Virus record (IMG/VR): IMGVR_UViG_3300020229_000001
Coordinates: 30,386 to 94,385 of that record
Strand: one strand, 5' to 3'
Source of the DNA: a virus
DNA: 64,000 bases
A program made the translations under genes and the position numbers. Below are positions 1-64,000 of the stretch, one piece after another (position 1 is the first letter of the stretch; the number at the start of each line of letters is the position of its first letter). A model generated the notes under the pieces. That model was not told the DNA's origin, searched no databases, and worked only from the letters and a program-made list of their open reading frames with translations.

Positions 1-205
1 TCGGACCGGGATTGCCGCTCATTCTAGCGCAGAATGAAGCCTTTCTGCCAGCGTCGGCCTTGGTCTTTGGGTGCGGCGCAGGCGCCTTCAAGTTGCTGCC
101 AGTTGCCGCGTTGATTTTGGCTCGGCCCTTGGCTGTTAGCCCGGCGCCCCGGGAAACAGGAAGCTTATCTCCCTTCGATACAGATAGTTTTGGTGTTTTT
201 GGCAT
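1..205 (-). CDS. small Lys-rich phage protein, DUF6321-like (partial, runs off left edge)
   Basis: An open frame starts at the ATG at 205-203, just after the stop of the giant gene (TAA at 209-207), and stays open for 68 codons to the window edge. The product begins MPKTPKLSVSKG and contains GLTAKGRAKINAATGSNLKAP and SFCARMSGNPGP. From memory this is the pattern of the small DUF6321-type protein common in marine and freshwater phages, whose function is unknown. In that family the C-terminus normally reads like KALALKRWNC, which would lie outside the window. A badly shortened version of this gene sits at 62672-62728, next to the second copy of the giant gene. The family name is recalled rather than searched. 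Confidence 0.75.
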   Translation of the reverse strand, partial: MPKTPKLSVSKGDKLPVSRGAGLTAKGRAKINAATGSNLKAPAPHPKTKADAGRKASFCARMSGNPGP

Positions 206-1477
206 ATTATTCTTCGTCTTCTCCTTCAGCTTCTTTTCGCAGTTTTTCTGCCGCTTTGATTGCTTTTTCTTTTTCCATCAATTGCTTCATTAGCCCCTTA
301 TTGGGAGACTTAACGCCAGTGAGGTTTGCCTCATCGGCCTCGGACAAGAGTCGCACTGTTTCCCCTTTACGATCCACTTGGAACAAACCTCCAGCTTGGA
401 TGATGTCCAAAGAAAACTTGGCGGCGTCAGCGTAGTCCGCTGGCTCTGCTCCGCTCGTTGCCGCCCCGTACTTGCCAAACAATTCCTTCTCGTTAAACCA
501 CAGGGCAGCCTGCATATCGGCAATGGTAACAACAATCCCGGCTTGAGCAAGCCTAGCCTGAGCCTGCTCCATCGTTGTCTGCTGAAACGCCCGCTCGTTA
601 CTGGCCCGAGGTGCGCCAAGCGGCGTTGTGCGATCCTGCACCCAATTCTTGGCGGCTCTTCGTAATTCGGTTTTTCCCTTGAAGCTGCCAGTTCTGAATA
701 CTTTTTCAAGGTGCTCCGCAAACTCAAGCATCGCGCCGCTGTCTTCTAGTAATTTGTGGAATTCTTTTTTCGACCATCTGGGCGCGTCTTCTCCGTAAAG
801 GTAGGGCTCTTCAACTCCTTTTTTAATGAGCACTCGGTCGGTATATTCCTTGCCTTTTTTGAGCGCCTGATTTCTGTTGTATTCCTCAATCAACGAGTCT
901 TGAAACCGCTCAAATTGATGCCCTTCCTTGAGAGGATCATACTTAAATGAGCGACCAAGAATTCGATTCCACGTTCTGGTATACCAAAGGTCGGCGGTTA
1001 GCGTTGAGTAGTCGCCGTGGAGGTTATTAATGAAAGATCCGATCTTTGGCCCAAAGACCATAAACCCGGTCACCATTTGATTTTTGCCGCCCTCAACAGA
1101 CAGCGGCTCCCCGTTGTAATACAGGGAGGTGTCTTGCTTCAGATTCTTGTTCCAATTTGCAACAGTGTCCGTTTTGAACAAAAGGGCTCGGAGCTGACTT
1201 GGGGTATGCCTTGTCAGCAACTCGTGCAATTTCAGTATGTTGTTTTCAATCGCGGCAGTTTTATCGCCGAATGTGCCATGCAGTGCGGTGACAATTTCTG
1301 GAAGGGTTTTGCCATTTTCTAACATTAGCGTTACCCGAGTTGCCATTTTGCCATTCTCGAAGACGTCGTTGCCCTGAGACGCAATCCCGAGAACCGCATC
1401 GAAAACAAGGCTCTTGTCTGCGTCGTGCTGGGGAGACCCAACCTCGAGCCACGGAAAGAGTTGCGAGTACATTCCCT
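196..1477. repeat. left copy of a 1.28-kb diverged direct repeat
   Basis: This stretch aligns without net insertion or deletion to 62719-64000 at a constant offset of 62,523 nt. It covers the last 421 codons of the giant gene plus the stop/start junction. The copies differ at scattered bases and at roughly 13 residues over 421 (for example LENGKT versus LEQGKT, and GIVVTIADMQ versus GINVSIADMQ). It is therefore a related but not identical copy, not a clean terminal redundancy. Confidence 0.95.
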
Positions 1478-4400
1478 TCATCCGCTTCAGGGCCGCGTCG
1501 TACCATCCAATTGCGTTTGGAGACTTTGGATTCAGCGCGGCCCTCGCCATGTGCTGCTGAACCTCGTCGGCCACAACTGACGAAATGATATCCATCGCCC
1601 TCGGGCTATAGTCTCCGGGCAGGATTACCCCATCACTGGCCGCTCGATTCTGCAACGCATGAATCATGTCCGGGACGGCTGTCTCCCGCTTGCCTGCAAG
1701 CGTGTACGTTGACCTCACGGGCAGGATTTCGGTTCCTGCCAACAGCGGACTGGCGCTCCGGGCCATTGGGTCTACCGGGTACAGCTTGTCCTTTATGTAC
1801 TTGGCGTCGGAGTCACTGAGTCCGTACCGCTTGGCGTAGAGGGCTGGGTCGAAGATGTAGCCTTGCGCGGCTGCTGCCTTGGCGTAGTCGATAAGAAGGC
1901 TATCGATACTTCGTTGTAGTAAGGACTGTCCACCGGAAGTGGCTTGAAGCCAAACCGGGAGAACTCTCTGGTTGTCTCTTCCCTTGAATATTTTTTCAGT
2001 TTCATAAAGCTCTGAGGCTACAATTGTTTCGTATGATTGATCGATTGATGCTGATTTTTGGATTTCACTGAGCTTGCTGGCAAAGTCCTCGGTCCCAAAG
2101 TTGAGTGCCTTGATGCCCTTGCCGTCCGTTGTCGTAGAAACGTCTACGCCAACTTCTCTCGCTTTGTCAAAAGCCAACTTCAACTGGTCGTCGGTGAGCT
2201 TTGTAGAATGGATCAGGTATGCTGCCTGAGTGCCTTCTTTAAGGTCAATTGACGGCTTGTAGGTGATGCCAGCGTCTTGAGCAAAAGCAAGAGTTAGAAG
2301 CTGAGTGATTTGCTTTGCCTTGTCAAACGTAAGTTCAGGATGAACCAAATCAAAAGATGGTTCTACCTTCCCCTGCCACGTTCCTGCAATCGGCCTAATC
2401 TCCAGACCATCAAGGCCAAAGAAGTCTTTTAGTATCCCGTTGAAGCCATCGGATTTCAGAATGTCATGCACTGAGTCTCCAAGCTCTGCCATGCTGCGAA
2501 TTCCAAGCGGATTGGCGGTGAATGGAGCAGGGGTTGCCTTTAGCGACACCTCTTCAAACGACCTGTTTAGCTTTTTGACTTGAGCTTTCCACGCGGCGTC
2601 TTCCGGGCTCATGTTCTGCATCTTTTCCGGGAACTGCGAGCGCATCTCTTCGATCTGGGTGTCGAGCGCGGCAACCTTTTCCGCATAGGCGGCCTTCTTT
2701 GCTTCAAATTCCGCCGTTTTTTCAGGCTTCTTTGCGTTCTTAGCCGCCTCGTCTGCCTTGGCAAGCAACTCAAGTTGGCGTTGTTTTTTAAGCTGCAATT
2801 CGCCCCATGTTTCAACTGCTGCCTTTTGGCCGGAAACCGTTTTAAGCTGATCTCTTAGCTCGGATGCCGTTCTGTAGGTGTAACCGTGCTCACCGGGCTT
2901 GGCTCCAATCACAACGCTGAACATCCCGCGTTCATCAGTGATGGTTTTGGGAAGCGGAGCAATTGACGCAAGAGCAGGCAGACGCTCTTCCTCTTTTGGC
3001 TCTATTTTTATGCCTTCCAGCGCCCCGGGAATATTTTCGTTGTCCGGCATAAACCGCACCTGAGCACCTTCAAGGGCTCCCGAGGCGCTGGGGTCGGTTA
3101 GGAATGGTTTAATTTCGTCGTATTTTTCACGACTGATGGAGCCATTCACCATTTTAGTAAACAGCTTTCGATTAAACGCCTTGATGTCATTGGCATCCGA
3201 TGCATTTGCATAACGCATTGGCACATCGATGACAAAAATGGCCTCCTTTCCATCGGGGCCAAGCCCCGAAACCACATTTCCTTCGTGGGCATCTCGCAAA
3301 AATGTTTTTGCCTTTGGATTGTAGAATTCAAAAAGATTGCCTCTTACTATCCTGAAAAAGTTTCTTTGATTTAAATATGAATCAATTTGGTTAATTGATA
3401 ACGGGTCTAAAATTTTGACGTAAGGCTGCTCCGTGACAACATACGCACCGGGATCAGATCCCGTTACCCTTCCAGTAACAAGGTCTGAAAAATTTCCCTG
3501 AACATTGGCTTCCGATTCCTTTGCTTGATCGTGGATTCCCTTAACGGTGATTTTTGTTTCAGGGAAAAACTCATTGTGCAGTCGAATTCGGTCGAAATAA
3601 TCACCCCAGTTTTCTTCAAACATGGGAATATTTGTCCGCTTTTCAACTTTGCCATTTTCATTTCCAAGAATGACTTGATGCTCGGCCCCTGATTTATACC
3701 CCGACGCCCTCCACCTCTCGAGAAAGTCCCGATGATCCAAAAGCGCCCCGTGCTGGCGTGCTGCATCAACTAGACGGGTGTCTTGCGCTCGCTTTGCTGC
3801 CTCTGACGCACGGCGACTTTCAGTTTCTCCTCGAACCTGTTCTGATTCTGAATCCTTTCCTCTAACGGAACGCTCGAAAACACTTCCGAGATTCTCACTA
3901 GGTGCTCTCGACCCTTGTTTGTTTTGGCTGCTTCCTGCTCTACTAACCTCTCCCTCTCTGCTCTGTCTGGAATTAAGTATTCGTTCATATTCTTCTTTTT
4001 CGGCAAAATCGCCAGATTCTTTAGGATTACCATCAGGCATAAATCGAGCCTGACCGCCTTCCACAGAGGAGCGCATCTCGGGAGTAATGGCGACTTTCCA
4101 GATTTTGGGATTTTCTCCAATCTCTACAACTTCTCCACCTTCTCCGCGTCCCCGGTTGTTAAGCGCAACAACTGCGTGAGAACGGTTGGTGAACGTCATT
4201 GTTGGAGCGATATTTGGATTTCCTTGAATGACGTACTCTTTCTTGCCTTCAACCTCACCCGTTTCAACTTTAGCACCCCATTGCTTGACGTACTTGCCAA
4301 TTTCATTTGGTAGGATTTTGTCGTAAAAGCCTGTCATGCCTTCGCCGCCAATATCAAGGTCTAATCCGTCAGCTTTTGCGTATGCCGTAACCGGATCTGA

Positions 4401-7400
4401 TTGAGAATTGAGGTCAGCAATAAGCTTTTCTGCAAGTGGCTTCCCTATTGTGTCAGCTACCTCCTGAGCAGACAGTCCGGGTTTATTTATTACTGATACA
4501 GGAAGGTTTGATCCATCTGTGTTTTGGTATGCACTGACATGATACTTTCCGTCACCGTCATTTATTAGGTCAATGGCTGAGACATGTTTACTTAGGGAAT
4601 ACCGATCAGCTTGCGCTTCTCCTCCGGTCCAGCCAATCCAATTCTTGCCGTCAGCAACAGCTTTTTGAAGTGCGTGCTTGAATAGTTGAATGGGCCAATC
4701 TTTGCGGAATGGTGCGTCGGCAACGCCGTCTTGACGCATTGCTCCTGCGTTCATTAAGGCTGTCCATTCCTTGCGCTCTTCAGGTGTTGCCGCTTGCCCT
4801 TTTGCTTCAATTTCACGCACCCTATTATAATCGCGAAGTTGTTCATTTTTGTACCCTCTTTTCCTAGCCGCCTGATGCAGATCAGATTGCAACTCTTCAA
4901 TCAGCCTGCCAGTTCCAAAGTCTTGAGTGCGCATATGCGCAACATAGTTTGGAACGTCTGGAAAGTGGCTTGAGCGAAACTCTCCAACTCCAACAACATC
5001 GCTTTCTCCCCTGCCATCAATTCTGGCTTGATCTAATGTGTCATAAGTGCCTTGTTCTCCATCAATAAATTCAACATCAAAAGATCCATCGTTTAATTTT
5101 TTAAATGAAGCAATTGGGTCAATTTCTGTTTTAGACGGCATTCTAAGAACAACCTCTTCGTAGTTTGTGCCGCCGGGAAGCTTGTATTTGGAGTATTGCG
5201 TCTCGTCTTCTCCGTACTCAGAATCGATTTGGTTGGTCTCAGAAACGAACTCTTCCGCTTCTGGTCTACTCATCCCAAACATTTCCATTGCAGATTTCTC
5301 TGCTTCCTCAATTGTGTTAAATTTTGCAGCGCCTCCCCACTCTTCAGCTTCAGAGTAGAACTCGCCTTCAAAGGACTTTGCTTCTCGCATCCTCTGCGTC
5401 TCAAACTTTGCAACGTAACCGTCTTTCAAGAACTGCTTAACGTCATCTTTCGTGACATATCCTTTCTCCGCCTGCGCTGCGTCAATAAACTGATTGATGC
5501 CGCTCCATTTCATTTCGTCAGGCTTCACGCCACTACCCTTCTGCGGGTCCAGAATGCCCCTTATTTGCTCCGCACTGGCCCGATTAGGCATCTTGTTTAA
5601 TAGAACCCGTCCAGCCTTGCTGTAGAACCCGGGGGCGACCTTTGTAGGGTCTTCCTCACGCTCTGGCATGAAGCGAATGCCTGACGGGATTTTGCTAGAT
5701 GCCCACATGCTCCCGCCTTGCGGATCTGGTCTGCCAGTTTCCGTATCAAATAATTTTTCTCTTCGTAATGTAGCCTGTTTTGATATTGGCTCTCCGTATA
5801 GTTTTGTTGCACCAATGCTTTGAGCATATTTTGCAATTTCTCGGTACAAAGCTTCTCCGTATCCTTGTTTTTCAAACCCGGAAGAATTGGCAGACAGCAC
5901 CACCTTCAGGAGCTCTGGGTCATACGGATCTCTAGTGACAGTTGCGCTAGCCGCAACCTTGTTAGACATTTCCGGGTAAATGTAAATGTGCGTGTCTGGG
6001 TCTTCTTCAATTTCCTCAACTCTAGATTTGTATTTTGGCAACCTTGCCTTCATTACGTTCAGCTCTTCTTGAGTTGGTACGCGACGGTATTCATCTTCCA
6101 ATTTCTCAGGTATAAACCGGACCTGCGCTTCTGCTGGCTGAACCGTTGCCTTGATTTCACCAGTGCCTTTTGGGTCGTACTTAGCAGAGACTGATCCCAA
6201 ACCTTTTAGGATACTACCACCGAGCGCAGGACGCTGTTCTTCTTTAGCCTCCTGTTCGGGCATAAACCGGGCCTTGTACGGGATCGGGTACTTATACTCC
6301 GTGTTTGCGTTCTCTTCGGCAGCAGTGTGCGAATCAAGGCGGAATGATTTGATGATCTGGTCAAAGCTAGACTGTTTATCGAGCTTGCGTTCGGATCGGC
6401 TAAACTTGTTCCGGTCTAGGTCTGGAATAGACTCAACGTCGGGCACATTTGGATTTGGTGCGCCGAGCATCTTTTCGTAAATGGTTCGCTTGAGCTTTGC
6501 AACATTTGGGTCTGCATCGAGTCCCTGCCAGCCCGGGACACTTGCGTCGGGGTTCGCAAGGTTCGGAAGCAGCACCGTTCTAAACTCGTTCCAAAATTTT
6601 TGTGTGTCGCCGCCCCAAGGCTCAAACACTCCCTTGGCATATTTCTCATAAAGCCCAACCTTCCTACGAAGGTCGCTAATATCCCAAGCAGTTGTGTAAA
6701 AATTGCCAGCCTTTGAGAGGTGCAATTGCAATGGGACGATCTGCCGAATCTTTGGAGAAAACGCCTGATAGTTGCCTTTGTCATTCAACCGGGAGGCGTA
6801 ATCGATATCAAGCACCGTCCCGTCGCCCCGAGTCATTAGGTCGTCGTACTTAAACAACAGTTCCTTCATTGAGGCTGGAACAATACTTTCAGGAAGTGCA
6901 GCAATTGCCGCACGCTGCGCTGGAGTCATTTTTCCAGTGTAGTGCAGGTCTTCATCATCTTTTCCCTGCCCGCCTTTGATCGCCCGGAACCGTCCCAGCT
7001 CAGATGGATCTCCAGCGTTATCGATGGCATCACGGACCATTTGCACCCGGCGCTTAATATGCGCTACGGTTTCCTTGTTTTTGCGTTCTTTTGGCTTCCC
7101 GGTGGCCTCGTCGTAAGCAATCTGACGTTCTACTTGTACTCGCCCACCGACCGGGACTTCGAGTCCAACTAATTCAGGATGTAATTCTCCAAATCCCCGT
7201 TCCTTGTTTGGAACATTATCCCCAGTCGTATCGTCTTGGTGATAAATCCAACTACCTTCAGATGCGTTGTTGTCAGTTAGGTTAACCGTCTGCACTACCT
7301 TACCATCTGCGTCCGTAACTACAGCCACTGGAATCGTCTCAAATTTCCCTGTGTCCTTAAAATACTTGTTAAGCAACTCTTTTGAGTTTTTTACGTCTTT

Positions 7401-10400
7401 TGGCGTAATGGGCGCAGCCACCGCTTCTCCCGGCTCTGCGTCAGTAAAGTCGCCGTCGTACTTCTTCATCTCCCGCTCGACGTTGCGTATCGCACGCATT
7501 ACCTCAGGGCTGTACGTTGCGCCAACAAGCCCAGAAGTCCACTGTTTGTACACCGCTGGCCCTGCAATTGCGTACAAGTGATTCAACGCAGATTTGACGT
7601 TGTTGCTACTGACACGAGAAGCCAACCAGTTAATTCCTCGCTGCGCTGGAGACTCTGGGTCGCCAAAGAACCTTCCTGCGTGAGCTTCTGCGAGAGTTTC
7701 CTCCCGCATCAATTCAACAATCTTGTTCTTGTTAAAGTCGTTTGCCGCTTCATCCCAAACTCCAGCGGCTTCAGCGTAATCCTGAACTTGTTCTGCTGTC
7801 TTTCCTTCTAAATATTTTTTGTAAAATTTGCCAAACAGATCATCCCGGGACATTCCGGGCTCCGCAGGAGTGATTTGTCGCACATTGCCATTTTCATCAA
7901 CAGCCTCTGTGCCGAATATTTTGTTGAACAAAGGTGCGATCCGCTTGCGGTATTCGTCCTTGCCAAACAAGCCGTGCCCAACAACTTCGTGAGCAAGGAC
8001 GTTTGAGATAGCCTCCCCAGAAAGCTCTGCCTTTTTTAAAGCGTTTTCAACATTCACAAACACCGTATCTTTGGCAGGGTCCATCGTAAACCCGTCCTTG
8101 GCGGTGCCTTTCCCAATCATAATGCCGTCAGCGGTTGGATTCTTTTCTAACGCCTGCTCAATAGTCATTGGTGCTCCAACCCCATTGAAATTAGGGTTTT
8201 CCGTAATCATCTTGTCGATAATTTGGCTAGATGTAAGCAACTCAATGTTCATGTTGCTGTTAGGAGTCAGCACCCCGTTTATGAGGTTTGACACTTTCCC
8301 TAGCGACAATTTAATGCCATCCTCGAACGCTTGCCGGGCTTCCGGGGGCGCAACTATGTTTTCCTGATGGAGTCGATAAGCAAACTCGTAATCTGCTTTG
8401 GCCTTAGCCGCTTCAGGTGTATTTGCCCCGTTCACCATTTCGGCAAAATGCGTTTTCTGAGCCCGATCAAGGCGTTTTTCAGACTGCTTGATGACCTTGT
8501 CCCAGTTCAAATTTGTGACATTTTCTCGAGATTCTGGGCTTAACCCAAGCATAACCCTTTGAGCCTGTCGCATCTCTGCGTCTCGGTTCATTTTGTTGCG
8601 AATCGGATCATTCCCTACTAATCCTCCGAGAACCTGCCCGTGAATAAATCCATAGGTCGCAAACTCAGCCCACATTTGTGCAAACTCTTGAGCGTCCTTG
8701 TCTTCAAGTACTCCCATTGCAACCATCATTGGCAGCATTGACACGTTGTGTTGCACAAAGACGTTTGCGTTTTTTTCAATAAAATCCAACGCTTTGCCGC
8801 CACCAGCTTTTTGCGACCAGTTCAAAAATCGTTGCACCTCAGGAGATGCTGATTCCATTTTTTCTAACGCCTCAAAGCGGCCCAATTCAGCGCCGGATAA
8901 CCTTCCAGCTTTAAGTAGCTGCTGCCCAAGGCGAGGCGCAGCCGCAATCGCCTTACCAGCAAGCTGAATTCCAAGCCCAGTTCCTGCGCCTTTTAACGCC
9001 CCGGCCAGCGGATCATCAGACGCCAATGCACCAGCGCCAGCGCCAAGTAGAGTCGACCCGGCATATTTTACAGGTTTTGGAAGGCTTTCAAAGGCTGTTT
9101 TAGACCGATCAATGGTGTCTGCAATGTTGCCAAGTGGCTTTTCGAGCCACCCGGGCTGCTCTCGGGCAATTGCCTCCGCTTCACGCTGCGCTTGCAGTGC
9201 CGCGCTATCAGCGGCGTACATAACATTGCGAGCCTCACCAGTCTTTCCAGCCGCTCTCAACCCTCGACCTATTTGCTGACCTAACATGCTCAAATCTCGC
9301 ACAACTGCCCCGCCCAACCCAAACACGTTTAATGGCGATGTCATGGCAATTGCGCCAACTTGTTCAGGGTCTTCCCGTAGACGATTGGCTTCTTTTATTT
9401 GAGCTTGCACCCCAGTTTCAGCGGCTGCTTCTGCTTGCAATCGACGGTTAGCCCTCGCTGCTTCAATATTGCCTCCAAATCCAAAAACAGCGTCTTCTGC
9501 TGGGGGCATCAACTTTTCAACAACATCAACCCAGTATTTTTTAACGGCAGGATCTTGCCACAGGTCATCAATTGTTCTGGCCAAAACAGCGGGATTTTTT
9601 TCCCTCTGCATGTGGTCGATATACTTTGCATTCATCCGAGTTGCAAAGTTCTTCCTAGCTTGATCCATTGCTGGAGCAGCCGCAGCTTCACGCAATGCAG
9701 CTTCTTGCTCCATAGAGATGGCAGGAGCAATTGATGGGTCTGCTAGAGTCCCTTCCGCAGTGGCTTTAGCAATGCCAACCTTAGCCTTGTCCCAAAGCAT
9801 AGCTCTACCTTCAGAAAAATCCTTTGTTGCCTTTAAAAGGTCTTCTCTAGCCATCAAAAGGGCATCGCCAAACACCCGAGCGGACCGATACGTTTTGTCT
9901 CGGAGCGACAATTCAGCGTCTCGGATTTGCTGTTCGTTTAGTCCCTTTTTTTGCTCTTCAGTGAGCGTTTTGCCTTTCCCGAAATCTTCAGGGCTACCGA
10001 CATACACTGCGCCTGTAAGAGCATCCTTTGCTAGCCTGCCAGCGCCAGCAGCAAGAGGAGGCAAAGACGCCAACATTCCAACCCCGGCCTTCCCTGCGTC
10101 TGCAATTAAATCAAACGCACTTGTATCCTTGTTCCACCTGTAATCGAACAGAGACTGCAACTGCACAGGGTTTTCGGCCATGTTGTACCAAGGAACTGTC
10201 TTGTGTAGCTCCTCAAGGTCGTGCGGGTCGGTGATTCCTTTGAACACCGTTTCCGTAATCCCCTTGCGGGTGTTAGGATCAGTGATTCCAGCGTATGCAT
10301 TAAACTTGCCTGTTGGGCCAACCGGGACTGGGGCAAACTGCCCAGAGCCGAGTGCTCCGCTGCCAATCAACGAAGACTGTTCTGGAGGCGCAGTGCTGCC

Positions 10401-10613
10401 GACCATTTCGGGACGAAACATCTCGCCGCCACCAGACAGCGTGCCACCAGAAGTCTGCATTCCGGGGGATTCCCCCTTGAATGCAGCTAGAATTTCTTCA
10501 TCAGAAATGCCTTTTGCCTCTTCCTTGCTGTAAATAGGCTGACTGACAGATGGCTGTTCTCCCTTAAACGCAGCCAGAATTTCTTCGTCTGAAATCTTTG
10601 GAGTTTCAGCCAT
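207..10613 (-). CDS. giant multidomain polyvalent virion protein (3468 aa)
   Basis: This is probably a virion protein ejected into the host, of the polyvalent type known from phages and conjugative elements. Visible modules in order: a duplicated ISDEEILAAFKGE motif (residues 7-19 and 36-48); hydrophobic Ala/Gly-rich segments (about 170-195, 515-570, 625-665); a zincin-like site HEVVGH (875-880) with EETLAEA about 95 residues later as candidate third ligand; a GNAT-like acetyltransferase core GYGEALYREIAKYAQ (1584-1598); a polyvalent-associated module with EELQSDLHQ (1906-1914) and WIGWTGGEAQADRY (1992-2005); a kinase-like module with loop DAHEGNVV (2441-2448) and VIDV (2461-2464); a Lys/Glu-rich helical stretch (2600-2690); and a conserved C-terminal domain (3048-3468) repeated at 62730-64000. 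RF(M/I)P(E/D) motifs at 1449, 1499, 1647, 2190 and 2520 mark module edges. The size recalls the N4 virion RNA polymerase, but I see no polymerase motif. Enzyme assignments are inferences from motifs. Confidence 0.85.
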   Translation of the reverse strand: MAETPKISDEEILAAFKGEQPSVSQPIYSKEEAKGISDEEILAAFKGESPGMQTSGGTLSGGGEMFRPEMVGSTAPPEQSSLIGSGALGSGQFAPVPVGPTGKFNAYAGITDPNTRKGITETVFKGITDPHDLEELHKTVPWYNMAENPVQLQSLFDYRWNKDTSAFDLIADAGKAGVGMLASLPPLAAGAGRLAKDALTGAVYVGSPEDFGKGKTLTEEQKKGLNEQQIRDAELSLRDKTYRSARVFGDALLMAREDLLKATKDFSEGRAMLWDKAKVGIAKATAEGTLADPSIAPAISMEQEAALREAAAAPAMDQARKNFATRMNAKYIDHMQREKNPAVLARTIDDLWQDPAVKKYWVDVVEKLMPPAEDAVFGFGGNIEAARANRRLQAEAAAETGVQAQIKEANRLREDPEQVGAIAMTSPLNVFGLGGAVVRDLSMLGQQIGRGLRAAGKTGEARNVMYAADSAALQAQREAEAIAREQPGWLEKPLGNIADTIDRSKTAFESLPKPVKYAGSTLLGAGAGALASDDPLAGALKGAGTGLGIQLAGKAIAAAPRLGQQLLKAGRLSGAELGRFEALEKMESASPEVQRFLNWSQKAGGGKALDFIEKNANVFVQHNVSMLPMMVAMGVLEDKDAQEFAQMWAEFATYGFIHGQVLGGLVGNDPIRNKMNRDAEMRQAQRVMLGLSPESRENVTNLNWDKVIKQSEKRLDRAQKTHFAEMVNGANTPEAAKAKADYEFAYRLHQENIVAPPEARQAFEDGIKLSLGKVSNLINGVLTPNSNMNIELLTSSQIIDKMITENPNFNGVGAPMTIEQALEKNPTADGIMIGKGTAKDGFTMDPAKDTVFVNVENALKKAELSGEAISNVLAHEVVGHGLFGKDEYRKRIAPLFNKIFGTEAVDENGNVRQITPAEPGMSRDDLFGKFYKKYLEGKTAEQVQDYAEAAGVWDEAANDFNKNKIVELMREETLAEAHAGRFFGDPESPAQRGINWLASRVSSNNVKSALNHLYAIAGPAVYKQWTSGLVGATYSPEVMRAIRNVEREMKKYDGDFTDAEPGEAVAAPITPKDVKNSKELLNKYFKDTGKFETIPVAVVTDADGKVVQTVNLTDNNASEGSWIYHQDDTTGDNVPNKERGFGELHPELVGLEVPVGGRVQVERQIAYDEATGKPKERKNKETVAHIKRRVQMVRDAIDNAGDPSELGRFRAIKGGQGKDDEDLHYTGKMTPAQRAAIAALPESIVPASMKELLFKYDDLMTRGDGTVLDIDYASRLNDKGNYQAFSPKIRQIVPLQLHLSKAGNFYTTAWDISDLRRKVGLYEKYAKGVFEPWGGDTQKFWNEFRTVLLPNLANPDASVPGWQGLDADPNVAKLKRTIYEKMLGAPNPNVPDVESIPDLDRNKFSRSERKLDKQSSFDQIIKSFRLDSHTAAEENANTEYKYPIPYKARFMPEQEAKEEQRPALGGSILKGLGSVSAKYDPKGTGEIKATVQPAEAQVRFIPEKLEDEYRRVPTQEELNVMKARLPKYKSRVEEIEEDPDTHIYIYPEMSNKVAASATVTRDPYDPELLKVVLSANSSGFEKQGYGEALYREIAKYAQSIGATKLYGEPISKQATLRREKLFDTETGRPDPQGGSMWASSKIPSGIRFMPEREEDPTKVAPGFYSKAGRVLLNKMPNRASAEQIRGILDPQKGSGVKPDEMKWSGINQFIDAAQAEKGYVTKDDVKQFLKDGYVAKFETQRMREAKSFEGEFYSEAEEWGGAAKFNTIEEAEKSAMEMFGMSRPEAEEFVSETNQIDSEYGEDETQYSKYKLPGGTNYEEVVLRMPSKTEIDPIASFKKLNDGSFDVEFIDGEQGTYDTLDQARIDGRGESDVVGVGEFRSSHFPDVPNYVAHMRTQDFGTGRLIEELQSDLHQAARKRGYKNEQLRDYNRVREIEAKGQAATPEERKEWTALMNAGAMRQDGVADAPFRKDWPIQLFKHALQKAVADGKNWIGWTGGEAQADRYSLSKHVSAIDLINDGDGKYHVSAYQNTDGSNLPVSVINKPGLSAQEVADTIGKPLAEKLIADLNSQSDPVTAYAKADGLDLDIGGEGMTGFYDKILPNEIGKYVKQWGAKVETGEVEGKKEYVIQGNPNIAPTMTFTNRSHAVVALNNRGRGEGGEVVEIGENPKIWKVAITPEMRSSVEGGQARFMPDGNPKESGDFAEKEEYERILNSRQSREGEVSRAGSSQNKQGSRAPSENLGSVFERSVRGKDSESEQVRGETESRRASEAAKRAQDTRLVDAARQHGALLDHRDFLERWRASGYKSGAEHQVILGNENGKVEKRTNIPMFEENWGDYFDRIRLHNEFFPETKITVKGIHDQAKESEANVQGNFSDLVTGRVTGSDPGAYVVTEQPYVKILDPLSINQIDSYLNQRNFFRIVRGNLFEFYNPKAKTFLRDAHEGNVVSGLGPDGKEAIFVIDVPMRYANASDANDIKAFNRKLFTKMVNGSISREKYDEIKPFLTDPSASGALEGAQVRFMPDNENIPGALEGIKIEPKEEERLPALASIAPLPKTITDERGMFSVVIGAKPGEHGYTYRTASELRDQLKTVSGQKAAVETWGELQLKKQRQLELLAKADEAAKNAKKPEKTAEFEAKKAAYAEKVAALDTQIEEMRSQFPEKMQNMSPEDAAWKAQVKKLNRSFEEVSLKATPAPFTANPLGIRSMAELGDSVHDILKSDGFNGILKDFFGLDGLEIRPIAGTWQGKVEPSFDLVHPELTFDKAKQITQLLTLAFAQDAGITYKPSIDLKEGTQAAYLIHSTKLTDDQLKLAFDKAREVGVDVSTTTDGKGIKALNFGTEDFASKLSEIQKSASIDQSYETIVASELYETEKIFKGRDNQRVLPVWLQATSGGQSLLQRSIDSLLIDYAKAAAAQGYIFDPALYAKRYGLSDSDAKYIKDKLYPVDPMARSASPLLAGTEILPVRSTYTLAGKRETAVPDMIHALQNRAASDGVILPGDYSPRAMDIISSVVADEVQQHMARAALNPKSPNAIGWYDAALKRMKGMYSQLFPWLEVGSPQHDADKSLVFDAVLGIASQGNDVFENGKMATRVTLMLENGKTLPEIVTALHGTFGDKTAAIENNILKLHELLTRHTPSQLRALLFKTDTVANWNKNLKQDTSLYYNGEPLSVEGGKNQMVTGFMVFGPKIGSFINNLHGDYSTLTADLWYTRTWNRILGRSFKYDPLKEGHQFERFQDSLIEEYNRNQALKKGKEYTDRVLIKKGVEEPYLYGEDAPRWSKKEFHKLLEDSGAMLEFAEHLEKVFRTGSFKGKTELRRAAKNWVQDRTTPLGAPRASNERAFQQTTMEQAQARLAQAGIVVTIADMQAALWFNEKELFGKYGAATSGAEPADYADAAKFSLDIIQAGGLFQVDRKGETVRLLSEADEANLTGVKSPNKGLMKQLMEKEKAIKAAEKLRKEAEGEDEE

Positions 10614-10616
10614 AAA

Positions 10617-12689
10617 TTACTCTTTTGAGGAAGTATTCCATCCGCCATCAGCGTTCCATCCGTTCTCAAACTGTGATGGCGCAGGTGCAGAGAAATACGA
10701 AGCGTGAAACCCGGGCACTTTGAAGTATGTCAGGGATCCAAAAGCTTCCTTTTTGGGGTGTTTTAACTCATCAAGGTTCGGAGGGATAAAGCTGTTGTTT
10801 TTCAACGCAATGTAATCTTTAACAATCGGGTTTAGTTTCAAAAATTGCTCACGTTTATCTTTGGGCATTTCCCCCTTTAAAGTGCCAGTTGCGTCATCAA
10901 AATACTCACCTTTCAATTTTGCGTGCTCAATCAATGCTTGCTCTAGATCTTTCCCTCCGAGTTGCTCTTTCAAGAACTCCTTTGTCTTCAGTAGCGGATA
11001 TTTTACAGGCAACTTGATAGGCGAAATGTTTGGGTTTTCGCTTTTCAAAATAGACTCAATATTTGTCAACTGAGCGTTCACCTGATCCGCAGACGTGTTG
11101 TAAGTGTTAAGCATCAAATCTTGCATTGTGCGGACATCACGTTCATCAAGCGTAGCCCCAGAGTTCCAAAATTGCACTTTTTTGGCAATGCTCTGCCATC
11201 CGCTCAAACCTGAAAATGCGTGTTTTGTTTCTTTGAATTGGGCTTCGGTAGGAGCTTTTCCAGAAGCAAATTGAGCAAACAAATCCATCATTTCTTGATG
11301 GACTGCCCCCAATGATGCTTCAGCATTATTTTTACGAGCAATTTTATCTTCCGCCACGGCTGTAAGCATGCGCTGCATTGCGTCTTTACGAGTGTCCATC
11401 AACTTTGATGTCGGATGCCTTTCGTAATTATTTGCCATTGCCGTCACTTTGGCTTCTCGGGAAATATCAAGGCGCTGCTGTTTCAATCCTTGAGTTGCAG
11501 CATGTTCTTCAACGGTGCGAATTTCGGCCCTGCGTTCTTTTGTCACATCTATGTAATCAACGTGAAAATAAGGAACTTGCGTGGTCGGATCTTTGGACAC
11601 CGCCATAACCTCTCCAAAAGGATATTTCCTGTTGAATGTAAGCGCCTGAAGATTTGCTAAATCTTTTCTTTCTGGATAACGAGTCAGCATGTCTCGCTGA
11701 TTAACTTTTTGAATGTCTGGTACTCTAGCCAAGGCCCCTTTTGGTTTTGAGTCTTCAGGCTGAAGTGATGGCTCTCCTAACATTCCCAATGCAGGCAGAT
11801 ATTTAACGGCATCAGTCTGGGAATTGTCTTTTTCCCCGGCAGGAGTTCCAAGTGCAGGAAGCTCTTCTTTTTTTGATTCTTCTTTTGGTTTTGGAGGTTC
11901 AAAAGTTGGTAGTGGCAAGCTTGAAAGCCTTCCCTTTTTGATAATTTCAGCCTCTTGCTCTGCTGGCGTTAATTCAACAGGAACCGCAATAGGAGCCGCC
12001 ACAGGAATAACTTTAGGCGGAGCCGCTGTGGAAGCCACAGGAACAACCTTAGGTGGAGCGGCGATAGGAGCAACTGAAAGCGACATTGCAGGCCCACCCG
12101 TTGGGGCTCCGTTTAATGTCATTGTTGGCATGCTTGGAATAAGAGGAGAAGCAGTGGCAATGCCTTGCAGTGCTCCAACTTGGTCAGTAGAAGATGCCTG
12201 CGGGAGCGGGAGCGGGTCAAGTGTGGGGGCAATGCGTGTGTTGGTTGCTCCAGTTGATGCATCACCTTGATCGCCTTCATCACCCCCAGCCCCAATAACC
12301 GGGTCTAAAGAAAACTGTTGCTTTCCTTTCCCAGAAGAAACAGCGTCCACCCGGGCCATCGCCTCTTTGTGCATGTCCTCGTTTCGCTTTTCTTGAGCCG
12401 CCTGTTTCTGCTCTTGTAAAGCTTGCTGTCTCTCAGCTAACGCTGTCCTTTTGGCGTCTTTCTCTGCCGCATATCTGGCGCTGATTCCAGCCCCAATGGA
12501 CTTGATTGCGCTCTCGATCCCTTGAGCAATGTAAGGCTTGCCTTCAGGAACCACCCATTGAGCACCTGCACTAATTTGAATTGGATTCTGACCAAATGAC
12601 AACGGACGAATACCTGCCAGCGCATTATAATTAATGTTTGGCGTGGCTAATTGAATTGGAATTCCAGCGGTGTCGTAAAACAAAGGCAT
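10617..12689 (-). CDS. putative internal virion/ejection protein (690 aa)
   Basis: I recognise no family. The start ATG at 12689 follows the stop of the upstream gene after one base; an upstream in-frame codon would add five residues inside that gene. The N-terminus (MPLFYDTAGIPIQLATP) is followed by an Ala/Lys/Gln-rich helical stretch (about 75-115). Next comes a low-complexity Pro/Ala/Val region with repeats such as APPKVVPVAS and APPKVIPVAA (about 205-240), then an acidic Lys-rich linker and a mostly helical C-terminal half. The end is Gly/Trp-rich (ENGWNADGGWNTSSKE). It sits directly upstream of the giant gene and downstream of three small proteins, where podoviruses usually encode their ejected core proteins. 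A role as a companion of the giant protein is inferred from position only. Confidence 0.7.
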   Translation of the reverse strand: MPLFYDTAGIPIQLATPNINYNALAGIRPLSFGQNPIQISAGAQWVVPEGKPYIAQGIESAIKSIGAGISARYAAEKDAKRTALAERQQALQEQKQAAQEKRNEDMHKEAMARVDAVSSGKGKQQFSLDPVIGAGGDEGDQGDASTGATNTRIAPTLDPLPLPQASSTDQVGALQGIATASPLIPSMPTMTLNGAPTGGPAMSLSVAPIAAPPKVVPVASTAAPPKVIPVAAPIAVPVELTPAEQEAEIIKKGRLSSLPLPTFEPPKPKEESKKEELPALGTPAGEKDNSQTDAVKYLPALGMLGEPSLQPEDSKPKGALARVPDIQKVNQRDMLTRYPERKDLANLQALTFNRKYPFGEVMAVSKDPTTQVPYFHVDYIDVTKERRAEIRTVEEHAATQGLKQQRLDISREAKVTAMANNYERHPTSKLMDTRKDAMQRMLTAVAEDKIARKNNAEASLGAVHQEMMDLFAQFASGKAPTEAQFKETKHAFSGLSGWQSIAKKVQFWNSGATLDERDVRTMQDLMLNTYNTSADQVNAQLTNIESILKSENPNISPIKLPVKYPLLKTKEFLKEQLGGKDLEQALIEHAKLKGEYFDDATGTLKGEMPKDKREQFLKLNPIVKDYIALKNNSFIPPNLDELKHPKKEAFGSLTYFKVPGFHASYFSAPAPSQFENGWNADGGWNTSSKE

Positions 12690-12690
12690 A

Positions 12691-13203
12691 CTAAGAGCCC
12701 CCAAAGGAGATTTGACCTAAATTCGGGACTTGAAATTGTTTCACCTCGGGCGGGGTTGCCGTCATTTGGTTTGCCGCCCGGGCAGCTTGTGGGCCTTGAG
12801 ACACTTGAGCTGCTTGCGGTGACATTCTTGGCGATTGGGTTGTAGCAGCGGGGGAAACGGGCGCTGCTGCCGCTCCGGGTGCTTTAAGCACGCTCGCGTT
12901 GGTTATGCCCTGAGGGGCAGAATATGCCGTTGGCTGCTGCACTGCTGGTGTTACTGAAGCGGAAGTAGAAGGTGATGCAGATGGCGCTGGAAGCCCTTGT
13001 GCAGGCTCTGTCTTTACTGGGTGAGCATCTCCATACGCTTTGGTGAAATCACCGTAGCTCTGTCCTTTTGCGGGGGGAGGAGCGTCAGAGTGAGCCGCAG
13101 CAAACTCACGATTTTTTGTAAAATCCGAGCCAAAAGTAGCATTTAAAAAGTTGGTTCCACCTATTTTTTCAATAAAGTCAGGGTTTTTAAATTTTCCGCC
13201 CAT
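12691..13203 (-). CDS. small Pro/Ala-rich protein with shared C-terminal motif (170 aa)
   Basis: I recognise no family. The N-terminus is MGGKFKNPDFIEKIGGTNF. The middle is low-complexity Ala/Pro/Ser/Gln and probably disordered. The last 14 residues, FQVPNLGQISFGGS, align without gaps to the ends of the two preceding genes' products. The ATG follows the upstream stop in a TAATTATG junction. The codons for the final Gly-Gly (GGGGGC) lie about 10 nt before the ATG of the next gene and can serve as its Shine-Dalgarno. It is a likely minor virion component by position, between the nozzle and internal-protein genes. Confidence 0.75.
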   Translation of the reverse strand: MGGKFKNPDFIEKIGGTNFLNATFGSDFTKNREFAAAHSDAPPPAKGQSYGDFTKAYGDAHPVKTEPAQGLPAPSASPSTSASVTPAVQQPTAYSAPQGITNASVLKAPGAAAAPVSPAATTQSPRMSPQAAQVSQGPQAARAANQMTATPPEVKQFQVPNLGQISFGGS

Positions 13204-13205
13204 AA

Positions 13206-13763
13206 TTAAGATCCTCCAAAGGTTAAGCCCGAAATGCTCGGGAGACGAAAGTTGCTCTGCTCTTGCGCTTGTTGTGTAAGAAAAGCTCCACCGCCACCCG
13301 GCTTATTATAAACTGGAGCATTTTTTACTGCTTTTGTCATGGAAGTTGGTGCGCTAAAATTAGTTGGCGACCCATCGCTCGTAGACATTGGTCCCACAGC
13401 TTGCATTGGTCCCACAGCTTGACTAGCTGTTGTATCTGGAGCAGTTGCCGTAACTGGTCCGCCAAGGGTAGCCTGCCCAACAATGTTTGGATGCTGAATG
13501 TCATAAAGTTTTTTTGCCTGAACGTCAGAGGCTGCTTTTGCTTGAGCATCCGCATTAGCTGCGGCCAAGCTATTTGCCTTCATTAAGTTAAGCCCTACGC
13601 CCGCAGAAACAAGTCCAATTGGCCCCATGAACGGGGCAGTGGCAACCAGTACTGGAGCAAGTTCTTTTGGAACCGCTTTAGTAAATTCTTTTGGAACAGC
13701 CTTGGCTATTTCATTGGGAATCATTTTTGCAACGGCACGAAATCCAGATGACAACCAGCTCAT
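13206..13763 (-). CDS. small protein with hydrophobic N-half and shared C-terminal motif (185 aa)
   Basis: The start is MSWLSSGFRAVAKMIP at 13763, one base after the previous stop. Residues about 10-40 hold three near-repeats of the type NEIAKAVPKE / FTKAVPKE / LAPV. They are followed by a hydrophobic segment (LVATAPFMGPIGLVSAGVGL) that could cross or insert into a membrane. The rest is Ala/Gln/Pro-rich. The C-terminal 14 residues FRLPSISGLTFGGS match those of the neighbouring genes. TTTGGAGGA within the last codons is a near-perfect Shine-Dalgarno for the next ATG. An injected membrane-interacting protein is plausible but unproven. Confidence 0.75.
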   Translation of the reverse strand: MSWLSSGFRAVAKMIPNEIAKAVPKEFTKAVPKELAPVLVATAPFMGPIGLVSAGVGLNLMKANSLAAANADAQAKAASDVQAKKLYDIQHPNIVGQATLGGPVTATAPDTTASQAVGPMQAVGPMSTSDGSPTNFSAPTSMTKAVKNAPVYNKPGGGGAFLTQQAQEQSNFRLPSISGLTFGGS

Positions 13764-13764
13764 A

Positions 13765-14247
13765 TTATATTCCTCCAAAAGTTACTCCAGTCGTGCGGGG
13801 CATCTGGAATTGTGATTGCTTAGAATTGGGCATAGCTGGGTTTACTGGGCTCAAGTTGCTTCCAGCAAGATTGGCCGCAGTCCGGGGTAGATAGTATGCC
13901 GCTGCGCTTAAATTAGATAGCTTGGCTTGATTTAAGGCATTAACGTCAATTGCGCCACCAGTAATGGCGGACCCAGCCATTCCCGCCTGAGCTGCCGCCG
14001 CCTGTGAGGCAGTAGAATCTTTTGCCTTCTGATAAGCCTGCGCTCGAAGGAGGCTTTGTTGCGCCTGAGAATTACTCTGGTTCATGCCTAGCTGCGCTGC
14101 GTTATTTTGAGCGTCAATCATGGCTCTGCGCTGGGCTTCCGCTGCATCCTGCGCTGCTGCCCCCTGTTGTTGGCGCATCAATTCAATCTGCGCGATCATC
14201 GGAGTGTAATCAGGAGGTGGTGGTGCTGAGTAATGTGATCCGCCCAT
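13765..14247 (-). CDS. small Gln/Ala-rich protein with shared C-terminal motif (160 aa)
   Basis: It begins MGGSHYSAPPPPDYTPMIAQ. The centre is a Gln/Ala-rich helix (about 20-95) of the kind seen in internal virion and scaffold-like phage proteins. The C-terminus FQMPRTTGVTFGGI is the first of three successive copies of the motif. The TTTGGAGGA that encodes Phe-Gly-Gly is placed as the ribosome-binding site of the following gene. I recognise no family. Confidence 0.75.
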   Translation of the reverse strand: MGGSHYSAPPPPDYTPMIAQIELMRQQQGAAAQDAAEAQRRAMIDAQNNAAQLGMNQSNSQAQQSLLRAQAYQKAKDSTASQAAAAQAGMAGSAITGGAIDVNALNQAKLSNLSAAAYYLPRTAANLAGSNLSPVNPAMPNSKQSQFQMPRTTGVTFGGI

Positions 14248-14253
14248 AATTTG

Positions 14254-15087
14254 TTATTTCTTAAATAGCCCGGGATTGCCAGCAAATCCTCCTGCAATTG
14301 ACCCTGCCGCGCCAATACCAGCCCCAACAAGAGCATTGCTTTGATCTGCGTTATGCTGCGCCCCTTGGAGCATAGCCTGTTGGTAGTTCTGCCAGTCTTT
14401 TTTGTTAGCTTCCGCCGCTTGATTGGTAGAAGACATCATCTGATTAATCCAGTCTGTCGTTGTCTGAGCAGCGCCTTGCGTGCGCCCCAGCATCGCTTCT
14501 TGAAATCCAGCCCGCTGTTGCATTCCCTGAGCTTTAGCGGCCTGCTGTGCGCCCAGAATCGAACCAACATCAATGCCTGCGGTGGGTGCTGGATTGCCAC
14601 CAAGATAAGCTTGCGCCCGATCTAGATTTGCCCGTCGCATTGCCATCCCTTCGAGCGTTCCAGCGTCGTAGAGCGCCGACTTGCCAACCGTGGAATCAGC
14701 CATCCCAGAACCAAGATATTTGGCTAACCCCGCACGTTTTGCCCATTGATCCATTTGTTTCTGCCAGTTCCCGGGCGAGAGGTCTTCCTGCATTGCGGCT
14801 GGCAGTGACTGGCGCAACGCTGCCATTTCTGGGTTGGTCTGCTTTTCAAGCTCCTTCGACTTAAAGGAGTTAATTGCAGCAATTTCGCCAGCTTGCGTTG
14901 ACATGCCATCCTGCCCCCAGATGTCAGGAGTCCAGCTTTCCAAAGGCATGTTAGCAGCAAAGCCAAGCAGCCTGTTTTGTTGGGCCATCTGTTGGGTGCC
15001 CAGAGCCGACTGCATGCCAAGTTGCGCCGCCGAAAGGGCAGGATCTGGGCGAGTGATAAAAGCTGAAGGGTCAACGGAAGATCCCAT
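14254..15087 (-). CDS. putative internal virion protein, Ala/Gln-rich (277 aa)
   Basis: I recognise no family. The protein is rich in Ala, Gln and Met and predicted mainly helical by eye. It has an N-terminal stretch with LSAAQLGMQSALGTQQMAQQ and a Gly/Ala-rich hydrophobic C-terminus (LVGAGIGAAGSIAGGFAGNPG) ending in LFKK. The glycine-zipper-like tail suggests membrane insertion, as in phage ejection proteins; this is inference. It lacks the shared motif carried by the three genes that follow it. Confidence 0.7.
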   Translation of the reverse strand: MGSSVDPSAFITRPDPALSAAQLGMQSALGTQQMAQQNRLLGFAANMPLESWTPDIWGQDGMSTQAGEIAAINSFKSKELEKQTNPEMAALRQSLPAAMQEDLSPGNWQKQMDQWAKRAGLAKYLGSGMADSTVGKSALYDAGTLEGMAMRRANLDRAQAYLGGNPAPTAGIDVGSILGAQQAAKAQGMQQRAGFQEAMLGRTQGAAQTTTDWINQMMSSTNQAAEANKKDWQNYQQAMLQGAQHNADQSNALVGAGIGAAGSIAGGFAGNPGLFKK

Positions 15088-15091
15088 AGTT

Positions 15092-15481
15092 TTAAAAGGT
15101 AGGATAGTACAATTCTCTGTTAAGTCTAGTTAATCCAAGTTTTTTCATTATGTCTTCTGAAAAATTGCCGATTCCATTGTTGTTGTTGGACGGAACTGCA
15201 ATGTAGCCCGGATTGCCTGATAGTTGAGAGTGTGTTTTCCAGTCATTCATCACCTGAACAACGTCCCTTGGCTTAGTGTGTTCAGGGTGGAACGCTGGGT
15301 ATGCTGTTGGGATAAAGACCTGATCAATGTATCCAAACAAGCGCCCATTTTTGTAATTTGCATAAACCACAATGTTTGGATGTGGCGTTATGACGTGGTT
15401 AAACGATTTTGCAAACTCTTGAAGTTCAGAGAATTCAGGAGTTCCGTCTTGTGTTTTTCTGTAATGGATGGAATTTATCAT
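15092..15481 (-). CDS. conserved-looking phage protein, possible acyltransferase-like fold (129 aa)
   Basis: The start MINSIHYRKTQDGTPE at 15481 lies one base after the stop of the upstream gene; a GTG at 15502 would add seven residues inside that gene. The product alternates strand- and helix-like segments (NIVVYANYKNGRLFGYIDQVFIPTAYPAFHPEH). The look is of a small alpha/beta protein, loosely GNAT-like, but I see no acetyl-CoA motif. The function is unknown. It lies between the nozzle and internal-protein genes. Confidence 0.7.
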   Translation of the reverse strand: MINSIHYRKTQDGTPEFSELQEFAKSFNHVITPHPNIVVYANYKNGRLFGYIDQVFIPTAYPAFHPEHTKPRDVVQVMNDWKTHSQLSGNPGYIAVPSNNNNGIGNFSEDIMKKLGLTRLNRELYYPTF

Positions 15482-15482
15482 T

Positions 15483-15728
15483 TTATGGGAATAATTGAAC
15501 ACTTACCGTTTCGTCAGCGATAGAAATGTTCTTGGTTGCTTCGTAAGCTATGACTTGCGCCCGTTGTGTGGAATTTCCGCAAACTACGCACGGGACACAC
15601 CCAGAGCCAACGCCACTTATTAGCGGAATACTGGAATACAAGGGGATAATTCCATCATTGCCATATGGAGAGACAAATTTGTTTGGAAAAACCGAAACCG
15701 CCGTTGATGCCGATTTAATGGATGGCAT
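15483..15728 (-). CDS. small hypothetical protein (81 aa)
   Basis: The ATG at 15728 is taken as the start because it forms the TAATATG junction used repeatedly here. A longer reading of the frame runs deep into the nozzle gene. The product MPSIKSASTAVSVFPNKF contains a GCVPCVVCGNST patch with CxxC spacing that could bind metal. It may be a minor structural component by position. Confidence 0.6.
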   Translation of the reverse strand: MPSIKSASTAVSVFPNKFVSPYGNDGIIPLYSSIPLISGVGSGCVPCVVCGNSTQRAQVIAYEATKNISIADETVSVQLFP

Positions 15729-15729
15729 A

Positions 15730-17871
15730 TTATGCGATTGGAGGGTGAAGCGCCCTATATTGTTGCGCAGCCAACTGCGCTTCTGCTGTTGCTTTTGCAA
15801 GCGCAATAGCGTCAGCGTCAGCCTGTGAAATGTACGACGTTGCTGTAGCGGTGGCTGTGGCAACGGCATTTCCGCGCCTCCCCGAAATGGCACCGACTTG
15901 AACGGAGGCTGTTTTTGTAGCGGTCCAAACCATCCTTTGGCTGTTTGGATTTTCTTGCGGGGCAGGAGCCAGTGAAACCAGTGTTGTTGCCCCCGTTTCG
16001 CCTAAAACACAGAATTGCGTCTCGTTGAAAGTTACCTGACCAGTAGAGCGGTCTTGGAACGGATCTTGATACATGCGAAGGGCCTCGACACCAAGGCCGC
16101 CGCACCACTCGATTAAAAGCGAAAACGCCTTGTCAATATTAAGCAAAAAGTTGCTTTCGCAGCTCTTTTCCGTTGAATTTGGTTGCACGGATTCCGTGAT
16201 AAGCCTGCGGTGTTGAGTTTGAAGAAACCCAAATTTATCAATGTTATTTGATTCGTAGCTTGTCTCGTACTCGTAACCTTCCGTGGCGGCTAAGATGCGA
16301 GTGCTTAAAATAGGTTGGTAAGTACCCTTGCTGCCTCTGTAACTAATCTTAACGTCAACAGTCCCTGCAATTTGACCGCAATCAACTTCAGCGTAGGCCA
16401 ACTGCTTTAAGTCCATGCTGTCTCCGAGCAGCGCTGTTTCCATCTGGCAGTAAATTCGATTCACCAAAGTGGTTGTGCTGCCATCCTCGTTGATATTTAG
16501 GTAAGTGTCATACCTTTCTGGCACAAATGCTTCCCAAAGGTGGATGTGCGAGCCGTCGTTTGTACGCCCGTAATCTACCGAAAACGCAAAGATCCTCGGC
16601 GCACTCGTGACAACCCCAGAAACCCACTCAATAGGGCGAATCCCTGTCCAGACTCCGGCCCAAGCAGGGTTCCTAGCTTGGTTCCACTCGGCGGCGGCGG
16701 CATAATCGAGCATCATCGTTACCGAGTTGACGGGCTCAAGGTAAGGTATTGAGCAAAGTAGGTAATTTTCAAACGAGGCAGAACAAATGCCAGACAAGTT
16801 GGACGACATAAGCCGTTTGGCCTTTGCCATCTCCACATCCTTGTACAGCACCTGCGACGAAAGATAACTGCTAGCGGCAACGTCCGCGCTTACAAGCCCA
16901 CCTTGCGAGTACCACCACATCATCCCGGCTTGGAACGCAATGCTTTTCCCAGCAATGCACCCCACAGTGGGGTAGAGGACGTTCTGAAAGTTCGCGGTAG
17001 TCGCCCACTGCGCTCGGTCAAGAATCCCAGACGCTAGCGAATAGGTTGAACGGTCAGTCCAGACGTAGAGTCGAGAGTCGTTATTCTGCCCGACATAGTC
17101 CTGCATGGCGGTAATTCTACGCGGGACCGAAAAATCACCTCTACCCGATCCAATCGTGCGTTCAATCCAACTGAGGGGATCGCCAAGATCTGACGCTGAA
17201 ATAATATTTCCAGACGCAACCCAAAGGCGGTTTCCGGAAAATGCCATCCAATAGCCGATTGGAATGTCTTTTAATTGCGTTCCAGTTTGGTCTGAGCCAT
17301 CCCAAACACCAGCATATCGCACTCCATCTTGAACAACGATAATTCGATGCGCGGGCGTGATTGAGAAGTCGCCGCCAGACGAGATGGTTGCTGTCTTGGT
17401 AGCAGTTACGAAATTGACCCGTTCAACATTAGGGTCTAAAGAGATGCCTGCCAGCAGGTAGTCGTTCCAGTTCTTGGGCTGAACCAGCGGGAATGGGCAG
17501 TAATAAACCTTGCCATCGACGGAAAACACAATGTAGGGCAACTCGGACTCCTCAGACTGACCACCTTCAGGCGTGTAGATTGTAGCGACCTGCGAAATCT
17601 CTACACCATAAAGATTTGTGTACGTTGAACTCGCCTTGTACTGCTTGTTGGAATTAAAAAGTATTCCGCCTTGGAAGTTGCCACTTGGAAGCGAAAGCCG
17701 CATGGCAAACCCCGGGCGAGTTTGAACAATACCTCCGCGAACGGTAACATTTTGCCCCCATTTAAACTGGTCCTCTGGCAGGGTCCACGGGTTGCGAACT
17801 GAGTTAACTCCATGCGTCCACCCAGCGGAAACCTTATTGAGCCGCCCAGAAGTAATATTTGGGCTTTTCAT
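15730..17871 (-). CDS. tail nozzle / gp12-gp10-like beta-rich tail protein (713 aa)
   Basis: The N-terminus (GWTHGVNSVRNPWTLPEDQF, then NVTVRGGIVQTRPGF) matches my recollection of podovirus tail tubular protein B / nozzle and P22-type stabilisation proteins. These form a hexameric beta-propeller tip below the adaptor. The body is beta-rich with Trp/Tyr-rich strands (GNRLWVASGNIISASDLGDPLSWI). The C-terminus switches to an Ala/Thr-rich region with SQADADAIALAKATAEAQLAAQ, resembling the DUF5977-type SQADADA repeat found in tail and adhesin proteins. It lies directly downstream of the adaptor-like gene, the usual order for podovirus tails. Confidence 0.75.
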   Translation of the reverse strand: MKSPNITSGRLNKVSAGWTHGVNSVRNPWTLPEDQFKWGQNVTVRGGIVQTRPGFAMRLSLPSGNFQGGILFNSNKQYKASSTYTNLYGVEISQVATIYTPEGGQSEESELPYIVFSVDGKVYYCPFPLVQPKNWNDYLLAGISLDPNVERVNFVTATKTATISSGGDFSITPAHRIIVVQDGVRYAGVWDGSDQTGTQLKDIPIGYWMAFSGNRLWVASGNIISASDLGDPLSWIERTIGSGRGDFSVPRRITAMQDYVGQNNDSRLYVWTDRSTYSLASGILDRAQWATTANFQNVLYPTVGCIAGKSIAFQAGMMWWYSQGGLVSADVAASSYLSSQVLYKDVEMAKAKRLMSSNLSGICSASFENYLLCSIPYLEPVNSVTMMLDYAAAAEWNQARNPAWAGVWTGIRPIEWVSGVVTSAPRIFAFSVDYGRTNDGSHIHLWEAFVPERYDTYLNINEDGSTTTLVNRIYCQMETALLGDSMDLKQLAYAEVDCGQIAGTVDVKISYRGSKGTYQPILSTRILAATEGYEYETSYESNNIDKFGFLQTQHRRLITESVQPNSTEKSCESNFLLNIDKAFSLLIEWCGGLGVEALRMYQDPFQDRSTGQVTFNETQFCVLGETGATTLVSLAPAPQENPNSQRMVWTATKTASVQVGAISGRRGNAVATATATATSYISQADADAIALAKATAEAQLAAQQYRALHPPIA

Positions 17872-17872
17872 A

Positions 17873-20800
17873 CTAGAACATTACGCAATCGGTTCCATCT
17901 CCGTATGTTATGTTGTTTATCTGCGGAGGTTGCATGGCATGCCCGTCCATTGAATCGCTTTCGCTGCGCAAATACATAACGGATGCCTGCCAATACTTTT
18001 GCGCTTGATCAAGAAAGTCTTTGTCTTCCAAATCAACCGCATGAACGCCAGCAATAATTGCGCGGGCGTTTTCAAGCGGAATGTAGTCGTAAACACTCGT
18101 GATTTCAGGGCACTTTACGCGATAAATCAAGCGAACCCACGCGGATTGCTGGCCAATGCGAATGCGCCGATACTTTGGGTTGGTCTCGGACGGGTGATAC
18201 TGCCCGATCAGCGCCATATCGTTTGAGCGCCCATAATCAAAAGCGTAGAGCGAAACATAGCCAATCGTTAGTGGCTTTTCAATGTGTTGCACTGACTTCA
18301 CTAAAATTGGATCAAGGATGGAATCGATGTAGAAAATGGAATCGATAGTGTCCCCAGTGCTCAGAAAGTCTATTCTTCCAGTGATGCTGGATGTTGTGGT
18401 TGCATGTGGCTTGGTGTCATACAGCTCCACAAAATTATCTCCAATAGCCCGGGCGTAATAAGTCGAAGAGTCAGACAATGGAACGGGAAGCGTGTCGCCC
18501 TGATTTGCCCGAACCAGAACTTGATCCCCCGTGTTTAAAATAGAATTTCCTGCAATTACTGCCGTGGATGGCTCGACTGTAAAATCGCGAGAAATATCAA
18601 GCGACAAATACCCCTCGCCAAGATTAGTAAAAACAATCGGCGTTCCGTTTTGTAAGGTTATTGAAACTTTTCCCTTTATTACAGACAACAAGTATACAGT
18701 CGATGCACTCAAAGGCGCAGGCAATACTCCCGTGGTTGAAGAAAACTTCACCCTCATGCCCGATAACAGGTAAGTCAAGTACGATGGGATAATTTCGTTG
18801 TTTGCAACTATTCCACCACTGCGAGCGCCATAAGCGTAATACGCTTGCCCAGCTCCAAGTTCTTGGACTTGCAATAAGACAGTGGCACCAGAATCCGTGT
18901 AAACTCCTGCGCTAAAATTACTTACTGCCTTTAGGTAATACGTTTGCGCTACACTTGATGGTGGTGAAGTTATTGGCAACTCGTAATCTGTTTGCAACCT
19001 TACTGGAAGGACAGTGGTGATTGCAGAAAAGTCTCCATTCCAATAATTAGTAAATCCAATCGCGAATGTTCTGGAAATAACCAAGTACAAAGTGCCACTT
19101 CCAGTTGACGTTACGTTTACGTCCGTAAAATCAGCATTTTTGACGGTGAACGAGTTTCCAGAAGACGGATTTTCAGCCCGATACGACTGCCCCTGCACGA
19201 GAGGAATCGGAAGCGTTCCAGTGGACGAGAATTGAATAAAAACACCAGTGGACGGCAACACGGAAACCGTAGGCGCTGTAGTATATCCTGTGCCTTCAGT
19301 AACGACATTTACATTTGTCACAACGCCAGTGTATTCAAACGAGAATGTTGCCCCTCCTCCCCCTGCGGGAGAGAAAGAAATTTGCGGGTTACTGTAGCCG
19401 TATCCGTAATTAGTGATTGTTATTCCCGTGATCTTTCCAGCGGAGACGGCGACTGACGCAGTTGCGCCAGTTCCAGTTCCGCTAGATCCGTCCGTGATGA
19501 GAGCGGTCAAAGAAGACGAATATCCAGAACCCTGCGTAAGTACGTTAATTTTACCGATCCCAAATTGATCCAGCACCGCAGTTGCGCTAGCGCCTGTTCC
19601 GCCTCCGCCAGAGATGTTGACGGCAGGGACGTTCTGGTATCCAGATCCGCCATTTTCAACAACGTACTCGGATACAAATGACGTTGTGATGGTGCTAGAT
19701 GCCGTTGCCGTTTTAGGAAGGCTGCTTGAGAACGTAATTGCGGGCGTTGAGCCTCCTGTCATCACGCTAATCGACGTTATTGTCACCCCCGTTGGAGGCG
19801 TAATTACAATTGTATCGTTGGATGTTGGAGAAACGGCGGCGGAATAACCTCCAACCGTAATTAAAGGAGCCAAACCAGCGGCAACTGTGGAAACGGACGG
19901 GGCAGCGGGGGTATTGGTAAATGTAGCAGACAACAAATTTGTAGCTAACCCATTGACTGTAAGTGAAGTTACGGTTGCGTTTTGTACGCCCGGGCTAGCA
20001 ATTGTGAGCTGCGGCTTTAGCTGCTGCGGGGCGCTAATGGTCACTCGTGGCGGATACAGGTAGCCCTGTCCTGACGAAGTGATGTTAATCCCGTTTACAG
20101 AACCCGTAATAGAGTTTACGGACAAAGAAGCCGCTGCATCCGATCCATATGGCAAAAGTGTAACTCCAGTGATTGTGCCGCTTCCATTGAGAACCAAGGA
20201 CGCTTTTGCGTGGAATCCGCCAGTCGAAAGACCACCAATAAAAACAACCTTTGGTAAATTTGCGACCGTGTAGCCCAATCCGCCGCTGTTAATTTGTATT
20301 GAAGCCACATAACTAAATCCAGTGGCTACGTCAGTGCCAAGGATTGCTTGGAGCGATGCCGCTGTCGTATATGTGCCGCCCACAAGAGACAAATTTGGAG
20401 CGGCTGCGTACTTGTATCCTCCAATGTCTGAAATTGTGGCCGTTGCCGTTGTGTAGCCTGCGCCCCCAGTCACCAACGTCATCAACGTGATTGGCCCGGA
20501 AACGCGAGCTGTGATAAGAGCACCTGACCCAGTTGCAGGCGGAAGCGTCAAACCAGAAACGGAAATGTTATTTTTAGTTCCGGGCGATGCTGTTGCCGTT
20601 AAAAGTTTAGCAATACTGTTCTGGCCAGACCCCGCCGTAGTCAACGCAATTGGGCTAGACCCACTCAGTGCATCCGAGTAACTGTTATGTAATGTAACCG
20701 CTGGAAGTAATTCATCTGGCAACACATACACATAATAATTCTGGCCAATAATTAACGGCTGAGGAAGGGTGCCTCCAGCAGTATTTGCTTGAACTATGTC

Positions 20801-21931
20801 CCCAGAGGAGTAATTTGGGTCGGACGTAAAAACCAATTTAGTTTGAGGACTAAATGGCTTGCGAATGTAAGTCGTCAAGTCGCTCGATGAGCCAGATAAA
20901 TAAATTGGATTTGTAGAATTTTGAGCATCACGGAGCGAAGCGTAAACCTGCAAATTTACAACAGCACTTGATCCAGAGTCAACTTGCTGGGCAAAATAAG
21001 TTGTATTTATTTGCAATGGAACTGGAAGCGGATTTGCCCCACGAATTGCAAATGTAACTTCGTTGGGAGAGTCAATCGGCACTGGAGGAACGCCATCTTT
21101 TAGCGTGACAACCGTAGAAAGCTGGGTTGGACGAGAGTCCGTAAGGTTTATCCCAGTTGAGCCAACAATAGACGACATCTTGTACGGGTTTGTCCCGTAT
21201 TGAGCGTCCAACTCGTTGTCGTAAAGCTCAACTTCAGTGCTGGATATCACTCCAGTGTAGTACTTTTGCTTGTCCTCAAGGCCCGCTGGCATTGTGCCTG
21301 TAGCAGTTAGCTGAACAGACTGCCCAGAGGATAGCTGGTGCGGGGTGCTGGAAAGTAGCGTGGTAATTGGATCAACAGCAACTGACCGAGTTGTGATCGT
21401 CACGCCATCGGGCTGGATTGTCCCGTAAGGAAAGTCGCTTTGCGCCCGGACGGTGACCAACAGTCCGTCAACGGTTGTCCCGTCTCCTAATTGCGCCCGC
21501 AATTCGCGGTTGTTGCCGTCGGTTCCAATTACCCGGATAACTTTCCCTGCATCGGCTTCATGTTCAGCAACCGCAACAAGCTGGGACGGCTGACGAATAT
21601 CCATTTGAGTCGCCACCATCCCCCGGTCGTCCCATGCCCACCCGACAGGGTTGTACATGCCCCCTTTGTTGATATTGTACTGAAAAAGCCGCCCCCTAAA
21701 GTACATTGGAGACCCATCAACATTGACTGCCAGAGGTACTTCTATGCCTCTTGGCAGGGTTATTGTCTGCCCGTCCCATCCTGAACATACATCGACCTCA
21801 GCGTTCGTATGAAAATAGTGCCCACTCTGCATGAGCACCTGAACAGCTTGCGTCAATTTCCGGAAAGCCTTGGGTTTGTCTGTGGTCCCGAGGATCTCAA
21901 GAATTTCGTCGATGATTTGGGAGACAAACAT
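17873..21931 (-). CDS. large adaptor-like tail protein with GxGY beta repeats (1352 aa)
   Basis: The first ~150 residues (MFVSQIIDEILEILGTTDKP, with AVQVLMQSGHYF) are helical then beta, as in T7 gp11-like or P22 gp4-like head-tail adaptors. The last ~150 residues (VYDYIPLENARAIIAGVHAV, LDQAQKYWQASVMYL) return to a helical adaptor-like ending. Between them lies a very large insertion of beta modules. Some have Thr/Ser-rich strands (for example SSTPHQLSSGQSVQLTATG). At least seven are GxGY-type repeats (GGAGYTTATA, SGQGYLYPPRV, GGSGYQNVPAV, QGSGYSSSL, YGYGYSNPQI, EGTGYTTAPTV) common in phage fibre and tail-decoration proteins. The split adaptor with an internal fibre-like insertion is unusual. 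The adaptor role is inferred from ends and gene order. Confidence 0.6.
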   Translation of the reverse strand: MFVSQIIDEILEILGTTDKPKAFRKLTQAVQVLMQSGHYFHTNAEVDVCSGWDGQTITLPRGIEVPLAVNVDGSPMYFRGRLFQYNINKGGMYNPVGWAWDDRGMVATQMDIRQPSQLVAVAEHEADAGKVIRVIGTDGNNRELRAQLGDGTTVDGLLVTVRAQSDFPYGTIQPDGVTITTRSVAVDPITTLLSSTPHQLSSGQSVQLTATGTMPAGLEDKQKYYTGVISSTEVELYDNELDAQYGTNPYKMSSIVGSTGINLTDSRPTQLSTVVTLKDGVPPVPIDSPNEVTFAIRGANPLPVPLQINTTYFAQQVDSGSSAVVNLQVYASLRDAQNSTNPIYLSGSSSDLTTYIRKPFSPQTKLVFTSDPNYSSGDIVQANTAGGTLPQPLIIGQNYYVYVLPDELLPAVTLHNSYSDALSGSSPIALTTAGSGQNSIAKLLTATASPGTKNNISVSGLTLPPATGSGALITARVSGPITLMTLVTGGAGYTTATATISDIGGYKYAAAPNLSLVGGTYTTAASLQAILGTDVATGFSYVASIQINSGGLGYTVANLPKVVFIGGLSTGGFHAKASLVLNGSGTITGVTLLPYGSDAAASLSVNSITGSVNGINITSSGQGYLYPPRVTISAPQQLKPQLTIASPGVQNATVTSLTVNGLATNLLSATFTNTPAAPSVSTVAAGLAPLITVGGYSAAVSPTSNDTIVITPPTGVTITSISVMTGGSTPAITFSSSLPKTATASSTITTSFVSEYVVENGGSGYQNVPAVNISGGGGTGASATAVLDQFGIGKINVLTQGSGYSSSLTALITDGSSGTGTGATASVAVSAGKITGITITNYGYGYSNPQISFSPAGGGGATFSFEYTGVVTNVNVVTEGTGYTTAPTVSVLPSTGVFIQFSSTGTLPIPLVQGQSYRAENPSSGNSFTVKNADFTDVNVTSTGSGTLYLVISRTFAIGFTNYWNGDFSAITTVLPVRLQTDYELPITSPPSSVAQTYYLKAVSNFSAGVYTDSGATVLLQVQELGAGQAYYAYGARSGGIVANNEIIPSYLTYLLSGMRVKFSSTTGVLPAPLSASTVYLLSVIKGKVSITLQNGTPIVFTNLGEGYLSLDISRDFTVEPSTAVIAGNSILNTGDQVLVRANQGDTLPVPLSDSSTYYARAIGDNFVELYDTKPHATTTSSITGRIDFLSTGDTIDSIFYIDSILDPILVKSVQHIEKPLTIGYVSLYAFDYGRSNDMALIGQYHPSETNPKYRRIRIGQQSAWVRLIYRVKCPEITSVYDYIPLENARAIIAGVHAVDLEDKDFLDQAQKYWQASVMYLRSESDSMDGHAMQPPQINNITYGDGTDCVMF

Positions 21932-21937
21932 GGGCGA

Positions 21938-22300
21938 TTATCGGGACTTCAAGTTGCCTTCTTCCATCATTGAGCGCAGAAAATCTTCATCTTCGGGAGC
22001 CGCTCCACCGGGAGGCATTTCTCCGCCCATGTCGCCGCCCATGTCAGGAGGCATTTCTCCACCCCCGGGAGGCGCTCCTGCGGCCTGTTGGTTGACCTCT
22101 TTGGCAAGCTGATCGAGGCCGCTGGCCAACTGCATCACAATTTGATGCATGGTATCAAAGGCGGCTTTTGGGAGATTGATCATTACATCCCCGCCGGGTC
22201 CGCCGGGTCCGCCGGGAGGCATTGAGGGATCGCCGCCTCCGTAAGAAGGTGATGGCATGGAGCTTGGGTCGTTAGGAGGCATTGTTTTGTCGGTGGCCAT
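21938..22300 (-). CDS. Pro/Gly/Met-rich small protein (120 aa)
   Basis: I recognise no family. It is a low-complexity protein with GGPGGPGGD and repeated GGEMPPDMGGDMGG segments around a short amphipathic helix (LPKAAFDTMHQIVMQLASGLDQLAKEV). Such disordered acidic small proteins often sit beside tail or portal genes as assembly factors. It lies six bases upstream of the adaptor-like gene. Confidence 0.65.
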   Translation of the reverse strand: MATDKTMPPNDPSSMPSPSYGGGDPSMPPGGPGGPGGDVMINLPKAAFDTMHQIVMQLASGLDQLAKEVNQQAAGAPPGGGEMPPDMGGDMGGEMPPGGAAPEDEDFLRSMMEEGNLKSR

Positions 22301-22338
22301 AATGGTTGTGTGTAAAAGTCAAAATTTTCCTAAAAAAA

Positions 22339-23040
22339 TTACCATTGAAGTGGCGTCATGTACAACCAATTCATTCTGGTACATCTGCCCTCGTGCCGAA
22401 TGTAATCTAAGACGTAATCAGGCAACACTATGCCTTCCGGGAGCCTTGGAATTGTCTTATTCCAGTCGTCTACAATGTTGATGATCCTGTGGGTTCGCTG
22501 AAATCTAGCTATCAGCTCGTTTGTGACGCCCATCCTAAAACAATCGTGCATTTCTACAGTGATTGTAGCCCTCGATAAGTCCGGGGCTTCTGCCGGGTTT
22601 AGTAAGTCAGCCTCAGCTCCTTCTATATCCACAAAGACCCAAGGGTTATTGCTCCCGGCAAGAGCCGCCTGAAGGCTCTGATTATTGAACTCGTTCCGAA
22701 ACGTGTAATCTGAAATCCCATTCAAGTTACACGACAGCTTGACCTGTTCCAAGCAGGCGGAATCGATGTCCACCATGAGCAAGTTTGTGCTTGGGCTTCT
22801 GAGTTTCACCCCGACTCCATAATAGCCGTCCCCACAACCAATATTGATAAAAAGGTCGTGGTTTTTAGCCAGTTCGGAATTAATGCTTCTGTGGATTGGC
22901 TGCTCAAATGTCCCCAAAAGTTTCACAACGGAATGACCAACTCCGAAATGAGCAATGTCACTCATCTGCATCCCCATAAATGGCCCAGAGATTGCCTTTC
23001 CAAGGCAGGCGGCGTGAATCTTGCGCTCAATGTCTTCCAT
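22339..23040 (-). CDS. class I SAM-dependent methyltransferase, FkbM-like (233 aa)
   Basis: The start is ATG at 23040 (MEDIERKIHAACLGK), in a TAATATG junction; the frame also opens with a TTG three codons upstream. Motif I is INIGCGDGYYGVG (about residues 90-102). The acidic end of beta-2 is LLMVDID. A later WVFVDIEGAEADLLNP resembles the FkbM-family signature, whose members mostly O-methylate sugars. It is last in a block of cupin, two GT4 transferases and this gene, which suggests methylation of a transferred sugar. The sugar specificity cannot be read from the sequence. Confidence 0.75.
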   Translation of the reverse strand: MEDIERKIHAACLGKAISGPFMGMQMSDIAHFGVGHSVVKLLGTFEQPIHRSINSELAKNHDLFINIGCGDGYYGVGVKLRSPSTNLLMVDIDSACLEQVKLSCNLNGISDYTFRNEFNNQSLQAALAGSNNPWVFVDIEGAEADLLNPAEAPDLSRATITVEMHDCFRMGVTNELIARFQRTHRIINIVDDWNKTIPRLPEGIVLPDYVLDYIRHEGRCTRMNWLYMTPLQW

Positions 23041-23041
23041 A

Positions 23042-23935
23042 TTATTCAATTAATTTTACCCAAGGTTCGATGCGGTTACTCCAGTCAAAATTTTCCCTAG
23101 CGTACTGCTGAGACCGCTCGCAGGTTTCTTTGTAGATTATCGGGTCTTGGTGCGCCAGCAAAGCAGCTCTAGCGTCTTTTACCCACTCATCTTCCGGGAG
23201 ACGGCAATTGATGCCAAAATTCCCGTCAAAGTAGCCAACCCCGGCGGAGCACAAAACCAATCGGCCAGCAGCCGCCGCTTCCATCATGGGCAGTCCGCAG
23301 GCTTCATAGCTAGAGGGCAACAAAAGAGCGTCTATCGTCTGGTAGAACGAAGCCATGCACAAATGATGCATGAAATTGTGGTCTTTAAACTCAAGCGGCA
23401 ACCCATCCAGCACCCTTGGGATAAGTTCTTTTCGTTTGCAGTCAACTCCATCAGGACGGTTATGGAACAGCGCCCCGGCGTACCCGGCAATCTTCACTGC
23501 ATTGCCTATAGGCGAGTAGAAAAAGTCAAAATCAATGCCGTTGAGTACGACATCTGGAATTCGCGTCAGCCCAAACTGCTGACTAGACGATACCAGCGAC
23601 TCGTGGACAGCTCCGTAGGCTTTCAGGCCGTCAAACATCTCAGGACCAGCAGCCATGACTGCTTTGTGGATGTCGTCGTCGGCGTGAGCAACCGTAATGA
23701 TCCGCTCTTTTGGAATTCCAAAAGTCTGCATCAAAACAGGAACCTGCGGAGGGTTTGTGTACCAGTACTCAAACTTTTGCCGCAAGTACTCTATCTCAAG
23801 AGCACTGTAGCTCAGATTCCAGTCGAGAATGTGAGAGTAAATACCATGCTCCCACAGCCTTTTAATGAGGGCATTGTGGATTGTTCCAAACGCCCAAGCG
23901 TTCCGCGTAAAAAACAGGACAGAACGGCTATACAT
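23042..23935 (-). CDS. glycosyltransferase, GT4/GT-B fold (297 aa)
   Basis: It is shorter than a usual GT4 enzyme (about 350-400 aa). The N-terminal domain holds FGIPKERIITVAHADDDIH and a VLNGIDFDFF turn typical of GT-B enzymes. The C-terminal nucleotide-sugar site is SSYEACGLPMMEAAAAGRLVL, the E-x7-E motif of retaining GT4 transferases. Its ATG overlaps the stop of the upstream GT4 gene by 8 nt, so the two are translationally coupled. It probably transfers a sugar to a phage or host-surface acceptor; the acceptor is unknown. Confidence 0.8.
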   Translation of the reverse strand: MYSRSVLFFTRNAWAFGTIHNALIKRLWEHGIYSHILDWNLSYSALEIEYLRQKFEYWYTNPPQVPVLMQTFGIPKERIITVAHADDDIHKAVMAAGPEMFDGLKAYGAVHESLVSSSQQFGLTRIPDVVLNGIDFDFFYSPIGNAVKIAGYAGALFHNRPDGVDCKRKELIPRVLDGLPLEFKDHNFMHHLCMASFYQTIDALLLPSSYEACGLPMMEAAAAGRLVLCSAGVGYFDGNFGINCRLPEDEWVKDARAALLAHQDPIIYKETCERSQQYARENFDWSNRIEPWVKLIE

Positions 23936-25070
23936 ACAGGCTCTTGTAATCCAACCCGAGCGAAGTCAATGGTCTGTCGTGCAACTCGTACCAGCCTTTG
24001 CCGTGCATTACGTCCGAGAAATCGGCAAACGCCCGTTCAAACTTGGGGCGCACCGCATCGAGCGAGAAATTGTCCTGAGCAAAACGAATCATTCGGTCCC
24101 GGTTAATAGTTGGAACAAGCCTAATGGCCCGGAGGATATCTCCCATTGTGTTGCACCTAAATCCATTCACGCCATCAACGATATATTCTGTCATTGCCCC
24201 CGAGTCAGTACAGACCGGGACACAGCCCGACAGCATTGATTCAACGGCAGTTCCGCCAAACGGCTCCCAGTATGTTGAGAGGAGGAATGAAAACGATGCC
24301 TCCCCTAGTAGGCGCTTTCGCGTCTCAAGGTCTGCGTATCCAATGTACTCGACGTGATCTGGCCATTTCTCGTACCCCACGTCCCGTGGGCCTCCCTGCC
24401 CGGCCACGACCAGTTTAATGCCAGCCCGGAACGAAGCCTCAATTGCGATATCAACGCCTTTATTTGGGCCGATGCGGCCCAGCGCAACGGCATAAGGCTG
24501 ACGCTCGCTTTTTGCCTCAAAGTCTCGAAGATCAAAATAGTTTGGGACAACACGTCCATACCATTCTGGGTTGCAATAAGCGACAGTTTGCGTCCCGGCA
24601 AAAGCCGCCTTGAGCGGATAGGACTCGTAGCATCTAAATTGAGCAAAAGCGTACCCAGAGCCAATCCCGGGTTCCACGATGATCAGATCGCCGTCTTTGT
24701 TTGCGTCATGCGCGGACTGAGCCGTGCCGCCCCAAAAGCACAAAACAAAGTCTCCCCGTTGCTTTCGAGCGTAGATCTCTTTACCAGCGTTTTCGTTAAA
24801 CGTCTTGTGGGCGTGGTCGTCGATTGAATGTTTAAACAACCCCTTTTTCCAATCGTACCCCCCGTAAGCCTTTTTGAGAGTTTCGTTGTCGGTGACCGTC
24901 ACCTGCTCGTCGGCATCCGTCACAGAGTCTTTGTGGCCGTAGTGAATTGTCTTATAGCCACGTCCCTTGAACATGGTCAGAAACTTACGCACCTTTTGGG
25001 TAAAGGCGCACGCTACATAGTCAGCGTTGGAAATTGTATGTGGAAGTCCAAGGCAATGTATCTGAGTCAT
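23928..25070 (-). CDS. glycosyltransferase, GT4/GT-B fold (380 aa)
   Basis: The C-terminal half shows the GT4 pattern clearly: ALGRIGPNKGVDIAIEASFR, KLVVAGQGG, YIGYADLETRKRLLGEAS, then STYWEPFGGTAVESMLSGCV with the E-x7-E pair, and GAMTEYIVDGVNGF. The N-terminus begins MTQIHCLGLPHT. The gene is of normal GT4 length and begins a four-nucleotide overlap unit with the cupin gene. Together with the second GT4, the methyltransferase and the cupin it forms a compact sugar-modification block placed between fibre and tail genes. Confidence 0.85.
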   Translation of the reverse strand: MTQIHCLGLPHTISNADYVACAFTQKVRKFLTMFKGRGYKTIHYGHKDSVTDADEQVTVTDNETLKKAYGGYDWKKGLFKHSIDDHAHKTFNENAGKEIYARKQRGDFVLCFWGGTAQSAHDANKDGDLIIVEPGIGSGYAFAQFRCYESYPLKAAFAGTQTVAYCNPEWYGRVVPNYFDLRDFEAKSERQPYAVALGRIGPNKGVDIAIEASFRAGIKLVVAGQGGPRDVGYEKWPDHVEYIGYADLETRKRLLGEASFSFLLSTYWEPFGGTAVESMLSGCVPVCTDSGAMTEYIVDGVNGFRCNTMGDILRAIRLVPTINRDRMIRFAQDNFSLDAVRPKFERAFADFSDVMHGKGWYELHDRPLTSLGLDYKSLYV

Positions 25071-25333
25071 TTAATAATGTTTACAATCCGGCTGTTGGGT
25101 TCGAGAGCTATGAACTCATGCTCTTGATTGGCTGGAAGATCAATAACTTTACCACACTCTACATCGTCTGTCCAGTTTCCTGCTGTGACTCGTATTTTGC
25201 CCTTAGCCACAATCGTGATGTGAGCAGTTGCGTCATCATGCCTGTGCATGGGAAGAACGTCCCCTACCTCAGGAAAATCGTAAATAGCCCCTTTTAATTT
25301 CCCAAACGCAATTGGGATTGAAGTCACTATCAT
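25067..25333 (-). CDS. small cupin-fold protein (88 aa)
   Basis: It is a single conserved beta-barrel: GDVLPMHRHDDATAHITIVAKG carries the first cupin motif (HxH then E/H-equivalent), and GKVIDLPANQEHEFIALEP the second, with its metal-binding His. Small cupins bind a metal and act as isomerases, oxygenases or sensors. Beside two glycosyltransferases a sugar-related role is plausible but not shown. The gene overlaps both neighbours by four nucleotides. Confidence 0.75.
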   Translation of the reverse strand: MIVTSIPIAFGKLKGAIYDFPEVGDVLPMHRHDDATAHITIVAKGKIRVTAGNWTDDVECGKVIDLPANQEHEFIALEPNSRIVNIIK

Positions 25334-25554
25334 ACCACCGTAGGAGTTGCATCAGTATTAACTGGAGGCTCAACAGGTGGTGCTGGTGGGATTTCAACAA
25401 ATTGAGTGCCATCCCATGTGTGCGTTGATGGAGACACTCCTGCGGGACAATTCACCCAAAAAAACTCAGGTTCCGTAACTGGAAACTGCGCCTCGGATGT
25501 TTGTAAAAAACAATACGGTTGTTCTGCGTATATTGTGGAGATTAATGCGAACAT
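25330..25554 (-). CDS. small hypothetical protein, Pro-rich tail (74 aa)
   Basis: The start is MFALISTIYAEQP at 25554, which lies after the upstream stop and keeps the AATTATG junction; an ATG four codons earlier would overlap the upstream gene. It has a compact N-terminus with aromatic residues (EPEFFWVNCPAG, THTWDGTQFVEIP) and a Pro/Val-rich end. It looks like the small proteins often found behind fibre genes. The function is unknown. Confidence 0.6.
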   Translation of the reverse strand: MFALISTIYAEQPYCFLQTSEAQFPVTEPEFFWVNCPAGVSPSTHTWDGTQFVEIPPAPPVEPPVNTDATPTVV

Positions 25555-25559
25555 AATTT

Positions 25560-26600
25560 TTACCATTGAACGATAACTGCACCTTTACCCGCACCGCTGC
25601 CAGCCGCACCAACAGTCACAGAGTTTGAGTAAGTATTGCCTGACGTGACGGCAATCGTATAGGTTGCGTACCCACCTCCTCCACCATCACTCCCTGCACC
25701 GAACTGGGTGGTATCACCAGAACCACCAAATCCAGCTCCTCTACCCGGGAGTGCTATAGGACTATTGGCAATAACGACCATACTTCCATATCCGCCTCCT
25801 CCAATACCACACCCCCCGCCAATATACCCTGATCCCGGGTAACACCCACCCCAAGAGCCATATCCATTACCCCCGCCGCCATACCCGCCGCTTGTACCAG
25901 TGCCATTTGTTTGGGAAACGGTGCCAGAGGATGATCCTGTACCTCCCGTACCAGCCCCCAACCCAACCCCAGCCACAGCAGCCACAGAACCACCGCTTCC
26001 TGTTCCGCCACCGCTAATCCCGCCACCCGCAGTTATTGTAGTTCCCCCGATGGAGCAAGTGGATGCGCCCCCGTTGGTAGACCCACCGCCACCGCCGATC
26101 ACTGTTATCTGGACGCTTGTGACCCCAGTAGGGACAGTCCAAGATTGGTTTGCACCTACCGTATCAAAAATTTTGATCCCGCCGCCGCCGCCGCCGCCGC
26201 TTGCCGAGGAGTTAATCGTGATTGCTCCAGCCCCATTGGTGATCGTTACGTTCGTTCCTGCCGTAATGGTAGCAAGAGTGTATCCAGTGGCGTTACCGAT
26301 TGGGATCTGCCCATTAGCCGGTGTGGCAGTAAGGCCAGTGCCGCCTTTACCAACCGTCACGGTAGCAAGCGTTGCGGCAATCGTTCCACCTTGGGCTTCA
26401 CTCGTAGCGGTCGCAGTAGATCCGGTAACGTCACCGGTCAATATGACGCGAGCGGGATCTTGCACCGCAGCAGACTCCGTTTTAACGTAAAGCCGTCCGG
26501 TGAATTTGTTTTCGGCAAGTTCACCAGCAACCAGTGCCGACGCAAGCGGCGCGGTGGCCGACCCAGCAGTTGAATTTGTTTTTGGAATAAGCGCGGCCAT
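25560..26600 (-). CDS. Gly-rich tail fibre / adhesin (346 aa)
   Basis: The N-terminus (IPKTNSTAGSATAPLASALV, then AGELAENKFTGRLYVK) is the common phage fibre attachment pattern (LxxGELAxNxxDGxLYxK). A DVTGST...VGKGGTG segment follows. The C-terminal ~200 residues are a glycine-rich sandwich (IGGGGGSTNGG, GGYGGGGNGYGSWGG) preceded by WTVPTGVTSVQITVIGGGG, resembling the Gly-rich receptor-binding domains of T-even-like adhesins. It probably contacts the host surface. It is the last of the fibre genes. Confidence 0.75.
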   Translation of the reverse strand: MAALIPKTNSTAGSATAPLASALVAGELAENKFTGRLYVKTESAAVQDPARVILTGDVTGSTATATSEAQGGTIAATLATVTVGKGGTGLTATPANGQIPIGNATGYTLATITAGTNVTITNGAGAITINSSASGGGGGGGIKIFDTVGANQSWTVPTGVTSVQITVIGGGGGSTNGGASTCSIGGTTITAGGGISGGGTGSGGSVAAVAGVGLGAGTGGTGSSSGTVSQTNGTGTSGGYGGGGNGYGSWGGCYPGSGYIGGGCGIGGGGYGSMVVIANSPIALPGRGAGFGGSGDTTQFGAGSDGGGGGYATYTIAVTSGNTYSNSVTVGAAGSGAGKGAVIVQW

Positions 26601-26602
26601 AA

Positions 26603-27817
26603 TTAGTAAGTCCCAAATGCGGTTTGAGTGAGTACGTTATCACGAACAGACACAGACGTTGTCAAATACAAAGTATTCCCGTCCCATTCTGCGGCGTTGG
26701 CTTGAGGAGAAGCCATCAAAGTTGCAGGCGTTTGAAAATAAAACGGAGCTTGGTTGGCAGAAGCGCCATTTGCCCTAAATGTCTGCGGGCCTGTATATGT
26801 ATTTGCCCCAAGGCTTTGAACTCCTGTCGCTCCATTATAACCTGTCCCGCCTTGATACCCGGTTGCCCCCAGCCCGGTAGCTCCCTGAAAACCCGTCGCG
26901 CCCAGCCCGGTCGCCCCTTGAAAACCCTGAGTCCCAATACCCGTGCTTCCTTGAAGGCCCGTCGCGCCCAGCCCAGTCGCTCCTTGAAAACCCTGAGTCC
27001 CAATACCCGTGCTTCCTTGAAGGCCCGTCGCGCCCAGCCCAGTCGCTCCTTGAAATCCAGCACCTGTACTGCCTTGGTATCCTGTCGCGCCCGGTGATCC
27101 AATTCCAGTAGCGCCCGTAGCCCCAGCGGGTCCGTTGGCTGGCCCTGTGGCCCCTTGATAACCCGTAGCGCCCTGAAATCCAGAGCCTGTACTTCCCTGC
27201 AATCCTACCCCAGTTGCGCCTTGATAACCAGTTGCACCGACTCCAGTTGCGCCAATTCCAGTGCTGCCGCGAAGCCCAGTACTGCCTTGATACCCCGTAC
27301 TTCCGTCGTTGCCAGCAACTCCAATACCTGTGCTGCCCTGATACCCGGTGCTGCCTTGATAACCTGTTGCTCCAGCGCCAGTTGCGCCAATTCCTGTACT
27401 TCCTTGCAACCCTGTACTGCCTTGATACCCGGTACTTCCGTTGTAACCAGTTGCGCCTGACCCAGTTGAGCCACGAAGCCCAACCCCGGTCGCCCCTTGG
27501 TAGCCTGTACTCCCCTGATACCCAGTCGCCCCGATGATGCTTGAAGCTTGAAGCGCCCTGATAAAGTAGCACATCAAGCCCTCGCCTTCATTTCGAGGAA
27601 CCCCAAAAACTGTTGCGCTTTGAGTGGGATCGCAAGTAGTCCAGACCACCTTTCCGCTCACTACGGATTTTTGCACCGTCCCGTACAGTGCCTGCGTTAA
27701 ATTTGAGATCAGGCTCGGGACAGATTCTGCCGATACGCTCGGGTATGGAACCTCCGGGGCGCAGGCGGCGTAGTATGCGGAATTTTGCCCAAATGGACTA
27801 TTGCAATCGCAGCTCAT
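26603..27817 (-). CDS. collagen-like tail fibre protein (404 aa)
   Basis: The N-terminal ~95 residues contain several Cys ([20 protein letters not shown]) and probably anchor or trimerise. About residues 95-335 are collagen-like Gly-X-Y repeats built on GATGYQG / GSTGYQG units with one short break ([10 protein letters not shown]). The C-terminal ~70 residues ([12 protein letters not shown], ending LTQTAFGTY) form a fibre tip module related to the end of the larger collagen-like protein at 29099-33016. Gly-X-Y phage proteins form triple-helical fibres. The DNA holds 66-bp tandem repeats. Confidence 0.8.
26917..27057. repeat. 66-bp tandem direct repeats in collagen-like fibre gene
   Basis: The block beginning cttgaaaaccctgagtccc at 26917 recurs at 26983, a 66-bp period, with a partial third unit after it. 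Each unit codes for 22 residues of Gly-X-Y. In-frame copy-number change would lengthen or shorten the fibre without a frameshift. Confidence 0.8.
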
Positions 27818-27818
27818 G

Positions 27819-28082
27819 TTAATGGTTCTCTCTTTGTTTAAGGGCAGAAACCGCAGTTATGGCGTCTTGCTCGCATGCAGCGTAACGAGCCGCAGAATGC
27901 CATGTCTCATTGCCCGCTGCTGTGTACGTCTGGCCCGGGGACAGCCTCAAGATTCCGCTGGGCGGAAACACTGAGTCCCGAGGAACTGAGGAAACGCTGG
28001 TGCAGGAGGTCTGCGCGACCGTCATCGCCAGCAGAGCGAGCCTTGAGGATTTGATTCTGAACGTCGTCACAATAATTTTCAA
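27819..28082 (-). CDS. candidate outer-membrane spanin (Rz1-like lipoprotein, 87 aa)
   Basis: The N-terminus is basic then hydrophobic ([14 protein letters not shown]) followed by TSC, a candidate though non-canonical lipobox. The short mature part has a Pro-containing segment ([17 protein letters not shown]) like other phage Rz1-type proteins. The gene overlaps the preceding small membrane-anchored gene (27907-28173) over 176 nt in another frame, the classic spanin arrangement. In lambda the pair fuses inner and outer membranes at lysis. The call is inference from architecture and position after the muramidase. Confidence 0.5.
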
Positions 28083-28173
28083 TGTCTCGTTCCAGCTCCC
28101 ATTTGGCCCGGACCGATTTGATGTTTAGGAAAGCCTCAAGAGACTTTAGGATCGACAGGAGCAGCGGTAGCAT
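27907..28173 (-). CDS. candidate inner-membrane spanin (Rz-like, 88 aa)
   Basis: It has a short hydrophobic N-terminal segment (MLPLLLSILKSLEAFLNI) followed by a charged helical region ([20 protein letters not shown]). The C-terminal part overlaps the candidate Rz1-like gene in another frame. It follows the holin-like and muramidase genes. The hydrophobic segment is only about 17 residues, so membrane anchoring is likely but not certain. Confidence 0.5.
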   Translation of the reverse strand: MLPLLLSILKSLEAFLNIKSVRAKWELERDIENYCDDVQNQILKARSAGDDGRADLLHQRFLSSSGLSVSAQRNLEAVPGPDVHSSGQ

Positions 28174-28342
28174 TGGTCTTTTCCTTGCGAACGACGTTAA
28201 TGACGCCCATTAGCGCCAACCCGGCAGAAATGATGGACTCCGCGAGGTCTGGGCGTAACTTAACTCCGAGACCAGTGATTAGAGAGATGACTCCACGCCA
28301 AGTGGATGGCTCGTTAAGTCGTTCAGTGATGTATTGAATCAT
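28136..28342 (-). CDS. small membrane protein, holin-like (68 aa)
   Basis: It has one or two membrane segments (WRGVISLITGLGVKL and ESIISAGLALMGVINVV) and a charged C-terminus (RKEKTNATAAPVDPKVS). It lies directly after the muramidase with a four-nucleotide overlap. This size and position fit a holin that times release of the endolysin, but other small membrane proteins nearby are rival candidates. Confidence 0.6.
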   Translation of the reverse strand: MIQYITERLNEPSTWRGVISLITGLGVKLRPDLAESIISAGLALMGVINVVRKEKTNATAAPVDPKVS

Positions 28343-28860
28343 ACAATTATGGTTTTTTTGAGGTCAGAAACTCGGTTTAGCCATCCGTTTTTGGCGTAGT
28401 TATATTCAGGCTTTGCCTTGCAAAGCGCAACGTAGAACTGTTCTTTCTTTTGGCAGTATGCTAATGCCACCTCTGTGGGCGTTTTGAGCGTGCAGGCCGT
28501 AATTGCAGCTCCAATGGTAGCAGGACCAATGATGCCGTCATCTTTGGCTCCTACGGTGCGTTGGAGCAGTAAAACACCTTGATGCACCCCGGAATTAACG
28601 CAGGCGTCAAAATATGCAAGCGACAATGGCCAAGGTAGCTTGTCGGCCTTGCAGTCGAGCCATTCCTGCCAGTAAATTGCGGTCGCCATCTCCTCGTTGA
28701 GGTTTTCCACGTCCACCCCCTTATGGCTACGGGCATCAATCCCGTATTTCGTGAGGCCACCCGGGTCCCGGGGGTCATGCTCACTGAGCACCTTGCCACG
28801 AGACATCACGTTCTCGTGTTCAAAGATGAACTTCATGGCATTTTTAAAATCATTTGTCAT
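28339..28860 (-). CDS. endolysin, GH108-type N-acetylmuramidase (173 aa)
   Basis: The start MTNDFKNAMKFIFEHEN at 28860 is chosen because it overlaps the upstream stop by four bases. The pattern FEHE...DPRDPGGLTKYGID near the N-terminus matches the GH108 signature (EGG...DPGGxTxxGI), with the Glu of FEHE as candidate catalytic acid. WPLSLAYFDACVNSGVHQG, then LLQRTVGAKDDGIIGPATIG, match the C-terminal peptidoglycan-binding part of the family. Length is normal for the family. It cuts peptidoglycan at lysis. Confidence 0.85.
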   Translation of the reverse strand: MTNDFKNAMKFIFEHENVMSRGKVLSEHDPRDPGGLTKYGIDARSHKGVDVENLNEEMATAIYWQEWLDCKADKLPWPLSLAYFDACVNSGVHQGVLLLQRTVGAKDDGIIGPATIGAAITACTLKTPTEVALAYCQKKEQFYVALCKAKPEYNYAKNGWLNRVSDLKKTIIV

Positions 28861-29096
28861 TGTGCGCTCCTTCCAAGAACTTTTGCCCATAACTCTTTGC
28901 GGTCTCGCTCGCACTCAAGAATTGCTTCTTTAAGGTCGTTAATTTGATCGCCGAGAGCCTTCATATGCTGATTTCGCTCTTCGTTTAGCCTTGTGATTAA
29001 CCCTTTATTCATTTGCTGGATAAAGCCAATCGCGACGCAGGCCATTAAAAACGGAAGCCCTTGGTTTTTTGACGCTTCTATGAGTAATTCGTTCAT
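28857..29096 (-). CDS. small membrane plus coiled-coil protein, BhlA/UviB-like (79 aa)
   Basis: The N-terminal transmembrane segment (GLPFLMACVAIGFIQQM) is followed by a long charged coiled coil (LNEERNQHMKALGDQINDLK). This layout is that of BhlA/UviB holin-like proteins. It precedes the muramidase and is coupled to it by a four-base overlap, so a role in lysis is likely. Confidence 0.6.
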   Translation of the reverse strand: MNELLIEASKNQGLPFLMACVAIGFIQQMNKGLITRLNEERNQHMKALGDQINDLKEAILECERDRKELWAKVLGRSAQ

Positions 29097-29098
29097 AA

Positions 29099-32000
29099 TT
29101 AATACGTTCCGAATGATGCTGCTGTTAAAATTGCGTCTCTGTTGGCTATAGTAAACGAAGTGGCAGTTGCTGCTGCGTTTGTTGGGTTAGCTCCAACAGT
29201 AAACGTCGTGAGGCTGTTGATTGCAGTCACATACAATTGTGCCGCCCCAGTGATCCCAGACGCAATTGCCGCCCCGACAACGAGGCCAGACGTTGTCCCA
29301 GTTGTTAGCGTAATAAGCGCACTTCCCGTTGTCCAAGTGCCAGCCAATGAGACAAGTGCCGTCAGGTATTCAGTGTTTCCATCCCATTCTACGGAATGCA
29401 CTACTGGCGTTGTTTGAACTACCCCAGCTTGAAACTTTGTTGGGGCACTCGTAAGCGTTCCTGCTGCAAAATTTTGCGTTGAACTTGCGGTAAAAGTATT
29501 ACTTGCTAAAACTGCGTTAGTGTTTCCCCTTGAAGCAACAAGGCTAACGGTTAACGAGTCAACGCCAATTTGCGTTCCAGTTGCGCCTGCCACTAAACTC
29601 ACTGTCAAAATAGCCCCTTGGTTGCCTGTACCAGAGGTAATTGTGACTAAAAGAGGCGCAGTTATATTTCCTGTAAACCAGCTTGGACGAACAAGAGAAA
29701 CTCCAGTGCCAATGCTACTTACAACCCAAGGACCACTTTGCGCCAACGCCGTTTGACTCAAAAAAACAGTATCTCCAGTTGCAAGGGTTTTACCATCAAC
29801 TGTCAAAAGAGATGCCGTAACAAGCGTTGTAGGCGTTGAGTTGTAAAGTATTAGAGCCCCAGATCCAGTTGCCCCAGCACCACTGCTCATCGTGATCTGC
29901 GTCGCGCTATCAACTGTTTTAATAACGCCCGCAGCCACCCCCAAATTGATGCTCATCCCAACAACCGGAGTTATTGAGGAGGTTGCAAAAGTAATAACAC
30001 CAGAGTTTTGAGTCCAACTTGCTCCTGCAATCGTTCCGGCAGTTGCGGGAATTACGTTTGACGTTTGCCTGACTGTAACTAATTGCGGCCCTCCAACAAC
30101 GGCCCTTGCGTCTCCTGCGGTTGTAGAAGCAGTCCCACCATTTGCAATCGAAACAGGCGTTGCAATTGCTGGACCTGTAGCTCCAGTGGCTCCTAGCGTG
30201 CCAATTCCTGTGGCCCCGGTAGCTCCGACAGACCCAATCCCGGTTGCTCCAGTCGCTCCAATACTTCCAATACCCGTAGCTCCCGTAGCCCCAGCGGACC
30301 CAATGCCCGTGGCCCCCGTGGCCCCGATTGTGCCGATCCCTGTGGCCCCAGTCGCGCCAATGCTTCCAATTCCCGTTGCGCCCGTCGCGCCTTGCGTTCC
30401 AATTCCCGTGGCTCCTTGAATACCAATGCCCGTAGCTCCCGTTGACCCCTGTGTGCCAACGCCTGTGGCTCCTTGGAACCCTGTAGCGCCCAACCCTGTA
30501 GCACCTTGAAGTCCTTGCGTTCCGACTCCTGTGCTTCCCTGAGTTCCGACCCCCGTGCTCCCCTGAAAGCCCGTCGCACCAAGCCCGGTTGCCCCTTGCA
30601 AACCTTGAGTTCCAAGCCCGGTTGCTCCTTGCAATCCCTGAGTGCCGACGCCAGTAGAACCCTGATAACCAGTGGCCCCCAATCCAGTTGCTCCTTGTAA
30701 ACCTTGAGTTCCAAGACCCGTCGCCCCTTGTAAGCCTTGAGTTCCAAGACCCGTCGCCCCCGTCGCCCCAATGGCTCCGATGCCAGTAGCCCCAGTAGAT
30801 CCAATATTTCCAATCCCGGTTGCTCCTTGCGTCCCGATGCCTGTAGCCCCCGTGGACCCCTGAGTTCCGATCCCGGTTGCGCCCTGATAACCAGTTGCGC
30901 CCTGCCCGGTTGCGCCCTGTACCCCGGTAGACCCAATGCCAGTCGCCCCTTGTAGTCCTTGTGATCCTATGCCTGTGCTGCCTTGATAACCAGTTGCGCC
31001 AACGCCAGTTGCACCTTGGGACCCAATTCCTGTCGCTCCCTGATACCCAGTGCTTCCTTGATAACCCGTTGATCCAATTCCAGTTGCGCCTTGATAGCCC
31101 GTGCTTCCCTGTAATCCAGACGTAACAATAGCCCAAATCAACTGATGGTTATTGGCAAAATTCGTTGTACCGCTGCCGCCAGAAGTTTGAAGCGTTACAG
31201 GAATTACAATGTAAGAATTGTCGCCAATTGTGGGAGTGCCATTAATTTTCCAACTTTGATAATTATCGGAATTGTTTTGATCTTGAATAACAAACGTGTC
31301 CCCATTTTTATAAAGCGGGAAAAATACATCAATGTCATTTCCATTGCCGTCAATGTGCGAGAATGCAATATTTGCGGAAAGTCGCTGTGTAGCGTTGTCC
31401 CATAAAATGTGCCCATTGGTAATTGGCCCAGTAGGAGGCAGAACTTGAGTAGACGTGTCCGCTTGGTAATTAAAGAATGAGGCCGACTGCCCGTTTGCCC
31501 CCGTCAACCCGGTCGCGCCCTGATACCCGGTACTCCCAATCCCAGTCGCCCCTTGATTTCCTACACCAGTGCTGCCCTGATACCCGGTGCTGCCCTGATC
31601 CCCGGTTGATCCGATTCCAGTAGCCCCTTGATATCCAGTTGAGCCAATCCCAGTGCTACCTTGATACCCGGTCGAGCCGATGCCAGTTGCCCCCTGTAAC
31701 CCTTGAGATCCAATCCCGGTGCTGCCCTGATAACCAGTGGCTCCGATGCCCGTAGCTCCCGTGTCTCCTTGAGTTCCGACCCCGGTTGCGCCCTGCGTTC
31801 CAACGCCCGTACTGCCTTGCAATCCAGTTGCGCCGACGCCTGTAGCCCCTTGAATTCCAACGCCAGTACTGCCCTGCAATCCCTGAGTGCCAACGCCAGT
31901 GGCCCCTTGGAACCCCGTTGCGCCCAACCCCGTTGCGCCCTGAGATCCCTGCGTGCCGATGCCAGTCGCACCCTGCAAGCCCTGAGTGCCGATTCCAGTA

Positions 32001-33016
32001 GAACCCTGAAATCCCGTCGCACCAAGACCAGTTGCGCCCTGAATGCCCTGAGTTCCAACCCCCGTTGCCCCCTGCAAGCCAACTCCTGTTGCCCCTTGCG
32101 TGCCGATACCCGTGGCTCCGACGATTCCGATGCCTGTCGCGCCCTGCAATCCAATCCCGGTGCTGCCCTGATAACCCGTGGCTCCGACGCCCGTGGCTCC
32201 CGTGTCTCCTTGAGCGCCTTGCGTGCCGACTCCTGTGCTACCCTGATACCCGGTCGAGCCGATGCCCGTGGCTCCCGTGTCTCCTTGAGCGCCAATCCCA
32301 GTGCTACCTTGATAACCCGTGGCTCCGACGCCTGTAGCTCCTTGAACCCCTTGCGTGCCGACTCCTGTGCTCCCTTGAGTTCCAACCCCCGTGCTCCCCT
32401 GAAAGCCCGTCGCACCAACCCCGGTAGCGCCTTGCAAGCCCGTGCTGCCTTGATTTCCAACTCCTGTTGCCCCCTGAAGACCAACACCAGTGCTGCCTTG
32501 ATAACCCGTGGCTCCGACAGTTCCGATGCCTGTCGCGCCCTGCAATCCGATGCCTGTGCTGCCTTGATATCCAGTTGCCCCGGCCAAACCAGCCCCTGTT
32601 GAACCTTGAGTTCCAACCCCGGTTGCCCCCTGCGTGCCGATACCCGTACTGCCCTGATAGCCCGTGGCTCCAACGGTTCCGATGCCCGTGCTGCCTTGAG
32701 TTCCAACCCCGGTTGCCCCTTGGAAGCCAACACCAGTGCTGCCCTGATAGCCTGTAGCCCCGAACCCCGTAGCCCCAACCAATCCAGCTCCTGTTGAACC
32801 CTGATACCCGGTCGCCCCCTGATACCCGGTCGCGCCGATACCGCTGCCGCCACCCCCGCCATGAGTAGCAATGTATTCCAGCAACGACAGGACGTATTGC
32901 CTGTAAACCGCTGTAGACAAATTGCTGTGAATGCCCACAATTCCAGATGCTCCGGCAATCTGCTGGAGCAAAGTGAGTGCGTATTGCTGAAAAACTGCGG
33001 TAGACAAATTAGACAT
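29099..33016 (-). CDS. long collagen-like tail fibre protein (1305 aa)
   Basis: The N-terminus contains a duplicated helix: [20 protein letters not shown] then [20 protein letters not shown], followed by GGGGGSG. Two very long Gly-X-Y blocks (units such as [12 protein letters not shown]) flank a non-collagenous beta domain of about 130 residues ([20 protein letters not shown] to [14 protein letters not shown]). After the second block comes a beta-rich C-terminal third with [11 protein letters not shown] and the ending LTAASFGTY, shared in part with the shorter collagen-like protein. It probably forms a long trimeric fibre with an internal knob. The gene starts right after the capsid gene and its hairpin. 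Confidence 0.8.
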
Positions 33017-33039
33017 AACCTTGCGTAAGCTAATCAGAA

Positions 33040-33064
33040 GGGGCTGGCAATCTAACCAACCCCC
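33040..33064 (-). terminator. hairpin downstream of the major capsid gene
   Basis: Read on the minus strand, ggggttgg pairs with ccagcccc (one G-U) around an 8-nt loop about 20 nt after the capsid stop. It is followed by ttctgatt rather than a strong U-run. It may attenuate transcription so that capsid mRNA exceeds that of the fibre genes. Confidence 0.5.
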
Positions 33065-33086
33065 TCTTCATTAACTCACGTTAAGA

Positions 33087-34301
33087 TTAAAGCCCAGTTG
33101 CTGCTGTGCTGCAAGGCAACGGCTGACCGTCAAACGGGCAACGCTTGTACAGAATTGGCATGACATTTTGCGGACGAATTGGCTGAATTGCACGGCTGAT
33201 TTGGTAGATGTGCTGACCAAAGTCGCCGTACAAGTTACAGTCATTGTCGCGGAAGTAAGTCCATTCCAGTTCGCCCATTGCAAGCTGCGGGGCAAATTTA
33301 AACGTGCCTTCTCCAGCGTAATTTTCTGGAACCAAACGCTTGAATGCGTCTCCTGCAACAACAAAGCCTACTTCGTAAGGAGCAGAGACCCAATCAGGGT
33401 TCCGGCGCTGGGCAAACCCGTTCGTGACAGCAGTGCTGATGATAGGATTTACAAGCACCAGATTGCCGTTGGAATCAAACCCCGTGGATCGAAGCGGTTG
33501 CTGGTCAATCCCGAACGCAAAGCCACGATAGCCTTGGAACTGGTATCCAGAAATCGAGTCTTCACCGAGTTTGAAGCTGCCAGCGGTTAGGTAGAGCAAG
33601 TCTTCCTTCACGTCAGCGTCGTTGCGAATGTTTTCAATCGCATCGGCAGAGAGCATTACTTGGAAAAACTCACCTTCCTTAGCTGCAAACGGTTCTGCGA
33701 GCATTTCTTCACGCAGGAACGTGCCAGCCCGGTACAACGTCTTGAAGTTCAGCGGACCGTCAGGAAGGGTCTGCGCGAACTTCGTGTTGATGTTCTGCAT
33801 GTCGCCCGTCAAATTGCTCGTGAACGACGCAGTGGTATTCACGACATACTTGACCCCGGACTGGATGAGGTACTGGTAACGGATGTCGGCGTTGATGATC
33901 TGAAGAATGGTCTTCTCCAAGCTGACCTGCGCCTGCAAGTACGAACCCTTGAACGCCGTCCGGGCCTGCTTAACACAGACGCGAGGGCCAGCGCCACGAA
34001 GCGTCTGGAGGCTGAACTGGTACTCCGTAGAACCCACTTGGTCGGGAGTAGCGCCGACGCCGCAAAGCGTGGTGTCCTCGACAAACGTGGGGCTTGCCAA
34101 AGAAGCAGCCGGGACGGCCATTTCTTCGACTACGGAACGCACAACATCAGAGACGTTAGGAAGAGTTCCCCCGTCTATGCTGTTTATGTATGGTGACTTA
34201 CGAGCCAAGACCTTTGCGATCTGGCCGATGATCCTGTTAACATCCTTGGATGCAAAGTTTTGGATCGTTGCGAGTGGGATACAATTGTTTGTGTCTGCCA
34301 T
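33087..34301 (-). CDS. major capsid protein (404 aa)
   Basis: The call rests on length, composition and position: about 400 residues, alpha/beta mix, no low complexity, after portal and scaffold genes, with its own leader region and a hairpin behind it. The sequence begins MADTNNCIPLATIQNFASKD and contains FREDN-like segments late (LAMGELEWTYFRDNDCNLYG, GQHIYQISRAIQPIRPQNVM) as seen in podovirus and other HK97-fold capsids. No fold motif is decisive by eye. The two glycosyltransferase genes upstream make glycosylation of the capsid a possibility. Confidence 0.75.
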   Translation of the reverse strand: MADTNNCIPLATIQNFASKDVNRIIGQIAKVLARKSPYINSIDGGTLPNVSDVVRSVVEEMAVPAASLASPTFVEDTTLCGVGATPDQVGSTEYQFSLQTLRGAGPRVCVKQARTAFKGSYLQAQVSLEKTILQIINADIRYQYLIQSGVKYVVNTTASFTSNLTGDMQNINTKFAQTLPDGPLNFKTLYRAGTFLREEMLAEPFAAKEGEFFQVMLSADAIENIRNDADVKEDLLYLTAGSFKLGEDSISGYQFQGYRGFAFGIDQQPLRSTGFDSNGNLVLVNPIISTAVTNGFAQRRNPDWVSAPYEVGFVVAGDAFKRLVPENYAGEGTFKFAPQLAMGELEWTYFRDNDCNLYGDFGQHIYQISRAIQPIRPQNVMPILYKRCPFDGQPLPCSTAATGL

Positions 34302-34362
34302 AACAGTAGGTATTTAAGGTTTTTATCTAGGGTTGGTTTGGTTGGTTTGGTTTTGAGTTGTG

Positions 34363-35346
34363 TTAGTTTGTGAAGACACGGAACCCAAAGCCTGCTTCTT
34401 GACGAGCCGGGTCGGAATAGCTGCGGATCATCGTGCGCTGCGAATTTGCGTCTTGTAACCAACAGCCGCCACGGACTCGGCGACCGTAAATAGGAGCGGC
34501 GTCGTCAAAGCACCATTCGTTGACATTTCCGCCCATATCGTAGAGCGATAACTCATTTGGCGTTTTGCCACGCACTGCTTGAGCGCCTTGGCCATAGGTC
34601 AAGTTGTCTCGAGACCATGCAACAGCAGTTGACGTGTTTGACCCCGGATAGGTGTACGTTCCGCTGGAAACCCCGCCGAACGCCGCCCACTCCCATTCTT
34701 TTTCACCCGGGAGACGATAGCCAGTAGCGGCTGCGTCCACGGAAGGAACAACATCTCCGACGGTGTAAATCACCTTGGCCGTGAGTGTGCCTGTCGCCGT
34801 TGCCGTCCCGCTTACAACCGTCCTGTATGTGAACGCCGTTGGGCTAGTAACGGTGACGCTACGGACTAGGTTGTACCCAGCCGGGGTTGCGCCTGCGACC
34901 TGCACCCAGTTACCCGTGGAAAGCTTGTGCCCTAGTGGGACAATAGCGGTTGCAACAGTGCCTGTGCTCGTTAGTGACCCAACACTCAGGATGGTGGTGT
35001 AATAAACCGGGGTGAGTGTTCCTTGATTTAATGTAGCGGCATTGCACCATTTCAAGGCGTCGTACCAGTTTAGCGTTTCAACCGGGGCAGTGGCAGAATT
35101 GCCAGACCCGGAAAGCTGAAGGTCAAAGCCGTTGGCGTTAGCAAACGTCCGTTGAGCCTGAAACTCAGTCCAGTTCACTTCGGTTTCGCCAGCCTTAAAA
35201 GCAGTTACAGCCTGCCCCTTAAAATTAGTGGCGGCACTCATCGAACTAGTCCCGGTGACGGTGACCAGCGTATTCCAAACAGCTTCGCTCGTGGTAACGC
35301 CAAGAGCGGAGATTGCAACGATCAGAATTCCCTTTAGGAACTTCAT
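34363..35346 (-). CDS. secreted FGE/SUMF1-type C-type-lectin-fold protein (327 aa)
   Basis: The N-terminal signal peptide is MKFLKGILIVAISALGVTTSEA. The formylglycine-generating-enzyme fold is marked by TLNWYDALKWCN (about 91-102), GYRLPGEKEWEWAAFGG (209-225), LYDMGGNVNEWCFD (268-281), RRVRGGCW (289-296) and GFGFRVF (319-325). The fold is interrupted at about 108-200 by a Thr/Val-rich beta module (HKLSTGNWVQVAGATPAGYN) like those in phage tail proteins. The paired catalytic Cys of true FGE is not evident, so a binding (lectin-like) role is more likely than enzyme activity. It lies just upstream of the capsid gene. This fold is also the usual target of diversity-generating retroelements, but no reverse transcriptase is present here. 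Confidence 0.75.
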   Translation of the reverse strand: MKFLKGILIVAISALGVTTSEAVWNTLVTVTGTSSMSAATNFKGQAVTAFKAGETEVNWTEFQAQRTFANANGFDLQLSGSGNSATAPVETLNWYDALKWCNAATLNQGTLTPVYYTTILSVGSLTSTGTVATAIVPLGHKLSTGNWVQVAGATPAGYNLVRSVTVTSPTAFTYRTVVSGTATATGTLTAKVIYTVGDVVPSVDAAATGYRLPGEKEWEWAAFGGVSSGTYTYPGSNTSTAVAWSRDNLTYGQGAQAVRGKTPNELSLYDMGGNVNEWCFDDAAPIYGRRVRGGCWLQDANSQRTMIRSYSDPARQEAGFGFRVFTN

Positions 35347-35402
35347 AGGTGTGTTTTCTAGTGGTTGAGTTTGTTCTGCCTGAACAATAACCAGTTAGAA
35401 AA

Positions 35403-35522
35403 CTAGGCTACGTCCAAGCGTGCGGCTTCCTGTGCGGAAACGCAAAAGTCTTGTTTGTAGCCCCCGTCGTCTGGGCGGATGTTACGACCGTTTGCAGGTT
35501 TAGGTCCTGCAACCAGCTTCAT
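35403..35522 (-). CDS. very small protein (39 aa)
   Basis: ATG at 35522 and TAG at 35403 enclose MKLVAGPKPANGRNIRPDDG followed by a short helix ending RLDVA. Composition is normal for a coding sequence, and the frame sits between a promoter-like sequence and the lectin-fold gene. The function is unknown. It may instead be part of an untranslated leader. Confidence 0.4.
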   Translation of the reverse strand: MKLVAGPKPANGRNIRPDDGGYKQDFCVSAQEAARLDVA

Positions 35523-35546
35523 ACGGAGAAGCCATACCGTGACTTG

Positions 35547-35575
35547 CTTATACCTCGCCCAATACGCTTAAGCAA
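35547..35575 (-). promoter_or_regulatory. possible sigma70-type promoter before the lectin-fold/capsid genes
   Basis: On the minus strand TTGCTT and TATAAG are separated by 17 nt inside the only sizeable intergenic gap of the structural region (35347-35604). The -10 is good and the -35 weak. It would allow separate high expression of the capsid genes. Confidence 0.35.
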
Positions 35576-35604
35576 ACTATTTTTATAACAAGGTGAAAGA
35601 TATT

Positions 35605-36192
35605 TCAGCTCGCTTTTTGCATGCTAAACATTTCCTGCATTATTGCTGATCTCTTCTTGTCGCCGCTGCTTTTTATATGTGCCACTCGCTCAAGTAATAA
35701 ACCAAATCCCGGATCGCACCCAAGGATGTCTATTTCCGGACAAACAATTTCATTTTTGCTCAACTCTTCGGAAATAAATTTACGAATTGCGCCAAGGCAA
35801 TGATCCGGCGAGGCGTAAAATAAATACGCAGGACCTTCATTCAGCATAAGCGTGTTTGTTGTTTCGCTTTTTGCAATCTGCGGAGTCAAATCTAGATTAA
35901 GGACATCGTAATCGGACATCCAACCTCCTCCAGCGGCATGCAGGGCGCACCAACGAGTGAACCGAAATTGAAACCATGCAGCGCGGGCCACAAGCCCGTT
36001 GTTCTTATTAAGCTCTTGGGCCAATTTTTGCTGTAACTTATTGTACAATGGACTTCCCTGTGCGTGAGATCGGTTGAGCATCACGGGATTCCACCCGTTA
36101 GCCGTCCACGATGTCTTCCACCAGTTGGCGCAGGCAAATTCCTCGGGCTGATCTGCGGTCGGAATTGATTGATAAAATGCGTAAATATTCAT
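35605..36192 (-). CDS. DxD-type glycosyltransferase (GT32/TcdA-TcdB-like, 195 aa)
   Basis: The start MNIYAFYQSIPTADQPEEFA at 36192 overlaps the upstream TGA (TGATG). The pattern RWCALHAAGGGWMSDYDVLN matches glycosyltransferases with a DxD sugar-binding motif (R..aL...GG.y.D.D). WKTSWTANGWNPVML near the N-terminus is also typical of the family. Downstream, LFYASPDHCLGAIRKFISEE fits the usual acceptor region. It is coupled to another glycosyltransferase gene upstream. Confidence 0.7.
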   Translation of the reverse strand: MNIYAFYQSIPTADQPEEFACANWWKTSWTANGWNPVMLNRSHAQGSPLYNKLQQKLAQELNKNNGLVARAAWFQFRFTRWCALHAAGGGWMSDYDVLNLDLTPQIAKSETTNTLMLNEGPAYLFYASPDHCLGAIRKFISEELSKNEIVCPEIDILGCDPGFGLLLERVAHIKSSGDKKRSAIMQEMFSMQKAS

Positions 36193-37205
36193 CAGTACGT
36201 TTTGTAACCGAGGTGCTTTACAGGAATTCCAAGGTCGATATGGCATTGATGCCCCGCCTTTTTTGCTCGTCTGCAAAAAGCAACATCCTCACTGGCTCCC
36301 GTTGTTGGTAAAAAGTAATCGCCTTTCACTTCTGGTTGCGTGGCGGCAATGTCTTCAAACACTTTTCGGTGGATCATAATACAACCAGCGCCGATCCAGT
36401 CTACAGCAGCCACTTTGTCGGCAAACGCCCGGGCGTCAGCCACAAGCGACTGGTCGCTGCACATCAGCCGTGCGCCTTCCTGCCTGCCAAAGTAAGCGGC
36501 CCCGACAAGTTGCTTGCCCGCGCCCATAAGGCGGTGCAGAACGTGTCGCAGCAGCGGCTGATCCAGCATGCTGCGAGTTGACTCTACCCAGCTCTTGTAC
36601 CAAGCCGCTCGGCCAATACTCGGGATGATGTCGTGGTCCAACATGAACAGCCACTTGGCGTCTGTTTCAAGGAACTTTTGAGCAATCATATTTCGGGCAA
36701 CATGGATCTCTGTGTTAATCACGCAATCAAACCGAATGCGGTCTTTCCCAAAATCCAGCGCCATTGCCAAAAGCGCCATCGTCGTTACTGGGTTGCTTGT
36801 TCCATACCAAGGCAAACCAACAAATATATCCCGCCCGGCAAACTCGCAGCGGTACGAAGGCATTCCGTTTTGATCGTGGGACTCTGTGATTGGATTGGTG
36901 AACAATTCCTCTACGGTTTCTGGTCCTTGCGCAGAAACCGTAACGTCAGCAGGCTCTAGCTCCTTGATTTCTTCAAGAACGGCCTTGGGGCGTCGGCGCC
37001 TGCGCTCCTTACTTTCAATGGCAATGTCAATCAAATCGTCGCCTTCTATATCCCGTTGCGTAATTGGATCTTGGTCCGGATCAGGCATCCTTGCGGCAGG
37101 GCGACCACCCAACGTCTGCGGCGGGCGCACCGGGGTTGAAAACGGGTTAGCGGAATCTAGCGCCGAAAGAGTACGACGCTCCATTGGAGAGATTTTTTGC
37201 TCCAT
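36192..37205 (-). CDS. GT-A-fold glycosyltransferase with long N-terminal extension (337 aa)
   Basis: The first ~115 residues are charged and probably disordered (ESKERRRRRPKAVLEEIKEL). The catalytic part begins at RDIFVGLPWYG. KWLFMLDHDIIPS carries a DxD-like motif (DHD), VAAVDWIGAGCIMIHRKVFE is typical of GT2-like enzymes that read out a glycan template, and GASEDVAFCRRAKKAGHQCH holds the acidic ED base position. It lies between scaffold and capsid genes, an uncommon place, suggesting a role during head assembly or capsid decoration (inference). Confidence 0.7.
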   Translation of the reverse strand: MEQKISPMERRTLSALDSANPFSTPVRPPQTLGGRPAARMPDPDQDPITQRDIEGDDLIDIAIESKERRRRRPKAVLEEIKELEPADVTVSAQGPETVEELFTNPITESHDQNGMPSYRCEFAGRDIFVGLPWYGTSNPVTTMALLAMALDFGKDRIRFDCVINTEIHVARNMIAQKFLETDAKWLFMLDHDIIPSIGRAAWYKSWVESTRSMLDQPLLRHVLHRLMGAGKQLVGAAYFGRQEGARLMCSDQSLVADARAFADKVAAVDWIGAGCIMIHRKVFEDIAATQPEVKGDYFLPTTGASEDVAFCRRAKKAGHQCHIDLGIPVKHLGYKTY

Positions 37206-37207
37206 AA

Positions 37208-38473
37208 TTAAGCTCCAGCCTCATCCAGCCCCATGTCAATTGCGTCCGATGCCGACATCTTAATGCGGTCATTAACATTCCCGCTTTTTGATGACGTTTG
37301 GCCTGAAACGGAATTGCGCGGCATTTTCCCAGATGCCTTAATTGAATTCAATTCTTTGGTTAGCTGCGCAATCTGTTGCTGAAGCTTTGCTCCGTTGGAC
37401 TGCTCGTAACGGAGTTGGTTTGTCACCACATGGCTTAAAGTGGCGGCTGCTGCAATTGCAGCTCGCTCACTAGAGCTTTTTGGATACAATGCCGAGTTAA
37501 ACTTAGATTCTAAATCCTTCACTCCCTCATTGTGGGCCTGAATGCGTTGCATTTGCTCTGTGGTAGCTCCGGGCGGGATCTCTTGGTAGCGAGCCCACGG
37601 AACATCTTTTGTTAGGTTTTGGACGTAACCGTGAACCTGTTGAGACTCCTGCTGATGCATCTCCTGCTGCTCGGCCTGACGCTGTTGCATCCACACCTCT
37701 TGATTTTGGGACGCCGATTCAAGATCTTGCTCACGAGCCAATTCAATGTCATCGATTTGAAGTAATGCATTTTCAAGCCTGCGAGCGTCAACATACCCGT
37801 CATCAGTTGCGGCCAGACGGTCTATGGCATTCTTTTTCCACCATGCTTTACTGACTTTTCCGGGACCTCCAGCCTCCTCAATAGACTTGATGACGTCTTC
37901 CCCAGCTTGGTGTTTTCGGAGGAGCCAATATATGTTCTCGGTGCTTTGCTTTAGAGGGGCTTCGTATTTTTGCTTAAAACTAGGGTCATTTTTAAGATCA
38001 AACGTAGCTCGAAATTTACGAAGCTCCTCGTAGTCTGGGGGCGTTTGCTGCGACGTTTCTGCGAGTTTTTGCCGTAAAATTTCAGTCTCTGCTGCTTGCT
38101 TTTTGGCGAGGCTGGCACTTTCTGTCAGTTTACGCCAATTGCTTTGCTGCTTCTCTGACATGTTTGGCGGCATCGGGATTGCCGCAATGTCGGGGTCAAT
38201 TTCGGGCTGTTGTTTCCCAAAATTTGTCTGGAAATTTGCCCCAAACGGATTTTGTACATCCTGTTTTACCTCAGGTGTTTCTGTTTGGACGCTTCTCTTG
38301 TATGTGGATGTATTGTCCGGAGAATTGTCCGGAGAATTGGTTTCGGCTGCGTCCAATGCGGAATCGATTGAATCGCTGAGTGACTGGCTGATTGGGTCAG
38401 CATCTAGCCGCGCCGCTCCTCCGTCAGGATTTGCTGCCGTGATTTCTGGTACTGTGTCTTCGGTGTCGATCAT
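37208..38473 (-). CDS. putative capsid scaffolding protein (421 aa)
   Basis: It is an acidic, Gln/Ser/Asn-rich N-terminus, then long charged helices (EKQQSNWRKLTESASLAKKQ; QQRQAEQQEMHQQESQQVHG), then a basic Ser/Gly-rich tail ending in a short helix (MSASDAIDMGLDEAGA). No recognised enzymatic motif is present. This composition and the position between portal and capsid genes are typical of podovirus scaffolds. The intervening glycosyltransferase and lectin-fold genes are atypical. Confidence 0.7.
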   Translation of the reverse strand: MIDTEDTVPEITAANPDGGAARLDADPISQSLSDSIDSALDAAETNSPDNSPDNTSTYKRSVQTETPEVKQDVQNPFGANFQTNFGKQQPEIDPDIAAIPMPPNMSEKQQSNWRKLTESASLAKKQAAETEILRQKLAETSQQTPPDYEELRKFRATFDLKNDPSFKQKYEAPLKQSTENIYWLLRKHQAGEDVIKSIEEAGGPGKVSKAWWKKNAIDRLAATDDGYVDARRLENALLQIDDIELAREQDLESASQNQEVWMQQRQAEQQEMHQQESQQVHGYVQNLTKDVPWARYQEIPPGATTEQMQRIQAHNEGVKDLESKFNSALYPKSSSERAAIAAAATLSHVVTNQLRYEQSNGAKLQQQIAQLTKELNSIKASGKMPRNSVSGQTSSKSGNVNDRIKMSASDAIDMGLDEAGA

Positions 38474-38478
38474 ATAAA

Positions 38479-38718
38479 CTACATTGTGGTGTGACTGCCA
38501 GACGCTGAATCGTCTGCTTGCGGAACGTCCGCTAAGATGTTTTCAATTGCGCGAACGATACGTTCGCACCCTTCCTTGTGCTTTGCCTCTAAGGCAACAG
38601 ACTCAATTGTTGTTCCAAGCAGCGGCGGAATTTGGTCCCGCAGATACTTGAGAAGCTTGCCCCCAGTCTGCTGGTGATATTGTCGAAATCTGGCACTGTC
38701 GGATTGATTCCACGTCAT
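38479..38718 (-). CDS. small conserved-looking head-region protein (79 aa)
   Basis: It is a compact helical protein (MTWNQSDSARFRQYHQQTGG; HKEGCERIVRAIENILADVP) with an acidic tail. It resembles small proteins found beside portal genes in other podoviruses. I recognise no function. It is tightly packed between the scaffold and the 154-aa gene. Confidence 0.65.
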   Translation of the reverse strand: MTWNQSDSARFRQYHQQTGGKLLKYLRDQIPPLLGTTIESVALEAKHKEGCERIVRAIENILADVPQADDSASGSHTTM

Positions 38719-38719
38719 A

Positions 38720-39184
38720 CTATTTATTTTGTGCGTTATTTAATCCCGCTTCAATTGCATCTAAGTCTCTAACAACAGGCTTTGGCTCAACAAACCTTGG
38801 CTTAGTATTTGGTGATTCTTCAGGCAAAGCAAACACAGGCTTTCCTTCTTGCTCGCGTTGAATTGCGTGCCCAATTGCCTTGTGAATGATTCCCTTAAAA
38901 ACTTCTGGGTCAGCCTGCTCGTGCTGCTCAACCGGGACATTAAGCAAGTAGTCCCGTTCTGCGTCACTTAAAGTTGGAACCATTAACGGAATGTCTGTTT
39001 GTTTCCCTCTATTCAAATCATCAACTTGAAATCCCATAGACAACTCGCTGGATTTTTTCCCAGACCCGTCGCCTCGGTCATACAATCCCAAAAAGCCGTG
39101 CCCTTTTTGCGAACCGTCAGCCCGTTTCCAGTCTGCTCCTTGTTCTTCTGTTGGTGGCTTTACGCCTAAGTTTACTCCTCCCAT
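38720..39184 (-). CDS. small phage protein, polyvalent-type module (154 aa)
   Basis: The segment SSELSMGFQVDDLNRGKQ, followed by IPLMVPTLSDAERDYLL and IIHKAIGHAIQREQEGKPVF, matches a module I recall from podovirus structural regions and from larger polyvalent proteins. The function is unknown. The gene follows the portal in a TAATATG junction. Confidence 0.65.
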   Translation of the reverse strand: MGGVNLGVKPPTEEQGADWKRADGSQKGHGFLGLYDRGDGSGKKSSELSMGFQVDDLNRGKQTDIPLMVPTLSDAERDYLLNVPVEQHEQADPEVFKGIIHKAIGHAIQREQEGKPVFALPEESPNTKPRFVEPKPVVRDLDAIEAGLNNAQNK

Positions 39185-39185
39185 A

Positions 39186-41585
39186 TTAAGCTGCTGTTGG
39201 TGGTCTTGGTGGTGTTGCTACGCCCGAAATCATTGCGTTCTGGTTTGGTGTTTGCTGCGTATAAACTTCGCCCATTTGTTTTTGTGCAGCCGCCGTTTGT
39301 TGCGGCCTTCCGCCTTGATGCGCGGCTGCGGGCGTAAGATCTGGAGGAGGCGGAGTATTGTGCCCTTTGGTAAGATGGTCGTGCGCTTGCCTGTACATCT
39401 GTTTGTATTTTCCAACAGCGTCCGAAGGCATTCCTTTGGCTTCCGCTGCTTGAATGTGCATGCCAAAATGCTCCATCGCTTTTGTGAGCATCATAACAAA
39501 TTCAGGCGTCAATCCTCCCGCAGGAACGCCCTGAACAGCAGGCATTAACTTTTGAACCATCGTGTCCAGATGCACTTGATCGTTGTCACGAGGGGAAACA
39601 GGGATGTCCTGACCAGCAATAATAGACTGAAGCTCAATAATTTGCTGGCGGGTAGCCTCAATGGCCATTGCCTCCACTTGATCCTTTGGTAGAATCACTT
39701 CATTGGCCGTTGTCTCCCCTAACTTCTTGACCCAATCCATTTTCATCAAGGCGTCTTGATTAATGTTTGGGTTGCCCATGTATCGCTGCACCATAACATC
39801 CAAGATCTGGTTGTCTTGCGCCGAATTGTCGGGAATCAACTCACTAGCAGGGCTGTAAGCCATCAGCAAGATATCTGCTGGAGAGATGTTTTTTTCAATC
39901 ATCTCAAGGCAGCAATTGATTGCATCCTCGTCCAAGTGTTCAGGGATTTCAAATGGGATAAGGAACGGCGGAAGTTCGAGCATTGAGCGGTCAAATGCAT
40001 CAACTACTTCACGACGAGCCCAGATTGCAAATTTTTCTACCTGCCGAGCAAGGTCTAGTTTTCCCTTCAGATCGGCGGCTGCCTTGAGATGCTCTGGATG
40101 ACAGATGCCACGTTGCATGCGCTCAACCCCGTGGGAAAATTGGCGAGAGAAGCGCATGAGAACGCCTTGTCTAAGTTGGTTCTCGATAGCTGCAACTCGG
40201 TTTACTTCCGATGCTGTCTTCTTTCCTTGCGTCTCCACCGGGCTTCCGGGAAGAAATGTCCCAACCTGAATTTCTGCAAGCTGAGAAACGAATCGGTCGA
40301 GTTGCAAAAAGTCCTCCACATTAGCTGGCAGGCCCTGCGGCACAACATCGTACCCTTCGGACACAAACGCAACAGGATGATGCACTGTTAAAGGAGCCAT
40401 GTTTGGCTTTGCTGTTGGACCCTTTTTGAGCAGTAGCAACCCCTTAATGTAGCTGTTGTCTACCACAAGGTTTCGAGCCTTGTCCACAGCGACGTGGGTG
40501 TTGTAAAGGTCACGGCCAGCGCCGCGACTAGACATTAAGTTCCCCGATCCGATTTCAATGGCAAAGAGCGCAAGTGTCTCTGACATGCGGTTATAGCGAT
40601 CAACCTGCGTACAAATTTCGTCTCCGCTTTTGTCGTCGAAAAGGAAGCGGGATATTTTTCCATGCGGTTCTTTGACCAAGATTTCACCCAGTTCCACATA
40701 CTTTGCATCGTTCTCATAGCTGGCCCCATAGGACCCTTCTCGCTGCCAGTCTTCGTACCTGCGAGCGTCGTCATCTGCATCAAGCGTGCGCCCAGCAGGG
40801 ATGGCGTTGTTGATAGCCTTAACTAGGTTTTTGATGTGCCACCCGGCCAGAATGGACATCTGTTCGTTTTCGAGGATCGGTAAAAGCTCGGCGATTTGAT
40901 ATCGACGTTTCCTTGCCCAGATTGGAGTTGCGTCAGAAAGCATCGGAGTTTCAATGCTAAAAAACGTATAATCTTGCCTGAGAAACTCAGGCTTCCAATC
41001 TCGGGTGTCGTCCCAACACCAGCCGCAATATCCGAACGTCGTATTTTCATGCACTGTTTGGGCGACAAGATCATCAAACCCGTTCCAACCCCGGATGCAC
41101 TTGGTAATCGCATTCCGAAAGACTTTCGTCTTGTGTTCGGTGTCAATGCCGTCCACCGGGTACTTTGCAAATGTAAGTGTCGCAGCCTGTTCTATGACTT
41201 CTCTAAACGGCGGCTGAATACGAGACACCATAGTAGAAAGGAAGCCAGTAGGGCGATTGGAGCGCCAATTTTGACCCATTGATTCGAGCTTTTTTGGCTG
41301 GTACGGTGGTTCATTATTTAATTTTTTTTGAATTAATTGATTCTTCCGATTGCGTTCGACGTTTTGCTGTTTAAGACGGCGGTACGCACTGTGAGCTTGC
41401 TGTGCGTCCTTGAACGTGCGCCGAACTTTAAGCGTGTCTGGATCTACGGTATCAGTGTTTCCTACGTCCGGGTCCGTTACGTCCAACCCAAGAATCCGTG
41501 GCTTATCGTGATGATCACTTACTCGGGGGGCTTTGTCGGCAAACTTGTCAGTGATCCGAGGGTCAAGAGGCTTTATGTTTGCCAT
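39186..41585 (-). CDS. portal protein (799 aa)
   Basis: This is a large podovirus-type portal. The middle has alternating Trp/Tyr-rich strands and helices (TTFGYCGWCWDDTRDWKPEF), a DVVPQG...DFLQLDRFVSQLAE segment and GKKTASEVNRVAAIENQLRQ, which matches the TAxEV motif in portals. The C-terminus is a long helix then a Pro/Gln-rich tail (NTPPPPDLTPAAAHQGGRPQ). About 800 residues is longer than P22 gp1 (725). It forms the dodecameric DNA gate at the head vertex. Position downstream of terminase and upstream of scaffold supports the call. Confidence 0.85.
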   Translation of the reverse strand: MANIKPLDPRITDKFADKAPRVSDHHDKPRILGLDVTDPDVGNTDTVDPDTLKVRRTFKDAQQAHSAYRRLKQQNVERNRKNQLIQKKLNNEPPYQPKKLESMGQNWRSNRPTGFLSTMVSRIQPPFREVIEQAATLTFAKYPVDGIDTEHKTKVFRNAITKCIRGWNGFDDLVAQTVHENTTFGYCGWCWDDTRDWKPEFLRQDYTFFSIETPMLSDATPIWARKRRYQIAELLPILENEQMSILAGWHIKNLVKAINNAIPAGRTLDADDDARRYEDWQREGSYGASYENDAKYVELGEILVKEPHGKISRFLFDDKSGDEICTQVDRYNRMSETLALFAIEIGSGNLMSSRGAGRDLYNTHVAVDKARNLVVDNSYIKGLLLLKKGPTAKPNMAPLTVHHPVAFVSEGYDVVPQGLPANVEDFLQLDRFVSQLAEIQVGTFLPGSPVETQGKKTASEVNRVAAIENQLRQGVLMRFSRQFSHGVERMQRGICHPEHLKAAADLKGKLDLARQVEKFAIWARREVVDAFDRSMLELPPFLIPFEIPEHLDEDAINCCLEMIEKNISPADILLMAYSPASELIPDNSAQDNQILDVMVQRYMGNPNINQDALMKMDWVKKLGETTANEVILPKDQVEAMAIEATRQQIIELQSIIAGQDIPVSPRDNDQVHLDTMVQKLMPAVQGVPAGGLTPEFVMMLTKAMEHFGMHIQAAEAKGMPSDAVGKYKQMYRQAHDHLTKGHNTPPPPDLTPAAAHQGGRPQQTAAAQKQMGEVYTQQTPNQNAMISGVATPPRPPTAA

Positions 41586-41588
41586 ATG

Positions 41589-42167
41589 CTATAATGTAAC
41601 CCAGCAGGCGCTAGGAAGGTTTGTTGCTCGTTGAAGGACCGAGCGGTCCATGAAGATTGCAGCCCTGTTGTCGTGGCGCATCAGTGTGCAGCCCCCGAGA
41701 ACGGCGGAAGATTTGGTGTCACGGGCTTGCCGAACCGAGGCGCACAGCCTGTCTGTGGATGCGATACATGAATTGCAGCCGCCCCTCCAATTGACGTTGT
41801 TTGGGCAGGCCCGGCAAATCTGCGCTCGGGTCTCTGCGAGGTCCTCAGACACGAGAGGATGCGGTTCGTTTGAGTGCAGGATTCCCTTGGCCCACGTCCC
41901 AATGTCGTTCATCAGTTCGCCAGTTGCGGTTGTAGCGTTCACGCTTGTGATCGAAACCATGTCTACACCGTGGCAAAAGTTGGGCCAGTTCGAGCATATG
42001 TAGCTCGCCACGTCCCCTTCGATGTCGCCCCCGGGCAGGTGATTCTCGGCTCGGTACGTCTCCACGGCCTTGAGCAAGTCTGCATGACTATACCCTGCCA
42101 GCTTCACGTCGCTCTGGTAGTAGTGCCATCCCCCGGGAGGGACCATGCCTATGATTGGTTTTGCCAT
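41589..42167 (-). CDS. Cys-rich protein, probable metal site (192 aa)
   Basis: The N-terminal half is an alpha/beta stretch (MAKPIIGMVPPGGWHYYQSD; GGDIEGDVASYICSNWPNFC). The second half holds CRACPNNVNWRGGCNSC, then LCASVRQARD, LGGCTLM and a late ACW. The CxxC pairs suggest a zinc or iron-sulfur site. I recognise the pattern as a conserved phage protein but know no function. It sits between the ParB-like gene and the portal gene. Confidence 0.65.
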   Translation of the reverse strand: MAKPIIGMVPPGGWHYYQSDVKLAGYSHADLLKAVETYRAENHLPGGDIEGDVASYICSNWPNFCHGVDMVSITSVNATTATGELMNDIGTWAKGILHSNEPHPLVSEDLAETRAQICRACPNNVNWRGGCNSCIASTDRLCASVRQARDTKSSAVLGGCTLMRHDNRAAIFMDRSVLQRATNLPSACWVTL

Positions 42168-42170
42168 AGA

Positions 42171-42686
42171 CTACAGAACAAACTCGTGGTGACACTTTGG
42201 ACAGATTGTAGTGTCTGAGGGCTCTTTTTGCGGTTTTTCCGCAGAAACAGGCTCAATATCTGGAGAACCGAGGAGTTCATCCAATTCTTCCTTACTGAAC
42301 CCCAGCGCACTCACGTCAAAGTCTTCTTCCCGGAGAGCGTCAACCTCTGCGGCCAGCACGTCGTAATCCCACGCAGCCATCGTTGCCAGTTGATTGTCTG
42401 CAATGGTGTAAGCCCTAACCATTGCGTCATCAAGGTGCGCCAACACGATGCAGGGGATCTGCTCGAGCCCTGCTTTCTTTGCTGCCAACACCCGTCCATG
42501 CCCGGCGATGATGCGCCCAGAGGAGTGGATGAGCACAGGGTTCGTAAACCCAAAAGTCTTGAGCGAGTCAGCCAGTGCCTCCACCTGTGCGTCAGAATGC
42601 ACCCGGGCGTTCTGTGCGTATGGTTCCAGCTCACCAACCGAGCGCATGACTACTTCAAGTCGTTCTTTTTTAATGGCGCTTTTCAT
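42171..42686 (-). CDS. ParB/sulfiredoxin-like protein with C-terminal zinc knuckle (171 aa)
   Basis: The ParB-N fold is shown by VGELEPYAQNARVHSDAQVE, FGFTNPVLIHSSGRIIAGHG (the GHxR-type box reads GHGR) and LEQIPCIVLAHLDDAMVRAY with ADNQLA. The far C-terminus CPKCHHEFVL adds half a zinc-ribbon. In phages such domains are often fused to DNA adenine methylases; here the methylase is absent. The role may be nucleic-acid binding or nucleotide hydrolysis. Confidence 0.8.
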   Translation of the reverse strand: MKSAIKKERLEVVMRSVGELEPYAQNARVHSDAQVEALADSLKTFGFTNPVLIHSSGRIIAGHGRVLAAKKAGLEQIPCIVLAHLDDAMVRAYTIADNQLATMAAWDYDVLAAEVDALREEDFDVSALGFSKEELDELLGSPDIEPVSAEKPQKEPSDTTICPKCHHEFVL

Positions 42687-42864
42687 GGCTGGGACAGAGA
42701 TAAACCTTCATGCCGTTCTCTAATGTGACCTGCTTAGATGTGAGTGTTCCGCATTTATCGTATTCCATGCCACTGGGGCCTTTGCGTGAGTCAATATGAC
42801 CGCACTCGTACAGTTTACGAATTTGGGGTTCCTTTTTGGCTTTAGTTGGCTTGTAATCTCTCAC
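42670..42864 (-). CDS. small zinc-finger-like protein (64 aa)
   Basis: Cys/His positions in KLYECGHIDSRKG, YDKCGTLTS and VYLCPSHEKRH suggest one zinc site (C..H..C..CxxH). It overlaps the ParB-like gene by 17 nt and its upstream neighbour by four. The function is unknown. Confidence 0.6.
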   Translation of the reverse strand: MRDYKPTKAKKEPQIRKLYECGHIDSRKGPSGMEYDKCGTLTSKQVTLENGMKVYLCPSHEKRH

Positions 42865-43310
42865 GATTTATTTATGACAGTATTCTGATTTCTTTTAGAT
42901 TTCAACTGAATGACCACGGTGTCTTTCCCAAGGCACTCCTTACAGTCTTCAGCCTCGTCAATGTAAATGATAGACCGGGCGTTCACCCCAGCTGCGTGGC
43001 CGCATTTTGAACAATGCTTTTCATTGTCCCGGACAAACACCTTGCGCTGTTCTCGTTTAAGTCGTGTCATGGTTCGTGGAAGCACTTCAGGGACGTTTAC
43101 TGGGCCAAACCAAACAAGGCAGTCTTCGCTGAGTAGAAACTCTTCCGCCAAATTGTGCCTGACATTCTTGAGCACATAAGACTGTTGATCTTCCACTCCT
43201 TGCTGTGCGTTTTCTTCAGCATAGTACAAGAATCCAATATAATAGATCCCCGGCTTATCGGGTCTTTTTGTCGCGTAAAGAGTCCAGCTTTTCTTGCCTC
43301 TGTTTTGCAT
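42861..43310 (-). CDS. zinc-ribbon-containing phage protein (149 aa)
   Basis: The N-terminal part (KSWTLYATKRPDKPGIYYIG) is a beta-rich domain seen in small phage proteins. The C-terminal part has HCSKCGHAAG and DCKECLG, two CxxC pairs that form a probable zinc ribbon. It overlaps the upstream membrane-protein gene by 56 nt. The function is unknown. Confidence 0.65.
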   Translation of the reverse strand: MQNRGKKSWTLYATKRPDKPGIYYIGFLYYAEENAQQGVEDQQSYVLKNVRHNLAEEFLLSEDCLVWFGPVNVPEVLPRTMTRLKREQRKVFVRDNEKHCSKCGHAAGVNARSIIYIDEAEDCKECLGKDTVVIQLKSKRNQNTVINKS

Positions 43311-43623
43311 ATATTGATTTTCTAACTGGCTTTTTTGTTGGCGTTTTGTGATTAAGTGTCTGCATGAAATAACTTATCCACAAGAAATTAAGCGATACTC
43401 CAACATTTAAAAGCACCTCGCTCCATGTTGGCGTGGATAACGTCGCAACATTTGCAACTGCTCCGCAGAATGTGACGGAAGCAGCGGCTTTGCAAGCATA
43501 CGCACCCCATTTATTTGCATACACAGGACTGCGTGGGTTTCCAAACACCCTGACAATAAGGTGTAGCATGGACCCCATGCAAATAATGTTAGCGACGACG
43601 TTGATTGCGGTTAATTGGCTCAT
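43255..43623 (-). CDS. multi-pass membrane protein (122 aa)
   Basis: Hydrophobic segments include INVVANIICMGSMLHLIVRV, YACKAAASVTFCGAVANVAT and VLLNVGVSLNFLWISYFM, followed by a strongly basic tail (KKPVRKSIYAKQRQEKLDSL). The three-segment layout with charged C-terminus is holin-like. It lies between terminase and portal genes, away from the muramidase. It overlaps the previous gene by 35 nt. Confidence 0.6.
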   Translation of the reverse strand: MSQLTAINVVANIICMGSMLHLIVRVFGNPRSPVYANKWGAYACKAAASVTFCGAVANVATLSTPTWSEVLLNVGVSLNFLWISYFMQTLNHKTPTKKPVRKSIYAKQRQEKLDSLRDKKTR

Positions 43624-43903
43624 CTTGAGTTGGAGTAAATATCTTGTTGCTTATGGTTTCAACCGCTCTAAGACCGCAAAAACCAAGAAGAAAAGCAGCA
43701 GCATAACCATAGTGTGGATCTGAGTCTAAGTGTGAAATCTTGAGCAATAACGGAGTCACATAGTTGGCCGACGCAGCGCCTCCTACAAGCGAAGCAATCG
43801 TGGCAATAAGGCTTTGCCCAGAAGTCTTGCTGCTCATCAGTACACTTCCAAACAAACCCGCAATCGCGAGTCCAATATCAATTCCTTCTTCCTTTAAGTT
43901 CAT
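43589..43903 (-). CDS. small membrane protein, holin-like (104 aa)
   Basis: The start is MNLKEEGIDIGLAIAGLFGS at 43903; an earlier in-frame codon would add a low-complexity Arg/Pro stretch inside the terminase-side hairpin region. Membrane segments are IDIGLAIAGLFGSVLM, SLIATIASLVGGAASANYV and YGYAAAFLLGFCGLRAV, with a polar tail. This resembles phage holins of the 3TM type. Together with the next gene it forms a second membrane-protein pair outside the lysis cassette. Confidence 0.6.
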   Translation of the reverse strand: MNLKEEGIDIGLAIAGLFGSVLMSSKTSGQSLIATIASLVGGAASANYVTPLLLKISHLDSDPHYGYAAAFLLGFCGLRAVETISNKIFTPTQDEPINRNQRRR

Positions 43904-43948
43904 AACATAAGAGGGGGGCCGTCGCCCTCGGGGGGATAATATCATAAA

Positions 43949-43961
43949 CCCCCTGTGGGGG
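43949..43961 (-). terminator. GC hairpin after the terminase large subunit gene
   Basis: ccccc and ggggg flank a three-base loop ten bases past the terminase stop. The U-run is strong only on the plus strand (eight T at 43966-43973). On the minus strand tttatgatatta follows. It may act as an attenuator. Confidence 0.45.
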
Positions 43962-43971
43962 CGTATTTTTT

Positions 43972-45846
43972 TTATTCAGAGAAATCCACAAAGCTCACAG
44001 CCGAATCCACCAAGGACACTAGTTCCTTTCCAACAGGCTCTGGCTTTTGCTCACTCATAGTAGCCACGTTCCCGCCCCTCTGCCTCATCAAATGCACAAG
44101 CATCGAAAGAGAATCCAGCGCATCGGGCGACCCCAGCCGAGTTCTCTTAATGTAATCCTTCTTGCTCTCCACCCGGACCATGCCCTGCCCCTTTTGCATG
44201 TATCGCCGAGAGATAGCCTGCTTGGTCAGATCCTCATTCCGAAACCCCGGGCTGATCTTGAGCCACTCAAACTCAAGGTACTTACCCAGCGCAAACAGTA
44301 GCTCAGTCACCAGCCCGTTATACAGCTCGCTTGCCTTCTGGCTGTCGTCTCCCATCACAGGCGTGTCCGTCGCCGCCCAGCTATAGTTCAAGCCCATCAC
44401 CTCGCTGCCAAACGTCGAGCACAGCACATCGTGAATCCCCGCGCCGTTCCCGGTTCGGTCCACGCACAGCCAACGGGGGCTGATCTTCATCTGCTTGCAG
44501 AACTTCGCGATGGCCTGCGCCTGCTCAAGCGTAGCCGCCTTAGGAAAGGGCATCTGACTGTCGAGCTGCATCATCGTCCGAGGGCGTTTGAAGTCGTGGA
44601 ACTTCCCAGAGCGGTCGGTCCAGCCGTCGCTCAATCCAAACCGTCCGTAGCTGCACAACACTTGGTCAACGCCTTCTAGGGCAAGATCGAACGAAGCCAA
44701 CGGTACAACCGGACCTATGAACCTCACGATGCCCTGTGCGTTGTCCATCATCGCTGGACTGATAATGCCCATGCTGATGCCTTCGTCAGGGAACCAGCCG
44801 CGAGCCATTGTCGATGCCTCTGCCGTGCGTCCCTTGCTCACGTAGGCCATGTAGCCTTCGTACGTCTGAAGCCCGTGGAACACCACCCGGCGTTCCTTCA
44901 CGTTCTCGGAGTCTGCTCCGTCCAGCCGGATCACCTGCCAGTCGTCTCGGCTTCGCCAGTCCCTGTCCAACTCCATGTCTATGCTGCCCCATCCAAACTT
45001 CGGTTCGCACCGCTGGCCGAACTGGCTTGTCCTGTCTCGAGGGTTCGACGCAGCAAACACCTTGATCCGTCCCGGGGTGCTCGAGTCCGCTGCCGTCAGA
45101 CAGTTCATGACGCCAGCCCAGACGCCGTCCGGGACCTCCTCAGCCTCATCCAACACTATGTGCGTCCGGGACACCTTGCCCCACCGGGGGTGCGCCGGGC
45201 CAAACCGGGGCGACGGGTGGAACCCACGCAGGCTCCCGTGGCCGCTCTCCCCCTTTGGTATGGCGACCAAATGGATGCCTTGCTTGCTGTCGGTCGTGGA
45301 TTGGATGCTCGTGGCGAGGTCGTCGTCCATGCCCCCGGGGCGGACCAGCGCCGTCCGATGGAATGTCTTGATCGAGGCGAAGATGTTTCGCGTAGCGTGA
45401 GCAGCCGTCAGCGAGACGACCTTGATGCACGTCCAGTCCGGGTCCCTGTACCAGTCAAGGTAGAACCATGCCGCTGCCCCGTAGCTCTTGCCCATCGACC
45501 CGGCTCCCTGCACCAACAGCTTGTCCGTGCCCATCAGGCCCTCCCATACCCGGCGGCAGCTCTCGGGCCTCCAGTCGAACGCCCCGGGTCCCCACAGCAG
45601 GATGGCCGCAGGCTCGAACAGGTCAGCGTCGAGCAGGTGCTGAACGTAGCTGCGAACGATCCGTTCCGCCATTGCCTCGGTGAGGGCTAGCTTGCCTCGG
45701 TGCTGGAGTGCCGCTGAAGCAATGTAGGCCGCGCAACGGATTAGCCCGCGCTCCTCACTAGAGTCAGCCAGCTCCCGGGCCTCGGTAGCGATGCGGATCG
45801 CCCGGGCTACCGGGGGTGGCAGTGTGGTGAGGAGGTCGTCGCTCAT
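43972..45846 (-). CDS. terL: terminase large subunit (624 aa)
   Basis: ATPase: Walker A QGAGSMGKS (113-121) and Walker B THIVLDEAEE (228-237). RNase-H-like nuclease half: FDLALEGVDQVLCSYGRFG (first Asp), RWLCVDRTGNGAGIHDVL (second acidic residue, TGxG), and SPDALDSLSML near the end (third Asp). The ATPase cuts and pumps DNA into the prohead through the portal. Length is at the long end of the usual 450-650 range. It overlaps the upstream nuclease-like gene by four bases. Packaging type (headful or cos) cannot be read from this. Confidence 0.9.
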   Translation of the reverse strand: MSDDLLTTLPPPVARAIRIATEARELADSSEERGLIRCAAYIASAALQHRGKLALTEAMAERIVRSYVQHLLDADLFEPAAILLWGPGAFDWRPESCRRVWEGLMGTDKLLVQGAGSMGKSYGAAAWFYLDWYRDPDWTCIKVVSLTAAHATRNIFASIKTFHRTALVRPGGMDDDLATSIQSTTDSKQGIHLVAIPKGESGHGSLRGFHPSPRFGPAHPRWGKVSRTHIVLDEAEEVPDGVWAGVMNCLTAADSSTPGRIKVFAASNPRDRTSQFGQRCEPKFGWGSIDMELDRDWRSRDDWQVIRLDGADSENVKERRVVFHGLQTYEGYMAYVSKGRTAEASTMARGWFPDEGISMGIISPAMMDNAQGIVRFIGPVVPLASFDLALEGVDQVLCSYGRFGLSDGWTDRSGKFHDFKRPRTMMQLDSQMPFPKAATLEQAQAIAKFCKQMKISPRWLCVDRTGNGAGIHDVLCSTFGSEVMGLNYSWAATDTPVMGDDSQKASELYNGLVTELLFALGKYLEFEWLKISPGFRNEDLTKQAISRRYMQKGQGMVRVESKKDYIKRTRLGSPDALDSLSMLVHLMRQRGGNVATMSEQKPEPVGKELVSLVDSAVSFVDFSE

Positions 45847-46256
45847 AGTAGCTTGAATTCAGCGATGGGGATGTGCGCCATCGACTCGATATCTTGTGCG
45901 TCTGCCCTGTCCCGCCTGCCGCCCGAACGCACTTCGTATCGCTCGGGTTGCACCCATCCAAGGCAGTCCGTCCACTGCACCACCAACATAAACGGCAGGT
46001 TAGTCTGTTCAGCAAGGGCGCGACCCGCCAGCATCTTTGCCTCGGACACTGCGTAGGTGTCGTACTGCGATTGAGGGTTGCTGCGGCACTTGATCTCGAC
46101 CCACGCCATCAGCCTGCCGTTGCGATACAGGGCATAGTCCACCCCGCATAGCTTCGGCATCCGCAACCCCTGACATCGCCACCGCTCAAACAGTGTCTCC
46201 ATCACTGCCGCCTCGTTGGCTCGGTCCGCCTCTGTCTCGTAGATGGGTCGGCTCAT
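45843..46256 (-). CDS. PD-(D/E)XK nuclease-like protein (137 aa)
   Basis: The start MSRPIYETEADRANEAAVME at 46256 shares an ATGA overlap with the small membrane gene upstream; the longer frame begins inside that gene. The core is GVDYALYRNGRLMAWVEIKC, giving D...ExK, followed by YAVSEAKMLAGRAL. This matches a VRR-NUC / restriction-endonuclease-fold core. Phages often carry such a nuclease next to terminase. The substrate is unknown. Confidence 0.7.
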   Translation of the reverse strand: MSRPIYETEADRANEAAVMETLFERWRCQGLRMPKLCGVDYALYRNGRLMAWVEIKCRSNPQSQYDTYAVSEAKMLAGRALAEQTNLPFMLVVQWTDCLGWVQPERYEVRSGGRRDRADAQDIESMAHIPIAEFKLL

Positions 46257-46393
46257 CGCCACGGGTTTGCCCAGCGCCACATGTACGCCAGCGCCCCCAG
46301 CGACACCATCCCGTAGAGGATGCCGATGAAGTCGCCGACACGGATGTCTACTCCGATGATCATGCGGTCACGGACGAAGGATGATGCGGCCAT
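46253..46393 (-). CDS. single-pass small membrane protein (46 aa)
   Basis: The frame from ATG at 46393 to TGA at 46253 encodes MAASSFVRDRMIIGVDIRVG then a membrane segment FIGILYGMVSLGALAYMW and a basic end RWANPWR. An alternative start is the ATG at 46363. It overlaps the next gene in ATGA fashion, which supports translation. The function is unknown; it could be a pinholin-like or accessory membrane protein. Confidence 0.55.
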   Translation of the reverse strand: MAASSFVRDRMIIGVDIRVGDFIGILYGMVSLGALAYMWRWANPWR

Positions 46394-46670
46394 TGCTGCG
46401 ACCCAGTGGCTGTACGAACAGTCCCGTGGCATCCCGGCGGACCCGAAGACGCTGTGTCTGGCCGAGCAGCCAGCCGGGGTTGGCCGTGGGACCGCTGCCT
46501 GTGGGCTGTGTGCGCTTGAAGACAGCGAACGTCTTGGAGACGGCCACGCACAGGAACGTCAAGTCAGGCATGACTGCGGCCTCGGCGTTGTTCTGCTCGT
46601 CGTAGGGGCGCAGTCCGTAGTTAGTCAGTGAGTTGGTGTAGGTGTTACCCTCGGTGAAGTAAGTTGCCAT
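46368..46670 (-). CDS. small hypothetical protein (100 aa)
   Basis: It begins MATYFTEGNTYTNSLTNYGL after a clear 114-nt gap and ends overlapping the small membrane gene by 26 nt. The product is mixed alpha/beta without recognised motif. Location between the two terminase subunits suggests a packaging or head accessory, but nothing in the sequence says more. The gap upstream holds a weak hairpin (agtggaaaaccccact). Confidence 0.55.
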   Translation of the reverse strand: MATYFTEGNTYTNSLTNYGLRPYDEQNNAEAAVMPDLTFLCVAVSKTFAVFKRTQPTGSGPTANPGWLLGQTQRLRVRRDATGLFVQPLGRSNGRIILRP

Positions 46671-46784
46671 AATAGGTGTAGGTTGCTGATTGGTTGATGT
46701 TTACGAGCTAAAAGCAGTGGGGTTTTCCACTCCATATGACTTATGTTGTACGGGGTTATGGGTAAGTTGTTGAGTTTTAGATGC

Positions 46785-47333
46785 TTACAAGGGTGCTGTT
46801 GTAGCGTGCTTTAGAACCTCGTCTAACCCGGGCTGATTCATCGGTGCAGACTGATACATCAGCTCTGCTGCCTCAGGGGCGACAATGACGGCCTCCATCC
46901 ATTCCCGGGGTGGGTTGGGATGGTTGCGATGGTAGACCTCGAAGGTCAGCTTAATGTCACCACCAGTGTCCAGCGTCACATTGTCAGCCAGTTCCCCAGC
47001 GAGCTTAGCGTCGGCCATCAGAGCGCCCAGACGGTCAAAGGTCGCCTCGATCTTCCCGTCGGTCTTCTTGACGACCCGGGTTGGCACGGTCCCCTCGATC
47101 ATTTGCCGCAGCAGGTCCCGCTTGTTGTCGATGGCCATGAGGGACCGACAGTTGACCTCGGTCTGGATTTCCGCGATGCGGGCCTTGATGTCAACCTTCT
47201 TGTAGAGCTGGTAGCCGATCTGCCCGGGATTGTTGGCATGCGGGGCAAGCTGGGTGTAAGCCGACTTGCGGTCCAGTCCTTCGGCGACAAGCCAGCAGAA
47301 TCGCTCGTGCAGTCTGTTGGTCAAACGAGGCAT
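46785..47333 (-). CDS. terS: terminase small subunit (182 aa)
   Basis: The N-terminal segment RLHERFCWLVAEGLDRKSAY, with GQIGYQLYKKVDIKARIAEI, matches the helix-turn-helix start of Terminase_2-type small subunits (FxxxYxxGxnaxxAyxxAGy...). The helical middle (DNKRDLLRQMIEGTVPTRVV, RLGALMADAKLAGE) is typical of the oligomerisation region. It recognises the packaging site and hands DNA to TerL. It is the first gene after the late-type promoter. Confidence 0.75.
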   Translation of the reverse strand: MPRLTNRLHERFCWLVAEGLDRKSAYTQLAPHANNPGQIGYQLYKKVDIKARIAEIQTEVNCRSLMAIDNKRDLLRQMIEGTVPTRVVKKTDGKIEATFDRLGALMADAKLAGELADNVTLDTGGDIKLTFEVYHRNHPNPPREWMEAVIVAPEAAELMYQSAPMNQPGLDEVLKHATTAPL

Positions 47334-47420
47334 GATCAGCGGGTTAGAACAGAGACGGCAGAAAAGGGGGCGCGACCCACAGTGTTGGAGTTTGTTGTCA
47401 TTGTAGTGCTTTTGGGTTGG

Positions 47421-47449
47421 ATAATGCCTGTTTACATCATTGAGGTCAA
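47421..47449 (-). promoter_or_regulatory. sigma70-type promoter for the late (packaging/structural) operon
   Basis: On the minus strand TTGACC and CATTAT are separated by exactly 17 nt, directly downstream of the terminator at 47496-47532 and upstream of the terminase small subunit. The start of transcription would be near 47413, leaving about 80 nt of leader. A 21-codon frame (47336-47401) in this leader could encode a leader peptide. Confidence 0.5.
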
Positions 47450-47495
47450 ACGGATGATTTTGGGCGTTGTAGTCAGAATTGTTAAAATATACGAA

Positions 47496-47532
47496 AAAAC
47501 CGTCAAACCACTTGATTTGGCTTGACGGTTTT
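47496..47532 (-). terminator. rho-independent terminator of the early/middle operon
   Basis: A perfect 11-bp inverted repeat (aaaaccgtcaa / ttgacggtttt) encloses a 15-nt loop. On the minus strand it continues into six T. It separates the accessory genes to the right from the terminase operon to the left, and on the plus strand it also ends in four T. Confidence 0.8.
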
Positions 47533-47554
47533 GATTACCCTTATTTCCGACAGG

Positions 47555-47860
47555 CTATCGATGGACTGAGGATAGAGCGGCGGCTAAGGCGGCTGCGACG
47601 GGATTGATGGGTGCGACCTTATGACCTTGGGTTTGCTTGTAGCTGGCGGCTGATCGATTGATGTTTTCGACCCGATGAATAGCCTTGATGGCCTTAGCAG
47701 CCTCAGCCTGCTGGTGTTTAGCGATGACGACTGGCGGCGATTCGTGGGTGAGGTCGCCGTTGGTTAGCTCTTCGTAGACTGGGCAGATGTCCCGGTGGAA
47801 GTCGGTTAGTTCAGCCCCGCAGGAACAGGCGACGGTGCGGTTGTGGAATCGTTTACTCAT
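47555..47860 (-). CDS. small hypothetical protein with Cys pair (101 aa)
   Basis: The start is MSKRFHNRTVACSCGAELTD at 47860, overlapping the upstream stop by eight bases. The N-terminus has CSCG...DICPVYEEL, a possible zinc site. The rest is Ala-rich helix (AEAAKAIKAIHRVENI; AAALAAALSSVHR). The function is unknown. It is last in the accessory operon before the terminator. Confidence 0.6.
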   Translation of the reverse strand: MSKRFHNRTVACSCGAELTDFHRDICPVYEELTNGDLTHESPPVVIAKHQQAEAAKAIKAIHRVENINRSAASYKQTQGHKVAPINPVAAALAAALSSVHR

Positions 47861-48197
47861 AACATTGCTTGGATTTTTCTGCATCCTCCCATTTACCCAA
47901 CGCCCGCAGGAAAGCCTCTGCACGTTGGCGGGCGGTGGCATTCCAGACGTACCGCGATGCTGGATGATTTTCTAAACGCTCGCGCAGGTGTTTTCTGATG
48001 AAAACACATTGTTCATCCGTCAGCACCTTCTCCGCCTCATGCATGGCGTTGAGGTCGTTACAGTAGTCCTCAATTCCAGTCCGGCCCCCGTCGTGCGTTT
48101 TCGAATTAACCCCCATCAACCCAAACTCTGGGTGCTCAATGATGTCAGTCCACCCGCACGCCTCGGCTATCGCCGTGTTGATCTGTTGGTCGTTCAT
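47853..48197 (-). CDS. small phage protein, DUF2591-like (114 aa)
   Basis: The start MNDQQINTAIAEACGWTDII at 48197 is coupled to the upstream stop. The pattern INTAIAEACGW...DYCNDLNAMHEAE, then FLRALGKWEDA, is the common phage accessory family with a DUF2591-like look. The function is unknown. From memory such genes are frequent in the accessory blocks of enteric and freshwater phages. Confidence 0.65.
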   Translation of the reverse strand: MNDQQINTAIAEACGWTDIIEHPEFGLMGVNSKTHDGGRTGIEDYCNDLNAMHEAEKVLTDEQCVFIRKHLRERLENHPASRYVWNATARQRAEAFLRALGKWEDAEKSKQCYE

Positions 48198-48520
48198 TTC
48201 CCCTCCTTTGCTGCCGCGATAAGTTCGTCCGCTTCGTCTAATGCCATATCTGCCCCGTAGCACCAATCTTGCGCCAAGAACATCGCCGCAATCTCCAGCC
48301 GCGAGGGTTCTGGGCGGGTGTGCGCGGTCTCTGCAAGGGCTTTCTCAAGCTTTTCCAGTTCGTGTCCTCTGCTGACTCGCCGGGCGTTTGCTTGGCCCTC
48401 GAGCAGCTCGGCCCGCTCGGAGTCGACGATGACTGTGACGTGGGGGTGACGGTTGTCTGCGAGCCACTGCATGAGTGGCATGGCTGCTTCCCGGAAGGCC
48501 TTGAATTCTTGTTCGATCAT
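48194..48520 (-). CDS. small helical hypothetical protein (108 aa)
   Basis: It begins MIEQEFKAFREAAMPLMQWL. A short strand HVTVIVDSERAELLEG is followed by helices (ELEKLEKALAETAH; ALDEADELIAAAKEGK). A four-base overlap links it to the next gene. The family is not recognised. Confidence 0.6.
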   Translation of the reverse strand: MIEQEFKAFREAAMPLMQWLADNRHPHVTVIVDSERAELLEGQANARRVSRGHELEKLEKALAETAHTRPEPSRLEIAAMFLAQDWCYGADMALDEADELIAAAKEGK

Positions 48521-48606
48521 GGTGTTTTGGTTTGATGAATGATTGTGATGTTTTAGAGTGACGGCCTAACCAAACGCTGGGCGGCGTTGGTGACGTGGAC
48601 AGGAAA

Positions 48607-48638
48607 GCCCCGGCCCGTCATGTGACGGTGTCCGGGGC
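48607..48638 (-). terminator. GC-rich hairpin between accessory genes
   Basis: gccccgg pairs with ccggggc, with an inner cccgtca/tgacggt extension. On the minus strand it is followed by tttcctg. It lies in the 130-nt gap between the genes ending at 48651 and starting at 48520 and could terminate or attenuate transcription. Confidence 0.5.
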
Positions 48639-48650
48639 AATCTGTTGTGG

Positions 48651-49196
48651 TTATATGGTTGCGGCCATGCGTGCGCCGATATCTTTGGCCCGTTTGATGA
48701 TGAGGTCGATGTCGTCTTTGTGGCCTGCGAGCAGCCTGTTGGCTGATATGAGGTCTGCCCGGAGTAGGAGGCTATTGAGCACCGTGTTGGCGTGGAGCTC
48801 GGCTTTGGATAGCATGGGCATGACTGGTTGCGCTGGCTGTTTGCGGTATGGAGGCGCAAAACTTCTAAGTTGATGTTGGTCATGCAAGGCTTCGGCCATT
48901 CTTACTGTGGCCTGCTCGCATTCATGCTTCCACTTGTCGCGATCTTCCCGGGTCTTCTCAAGCTCGGCATTCGTTTTGACGCAAGATTGTTTCCATTCAT
49001 CCCGGGCTGATTTCAGAGCTTCGATCTGAATATCCCGGAAGGTGACCTTGCTTTGCAGTTCGCTGATACGCTGGGCGACTATAGGCTTGGGTTCTTGTTT
49101 AAGCTTTTCCAGCTCGGTCATTACTTTCCCGTGTTCAGCCTGCCACCAGTCCCGGTTATCGATGATTTCCTGTATGTCTTTAATGGTCTGGTTCAT
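48651..49196 (-). CDS. coiled-coil hypothetical protein (181 aa)
   Basis: The start MNQTIKDIQEIIDNRDWWQA at 49196 is four bases before the upstream stop; a longer reading adds an Arg/Ser-rich artefact. A long coiled coil (VMTELEKLKQEPKPIVAQRI; DEWKQSCVKTNAELEKTRED) occupies the first two thirds. The C-terminus is an Ala/Leu-rich helical region. The function is unknown. Confidence 0.65.
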   Translation of the reverse strand: MNQTIKDIQEIIDNRDWWQAEHGKVMTELEKLKQEPKPIVAQRISELQSKVTFRDIQIEALKSARDEWKQSCVKTNAELEKTREDRDKWKHECEQATVRMAEALHDQHQLRSFAPPYRKQPAQPVMPMLSKAELHANTVLNSLLLRADLISANRLLAGHKDDIDLIIKRAKDIGARMAATI

Positions 49197-49636
49197 AATG
49201 TTTTGATGGCTTGATCTACTAATATGTCGATGATTTCTCCTGCGAGTTGTTTTGCTGTTGTTTTTTCTGCTCCGGAATCTGAAATGAATCCGATGAATTG
49301 CTTTTGATTGTGAGCGAGAAACGAGATGAGTAGGTCTAGGTGTAACCAATTGAGCTGATCACTGTAGTGTAGCAAAAACGCGGGGGTGCGTTCGCCAACG
49401 TGGGCTCCCGCGATGTTGAAGTCGAAGAATTCCTCCGCGTCTTCAAGGTCTACCCCTGCGCCTTCCTTGATGCCTTGTATGGTGCGTTCTTGGTCGTACA
49501 CCGCAATGGCAGTGTGGTTAATGAATGCAACTCCGACGAACGCATGATCATGGCCGTCCGCGAACAGAATGGGCTCTTCTGGGGCGGCAGCCTCGCACCA
49601 TTGCTCAATGTTCCTTCTCTGAGCGCAAGATGGCAT
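49193..49636 (-). CDS. conserved phage protein, EPILFADG family (147 aa)
   Basis: The start MPSCAQRRNIEQWCEAAAPE at 49636 is preferred because the longer frame lies inside the neighbouring gene in another frame. EEPILFADGHDHAFVGVAFI, then AVYDQERTI, EDAEEFFDFNIAGAHVGERT and PAFL are the marks of a family I recall from many phages with no known function. It overlaps the 65-aa gene by 32 nt. Confidence 0.75.
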   Translation of the reverse strand: MPSCAQRRNIEQWCEAAAPEEPILFADGHDHAFVGVAFINHTAIAVYDQERTIQGIKEGAGVDLEDAEEFFDFNIAGAHVGERTPAFLLHYSDQLNWLHLDLLISFLAHNQKQFIGFISDSGAEKTTAKQLAGEIIDILVDQAIKTL

Positions 49637-49802
49637 TAACGGCCTCGAGAGCTTTTTGGCCTTCTGTGTACGGGCTCCAACCTGAGGCTTGGAGGATGCC
49701 TTGGATGTTGATGGCTGCGGCTTTCCAGAGGTCTCTGGAATAGGTGAGACCGTCGATTTTGGCTTTAAGGGCTTGGATGGTTTTTTCATGGCTATTCTTC
49801 AT
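49605..49802 (-). CDS. small helical protein (65 aa)
   Basis: The helical protein MKNSHEKTIQALKAKIDGLT has a WKAAAINIQGILQASGW segment and an Ala-rich end. Its ATG overlaps the stop of the upstream gene. It is a typical small accessory protein without known role. Confidence 0.6.
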   Translation of the reverse strand: MKNSHEKTIQALKAKIDGLTYSRDLWKAAAINIQGILQASGWSPYTEGQKALEAVNAILRSEKEH

Positions 49803-50178
49803 CGGTTTCTATGCTGTTGCTTTTAAGGTATTCCAGATCTGGAAAATAGGAGTCAACTTGTGATTTTTTGAGGACAAATACGCCCCTGAGATCCGGGTGA
49901 TCCCGGAGAATAAAGCGGACGTACACGGCTGCGAGCGGATCGCTTATCTTGAAGCCCTCGGTCTTGACGGTCTCGACGTTAATCTTCCATCGTAAGACTT
50001 CAAACAACATGTTGATGCCGATGTTTCTCTGTCCTGACCGTGAGACCTCGTAGGCCATGTTTACCAAGAGGGGCATGACATGAGGATTGGCCTTGTGATA
50101 AACGTGAAACCGCTCCCACAGGGTTTTCTTCAGCTTCTTTGGCTTCTCATCGAAGTCAAACTCGGGATGCTCATTCAT
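49792..50178 (-). CDS. conserved-looking phage protein (128 aa)
   Basis: It begins MNEHPEFDFDEKPKKLKKTL. The core WERFHVYHKANPHVMPLLVN, then SGQRNIGINMLFEVLRWKI and YVRFILRDHPDLRGVFVLKK, recalls a small phage family with a winged-helix look (the IGxxxxFExLRW pattern). DNA binding is possible but not shown. Confidence 0.7.
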   Translation of the reverse strand: MNEHPEFDFDEKPKKLKKTLWERFHVYHKANPHVMPLLVNMAYEVSRSGQRNIGINMLFEVLRWKINVETVKTEGFKISDPLAAVYVRFILRDHPDLRGVFVLKKSQVDSYFPDLEYLKSNSIETDEE

Positions 50179-50488
50179 GTTCTATTTGTTTAAAGAAAAT
50201 GAGGTTGCGAACCGCATGAACAAATTCCACGTCGCCAAAGTAAATATCAAAGACGGCCAGCCAATGCTGTTCATCCACTGATGCCTGCCCGGTTTCCCCT
50301 TTCTTTTTAATTTGGGCAAGCGAATCACAGAACGCTGCTATCATTAGGTTTGCAGCTCTATATGAACTGATTTCTCCTTTGATCGGAAAAGCGCCGATAG
50401 AAGTGCCGAGGCCAGTGATCTTCTGCCCAATGATTACCAATGCCTCGCTGGCGTTTTTTGGAACTTCAAATATGTGTCGTTCGTTCAT
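50171..50488 (-). CDS. small hypothetical protein (105 aa)
   Basis: The start is MNERHIFEVPKNASEALVII at 50488 in a four-base overlap. The rest is helical with SYRAANLMIAAFCDSLAQIK, then DEQHWLAVFDIYFGDVEFVH. No recognised motif is present. Confidence 0.6.
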   Translation of the reverse strand: MNERHIFEVPKNASEALVIIGQKITGLGTSIGAFPIKGEISSYRAANLMIAAFCDSLAQIKKKGETGQASVDEQHWLAVFDIYFGDVEFVHAVRNLIFFKQIEHE

Positions 50489-50739
50489 AGCTTTCCTGCT
50501 TTGCAAAGGTTGAGTGTTTCGAGCCATTCAAGGCACTTGTTCCCGCTGTGCTGCACGACTGTTGGCCGGGCGGCATCGCAAAGCGCCGTGAGCGCCTTGA
50601 CTGTGGCTTTTAAACGCCGAATCTCGGCCTCGGCCAATTCGAGGGCGTGGTCTTCATCCATGATGGGAGGTGGCTCGCCTTGACCGTATCCAGACCACTC
50701 TACGTGGCGGACAAATGTGGGATCGTTTTTGCTTCTCAT
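50485..50739 (-). CDS. small helical protein (84 aa)
   Basis: It begins MRSKNDPTFVRHVEWSGYGQ. The middle helix DEDHALELAEAEIRRLKATV is amphipathic. Two Cys occur late. The function is unknown. Short overlaps with both neighbours support translation. Confidence 0.55.
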   Translation of the reverse strand: MRSKNDPTFVRHVEWSGYGQGEPPPIMDEDHALELAEAEIRRLKATVKALTALCDAARPTVVQHSGNKCLEWLETLNLCKAGKL

Positions 50740-50740
50740 G

Positions 50741-51196
50741 TTAAGCTAGTTTGATGATGGTTTCTGCAACCGCGTCTAAAGTCCCAGCTTTTTTAAGAAC
50801 AGAAATGCGTTCGCATAATTCCACGAACTCTCGCAATCTCGCAATTTCTCGGTCGTGTTCAGCGCCAACAAAAAAAGTGCGAATGTCCTGAAGTTCTTTT
50901 TTAATAGTATTAATTTCAGCAACGTAGGCTATTTTAAACCCCTTGATTGCAGAGATGTTGTTTTTCATGTTTTCCCGGTGGCGATCCATGTCACCGCCTA
51001 TGCCTCTGTACAGTTCGTCAATGATTGATCGTGCGTCCTGAGCTGCCAGCACCATAGGTCTGGTTTCTCTTGGCATTTTCCCTATCTGCTCCGCGATTAA
51101 GACAGCTAAGTCGTCGAAGGAATAGCATTCCTCGCCTCTGAACATTTGCGTTCTGATTTTGCTGTCGCTGTCTGTGCTGCTTTTGATTTCGGACAT
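50741..51196 (-). CDS. helical hypothetical protein (151 aa)
   Basis: The N-terminus (MSEIKSSTDSDSKIRTQMFR) precedes a helical body with YSFDDLAVLIAEQIGKMPRE and a coiled coil (YVAEINTIKKELQDIRTFFV; DREIARLREFVELCERISVL). I recognise no family. Confidence 0.6.
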   Translation of the reverse strand: MSEIKSSTDSDSKIRTQMFRGEECYSFDDLAVLIAEQIGKMPRETRPMVLAAQDARSIIDELYRGIGGDMDRHRENMKNNISAIKGFKIAYVAEINTIKKELQDIRTFFVGAEHDREIARLREFVELCERISVLKKAGTLDAVAETIIKLA

Positions 51197-51217
51197 AATT
51201 TATCTATTTATTTTTAG

Positions 51218-51553
51218 TTACAGGCTTTTGATTTTGAACACTCTCGCCAACACTTCCCTGCTGGTCTGCGGGATGGATAGCGTCGTGGGGCCTTCGTCCG
51301 GGGTGTTGTAGCTGACGACCTCTACGCCGTTCTGAAGCAGCACAGCAATAGCCTGACGCTCAAAGTCGCAGATGTTTGTGTCGTATGGGATTGTCAGGCT
51401 GCGCCCCCGGGCTCGGTAACTAAGTTTGACCCGGTCGCCACGCTTGGCTGTGGATGGCAGGTAACGCACTTCGATTTCGTCGTGCTTAGGTGTTTTGGAA
51501 GCGACCTGTATTGTGAGTTCGCCTGTTGTTTTGGTGTTTATGGCTTCTAGCAT
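51218..51553 (-). CDS. small beta-rich protein (111 aa)
   Basis: It is beta-rich: GELTIQVASKTPKHDEIEVR, then RVKLSYRARGRSLTIPYD and AIAVLLQNGVEVVSYNTP. It resembles small SSB-like or inhibitor proteins in strand pattern, but no motif fixes this. A hairpin-rich gap lies just upstream. Confidence 0.55.
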   Translation of the reverse strand: MLEAINTKTTGELTIQVASKTPKHDEIEVRYLPSTAKRGDRVKLSYRARGRSLTIPYDTNICDFERQAIAVLLQNGVEVVSYNTPDEGPTTLSIPQTSREVLARVFKIKSL

Positions 51554-51573
51554 ATATATGTGTTTGGTTTAAT

Positions 51574-51629
51574 GGGGCTTGATTGCCCCCTGCTACCTAC
51601 GGTTTGTGCCCGGGGACAGAAACCGTAGG
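51574..51629 (-). other. two consecutive RNA hairpins in intergenic gap
   Basis: On the minus strand cctacggttt pairs with aaaccgtagg (10 bp, 14-nt loop) and is followed at once by ggggc/gcccc (5 bp, 6-nt loop). They fill most of the 94-nt gap before the gene starting at 51553. No U-run follows, so translational control or processing is as likely as termination. Confidence 0.5.
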
Positions 51630-51647
51630 CAGACGGGGACACTCACG

Positions 51648-51893
51648 CTAGTTTAGCGACATGATGACGGTTGGCGCACAGCCCTCTGGAACGTCTTCCA
51701 GAACTTCACGAACGGCCCGGAGGTGAGCTTTGATGGCACTTTCCTTGTTCCCGGTGTAGACGGCCTCGCCAATCTGGTCGCAATTGGAATTTTTGATCTG
51801 CGTGAGGTAACTGCGCTCTTGTCGAAGATACCAAGTTTCGACGAACCGGGCGTCGTGGGCAGGCGTGGCCTTGATGTAGTCGTGGAGGTGCAT
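51648..51893 (-). CDS. small hypothetical protein (81 aa)
   Basis: It begins MHLHDYIKATPAHDARFVET, with two helices (SYLTQIKNSNCDQIGEAVYT; ESAIKAHLRAVREVLEDVPE). Its ATG overlaps the TAA that closes the start-less frame 51893-52084. The function is unknown. Confidence 0.6.
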   Translation of the reverse strand: MHLHDYIKATPAHDARFVETWYLRQERSYLTQIKNSNCDQIGEAVYTGNKESAIKAHLRAVREVLEDVPEGCAPTVIMSLN

Positions 51894-52084
51894 TAGGCGA
51901 GGGAAGCTGTGATGTCTTTGGTTGGGATGTCCCAGAGCGCACTGGCGTCGATGTATGGTTGAAATTGACTGACAGGTGAAGCGATACCCGAATCAAATTT
52001 CCCGGGCAAGCAATTTTGTAAAAACAATTCAAACAAAGCCGCAAGCTGCTGTTTTGTAGCAACTTGCGGCTTGTTGTTTTTTTT
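51893..52084 (-). other. start-less open frame following 52083-52349 (possible +1 frameshift extension or gene remnant)
   Basis: After the stop of the upstream gene the +1 frame stays open for 63 codons to TAA at 51895-51893. It encodes KKNNKPQVATKQQLAALFEL and onward to WDIPTKDITASLA, protein-like in composition, but has no ATG or GTG start. The upstream frame ends TTT TAA AAA; a tRNA slipping from TTT to the overlapping TTT would enter this frame. A 10-bp stem (aagccgcaag / cttgcggctt, 52036-52072) follows. A terminator plus chance frame is the main alternative. Confidence 0.35.
52036..52072 (-). terminator. perfect 10-bp hairpin after the 88-aa gene
   Basis: aagccgcaag and cttgcggctt flank a 17-nt loop. 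T-rich tracts flank both sides (eight T on the plus strand, tttgttt on the minus strand), so it could work as a bidirectional terminator. It also lies inside the start-less frame 51893-52084. Confidence 0.55.
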
Positions 52085-52349
52085 AAAATAAAACTGTTTT
52101 TGTGGCTATAGCGACCCGTTCGTACACATCGTCGTCCGAGTACGCCTGAAATACTATCCCGCCTCCGTACTGCTTGTTGTGGAAGCGTTTACCTCCAAGT
52201 TTGCGGGCTTTCTTTAGCGCAAACTCGTACAAGTCTACAAGAGTAAGCGCGGAGCGTTCTTCGGGCGTAATGAATGCGAGGAAATGGATGACCCGGCGCG
52301 GGTTGCCATTAATGTCGTTCTTGATGCGAGTGATGCTGTAGTCGTTCAT
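52083..52349 (-). CDS. small hypothetical protein (88 aa)
   Basis: The start is MNDYSITRIKNDINGNPRRV at 52349. The core HFLAFITPEERSALTLVDLY, then EFALKKARKLGGKRFHNKQY and GGGIVFQAYSDDDVYERVAI, is compact alpha/beta. The stop sits in TTTTAA followed by an A8 run and the hairpin described above. It is a recognisable phage-type small protein, but its role is unknown. Confidence 0.65.
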   Translation of the reverse strand: MNDYSITRIKNDINGNPRRVIHFLAFITPEERSALTLVDLYEFALKKARKLGGKRFHNKQYGGGIVFQAYSDDDVYERVAIATKTVLF

Positions 52350-52356
52350 AAAATAA

Positions 52357-52875
52357 TTAAGCCAAAAGTTCTGATGCGTAGCCTCCAAAGTATTTTCCTC
52401 GGGCGTTGCCAAGCAGGTCGGCAAAGTTATCAAACTCAAATTGGGAGGGATTATCCCGAATGTATTTGATGCGTTCTGATGCCGAATAGCAGTCCGCCCA
52501 AACCCTGTGCGCCTCTTCATACTCGCGCCGGGACAAGTCCTCGTCATCAAGCACGGGGTAGTCCTCGAGGGACAGGTGGATATCAAGAGCGATCTCGTAA
52601 TCGGTCGTCCCTTCCCGGACTGCGAGGTACTCGATCCAGCCACAGGCCCAGTGCCCGATGCGGACAACCTCTACGTTCTCGCCCTCACCTCCGAGTTGCT
52701 CGAGGGCTACCTCGAAGTTGGAGTTTGCGAGCAGGTCAGAGTCACGGTTGCGGGCGACCACAACGCCCCATCCATCGTCCGGGAGTTGCCCGGCATAGTT
52801 GGACAGCGAATCGAGGCCAGTAGGGCTAGAAACAGCCTTTCTGAGCGAAGGCAGGGAGAATTCAGTTTTGTTCAT
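52357..52875 (-). CDS. conserved-looking phage protein (172 aa)
   Basis: The start is MNKTEFSLPSLRKAVSSPTG. The segment VVRIGHWACGWIEYLAVREG is followed by a helical YPVLDDEDLSRREYEEAHRV region and SERIKYIRDNPSQFEFDNFA. From memory GHWACGWIEYL is shared with hypothetical proteins of other phages. The function is unknown. Confidence 0.65.
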   Translation of the reverse strand: MNKTEFSLPSLRKAVSSPTGLDSLSNYAGQLPDDGWGVVVARNRDSDLLANSNFEVALEQLGGEGENVEVVRIGHWACGWIEYLAVREGTTDYEIALDIHLSLEDYPVLDDEDLSRREYEEAHRVWADCYSASERIKYIRDNPSQFEFDNFADLLGNARGKYFGGYASELLA

Positions 52876-52961
52876 AAATGTACAGTGTTTGAGTTAGATG
52901 GTTGCTTGCTGACTGAGGACATCCAACCATACCACTCGTTGTCTGGCAACTTAATTTGCAT
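52872..52961 (-). CDS. possible tiny protein (29 aa)
   Basis: ATG at 52961 to TGA at 52872 gives MQIKLPDNEWYGWMSSVSKQ and a short tail, with an ATGA overlap to the next gene. No good ribosome-binding site is visible. The same frame extends upstream without a start codon through KRWACVTCGQLKK, so this may be the end of a decayed zinc-ribbon gene. Confidence 0.25.
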   Translation of the reverse strand: MQIKLPDNEWYGWMSSVSKQPSNSNTVHL

Positions 52962-53020
52962 TCTTTTTTTAAGCTGCCCGCAAGTGACGCAAGCCCAGCG
53001 TTTTACGGAACAAAAAAAAG

Positions 53021-53051
53021 CACCAACGAACTTAACCGTTGGCGTTTTTTT
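53021..53051 (-). terminator. bidirectional rho-independent terminator
   Basis: caccaacg pairs with cgttggcg (one mismatch/wobble) around an 8-nt loop. It is flanked by eight A on the left and seven T on the right, giving U-runs on both strands. On the minus strand it lies about 10 nt after the zinc-ribbon gene and closes the replication operon. Confidence 0.75.
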
Positions 53052-53060
53052 ACATTTTCA

Positions 53061-53228
53061 TCACCAGTTTTTGTCCTCTGGCTCGCCATCTGGCTCAAAT
53101 ATCTCTCCGCAATCTAAGCATTTGGCTGAATCTGTGCCGTTTGGGACGACAACGCCGTTGCATTTAGGGCATTCTGATTCTTCTTCGTCTCGGTCGTCGA
53201 AATCTCCCGGAAATCCTGTGCAAGTCAT
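53061..53228 (-). CDS. small zinc-ribbon protein (55 aa)
   Basis: The frame from ATG at 53228 to TGA at 53061 encodes MTCTGFPGDFDDRDEEESEC, then PKCNGVVVPN and SAKCLDCGEIFEP. Two CxxC pairs (C20-C23 and C37-C40) form a zinc ribbon in an acidic protein. It shares an ATGA overlap with the upstream gene and is followed by a second in-frame TGA and a strong terminator. Binding to nucleic acid or a protein partner is possible. Confidence 0.75.
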   Translation of the reverse strand: MTCTGFPGDFDDRDEEESECPKCNGVVVPNGTDSAKCLDCGEIFEPDGEPEDKNW

Positions 53229-53521
53229 TGTTTTTGTTTGGTTAAGAATTCGAGTTTCACTTGCAATACGGCTCTCGCCTTTGCCGACGCCAACTGAAGG
53301 CGCTGGTAGTCGATTAGCCTGACAACACGGCCAACAAGGGAATCTTCAAGGTGCATTGGCTCATACACTTCCAGATCGTCGCACCCTTTTTCAATTGCAT
53401 CAAATTCCTTTAACATCTTTGCTACCTTTTCTTTAAGGGCGTCACGTTCAATCCGCAGCAACGTAAACTGCTGGGATTCCGAGAGGATAATTCGTTCGTC
53501 TGTTTGTATTGTGTTTTCCAT
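53225..53521 (-). CDS. small coiled-coil protein (98 aa)
   Basis: The start is MENTIQTDERIILSESQQFT at 53521. The body is a coiled coil (LLRIERDALKEKVAKMLKEF) followed by a helix with QRLQLASAKARAVLQVKLEF. It lies directly downstream of the helicase-loader gene. The function is unknown. Confidence 0.6.
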   Translation of the reverse strand: MENTIQTDERIILSESQQFTLLRIERDALKEKVAKMLKEFDAIEKGCDDLEVYEPMHLEDSLVGRVVRLIDYQRLQLASAKARAVLQVKLEFLTKQKQ

Positions 53522-53522
53522 G

Positions 53523-54188
53523 TTAAACTGTTCTGTATGAGGGCCAATCGCACACTGCAACGCCCCCGGTTTCAAGTATGCGGCTAGATATGCTTTCGCC
53601 AACGGATTGAAGAAATGTTTCCTTGGTCTGATTTGAGATAAGGAGCGTATCTCTTTCGGACTGATAGCGTCTATCGATTAGGTGGGTAAGTAGGCGATCC
53701 TCCCAAGCTGTTTCTCCTCGTTCCTGCATTTCGTCGAGCACCAAGTAGGCGGGGGCGCAGTAACGCTCGATCACATCTTTCTCAGATCCGCCCTTGTCCC
53801 TAAAGGACTCTTTGATGTCTATAAAGAACCCCATCGCCGTTGCGTACAATGGGCGTTTCCCGGCGTTTGCAATCATCTTGGCTATCTGCACCGCCATTTG
53901 AGTCTTCCCGGTGCCCCTGCGCCCTACCAGCGCAATAATGAATCCAGTGCCAAGTCGCTTCTCCACCCGAGCCTGAACTTTCAGCCAATGCCCCCCTTGC
54001 AGGTCAACGGAAGTAACATTGCGGTGCCGTGGCGGGATGTTCGCTTTCGCGAGGTACTCGATGCCCTTTTCACGGAGCATCCGAGTCTCCTGCTCTTTCT
54101 CGCGTTGCTGGATCTCGTCCTTAGACAAGGTCAGGAACCTCGATTGTTTCAACAAACTCTCTGCTACGTTTTTCGCTTCGGTGATCAT
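53523..54188 (-). CDS. DnaC/IstB-like AAA+ ATPase, putative helicase loader (221 aa)
   Basis: Walker A is GRRGTGKT (89-96) within FIIALVGRRGTGKTQMAVQI. Walker B is YLVLDEMQ (148-155). Later come LLTHLIDRRYQSERDTLLIS, with the sensor-type Asn in SNQT, and SISSRILETGG with the Arg finger region. This is the DnaC/IstB loader pattern. The N-terminal helix would recruit a helicase, presumably the host DnaB, as no helicase gene is present in the window. The first 68 nt overlap the end of the DUF1376 gene. Confidence 0.8.
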   Translation of the reverse strand: MITEAKNVAESLLKQSRFLTLSKDEIQQREKEQETRMLREKGIEYLAKANIPPRHRNVTSVDLQGGHWLKVQARVEKRLGTGFIIALVGRRGTGKTQMAVQIAKMIANAGKRPLYATAMGFFIDIKESFRDKGGSEKDVIERYCAPAYLVLDEMQERGETAWEDRLLTHLIDRRYQSERDTLLISNQTKETFLQSVGESISSRILETGGVAVCDWPSYRTV

Positions 54189-54915
54189 GGTTGATTTTTG
54201 ACTTTTCCTGCTGTTCGTAAAACTGACTGTACCCGGCTGCCATTGCCGCCCTGAGCGCTGGAATGGCTTTCTCTAGCCCTAGATCCTCGGCTCTCAGCAA
54301 AGCATTGCGAAGTGCCGTTGGGGTCATGGGCTTTTTGATCTCGACTCTGTGCTGCTGAAATTCCGCAAAAACAGATTTAAATTCAACAGTATCGAACCCC
54401 GCAGGGTAATCAATTTCCCCCGCAGGGGGATTAAGGGGGGTGCTCTTTAATTTGGTTCTTGGTTTATGGTTCTTGGTTCTTGGTTCTTGGTTCTTGGTTG
54501 GTATACCAGTGTCCGTATACGGCGACTGGTATACCGTGGGTATGTTTTCTGATACCGTCGGTATGTTTTCCGATACCGCCGGTATACCGTCGGTATTTTT
54601 AGACCACCGCTTGGAAACTCTGGCCCTCTGTTGTTCTGAGAGTGATTGATACTTTTCCAGCTCTTTGTCGGCTCGCTTATGCGACCAAACGCCGTTGCAG
54701 TGAGAAAAGAACTCCCGCAAAACTCGTTCCACGGCTTCGCGTTCGTCCTGTGCCCGGGCGGACAGCTTTCGGATCAGGTCGTCAACAGTGAGTTGAAGCG
54801 GTCCGTTGTTAAGGTAGTAGAGATCGAGCAGGCGGCTGTAAACGCCGTGCTCAAGTAGGGACAGGTGACCTGTGTCACGCAGGTAGTCCCCAATGTGTCG
54901 AGGGTAATGGTTCAT
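54121..54915 (-). CDS. replication initiation protein, DUF1376 domain (264 aa)
   Basis: The start MNHYPRHIGDYLRDTGHLSL at 54915 marks the DUF1376 (YdaU-like) winged-helix domain (about 1-90, with LEHGVYSRLLDLYYLNNGPL). It is followed by a linker with tandem near-repeats (SENIPTVSENIPTV) and then basic repeats (EPRTKNHKPRTK). The C-terminal part (about 170-264) contains EFKSVFAEFQQHRVEIKKPM, resembling DnaC-interaction domains. The arrangement with a helicase loader just downstream copies lambda O-P. The DNA of the linker holds iteron-like repeats. Confidence 0.75.
   Translation of the reverse strand: MNHYPRHIGDYLRDTGHLSLLEHGVYSRLLDLYYLNNGPLQLTVDDLIRKLSARAQDEREAVERVLREFFSHCNGVWSHKRADKELEKYQSLSEQQRARVSKRWSKNTDGIPAVSENIPTVSENIPTVYQSPYTDTGIPTKNQEPRTKNHKPRTKLKSTPLNPPAGEIDYPAGFDTVEFKSVFAEFQQHRVEIKKPMTPTALRNALLRAEDLGLEKAIPALRAAMAAGYSQFYEQQEKSKINHDHRSEKRSREFVETIEVPDLV
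54417..54600. repeat. iteron-like repeats inside the replication gene: candidate replication origin
   Basis: From 54454 to 54501 the 7-bp unit ggttctt recurs six times, one copy changed to ggtttat. From 54539 two 21-bp direct repeats (ggtatgttttctgatacc..., ggtatgttttccgatacc...) are followed by a partial one. Palindromic ggtatacc occurs at about 54501, 54529 and 54581. A ccccc/ggggg hairpin lies at 54417-54429. Repeats within the initiator gene are how lambda places its origin. The alternative is simple expansion of a protein linker. Confidence 0.55.
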
Positions 54916-55330
54916 CGATTGAATAAATTGATAGATTGATGGATGGGGACTCCCCCTTGGCAGCGTAGACCTTTTCAACGGTCGCCCGGACGATCTGCCC
55001 GTCGTCCTCCCAAAAGCCCTCCAAGGCATCTTGCGTGCCTTTGCAGAGGTTGTCCCAGTCGGGGCGAGCGTCCATCCACATGCGCCCCTCTGGGTCTTTT
55101 TTCCGCTGTAGCCGCTGCGGGCGGGCCATCACAAATAACACTTCAATTCCCATCGGCCCGGTGATGGCGGCTACGGGCCGATGTTGGTTTGCAAACAGGC
55201 GTATCGCGTCCAGATACCTCGTCGTGCGCTTGTCCTTGAAGAAGACTGGCTTGCCTCCTTTAATAAACATTCGCTTGCCCCCGGTCTGAACTGGGATGGC
55301 CTCAACGGGTATCTGGAACGTGACCCTCAT
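54875..55330 (-). CDS. rusA: RusA-type Holliday-junction resolvase (151 aa)
   Basis: The catalytic pattern RPDWDNLCKGTQDALEGFWE, with DD at 109-110, gives the conserved Asp set of RusA (D-x-DN...D...DD). The N-terminus (MRVTFQIPVEAIPVQTGGKR) and the length are normal. RusA cuts branched recombination intermediates. It lies in an operon with recombination ATPase, nuclease and SSB-like genes, and overlaps the DUF1376 start by 41 nt. Confidence 0.85.
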   Translation of the reverse strand: MRVTFQIPVEAIPVQTGGKRMFIKGGKPVFFKDKRTTRYLDAIRLFANQHRPVAAITGPMGIEVLFVMARPQRLQRKKDPEGRMWMDARPDWDNLCKGTQDALEGFWEDDGQIVRATVEKVYAAKGESPSINLSIYSIDEPLPSTHWGLPA

Positions 55331-55332
55331 GC

Positions 55333-55932
55333 CTAGAACGGGATGTCGTCGTCGGTCAGATCAATCGGGTCCGATGCGTACACCGTGCGCTGCGGAGTTG
55401 CCGGGCGGGACGCTGGAGCGGCTGCTGGAGCTGCCCCGGTCTCGGCCTGAATGGACTTCGCCACGGCTTGCAGCTTCCGGGACAACGCCGACATTTTGGT
55501 GCGGTCGAGCGGTGTTCCCGCCGGGCGGGCGTCGGGATCGTTGAGCCACGTCGCTTCATACATAGGCTCGCCCTTTTTTGTGTACGCTAGCTCCCGGCCT
55601 CCATTCTGGCCAGCCTTGGTCCGCTGCTCGATTGTCACGAGCACTGCCCGGCCTTCGAGGAACCCGTCGCCTTGAGCCAGTAGGTCAAACCAGTTTGCCG
55701 GGGCCTTGAGAGCCTCAAGAAGCATGCGAGACGTGCGTGCTATTGATTTATCGGACGAGATATACCCCTCCCAGATGATAGTGCATCCGCCCTGCGCGGG
55801 ATCTTCTGGATCGATGACAAGAGGTATGCGGACAAACTCCGCTCCGTTGTCGGTTTCTGACAACCAACCCCCGGTCGTGGGGCGCTGGACATATGCCCGG
55901 AAACGTCCGGGTTGCGTGATGTATTTGCTCAT
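55333..55932 (-). CDS. single-stranded-DNA-binding-like protein (199 aa)
   Basis: The N-terminal ~130 residues form a beta-rich domain (RFRAYVQRPTTGGWLSETDN; GGCTIIWEGYISSDKSIART) with a small-molecule-like KNGGRELAYTKK segment. The rest is an Ala/Pro-rich linker and an acidic end DLTDDDIPF, the hallmark of bacterial and phage SSB tails that recruit replication partners. It sits between Sak4-like ATPase and RusA. The call rests on architecture, tail and neighbourhood. Confidence 0.7.
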   Translation of the reverse strand: MSKYITQPGRFRAYVQRPTTGGWLSETDNGAEFVRIPLVIDPEDPAQGGCTIIWEGYISSDKSIARTSRMLLEALKAPANWFDLLAQGDGFLEGRAVLVTIEQRTKAGQNGGRELAYTKKGEPMYEATWLNDPDARPAGTPLDRTKMSALSRKLQAVAKSIQAETGAAPAAAPASRPATPQRTVYASDPIDLTDDDIPF

Positions 55933-55934
55933 GG

Positions 55935-56813
55935 TTATTGTAGTGACTGAAGTTTAACTATCCCTGCCTTAATGCGGTCAGCTGGAAGGGTTTCAATTGG
56001 GGTTTTGGTATACGCAACCTTCTGCTCTTTTGTGAGCGTTGAGGTGGTGAGTAGTGCAGTGAATTCCTGACGCAACTTTGCTGGAGAATTGGCGTCAACT
56101 GCGGCTGCAAACTCTTCGTAAGACAGGTTCAACGTCTCTGGCAGTGAGAGGCGATTCTTGGCATCCCAGCCCGGGCTCCAACAAGTCTGAATGATGCGGC
56201 CTCCACCGATAGTCTTGTCTGGCTTGCCCCCAGCGGACTTAGTTTTGAACACCTCGTACACGGCGAACAGGCAAGCGTCTGGCCATTCCCGGAGAATCCC
56301 GGTGAATCCCTTGTGCCCCTTCATCTCGTAACGGTCCCACTGCTCGCCCCCGGGCTGAGTAAAGGTCTTAATCTGGACGTGGCTGAGAAGAATGATGCCA
56401 AACTTCTGGCGTTCTCGGAGCGTGTCGAGTTTGTTGAGCAGTGCAGACAGCTCGAACTCGGCAACCTTGTAGCCTTTGCCAAAGCCGTAGCTTTCAATGT
56501 TAGTCTGGCCATCTCTTTTACAGACGTACCCGTGGATAGACCGCTCCAAGGAGTCTGTGGTGTCAACTACGAGGGTTTTGAAATCCCCGGGATTGGTGGT
56601 CAACTCATCGACTGTGGCCAGCGTGTCACCAAACGAGTCAGGGGTGATGCGGGCGACATGATCGAGCCCAGTGAGCCCTTGCTCTTGGCTGATAAACAAC
56701 GGCGATGGCGCTGCTGCTCCAAATGTTGACTTACCGATGCCTTCTGGACCGGAAAGAAGGATGCGTGGGGGGAGGGATTCTCCGCCTCGTTTAATTTTTG
56801 CTAGTATGCTCAT
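55935..56813 (-). CDS. Sak4-like RecA-fold ATPase (AAA_24, 292 aa)
   Basis: Walker A is GPEGIGKST (22-30). TLVVDTTDSLE is Walker B. YGFGKGYKVAEFELSALLNK and IILLSHVQIKTF are typical of phage Sak4/AAA_24 single-strand annealing partners. Later, the KGHKGFTGILREWPDACLFA region is also characteristic. Sak4 proteins anneal DNA together with an SSB, matching the SSB-like gene downstream. The nuclease gene upstream completes a recombination set. Confidence 0.8.
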   Translation of the reverse strand: MSILAKIKRGGESLPPRILLSGPEGIGKSTFGAAAPSPLFISQEQGLTGLDHVARITPDSFGDTLATVDELTTNPGDFKTLVVDTTDSLERSIHGYVCKRDGQTNIESYGFGKGYKVAEFELSALLNKLDTLRERQKFGIILLSHVQIKTFTQPGGEQWDRYEMKGHKGFTGILREWPDACLFAVYEVFKTKSAGGKPDKTIGGGRIIQTCWSPGWDAKNRLSLPETLNLSYEEFAAAVDANSPAKLRQEFTALLTTSTLTKEQKVAYTKTPIETLPADRIKAGIVKLQSLQ

Positions 56814-56823
56814 ATGTATCGAT

Positions 56824-57879
56824 TTACTGGTTAACTACGAAGTGCCGCAGAAACTCTTCTGCCGCGTTGTGGAAGCCTGTGCCAAGAGCAAGGGCTTCGT
56901 CAATCTCTCCCAGCCTTTTTGTTGGCTGTTCGTAACGGAGAAAGTGATACCTGCTGCACTTGCGAAGTGCCGTCAGGCGCGAGTTGGTCAGGAGCTGTTT
57001 TTCTCCTTCCTTGAGGGTCAGCTCTGCGTGTTTTGTCGCAGGTCCGAATCGGATGTTGTCCACGGTCGCCCGGCCTGCGCACAGGTCGTAGAACTCGCAG
57101 GTTCCGTACTGCGTGCACGCTCCCGGGTTTCGTGGCCATAGGTTGCGATTGCGGAAATACAGAAGTTGCTGGGACATGGCCCACGCATCCCCCATGTACT
57201 CAAGCAGGTCGTTGTCGGTGCGTCCGACTTCCTTTACAGCAAAGTAAGAATCCCGCTTTTCATTGATCTCACCAAGCGTCCGGGCGGATAACTCCTCGAG
57301 GGTCTCTGGCCGGGTTTGTAAGACGTACCCGGCGTCAGTGTCCGCCGTCTGTCTCCACTTTTTTCCGTCCTTTGTGCGTACCCGCTCCCCGGCTGCGTCG
57401 AGGACGATCTTGACGCCCTCCTCGTCCAGCAACGGAATGTTGCCAAGCTTATACCCGGGCTTGCGGACAACGTCGTACACGACCGTGTTGGCGTCGATGC
57501 CCCGGGAGCGCAGGCTTAGGATGTACTTGCTGATCTGGGTGTCCATTGTGAGACGCCCCCAATACATCGAGTCGGCGTCGATTGAGTCGCTGGTCGTTTT
57601 GTGCTCGAGGACCTTGAGCACCCCGGTCTGCTTGTGACGCAGGACCCCGTCGATCTTCCCGGCTTCGAGGAAAGACCGAGAGGGAGCCTCGGTCTCCGGG
57701 TTTAGCAGTGGGAACGTGAATTCCGACTCCACTTCAAGAACGTCGTGCGCCTCGAGCACCGGGATGAATGACTCCACCCAGCCCATGAATAGGCCCCGGG
57801 CTTTGGCCAGCGCCACGTCGGTTGCCGGGACCCGGGAAAGACCGCCAGTGACTGCGGTACGATAGATTGATGTGTCCAT
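56824..57879 (-). CDS. PD-(D/E)XK nuclease of RecB/Cas4 type with circularly permuted motifs (351 aa)
   Basis: Motifs in order: GKID (74-77), LEHKTT (91-96, giving E92-x-K94), TQISKY (114-119, the QxxxY motif), then CTQYGTCEFYDLC (Cys 255, 261, 267). After these come NSRLTALRKCSRYHFLRYEQ (Cys 308) and ALALGTGFHNAAEEF (His 337). In the usual Cas4/RecB-like layout the SRLxxxxxC block and the GxxxH block come first, before GxxD. Here they are at the C-terminus, so all four Cys of a 4Fe-4S site and all catalytic motifs are kept but permuted. It is probably a 5'-3' exonuclease supplying single strands for Sak4. Confidence 0.8.
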   Translation of the reverse strand: MDTSIYRTAVTGGLSRVPATDVALAKARGLFMGWVESFIPVLEAHDVLEVESEFTFPLLNPETEAPSRSFLEAGKIDGVLRHKQTGVLKVLEHKTTSDSIDADSMYWGRLTMDTQISKYILSLRSRGIDANTVVYDVVRKPGYKLGNIPLLDEEGVKIVLDAAGERVRTKDGKKWRQTADTDAGYVLQTRPETLEELSARTLGEINEKRDSYFAVKEVGRTDNDLLEYMGDAWAMSQQLLYFRNRNLWPRNPGACTQYGTCEFYDLCAGRATVDNIRFGPATKHAELTLKEGEKQLLTNSRLTALRKCSRYHFLRYEQPTKRLGEIDEALALGTGFHNAAEEFLRHFVVNQ

Positions 57880-57880
57880 G

Positions 57881-58498
57881 TTAGATTTCGGTTTCTGCTT
57901 CTTCTGTTTCGATTAATTCGTCGTCTCCGTCAACCCGGCGATTGGCAACAAGCTCTGGGTAGCCGCAAGTGATTAGGTTTCTACGGAGCGTTGTGCTGCT
58001 CAACAACTGGTTGTTTTTAAAACCAACGACCCACTGGTCAAACTTGGAAAACTGGCCCTTCTCCCCGGCAATAGTGTCGCCCACGATGTCCCACCAGATA
58101 ACGCAAGCTGTGTGCGCTCGTTCTGGCTCTGGAAGAAAGCCGACTTGCCATACCCATTCCTGCACCTTTCTGCCTTTTTTTAGGACACTGAACTCTTGAG
58201 TGGCATAATAAAGCGCCTCCTCTTCCAATGTGTAAGGTCTCCACGAGTTTTCATAAATTGAGTCACAGACTCGATAAAGCGCTAAAAACTGACTTGGACT
58301 TAATTTAAGTTCCGCTACTTCGGCATCCCGATTTTTAGGCTCCATGCGATTGATAAGCACAACCCTTCTTAACATTGAGGTGGCGCTGAAGTTCCCGGCA
58401 ACCGCTTTGAGCATTGAGACCTGTTTTGCATCGGACCCGGTGACGGCCTGTAGCAGACCTCGGGCAATTTTGCTGTCCCACTTTTTGAGTGTTTTCAT
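57881..58498 (-). CDS. hypothetical protein (205 aa)
   Basis: The N-terminus is basic and helical (MKTLKKWDSKIARGLLQAVT). The middle has SQFLALYRVCDSIYENSWRP and WVWQVGFLPEPERAHTACVI, and the C-terminus is acidic (DELIETEEAETEI). I recognise no family. It lies two bases upstream of the nuclease gene in the recombination operon. Confidence 0.6.
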   Translation of the reverse strand: MKTLKKWDSKIARGLLQAVTGSDAKQVSMLKAVAGNFSATSMLRRVVLINRMEPKNRDAEVAELKLSPSQFLALYRVCDSIYENSWRPYTLEEEALYYATQEFSVLKKGRKVQEWVWQVGFLPEPERAHTACVIWWDIVGDTIAGEKGQFSKFDQWVVGFKNNQLLSSTTLRRNLITCGYPELVANRRVDGDDELIETEEAETEI

Positions 58499-58713
58499 TA
58501 TTCAAGACGTGAAAGGGTTTCGATTGCTGTGAAGAAGGTGATGGCGAGAAGCGCCAGAATGGCGAGGAACTCGTATGGGGTTTGCGCCAGCCTGTAGAGC
58601 CAGTACACGTCTGCTGCGCCAAGGACGAGCAGCGCCACAACAAAGGGCAGTGGGCGCTCTGGAGCCCGGTCTGCGGGGCTGCTGGGGAGGAGAATGCGAG
58701 GTGGTTTAGACAT
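58498..58713 (-). CDS. two-segment membrane protein (71 aa)
   Basis: A Pro-rich start (MSKPPRILLPSSPADRAPER) precedes two membrane segments, FVVALLVLGAADVYWLYRL and FLAILALLAITFFTAIETL. The function is unknown. It heads the recombination operon after an intergenic gap with three stacked hairpins. Confidence 0.6.
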   Translation of the reverse strand: MSKPPRILLPSSPADRAPERPLPFVVALLVLGAADVYWLYRLAQTPYEFLAILALLAITFFTAIETLSRLE

Positions 58714-58741
58714 ATGATCGATTAATTTTAATTATTACACT

Positions 58742-58790
58742 CTGACGGCCTCGTCAGCGCCCGCATTACGGGTCGGACCCCCGGAGGGGT
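58742..58790 (-). other. three consecutive small hairpins in leader region
   Basis: On the minus strand the order is acccc/ggggt, cccg/cggg and ctgacg/cgtcag within about 50 nt, ahead of the ATG at 58713. The composition is much more GC-rich than the A/T-rich stretch that follows. They could form a structured leader or the terminator of the 57-aa gene. Confidence 0.4.
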
Positions 58791-58796
58791 TTCGGC

Positions 58797-58970
58797 CTAG
58801 GCTTTACGCACACTGTAGTCAATACCTTCTAGCCCCCCGTTTTCACTAAGGTGCTGGCGGGCCAACTTCCTTGCGTCCTCGGAAGTTACGGCCTCAACTG
58901 TGAAACTGCCATTACAAGAGGAAGGATAGTAGCGGCAAGAATAAGAGCAGATGAAGGATGCGGCGTTCAT
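58797..58970 (-). CDS. small Cys-rich protein (57 aa)
   Basis: The frame from ATG at 58970 to TAG at 58797 encodes MNAASFICSYSCRYYPSSCN, then a helix SEDARKLARQHLSENGGL and YSVRKA. The four Cys in the first 20 residues may form disulfides or a metal site. The gap upstream to 59103 (132 nt) holds nothing I can identify except a possible promoter-like A/T-rich stretch. Confidence 0.55.
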   Translation of the reverse strand: MNAASFICSYSCRYYPSSCNGSFTVEAVTSEDARKLARQHLSENGGLEGIDYSVRKA

Positions 58971-59091
58971 TGGATTAGTTTATTTTTAAGGTTCACTGCG
59001 ACCGACGAAATGAACTTATTCCACATCCATTTTACTGGCGAGCAATTTGTGAATTTATTTTCAGATCTTTTCCACAAAAACACACAAGTGG

Positions 59092-59106
59092 CTAGTTTTA
59101 AACTAG
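59092..59106. other. perfect palindrome CTAGTTTTAAACTAG
   Basis: A 7-bp inverted repeat around one base overlaps the stop codon of the 57-aa basic gene. It may be a small hairpin or a protein-binding site. No U-run follows. Confidence 0.4.
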
Positions 59107-59276
59107 TAGCGATAGGTGGTTTTTGCCCCTTTTTTCTTTATTGGTGTTCCCAAAACAGGCCCGCGACCTTGAATTTTGTCAAAATTGGCGCGAAACTTTA
59201 CGCGGTCTACCGGGCGAGCTTCATCTCCTTTTCCTGCGCCGTGTCCAAACTGGTTAGATGCAATTGGTTGCGACAT
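59103..59276 (-). CDS. small basic protein (57 aa)
   Basis: The frame from ATG at 59276 to TAG at 59103 encodes MSQPIASNQFGHGAGKGDEA, then RPVDRVKFRANFDKI and a basic end PIKKKGAKTTYRY. It overlaps the end of the upstream gene by 23 nt. It is probably disordered and nucleic-acid or virion associated (inference). Confidence 0.6.
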   Translation of the reverse strand: MSQPIASNQFGHGAGKGDEARPVDRVKFRANFDKIQGRGPVLGTPIKKKGAKTTYRY

Positions 59277-59463
59277 GCGGATCGATGTTAAATGTGATGT
59301 TTTTTTCTATCAATAGCTGATCAGAACGAAAGTGCCGAATGCGCCCGTCATGCAGCGCAACGGCCCAAACGTCGTTTGCAAAAGTCCCTGATTCAGAGAC
59401 ATATATTGCCATGCCGTCGCCTAGATCCGTTTTCACCGGGATGGGGCGTCTGAATTCAAGCAT
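59254..59463 (-). CDS. small hypothetical protein (69 aa)
   Basis: It is beta-rich: MLEFRRPIPVKTDLGDGMAI, then ANDVWAVALHDGRIRHFRSD. A short SH3-like barrel is plausible. The function is unknown. It is one of a run of tiny genes. Confidence 0.6.
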   Translation of the reverse strand: MLEFRRPIPVKTDLGDGMAIYVSESGTFANDVWAVALHDGRIRHFRSDQLLIEKNITFNIDPHVATNCI

Positions 59464-59466
59464 TAC

Positions 59467-59661
59467 TTACAGCAGTTTTTTGTGGGGATGCCCTGCATTC
59501 CCTTTTTGAGACCGCCAATCTTGCCGTTTAACTTTTTCTTTGTCTTCGGACTTAATCTGCTGTTCATCAACTCGTTTTGAGTCTCTGTGATTTCGATATG
59601 GCGCTTGAGGTGCGGATTTTTGTGGGTCATAACGTGGGATCTTTGCGGGAGGAAAGCGCAT
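59467..59661 (-). CDS. small Lys/Arg/Gln-rich protein (64 aa)
   Basis: It is highly charged and probably disordered: MRFPPAKIPRYDPQKSAPQA, then EQQIKSEDKEKVKRQDWRSQ. It overlaps the upstream gene by 35 nt. No family is recognised. Confidence 0.5.
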   Translation of the reverse strand: MRFPPAKIPRYDPQKSAPQAPYRNHRDSKRVDEQQIKSEDKEKVKRQDWRSQKGNAGHPHKKLL

Positions 59662-59815
59662 GCCTGCGCAGCAAGTCTGTGCGTTTTGGTCTAGTCTCTT
59701 TGCTCCCGCCAGTTTCAGACACGGCGATTGCGTGAGCGTGACTGCGAGGAGCCATCGCTTGTTCCGCGCCTTTAATTGGCTTATGCGCTCGAGTGAATTG
59801 ACTTTTAGATTTCAT
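59627..59815 (-). CDS. small basic protein (62 aa)
   Basis: The start is MKSKSQFTRAHKPIKGAEQA at 59815. It is rich in Lys, Arg, Ser and Thr with no hydrophobic core, so it may bind DNA or be disordered. Reading frame support is by position only. Confidence 0.5.
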   Translation of the reverse strand: MKSKSQFTRAHKPIKGAEQAMAPRSHAHAIAVSETGGSKETRPKRTDLLRRHALSSRKDPTL

Positions 59816-59842
59816 GTCACAAGACAGCAACTTTAGCAGGAG

Positions 59843-60049
59843 TTAAGGCGCAGCCGAAAGAGCAGCGGCAAGCTGTTCTTGCTGTTCTTTTGGATGTTGA
59901 ATTATATCTAGAAGCGTAGACGCAAGTGCCATCCGGAAAGCAAATTGCCCAGATTGTTCAATGACATCTTTTAAGATTTCTTCGGCGGTTACTTTGGAGA
60001 GATCAATGTTTTTTATGGCCTCAAGGATAGGATCAGTTTTATCGGACAT
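59843..60049 (-). CDS. small helical protein (68 aa)
   Basis: It is a compact helical protein: MSDKTDPILEAIKNIDLSKV, then EEILKDVIEQSGQFAFRMAL and an Ala-rich end. The stop and the next start share bases with the neighbours. The function is unknown. Confidence 0.6.
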   Translation of the reverse strand: MSDKTDPILEAIKNIDLSKVTAEEILKDVIEQSGQFAFRMALASTLLDIIQHPKEQQEQLAAALSAAP

Positions 60050-60276
60050 TATTTTCTTCTTTTAGGGAGTCGCTTTGCGGGGTTTTTTTCTTTGCGGTCA
60101 AGAGGTTTGGAATCTGATGCGCCGGGCATTATCATCTTTTTGTTTTTTGGCATACTCTCCACAGGAGCAGCCATAGGCATGGATTTCTTTTTAGAGCCTC
60201 TCACAGCATCCAGCCCAATGTTAATTTCGGGAGATGCAAACTTTAGCGTAGCAGCAGATGATGATGGTGATTTCAT
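60049..60276 (-). CDS. small basic, Met/Pro/Lys-rich protein (75 aa)
   Basis: It begins MKSPSSSAATLKFASPEINI and then becomes strongly basic (RGSKKKSMPMAAPVESMPKN; EKNPAKRLPKRRK). It is probably disordered. It is one of several basic small proteins in this block. The function is unknown. Confidence 0.55.
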   Translation of the reverse strand: MKSPSSSAATLKFASPEINIGLDAVRGSKKKSMPMAAPVESMPKNKKMIMPGASDSKPLDRKEKNPAKRLPKRRK

Positions 60277-60500
60277 TGGAAAATCTCTTTGTAGAACTCG
60301 TCTGCCAAATCAAACGCAAGCGGAATTCGGTCTTCGATGTCGGTGGTAAGGTCCGGGTTGTTGATCAGGGCGTGAAATATAAGAAGCGCAGCAAGCTCTC
60401 TGATCCCCACTCCGGAATTGGCTTTCTGGGGAGGATTTACGGCATCCCCGGGATATGGCGCAACTGGCATTACTGGAAAGTTTTTTGGAATGTATGACAT
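60273..60500 (-). CDS. small helical protein (75 aa)
   Basis: It has a Pro-rich start (MSYIPKNFPVMPVAPYPGDA) and a helical C-terminal half (GIRELAALLIFHALINNPDL; IPLAFDLADEFYKEIFQ). From memory such short proteins with DLTTDIEDRIxLAFDxADxF are found in other phages. The function is unknown. Confidence 0.6.
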   Translation of the reverse strand: MSYIPKNFPVMPVAPYPGDAVNPPQKANSGVGIRELAALLIFHALINNPDLTTDIEDRIPLAFDLADEFYKEIFQ

Positions 60501-60503
60501 AAA

Positions 60504-61214
60504 TTAGAACGTCCTAGTCTCCCACAACTTCCGAGCGCCCGCAACATCAATGCTTGACTTCCCGATGCGGTCATTCACTGCGTTATGCAGACAAACTCCC
60601 CACGCAAAGAATTCACCAAAGTCAGCAGGGTTAAGTGCCATCCATTCTTTAAGGTGTGCCTCGCACGGGCAACCGTCAAACGGGAGAGAAGCCACCCAAG
60701 CCTCAAGCCAGTATCGCATGTCACCAAACGGGATGCATGTGGCATCAGCCCGGAGGCTATAGAGGTGCAGCTCCGCCCAGTACCGGGCTCCCTGCATAAG
60801 AATGCGGCTCTTTTGAAGTTCGCTACGCTGCTCAATCCGTTCAACCTCATTGCCGACATCAAACACCCATTTGTCGTGCGTTTCCCAGTCCGTGGACGTG
60901 GCTATTGCGGCTTCCCGCTCCAATGCCATTGCTACGACGTGCTGACGGTGATACGGGGCAGCAGGGTCGTCCCCGGGCTCCTCGAGCTTGGGGTTGTCGG
61001 TGTCAAACTTGGTCACCTGCTCATCGGTAATGCCGTCGCGTTTGCACAAAAACGCTTCGACCATCTCGTGGATTGCCACGAGCAGGACCGAAACGTCCCG
61101 GCCACCGTACTCTGGGACCTTGAGCATTAGTGCTCCATCGGCCAACCATTCCCAGTCGCCAGCCGTTGGGTAACGCATTGCGCTGGGGTCTACAGTCTTA
61201 ATTTCAATCCTCAT
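60504..61214 (-). CDS. fusion of HExxE domain and ALR/ERV-like sulfhydryl-oxidase-like domain (236 aa)
   Basis: The N-terminal half contains VLLVAIHEMVEAFLCKRDGI (His49-Glu50...Glu53) and PGDDPAAPYHRQH with a later ALERE, a conserved phage domain. The C-terminal half (about 140-219) reads ARYWAELHLYSL, LPFDGCPCEAHLKEWMALNP, FFAWGVCLHNAVNDRIGK. This is the ALR/ERV pattern (W..H, Cys motif plus HL, CxHNxVNxxxGK) of FAD-linked thiol oxidases. The redox motif is Cys182-Pro-Cys184, CxC instead of CxxC. Enzymatic activity is therefore uncertain. The gene overlaps the ATP-grasp gene by 11 nt. Confidence 0.65.
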   Translation of the reverse strand: MRIEIKTVDPSAMRYPTAGDWEWLADGALMLKVPEYGGRDVSVLLVAIHEMVEAFLCKRDGITDEQVTKFDTDNPKLEEPGDDPAAPYHRQHVVAMALEREAAIATSTDWETHDKWVFDVGNEVERIEQRSELQKSRILMQGARYWAELHLYSLRADATCIPFGDMRYWLEAWVASLPFDGCPCEAHLKEWMALNPADFGEFFAWGVCLHNAVNDRIGKSSIDVAGARKLWETRTF

Positions 61215-62475
61215 CGAATGTTGATAGCCCGATTTCTTTCATCTTATCAATTTGCTCACGCACCTGCTCAATCGCCCCGGTCTTTCCCTCGAGGTAGTAC
61301 CCCTCGACAAGCTCGGCGTTCTCGAGCGCATGATCAAAAGCTTCTTCTAGCGTGTTTCCAAGTCCAACAACTGCGCCAATTTCCGGGAGTCCGCAGGATT
61401 GTGGAATAACAAAGTACCCACGGTCATCTTTGTAAATATTCCGCAATTTAACGTAATCTCGGATCTCTTCAGGAAACCGCAGCGGTTGCCAATTCTTGTC
61501 TGCAAAGCTGCTATGAAGCATGATCTCCGCCCCGTACTTAGCAACGGGCTCCGGGTTGATCACAACTCCGTTTGCCCCGGCCCAGATACACTCGGCCAAA
61601 TTTTTGTACTGTTCTTGGTAAAGCTCATTCGGAGGACTAGGAGCCCGAGCGCAGAAATCGATCATGTACGGCTTGTGGTCAGCCCCAATGCGGATCTCGG
61701 ACGAGAAAAAACCACGATAGCCGTAAGCCTGAAACACCGGGACCATGCGGTCGTTGAATCGGCGAAGAGGTTCCGGGATGTCAGCGTAATTCTTGAATAC
61801 TGATGCAAATCCGCAGTCTTTAACTTCAATGCCGCTAATCAGCGTCTTGGGAAATTGGCCGTCAATTGTCCAAGCATCGGTTCCAAATTCAATCTTATCG
61901 TCGAGAGCCTCTTCGACCGTGAATTCGATGATGTCTTTGAACCTACCAAGACCCCACTCAACCTCGTCGAGTTTAGGCTCCACAAGGTCGTAGGAGAGGC
62001 TGTGGAACGTTTCAAACGTCCCACGGTACTTGTCAGTCTTGACGTAGACATTGGGGTGGTCTTTAAGGAACTCTCGAAGATCCGCCATGCCCTTGACGTG
62101 AGTGTATTGACCCACAGGCATGTCTATCGCCTTGAGGATCTCTTTCATGCCCTCCCGGTTTAACTCGAGGCATTCCCCGGTCCGAGACCCCCAGACAACC
62201 TTGCCCATTTTGAGCAAGTGTTCCTGTTCCCATCCAAAATAGATGTCCGGGAAGCAGAACAGGTCAATCTCGTCAAAGTGTGGGCCGTAGATTGAATCTA
62301 CAAGCTCCAGCTCTTCAATGCCTGTGCCGATTTTGGCGAGGTTTAGCCTCGGAAAAGCAGACTCCCACGGGACGTAGTAGTACACTTTCTTGTACGTCTT
62401 CGCGAGCTTGATTGCCAACTCGCAGAACAACCCGTTATCAACAACGAGGCAAACTACGTCTTTAGGGTCTTTCAT
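61204..62475 (-). CDS. ATP-grasp ligase, PurD-like (423 aa)
   Basis: The ATP-grasp fold: an N-terminal domain with KDVVCLVVDNGLFCELAIKL, then HPNVYVKTDKYRGTFET (ATP-binding Lys), FTVEEALDDKIEFGTDAW and HKPYMIDFCARAPSPP in the place of the metal-binding (E/D)xNxR motif. The C-terminus (GAVVGLGNTLEEAFDHALEN) resembles the PurD C domain. PurD-like enzymes join an amine to a carboxylate; the substrate here is unknown because the usual Asn is replaced by Cys (DFCAR). Tiny basic genes flank it, and it overlaps the next one by four bases. Confidence 0.75.
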   Translation of the reverse strand: MKDPKDVVCLVVDNGLFCELAIKLAKTYKKVYYYVPWESAFPRLNLAKIGTGIEELELVDSIYGPHFDEIDLFCFPDIYFGWEQEHLLKMGKVVWGSRTGECLELNREGMKEILKAIDMPVGQYTHVKGMADLREFLKDHPNVYVKTDKYRGTFETFHSLSYDLVEPKLDEVEWGLGRFKDIIEFTVEEALDDKIEFGTDAWTIDGQFPKTLISGIEVKDCGFASVFKNYADIPEPLRRFNDRMVPVFQAYGYRGFFSSEIRIGADHKPYMIDFCARAPSPPNELYQEQYKNLAECIWAGANGVVINPEPVAKYGAEIMLHSSFADKNWQPLRFPEEIRDYVKLRNIYKDDRGYFVIPQSCGLPEIGAVVGLGNTLEEAFDHALENAELVEGYYLEGKTGAIEQVREQIDKMKEIGLSTFDED

Positions 62476-62675
62476 TTTTTCTTTTTTACAGGCTTTTTCA
62501 TTTTTGCCAAAGTCCCCATTTTTGCTGGTTTGGCGGGGTTTGCTGTCTTTGCAGACTGCTTGAATGCCTTTGATGTTGGAGCACCCTTGGCTCCGGGCTT
62601 ACGCATCTTTTCGCCGCTACCAGCAGCAATGCGTTTCCGTTTAGCGTTTACGTTAGCGTAGAGTCCTTCTTTCAT
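62472..62675 (-). CDS. small Lys-rich protein, GLYANVNAKRKRI family (67 aa)
   Basis: The start MKEGLYANVNAKRKRIAAGS at 62675 shares the ATGA overlap with the upstream remnant. GEKMRKPGAKGAPTSKAFKQ continues a pattern I recall from many aquatic phages (GLYANIHAKRKRI...GSGEKMRKPGxxGAPT). The tail is Lys/Pro/Ala-rich. A basic, probably nucleic-acid-binding or virion-associated protein of unknown function. Confidence 0.8.
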   Translation of the reverse strand: MKEGLYANVNAKRKRIAAGSGEKMRKPGAKGAPTSKAFKQSAKTANPAKPAKMGTLAKMKKPVKKKK

Positions 62676-62728
62676 TTGCAGTTCCAACGTTTGAGTGATG
62701 CGGCCTTCCGAGTTACGTTTTTTGGCAT
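62672..62728 (-). pseudogene. internally deleted remnant of the DUF6321-like gene (18 codons)
   Basis: ATG at 62728 begins MPKNVTRKAASLKRWNCK and stops at TGA 62674-62672. The first residues match the start of the gene at 1-205, and KAASLKRWNC matches the known family end. The whole conserved middle (GLTAKGRAK...SFCARMSG) is missing, an internal deletion that keeps both ends in frame. Confidence 0.65.
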
Positions 62729-64000
62729 ATTATTCTTCGTCTTCTCCTTCAGCTTCTTTTCGCAGTTTTTCTGCCGCTTTGATTGCTTTTTCTTTTTCCA
62801 TCAATTGCTTCAAAAGTCCTTTATTTGGTGACTTTACGCCAGTCAATTGAGCCTCATCGGCCTCGGACAAGAGTCGCACTGTTTTCCCTTTACGATCCAC
62901 TTGGAACAAACCTCCAGCTTGGATGATGTCCAAAGAAAACTTGGCGGCGTCAGCGTAGTCCGCTGGTTCTGCTCCGCTGGTGGCCGCGCCGTACTTCCCA
63001 AACAGCTCCTTCTCATTAAACCACAAGGCGGCTTGCATGTCAGCAATCGAAACATTAATCCCGGCCTGAGCGAGCCTAGCCTGAGCCTGTTCCATTGTCG
63101 TCTGTTGAAAAGCACGCTCATTACTTGCCCGGGGGGCGGCAAGCGGCGTCGTTCGATCTTGAACCCAATTCTTGGCGGCTCTTCGTAATTCGGTTTTTCC
63201 CTTGAAGCTGCCAGTTCTGAACACTTTTTCGAGGTGCTCCGCAAACTGAAGCAGTGCGCCACTATCTTCCAATAATTTGTGAAACTCTTTTTTGGAGCCT
63301 TTAGGGGCGTCCTCGCCGTAGAGGTAAGGCTCTTCGACTCCTTTTTTAATAAGCACTCGGTCGGTGTACTCTTTGCCTTTTTTGATGGCTTGATTCCGAT
63401 TGTATTCCTCAATCAACGAGTCTTGGAACCGCTCAAATTGATGCCCCTCCTTGAGAGGATCATACTTAAATGAGCGACCAAGAATTCGATTCCACGTTCG
63501 GGTATACCAAAGGTCGGCGGTGAGGGTCGAGTAGTCGCCATGAAGGTTATTAATAAACGATCCGATTTTTGGCCCAAAGACCATAAACCCGGTCACCATT
63601 TGATTTTTACCGCCCTCAACAGACAGCGGCTCCCCGTTGTAATACAGGGAAGTGTCTTGCTTCAGATTCTTGTTCCAATTTGCAACAGTGTCCGTTTTGA
63701 ACAAAAGGGTTCGGAGCTGGCTTGGGGTATGTCTTGTCAGCAACTCGTGCAATTTTAATATGTTGTTTTCAATCGCGGCAGTCTTGTCGCCAAACGTGCC
63801 ATGCAGTGCGGTGACAATCTCTGGAAGAGTTTTGCCCTGCTCCAGCATTAGAGTCACCCGAGTTGCCATCTTTCCATTCTCGAAGACGTCGTTGCCCTGA
63901 GACGCAATCCCGAGAACCGCATCGAAAACAAGGCTCTTGTCTGCGTCGTGCTGGGGAGACCCAACCTCGAGCCACGGAAAGAGTTGCGAGTACATTCCCT
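62719..64000. repeat. right copy of the 1.28-kb diverged direct repeat
   Basis: It aligns gap-free to 196-1477 at an offset of 62,523 nt and runs off the window. It is part of a second giant polyvalent gene. The similarity stops just beyond the giant gene's stop codon, where the DUF6321-like gene is intact on the left and deleted here. Confidence 0.95.
62730..64000 (-). CDS. second copy of the giant polyvalent protein (C-terminal 423 codons, partial)
   Basis: The frame is open from the window edge to TAA at 62732-62730 and has no start in the window. The readable 421 residues from YSQLFPWLEVGS match residues 3049-3468 of the giant protein at 207-10613 with about 13 substitutions and no gaps. 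Conserved landmarks include VFGPKIGSFINNLHGDYSTL, SIADMQAALWFNEKELFGKY and an acidic end AEGEDEE. The pattern of change suggests a functional protein rather than decay. Confidence 0.9.
   Translation of the reverse strand, partial: GMYSQLFPWLEVGSPQHDADKSLVFDAVLGIASQGNDVFENGKMATRVTLMLEQGKTLPEIVTALHGTFGDKTAAIENNILKLHELLTRHTPSQLRTLLFKTDTVANWNKNLKQDTSLYYNGEPLSVEGGKNQMVTGFMVFGPKIGSFINNLHGDYSTLTADLWYTRTWNRILGRSFKYDPLKEGHQFERFQDSLIEEYNRNQAIKKGKEYTDRVLIKKGVEEPYLYGEDAPKGSKKEFHKLLEDSGALLQFAEHLEKVFRTGSFKGKTELRRAAKNWVQDRTTPLAAPRASNERAFQQTTMEQAQARLAQAGINVSIADMQAALWFNEKELFGKYGAATSGAEPADYADAAKFSLDIIQAGGLFQVDRKGKTVRLLSEADEAQLTGVKSPNKGLLKQLMEKEKAIKAAEKLRKEAEGEDEE

Follow-up and report, generated by a model that had tools for sequence, protein, structure and literature searches.

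The window analysed here is a 64,000-nucleotide stretch of an IMG/VR virus record (IMGVR_UViG_3300020229_000001, positions 30,386 to 94,385). It contains a recombination module in which the nuclease gene is followed by the genes of a Sak4-like annealing ATPase, an SSB-like protein, a RusA-type resolvase and a DUF1376/primosomal-type protein (Table 1). The reading frame of the nuclease is a real gene, and its ATG is located one base past the stop codon of the upstream gene. Proteins similar to the product of this upstream gene also precede the nuclease in two other loci (L003 and L004). The SSB-like protein is the positional counterpart of the gene annotated as SSB in phage Tunturi_2, and it ends in DDDIPF, identical to the tip of the SSB of E. 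coli. The true start of the DUF1376 protein is probably further in; the listed start overlaps the RusA gene. The neighbours are Sak4, SSB-like, RusA and primosomal-type genes, and the cas genes expected beside a Cas4 of CRISPR adaptation are absent from them. Outside the window (G000:C1:23412-25351, loci L010/L251), the 94,385-base record has another recombination module related to the first, with a nuclease 65% and a Sak4 72% identical to those of the window. By its coordinates, the record corresponds to IMGVR_UViG_3300021079_000006 (66,054 bases) with a further 28,331 bases, and it may therefore join two related phage genomes or adjacent prophages, or be a chimeric contig.

Table 1 Features of the permuted nuclease and its neighbours in the window.
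Feature	Position	Strand	Remarks
Predicted circularly permuted RecB/Cas4-type (PD-(D/E)XK, four-Cys) exonuclease	56824..57879	-	351 aa; profiles, AlphaFold2 model
Catalytic core and three-Cys cluster, residues 1-291	57007..57879	-	about 80-329 of the usual-order profile
GKID motif, residues 74-77 (G74-D77)	57649..57660	-	D77 conserved; sequence, conservation by alignment
EHK, residues 92-94 (E92, K94)	57598..57606	-	(D/E)xK of the active site; sequence, conservation
QISKY, residues 115-119 (Q115, Y119)	57523..57537	-	QxxxY motif; sequence, conservation
C255, C261, C267	57079..57117	-	predicted Fe-S cluster ligands, three of four; Cys in all permuted proteins (76/76)
SRLxxxxxC ... GxxxH block, residues 296-351	56827..56994	-	N-terminal in usual-order relatives, C-terminal here
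C308	56956..56958	-	fourth cluster cysteine, within SRLTALRKC; Cys in all permuted (76/76) and usual-order (74/74) proteins
GTGFH, residues 333-337	56869..56883	-	H337 of the GxxxH motif; conservation
Sak4-like ssDNA annealing ATPase	55935..56813	-	phrog_124 (E 3e-35), AAA_24; immediate 3' neighbour, presumed partner
SSB-like protein	55333..55932	-	no family hit; position, gene order as in L007; PMC5928155
RusA-type Holliday junction resolvase	54875..55330	-	same module
DUF1376 / primosomal-type protein	54121..55029	-	next in module
205-aa protein, no family	57881..58498	-	directly upstream of the nuclease, one-base gap

The earlier note had placed GKID, EHK, QxxxY and three cysteines first and the SRLxxLRKC and GxxxH blocks last, and the motifs were found exactly there. 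The residues of the GxxxH, GKxD, (D/E)xK and QxxxY motifs are all present and conserved (H337, D77, E92, K94, Q115 and Y119), as are the four cysteines of the family, one from the N-terminal block (C308) and three following the core (C255, C261 and C267, invariant in alignment A6), although the cluster itself is only predicted. The linear order of the family, N-terminal block, GKxD, ExK, QxxxY and cysteine cluster, is not kept, since the N-terminal block is at the C-terminus, and profile matches show that the segment of residues 1-291, normally C-terminal, is N-terminal in the window protein. Residues 298-345 match positions 3-50 of Pfam PF12705 PDDEXK_1 (E 2e-5, 25.1 bits against a gathering score of 22), residues 41-267 match positions 113-329 of phrog_1218 (E 7e-20), and the C-terminal 56 residues scanned alone match phrog_1218 positions 9-56 (E 9e-6). 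These matches show that the motifs are not there by chance. Because the motif order of the family is not met, the protein is, as judged from its sequence, a permuted variant of the PDDEXK_1/phrog_1218 exonucleases rather than an ordinary member. Homologues with identities of 91-94%, 74% and about 30%, among them those of phages Tunturi_1 and Tunturi_2, have the same order and retain every motif residue.

A usual-order profile was built from 23 close usual-order relatives, and all relatives were searched with it. The window reading frame matched in two crossed pieces, with positions 31-300 aligned to profile 80-329 and positions 306-356 to profile 9-58 (numbered from stop to stop; subtraction of 11 gives the residue number of the protein). 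All 48 of 48 usual-order representatives kept the normal order with the same profile, and all but one matched as a single collinear stretch. When the window protein was rotated in steps of three residues and scored against the usual-order profile, its best single-domain score rose from 217.9 to 253.6 bits, with the peak for a start at residue 292. Rotation likewise raised the collinear match above the native one in L007, L047, L142, L157 and L181, whereas usual-order controls scored highest when started at their native ends or no more than a few residues away. In L182, rotation did not restore one single stretch, probably due to a long tail. The rotated window sequence gave a single collinear match to phrog_1218 (1-323 to 9-329), and its match to PDDEXK_1 extended to positions 3-196 with 34.4 bits, compared to 3-50 with 25.1 bits in the native order. 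Both refuting conditions of the earlier note turned out in favour of its interpretation. One was the existence of usual-order homologues aligning end to end; the homologues that do so share the permuted order, and the usual-order ones align only as two crossed pieces. The crossed two-piece match and the one collinear match after rotation identify the protein, at the level of sequence, as a true circular permutant with the rotation point near residue 292-296.

The structure of the window protein was predicted with AlphaFold2, for which 34 permuted sequences were used. The model had a pLDDT of 93.4 and a pTM of 0.85. The C-terminal block, whose folding as an unrelated domain was the other refuting condition of the note, was predicted with high confidence (94, 94, 96, 86, 96 and 93 in ten-residue blocks from residue 291, with only the last residue low). 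A Foldseek search of the PDB returned mostly RecB-family nucleases first, namely MGME1, AddAB, AdnAB, Cas4 SSO0001, RecE, RecBCD and Exo5, with probabilities of up to 1.00 but TM scores of 0.2-0.3 and rmsd mostly of 10-20 Å, an outcome to be expected where an order-bound aligner is given a permuted chain. A sequence search of the PDB with the permuted profile gave no meaningful match. In BFVD, A0A6J5NSY1 matched end to end with TM 0.72/0.74 over 368 columns and A0A6J5MFE0 with TM 0.59/0.73, and the remaining matches reached 0.2-0.5. By their models, these two are probably likewise permuted, although their motif order was not checked. Both are uncultured-phage proteins with 15-20% identity to the window protein, and they hint at a wider permuted group. 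The meeting of the four cysteines and the H, D, E and K residues in a single site is an inference from homology and the confidence of the model. A model of a protein permuted within the catalytic core was not used as evidence, given its middling confidence (pLDDT 71.6) and the lack of a PDB match.

The scan of viral contigs and genomes yielded 249 loci. According to profile order, 76 distinct proteins are permuted, a few of them cut by contig ends, and 74 distinct proteins have the usual order, so that the permutation of the window protein is common to a large lineage. Permuted copies occur in bacterial bins of Chthoniobacterales, Planctomycetaceae, Pirellulales and Acidobacteriia, where they may belong to prophages or to phage contigs that were binned with the bacteria. 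Isolated phages with a permuted copy are Tunturi_1 and Tunturi_2 of Tunturiibacter. Their proteins have the same permuted order and are about 30% identical to the window protein along 94% of its length, and their genes adjoin Sak4 and SSB as in the window; the records annotate them just as 'exonuclease' and do not mention the permutation. The nuclease genes of three loci are split into two frames (L091 2692-4021; L130 5959-7345; L079 735-2009 and downstream), for which a frameshift, a sequencing error or a programmed event are possible causes.

The permuted proteins have their new ends at two sites. In 54 of them, including the window protein, the break follows GxxxH (site A), and in the other 22 it separates the GKxD strand from the ExK strand within the catalytic core (site B). 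Site-B loci lie among L154-L185 and L191-L213 (L154, L156, L157, L163, L164, L171, L179, L181, L182, L184 and others; for example, L157 4998-6041). Their genes start at the ExK strand (for example MKVYLWETKTT...) and end with the GKxD strand (for example ...ASRTFSLGGRVDAIVE...), and in profile coordinates they run from 138-147 to about 330 and then from 4-10 to 139-145. Site A is not uniform. The helix 'LxAALxAI' lies at the N-terminus in the window and Tunturi groups, whose new ends are near profile 62, whereas in L047 and L142 it lies at the C-terminus, and the new ends, near profile 73-83, overlap by 6-10 positions (L047 matches profile 74-329 plus 7-83, and L142 matches 73-331 plus 9-78). 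Two breakpoints, arguably three, can therefore be read from the sequences.

Tandem duplication with a new start and stop, and fission followed by fusion, are the standard models for the origin of permutants (PMC3320104). The earlier note had suggested a tandem duplication with loss of the outer halves. Incomplete trimming of such a duplicate would leave overlaps such as those of L047 and L142. These overlapping ends, together with an in-frame ATG that usual-order L049 has at the position of the start of L047, favour duplication on sequence grounds. The suggestion remains plausible and unproven, because neither an intermediate nor a relic was found: the collected relatives included no tandem, two-headed or half-trimmed duplicates, and the flanks of the nuclease genes contained no relics, their few strong matches being the genes in two frames of L091, L130 and L079. 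The missing duplicated intermediate leaves room for fission and fusion, in which the ancestral gene was split and its pieces were re-fused in the other order. However, a split, two-gene version was not seen either, and overlapping ends are expected from duplication and not from a clean split. We regard fission and fusion as a possible but less favoured route, and as a rival for the origin only, not for the identity of the protein.

The number of permutation events was assessed from a tree of the core and moved block (97 rows, careful IQ-TREE), in which the architecture requires six changes. L047 groups with usual-order L049 and L133 (100/99), and L142 is placed among usual-order rows. For the moved block, the nearest relatives of L047 and L142 have the usual order, and these blocks were therefore not borrowed from the window clade. 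In AU tests, which were run on quick trees, one clade of all permuted proteins was rejected (p = 0.010), as was one clade of all site-A proteins (p = 0.020). The groups L047+L142 (p = 0.009), window clade+L142 (p = 0.038) and, as a borderline case, window clade+L047 (p = 0.051) were named after the tree had been seen. The rejection of a single permuted clade implies that the state changed between permuted and usual more than once. An earlier, smaller test of the core only, also on quick trees and with fewer permuted forms known, had not rejected their grouping in one clade (p = 0.104), so that the single origin is rejected in the joint data but not in the smaller set. Separate origins of the window and Tunturi clades are unsupported, since one origin fits as well (p = 0.589; the tree holding them together was better by 3.1 log units).

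PDDEXK_1, phrog_1218 and the more distant relatives all have the usual order, which is why we regard it as ancestral. State counts alone cannot distinguish gain from loss or exclude reversals, and they leave room for a single permutation with later returns to the usual order and re-permutation, or for one permuted clade on which the trees were misled. The possible shared origin of the window and Tunturi clades, and likewise of the site-B forms (not rejected as one clade, p = 0.595), points in the same direction. Against it stand the rejection of one permuted clade, the moved blocks of L047 and L142, and the different positions of the new ends (profile about 62, about 73-83 and about 140-145), which need more than one event. 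We consider a single permutation unlikely. The sequences indicate at least two events, probably three or four. It is likely that nature has permuted this single phage exonuclease family that many times and in two or three places, one of them between the strands with the catalytic Asp and the Glu/Lys, with the full active site and the cluster cysteines kept each time.

The catalytic D/E/K/Q/Y/H residues and the four cysteines are kept in nearly all of the site-A, site-B and usual-order proteins; at the first position of (D/E)xK, 34 site-A proteins have Glu and 18 have Asp. Where dS was unsaturated, the core gave dN/dS values of 0.03-0.16 and the moved block of 0-0.12; site-B pairs gave 0.02-0.09. 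Where a locus extends at least 1.5 kb past the nuclease gene, the next gene encodes a Sak4 homologue in all permuted cases (44/44 site-A and 22/22 site-B, 66/66 together) and in 59/64 usual-order ones. The permutation, its conservation, the selection, the operon partner and more than one change of state are all demonstrated by comparison of sequences.

Based on these observations, a mechanism can be proposed. A short linker would connect the N-terminal block, with the first cluster cysteine and the GxxxH helix, to the old C-terminus with cysteines two to four, and new chain ends would open after the GxxxH helix, lying between helices. The old termini may be joinable without strain because both would serve a single Fe-S cluster, and the three-dimensional site would remain unchanged. 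Phage recombination offers an analogy in lambda Exo, the end-resecting partner of Red beta. Sak4 of phage HK620 anneals ssDNA, aided by its SSB and by the C-terminal tip of SSB (PMC5928155). The nuclease, read as an end-resecting partner on account of its Sak4 neighbour, would most likely resect DNA ends, after which the adjacent Sak4 annealase, aided by SSB, would pair the single strands.

The C-terminal block could instead complete an active site other than that of its own chain, either in a neighbouring subunit by domain swap or, in trans, in another nuclease. Oligomers are frequent among recombination exonucleases, and sequence data cannot separate completion in cis from that in trans. We find this improbable, as the AlphaFold2 model of the monomer is confident throughout, the linker from the third cysteine to the moved block is short, the four cysteines are close in sequence, and the flanks of permuted genes showed no partner nuclease of the same family. 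An assembly chimera, a decaying gene or a misread frame can practically be excluded even though two related recombination modules occur on this long contig of metagenomic origin, since the order recurs in bacterial bins, in the isolated phages Tunturi_1 and Tunturi_2 and in dozens of contigs independent of each other, is shared by L047 and L136 from two metagenomes (95% identical over 4.4 kb), and is accompanied by low dN/dS and no internal stops. In our judgement, the gene very probably encodes a working, circularly permuted RecB/Cas4-type exonuclease that resects DNA ends for Sak4 and SSB and belongs to a permutation-tolerant family; its activity, the cluster geometry and the origin by tandem duplication are inferred, and there are no biochemical data.

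The earlier note had held that a working permuted phage exonuclease would be new. We found no report of a permuted RecB/Cas4-type nuclease in a search limited to open-licence papers. A survey of the PD-(D/E)XK superfamily reportedly mentions permutations; the newness extends to the RecB/Cas4-type nuclease only, and not to other PD-(D/E)XK branches. A survey of the Cas4 family does not mention permutation (PMC5704561). With 76 permuted and 74 unpermuted proteins in the same operon position, more than one change of order and differing breakpoints, the origin of permutants and the footprints of their ends become testable, as does a structural rule that ends sharing a metal cluster can be joined. 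If the interpretation is correct, the family is a natural laboratory for how permutants arise and why the fold tolerates them, and it provides ready permuted nuclease scaffolds beside Sak4/SSB recombination modules. It also carries a warning that order-bound profile and fold searches under-score permuted proteins.

The closest known relatives, phrog_1218 and PF12705 PDDEXK_1, share the catalytic and cysteine motifs, a similar length and homology over nearly the whole profile, and usual-order relatives occupy the same location adjoining Sak4; they differ from the window protein in the exchange of two chain segments, seen as the crossed match. The Foldseek matches to the structures of Cas4, AddB, RecB, MGME1 and RecE suggest a shared core fold, with TM scores low under the order-bound aligner. 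Cas4 has four conserved cysteines, as does the window protein (PMC5704561), but the latter is neither CRISPR-associated nor fused to a helicase. Natural circular permutants of enzymes are uncommon and are usually inferred from a pair of proteins. DNA methyltransferases (PMC3320104; PMC10853773, which lists Bujnicki 2002 for them) are one example, and another is the HD domain of Cas10 (PMC3150331). Like the window protein, these are permuted nucleic-acid enzymes, but their folds are unrelated, and, unlike the window family with its predicted cluster, they have no Fe-S cluster joining the old ends.
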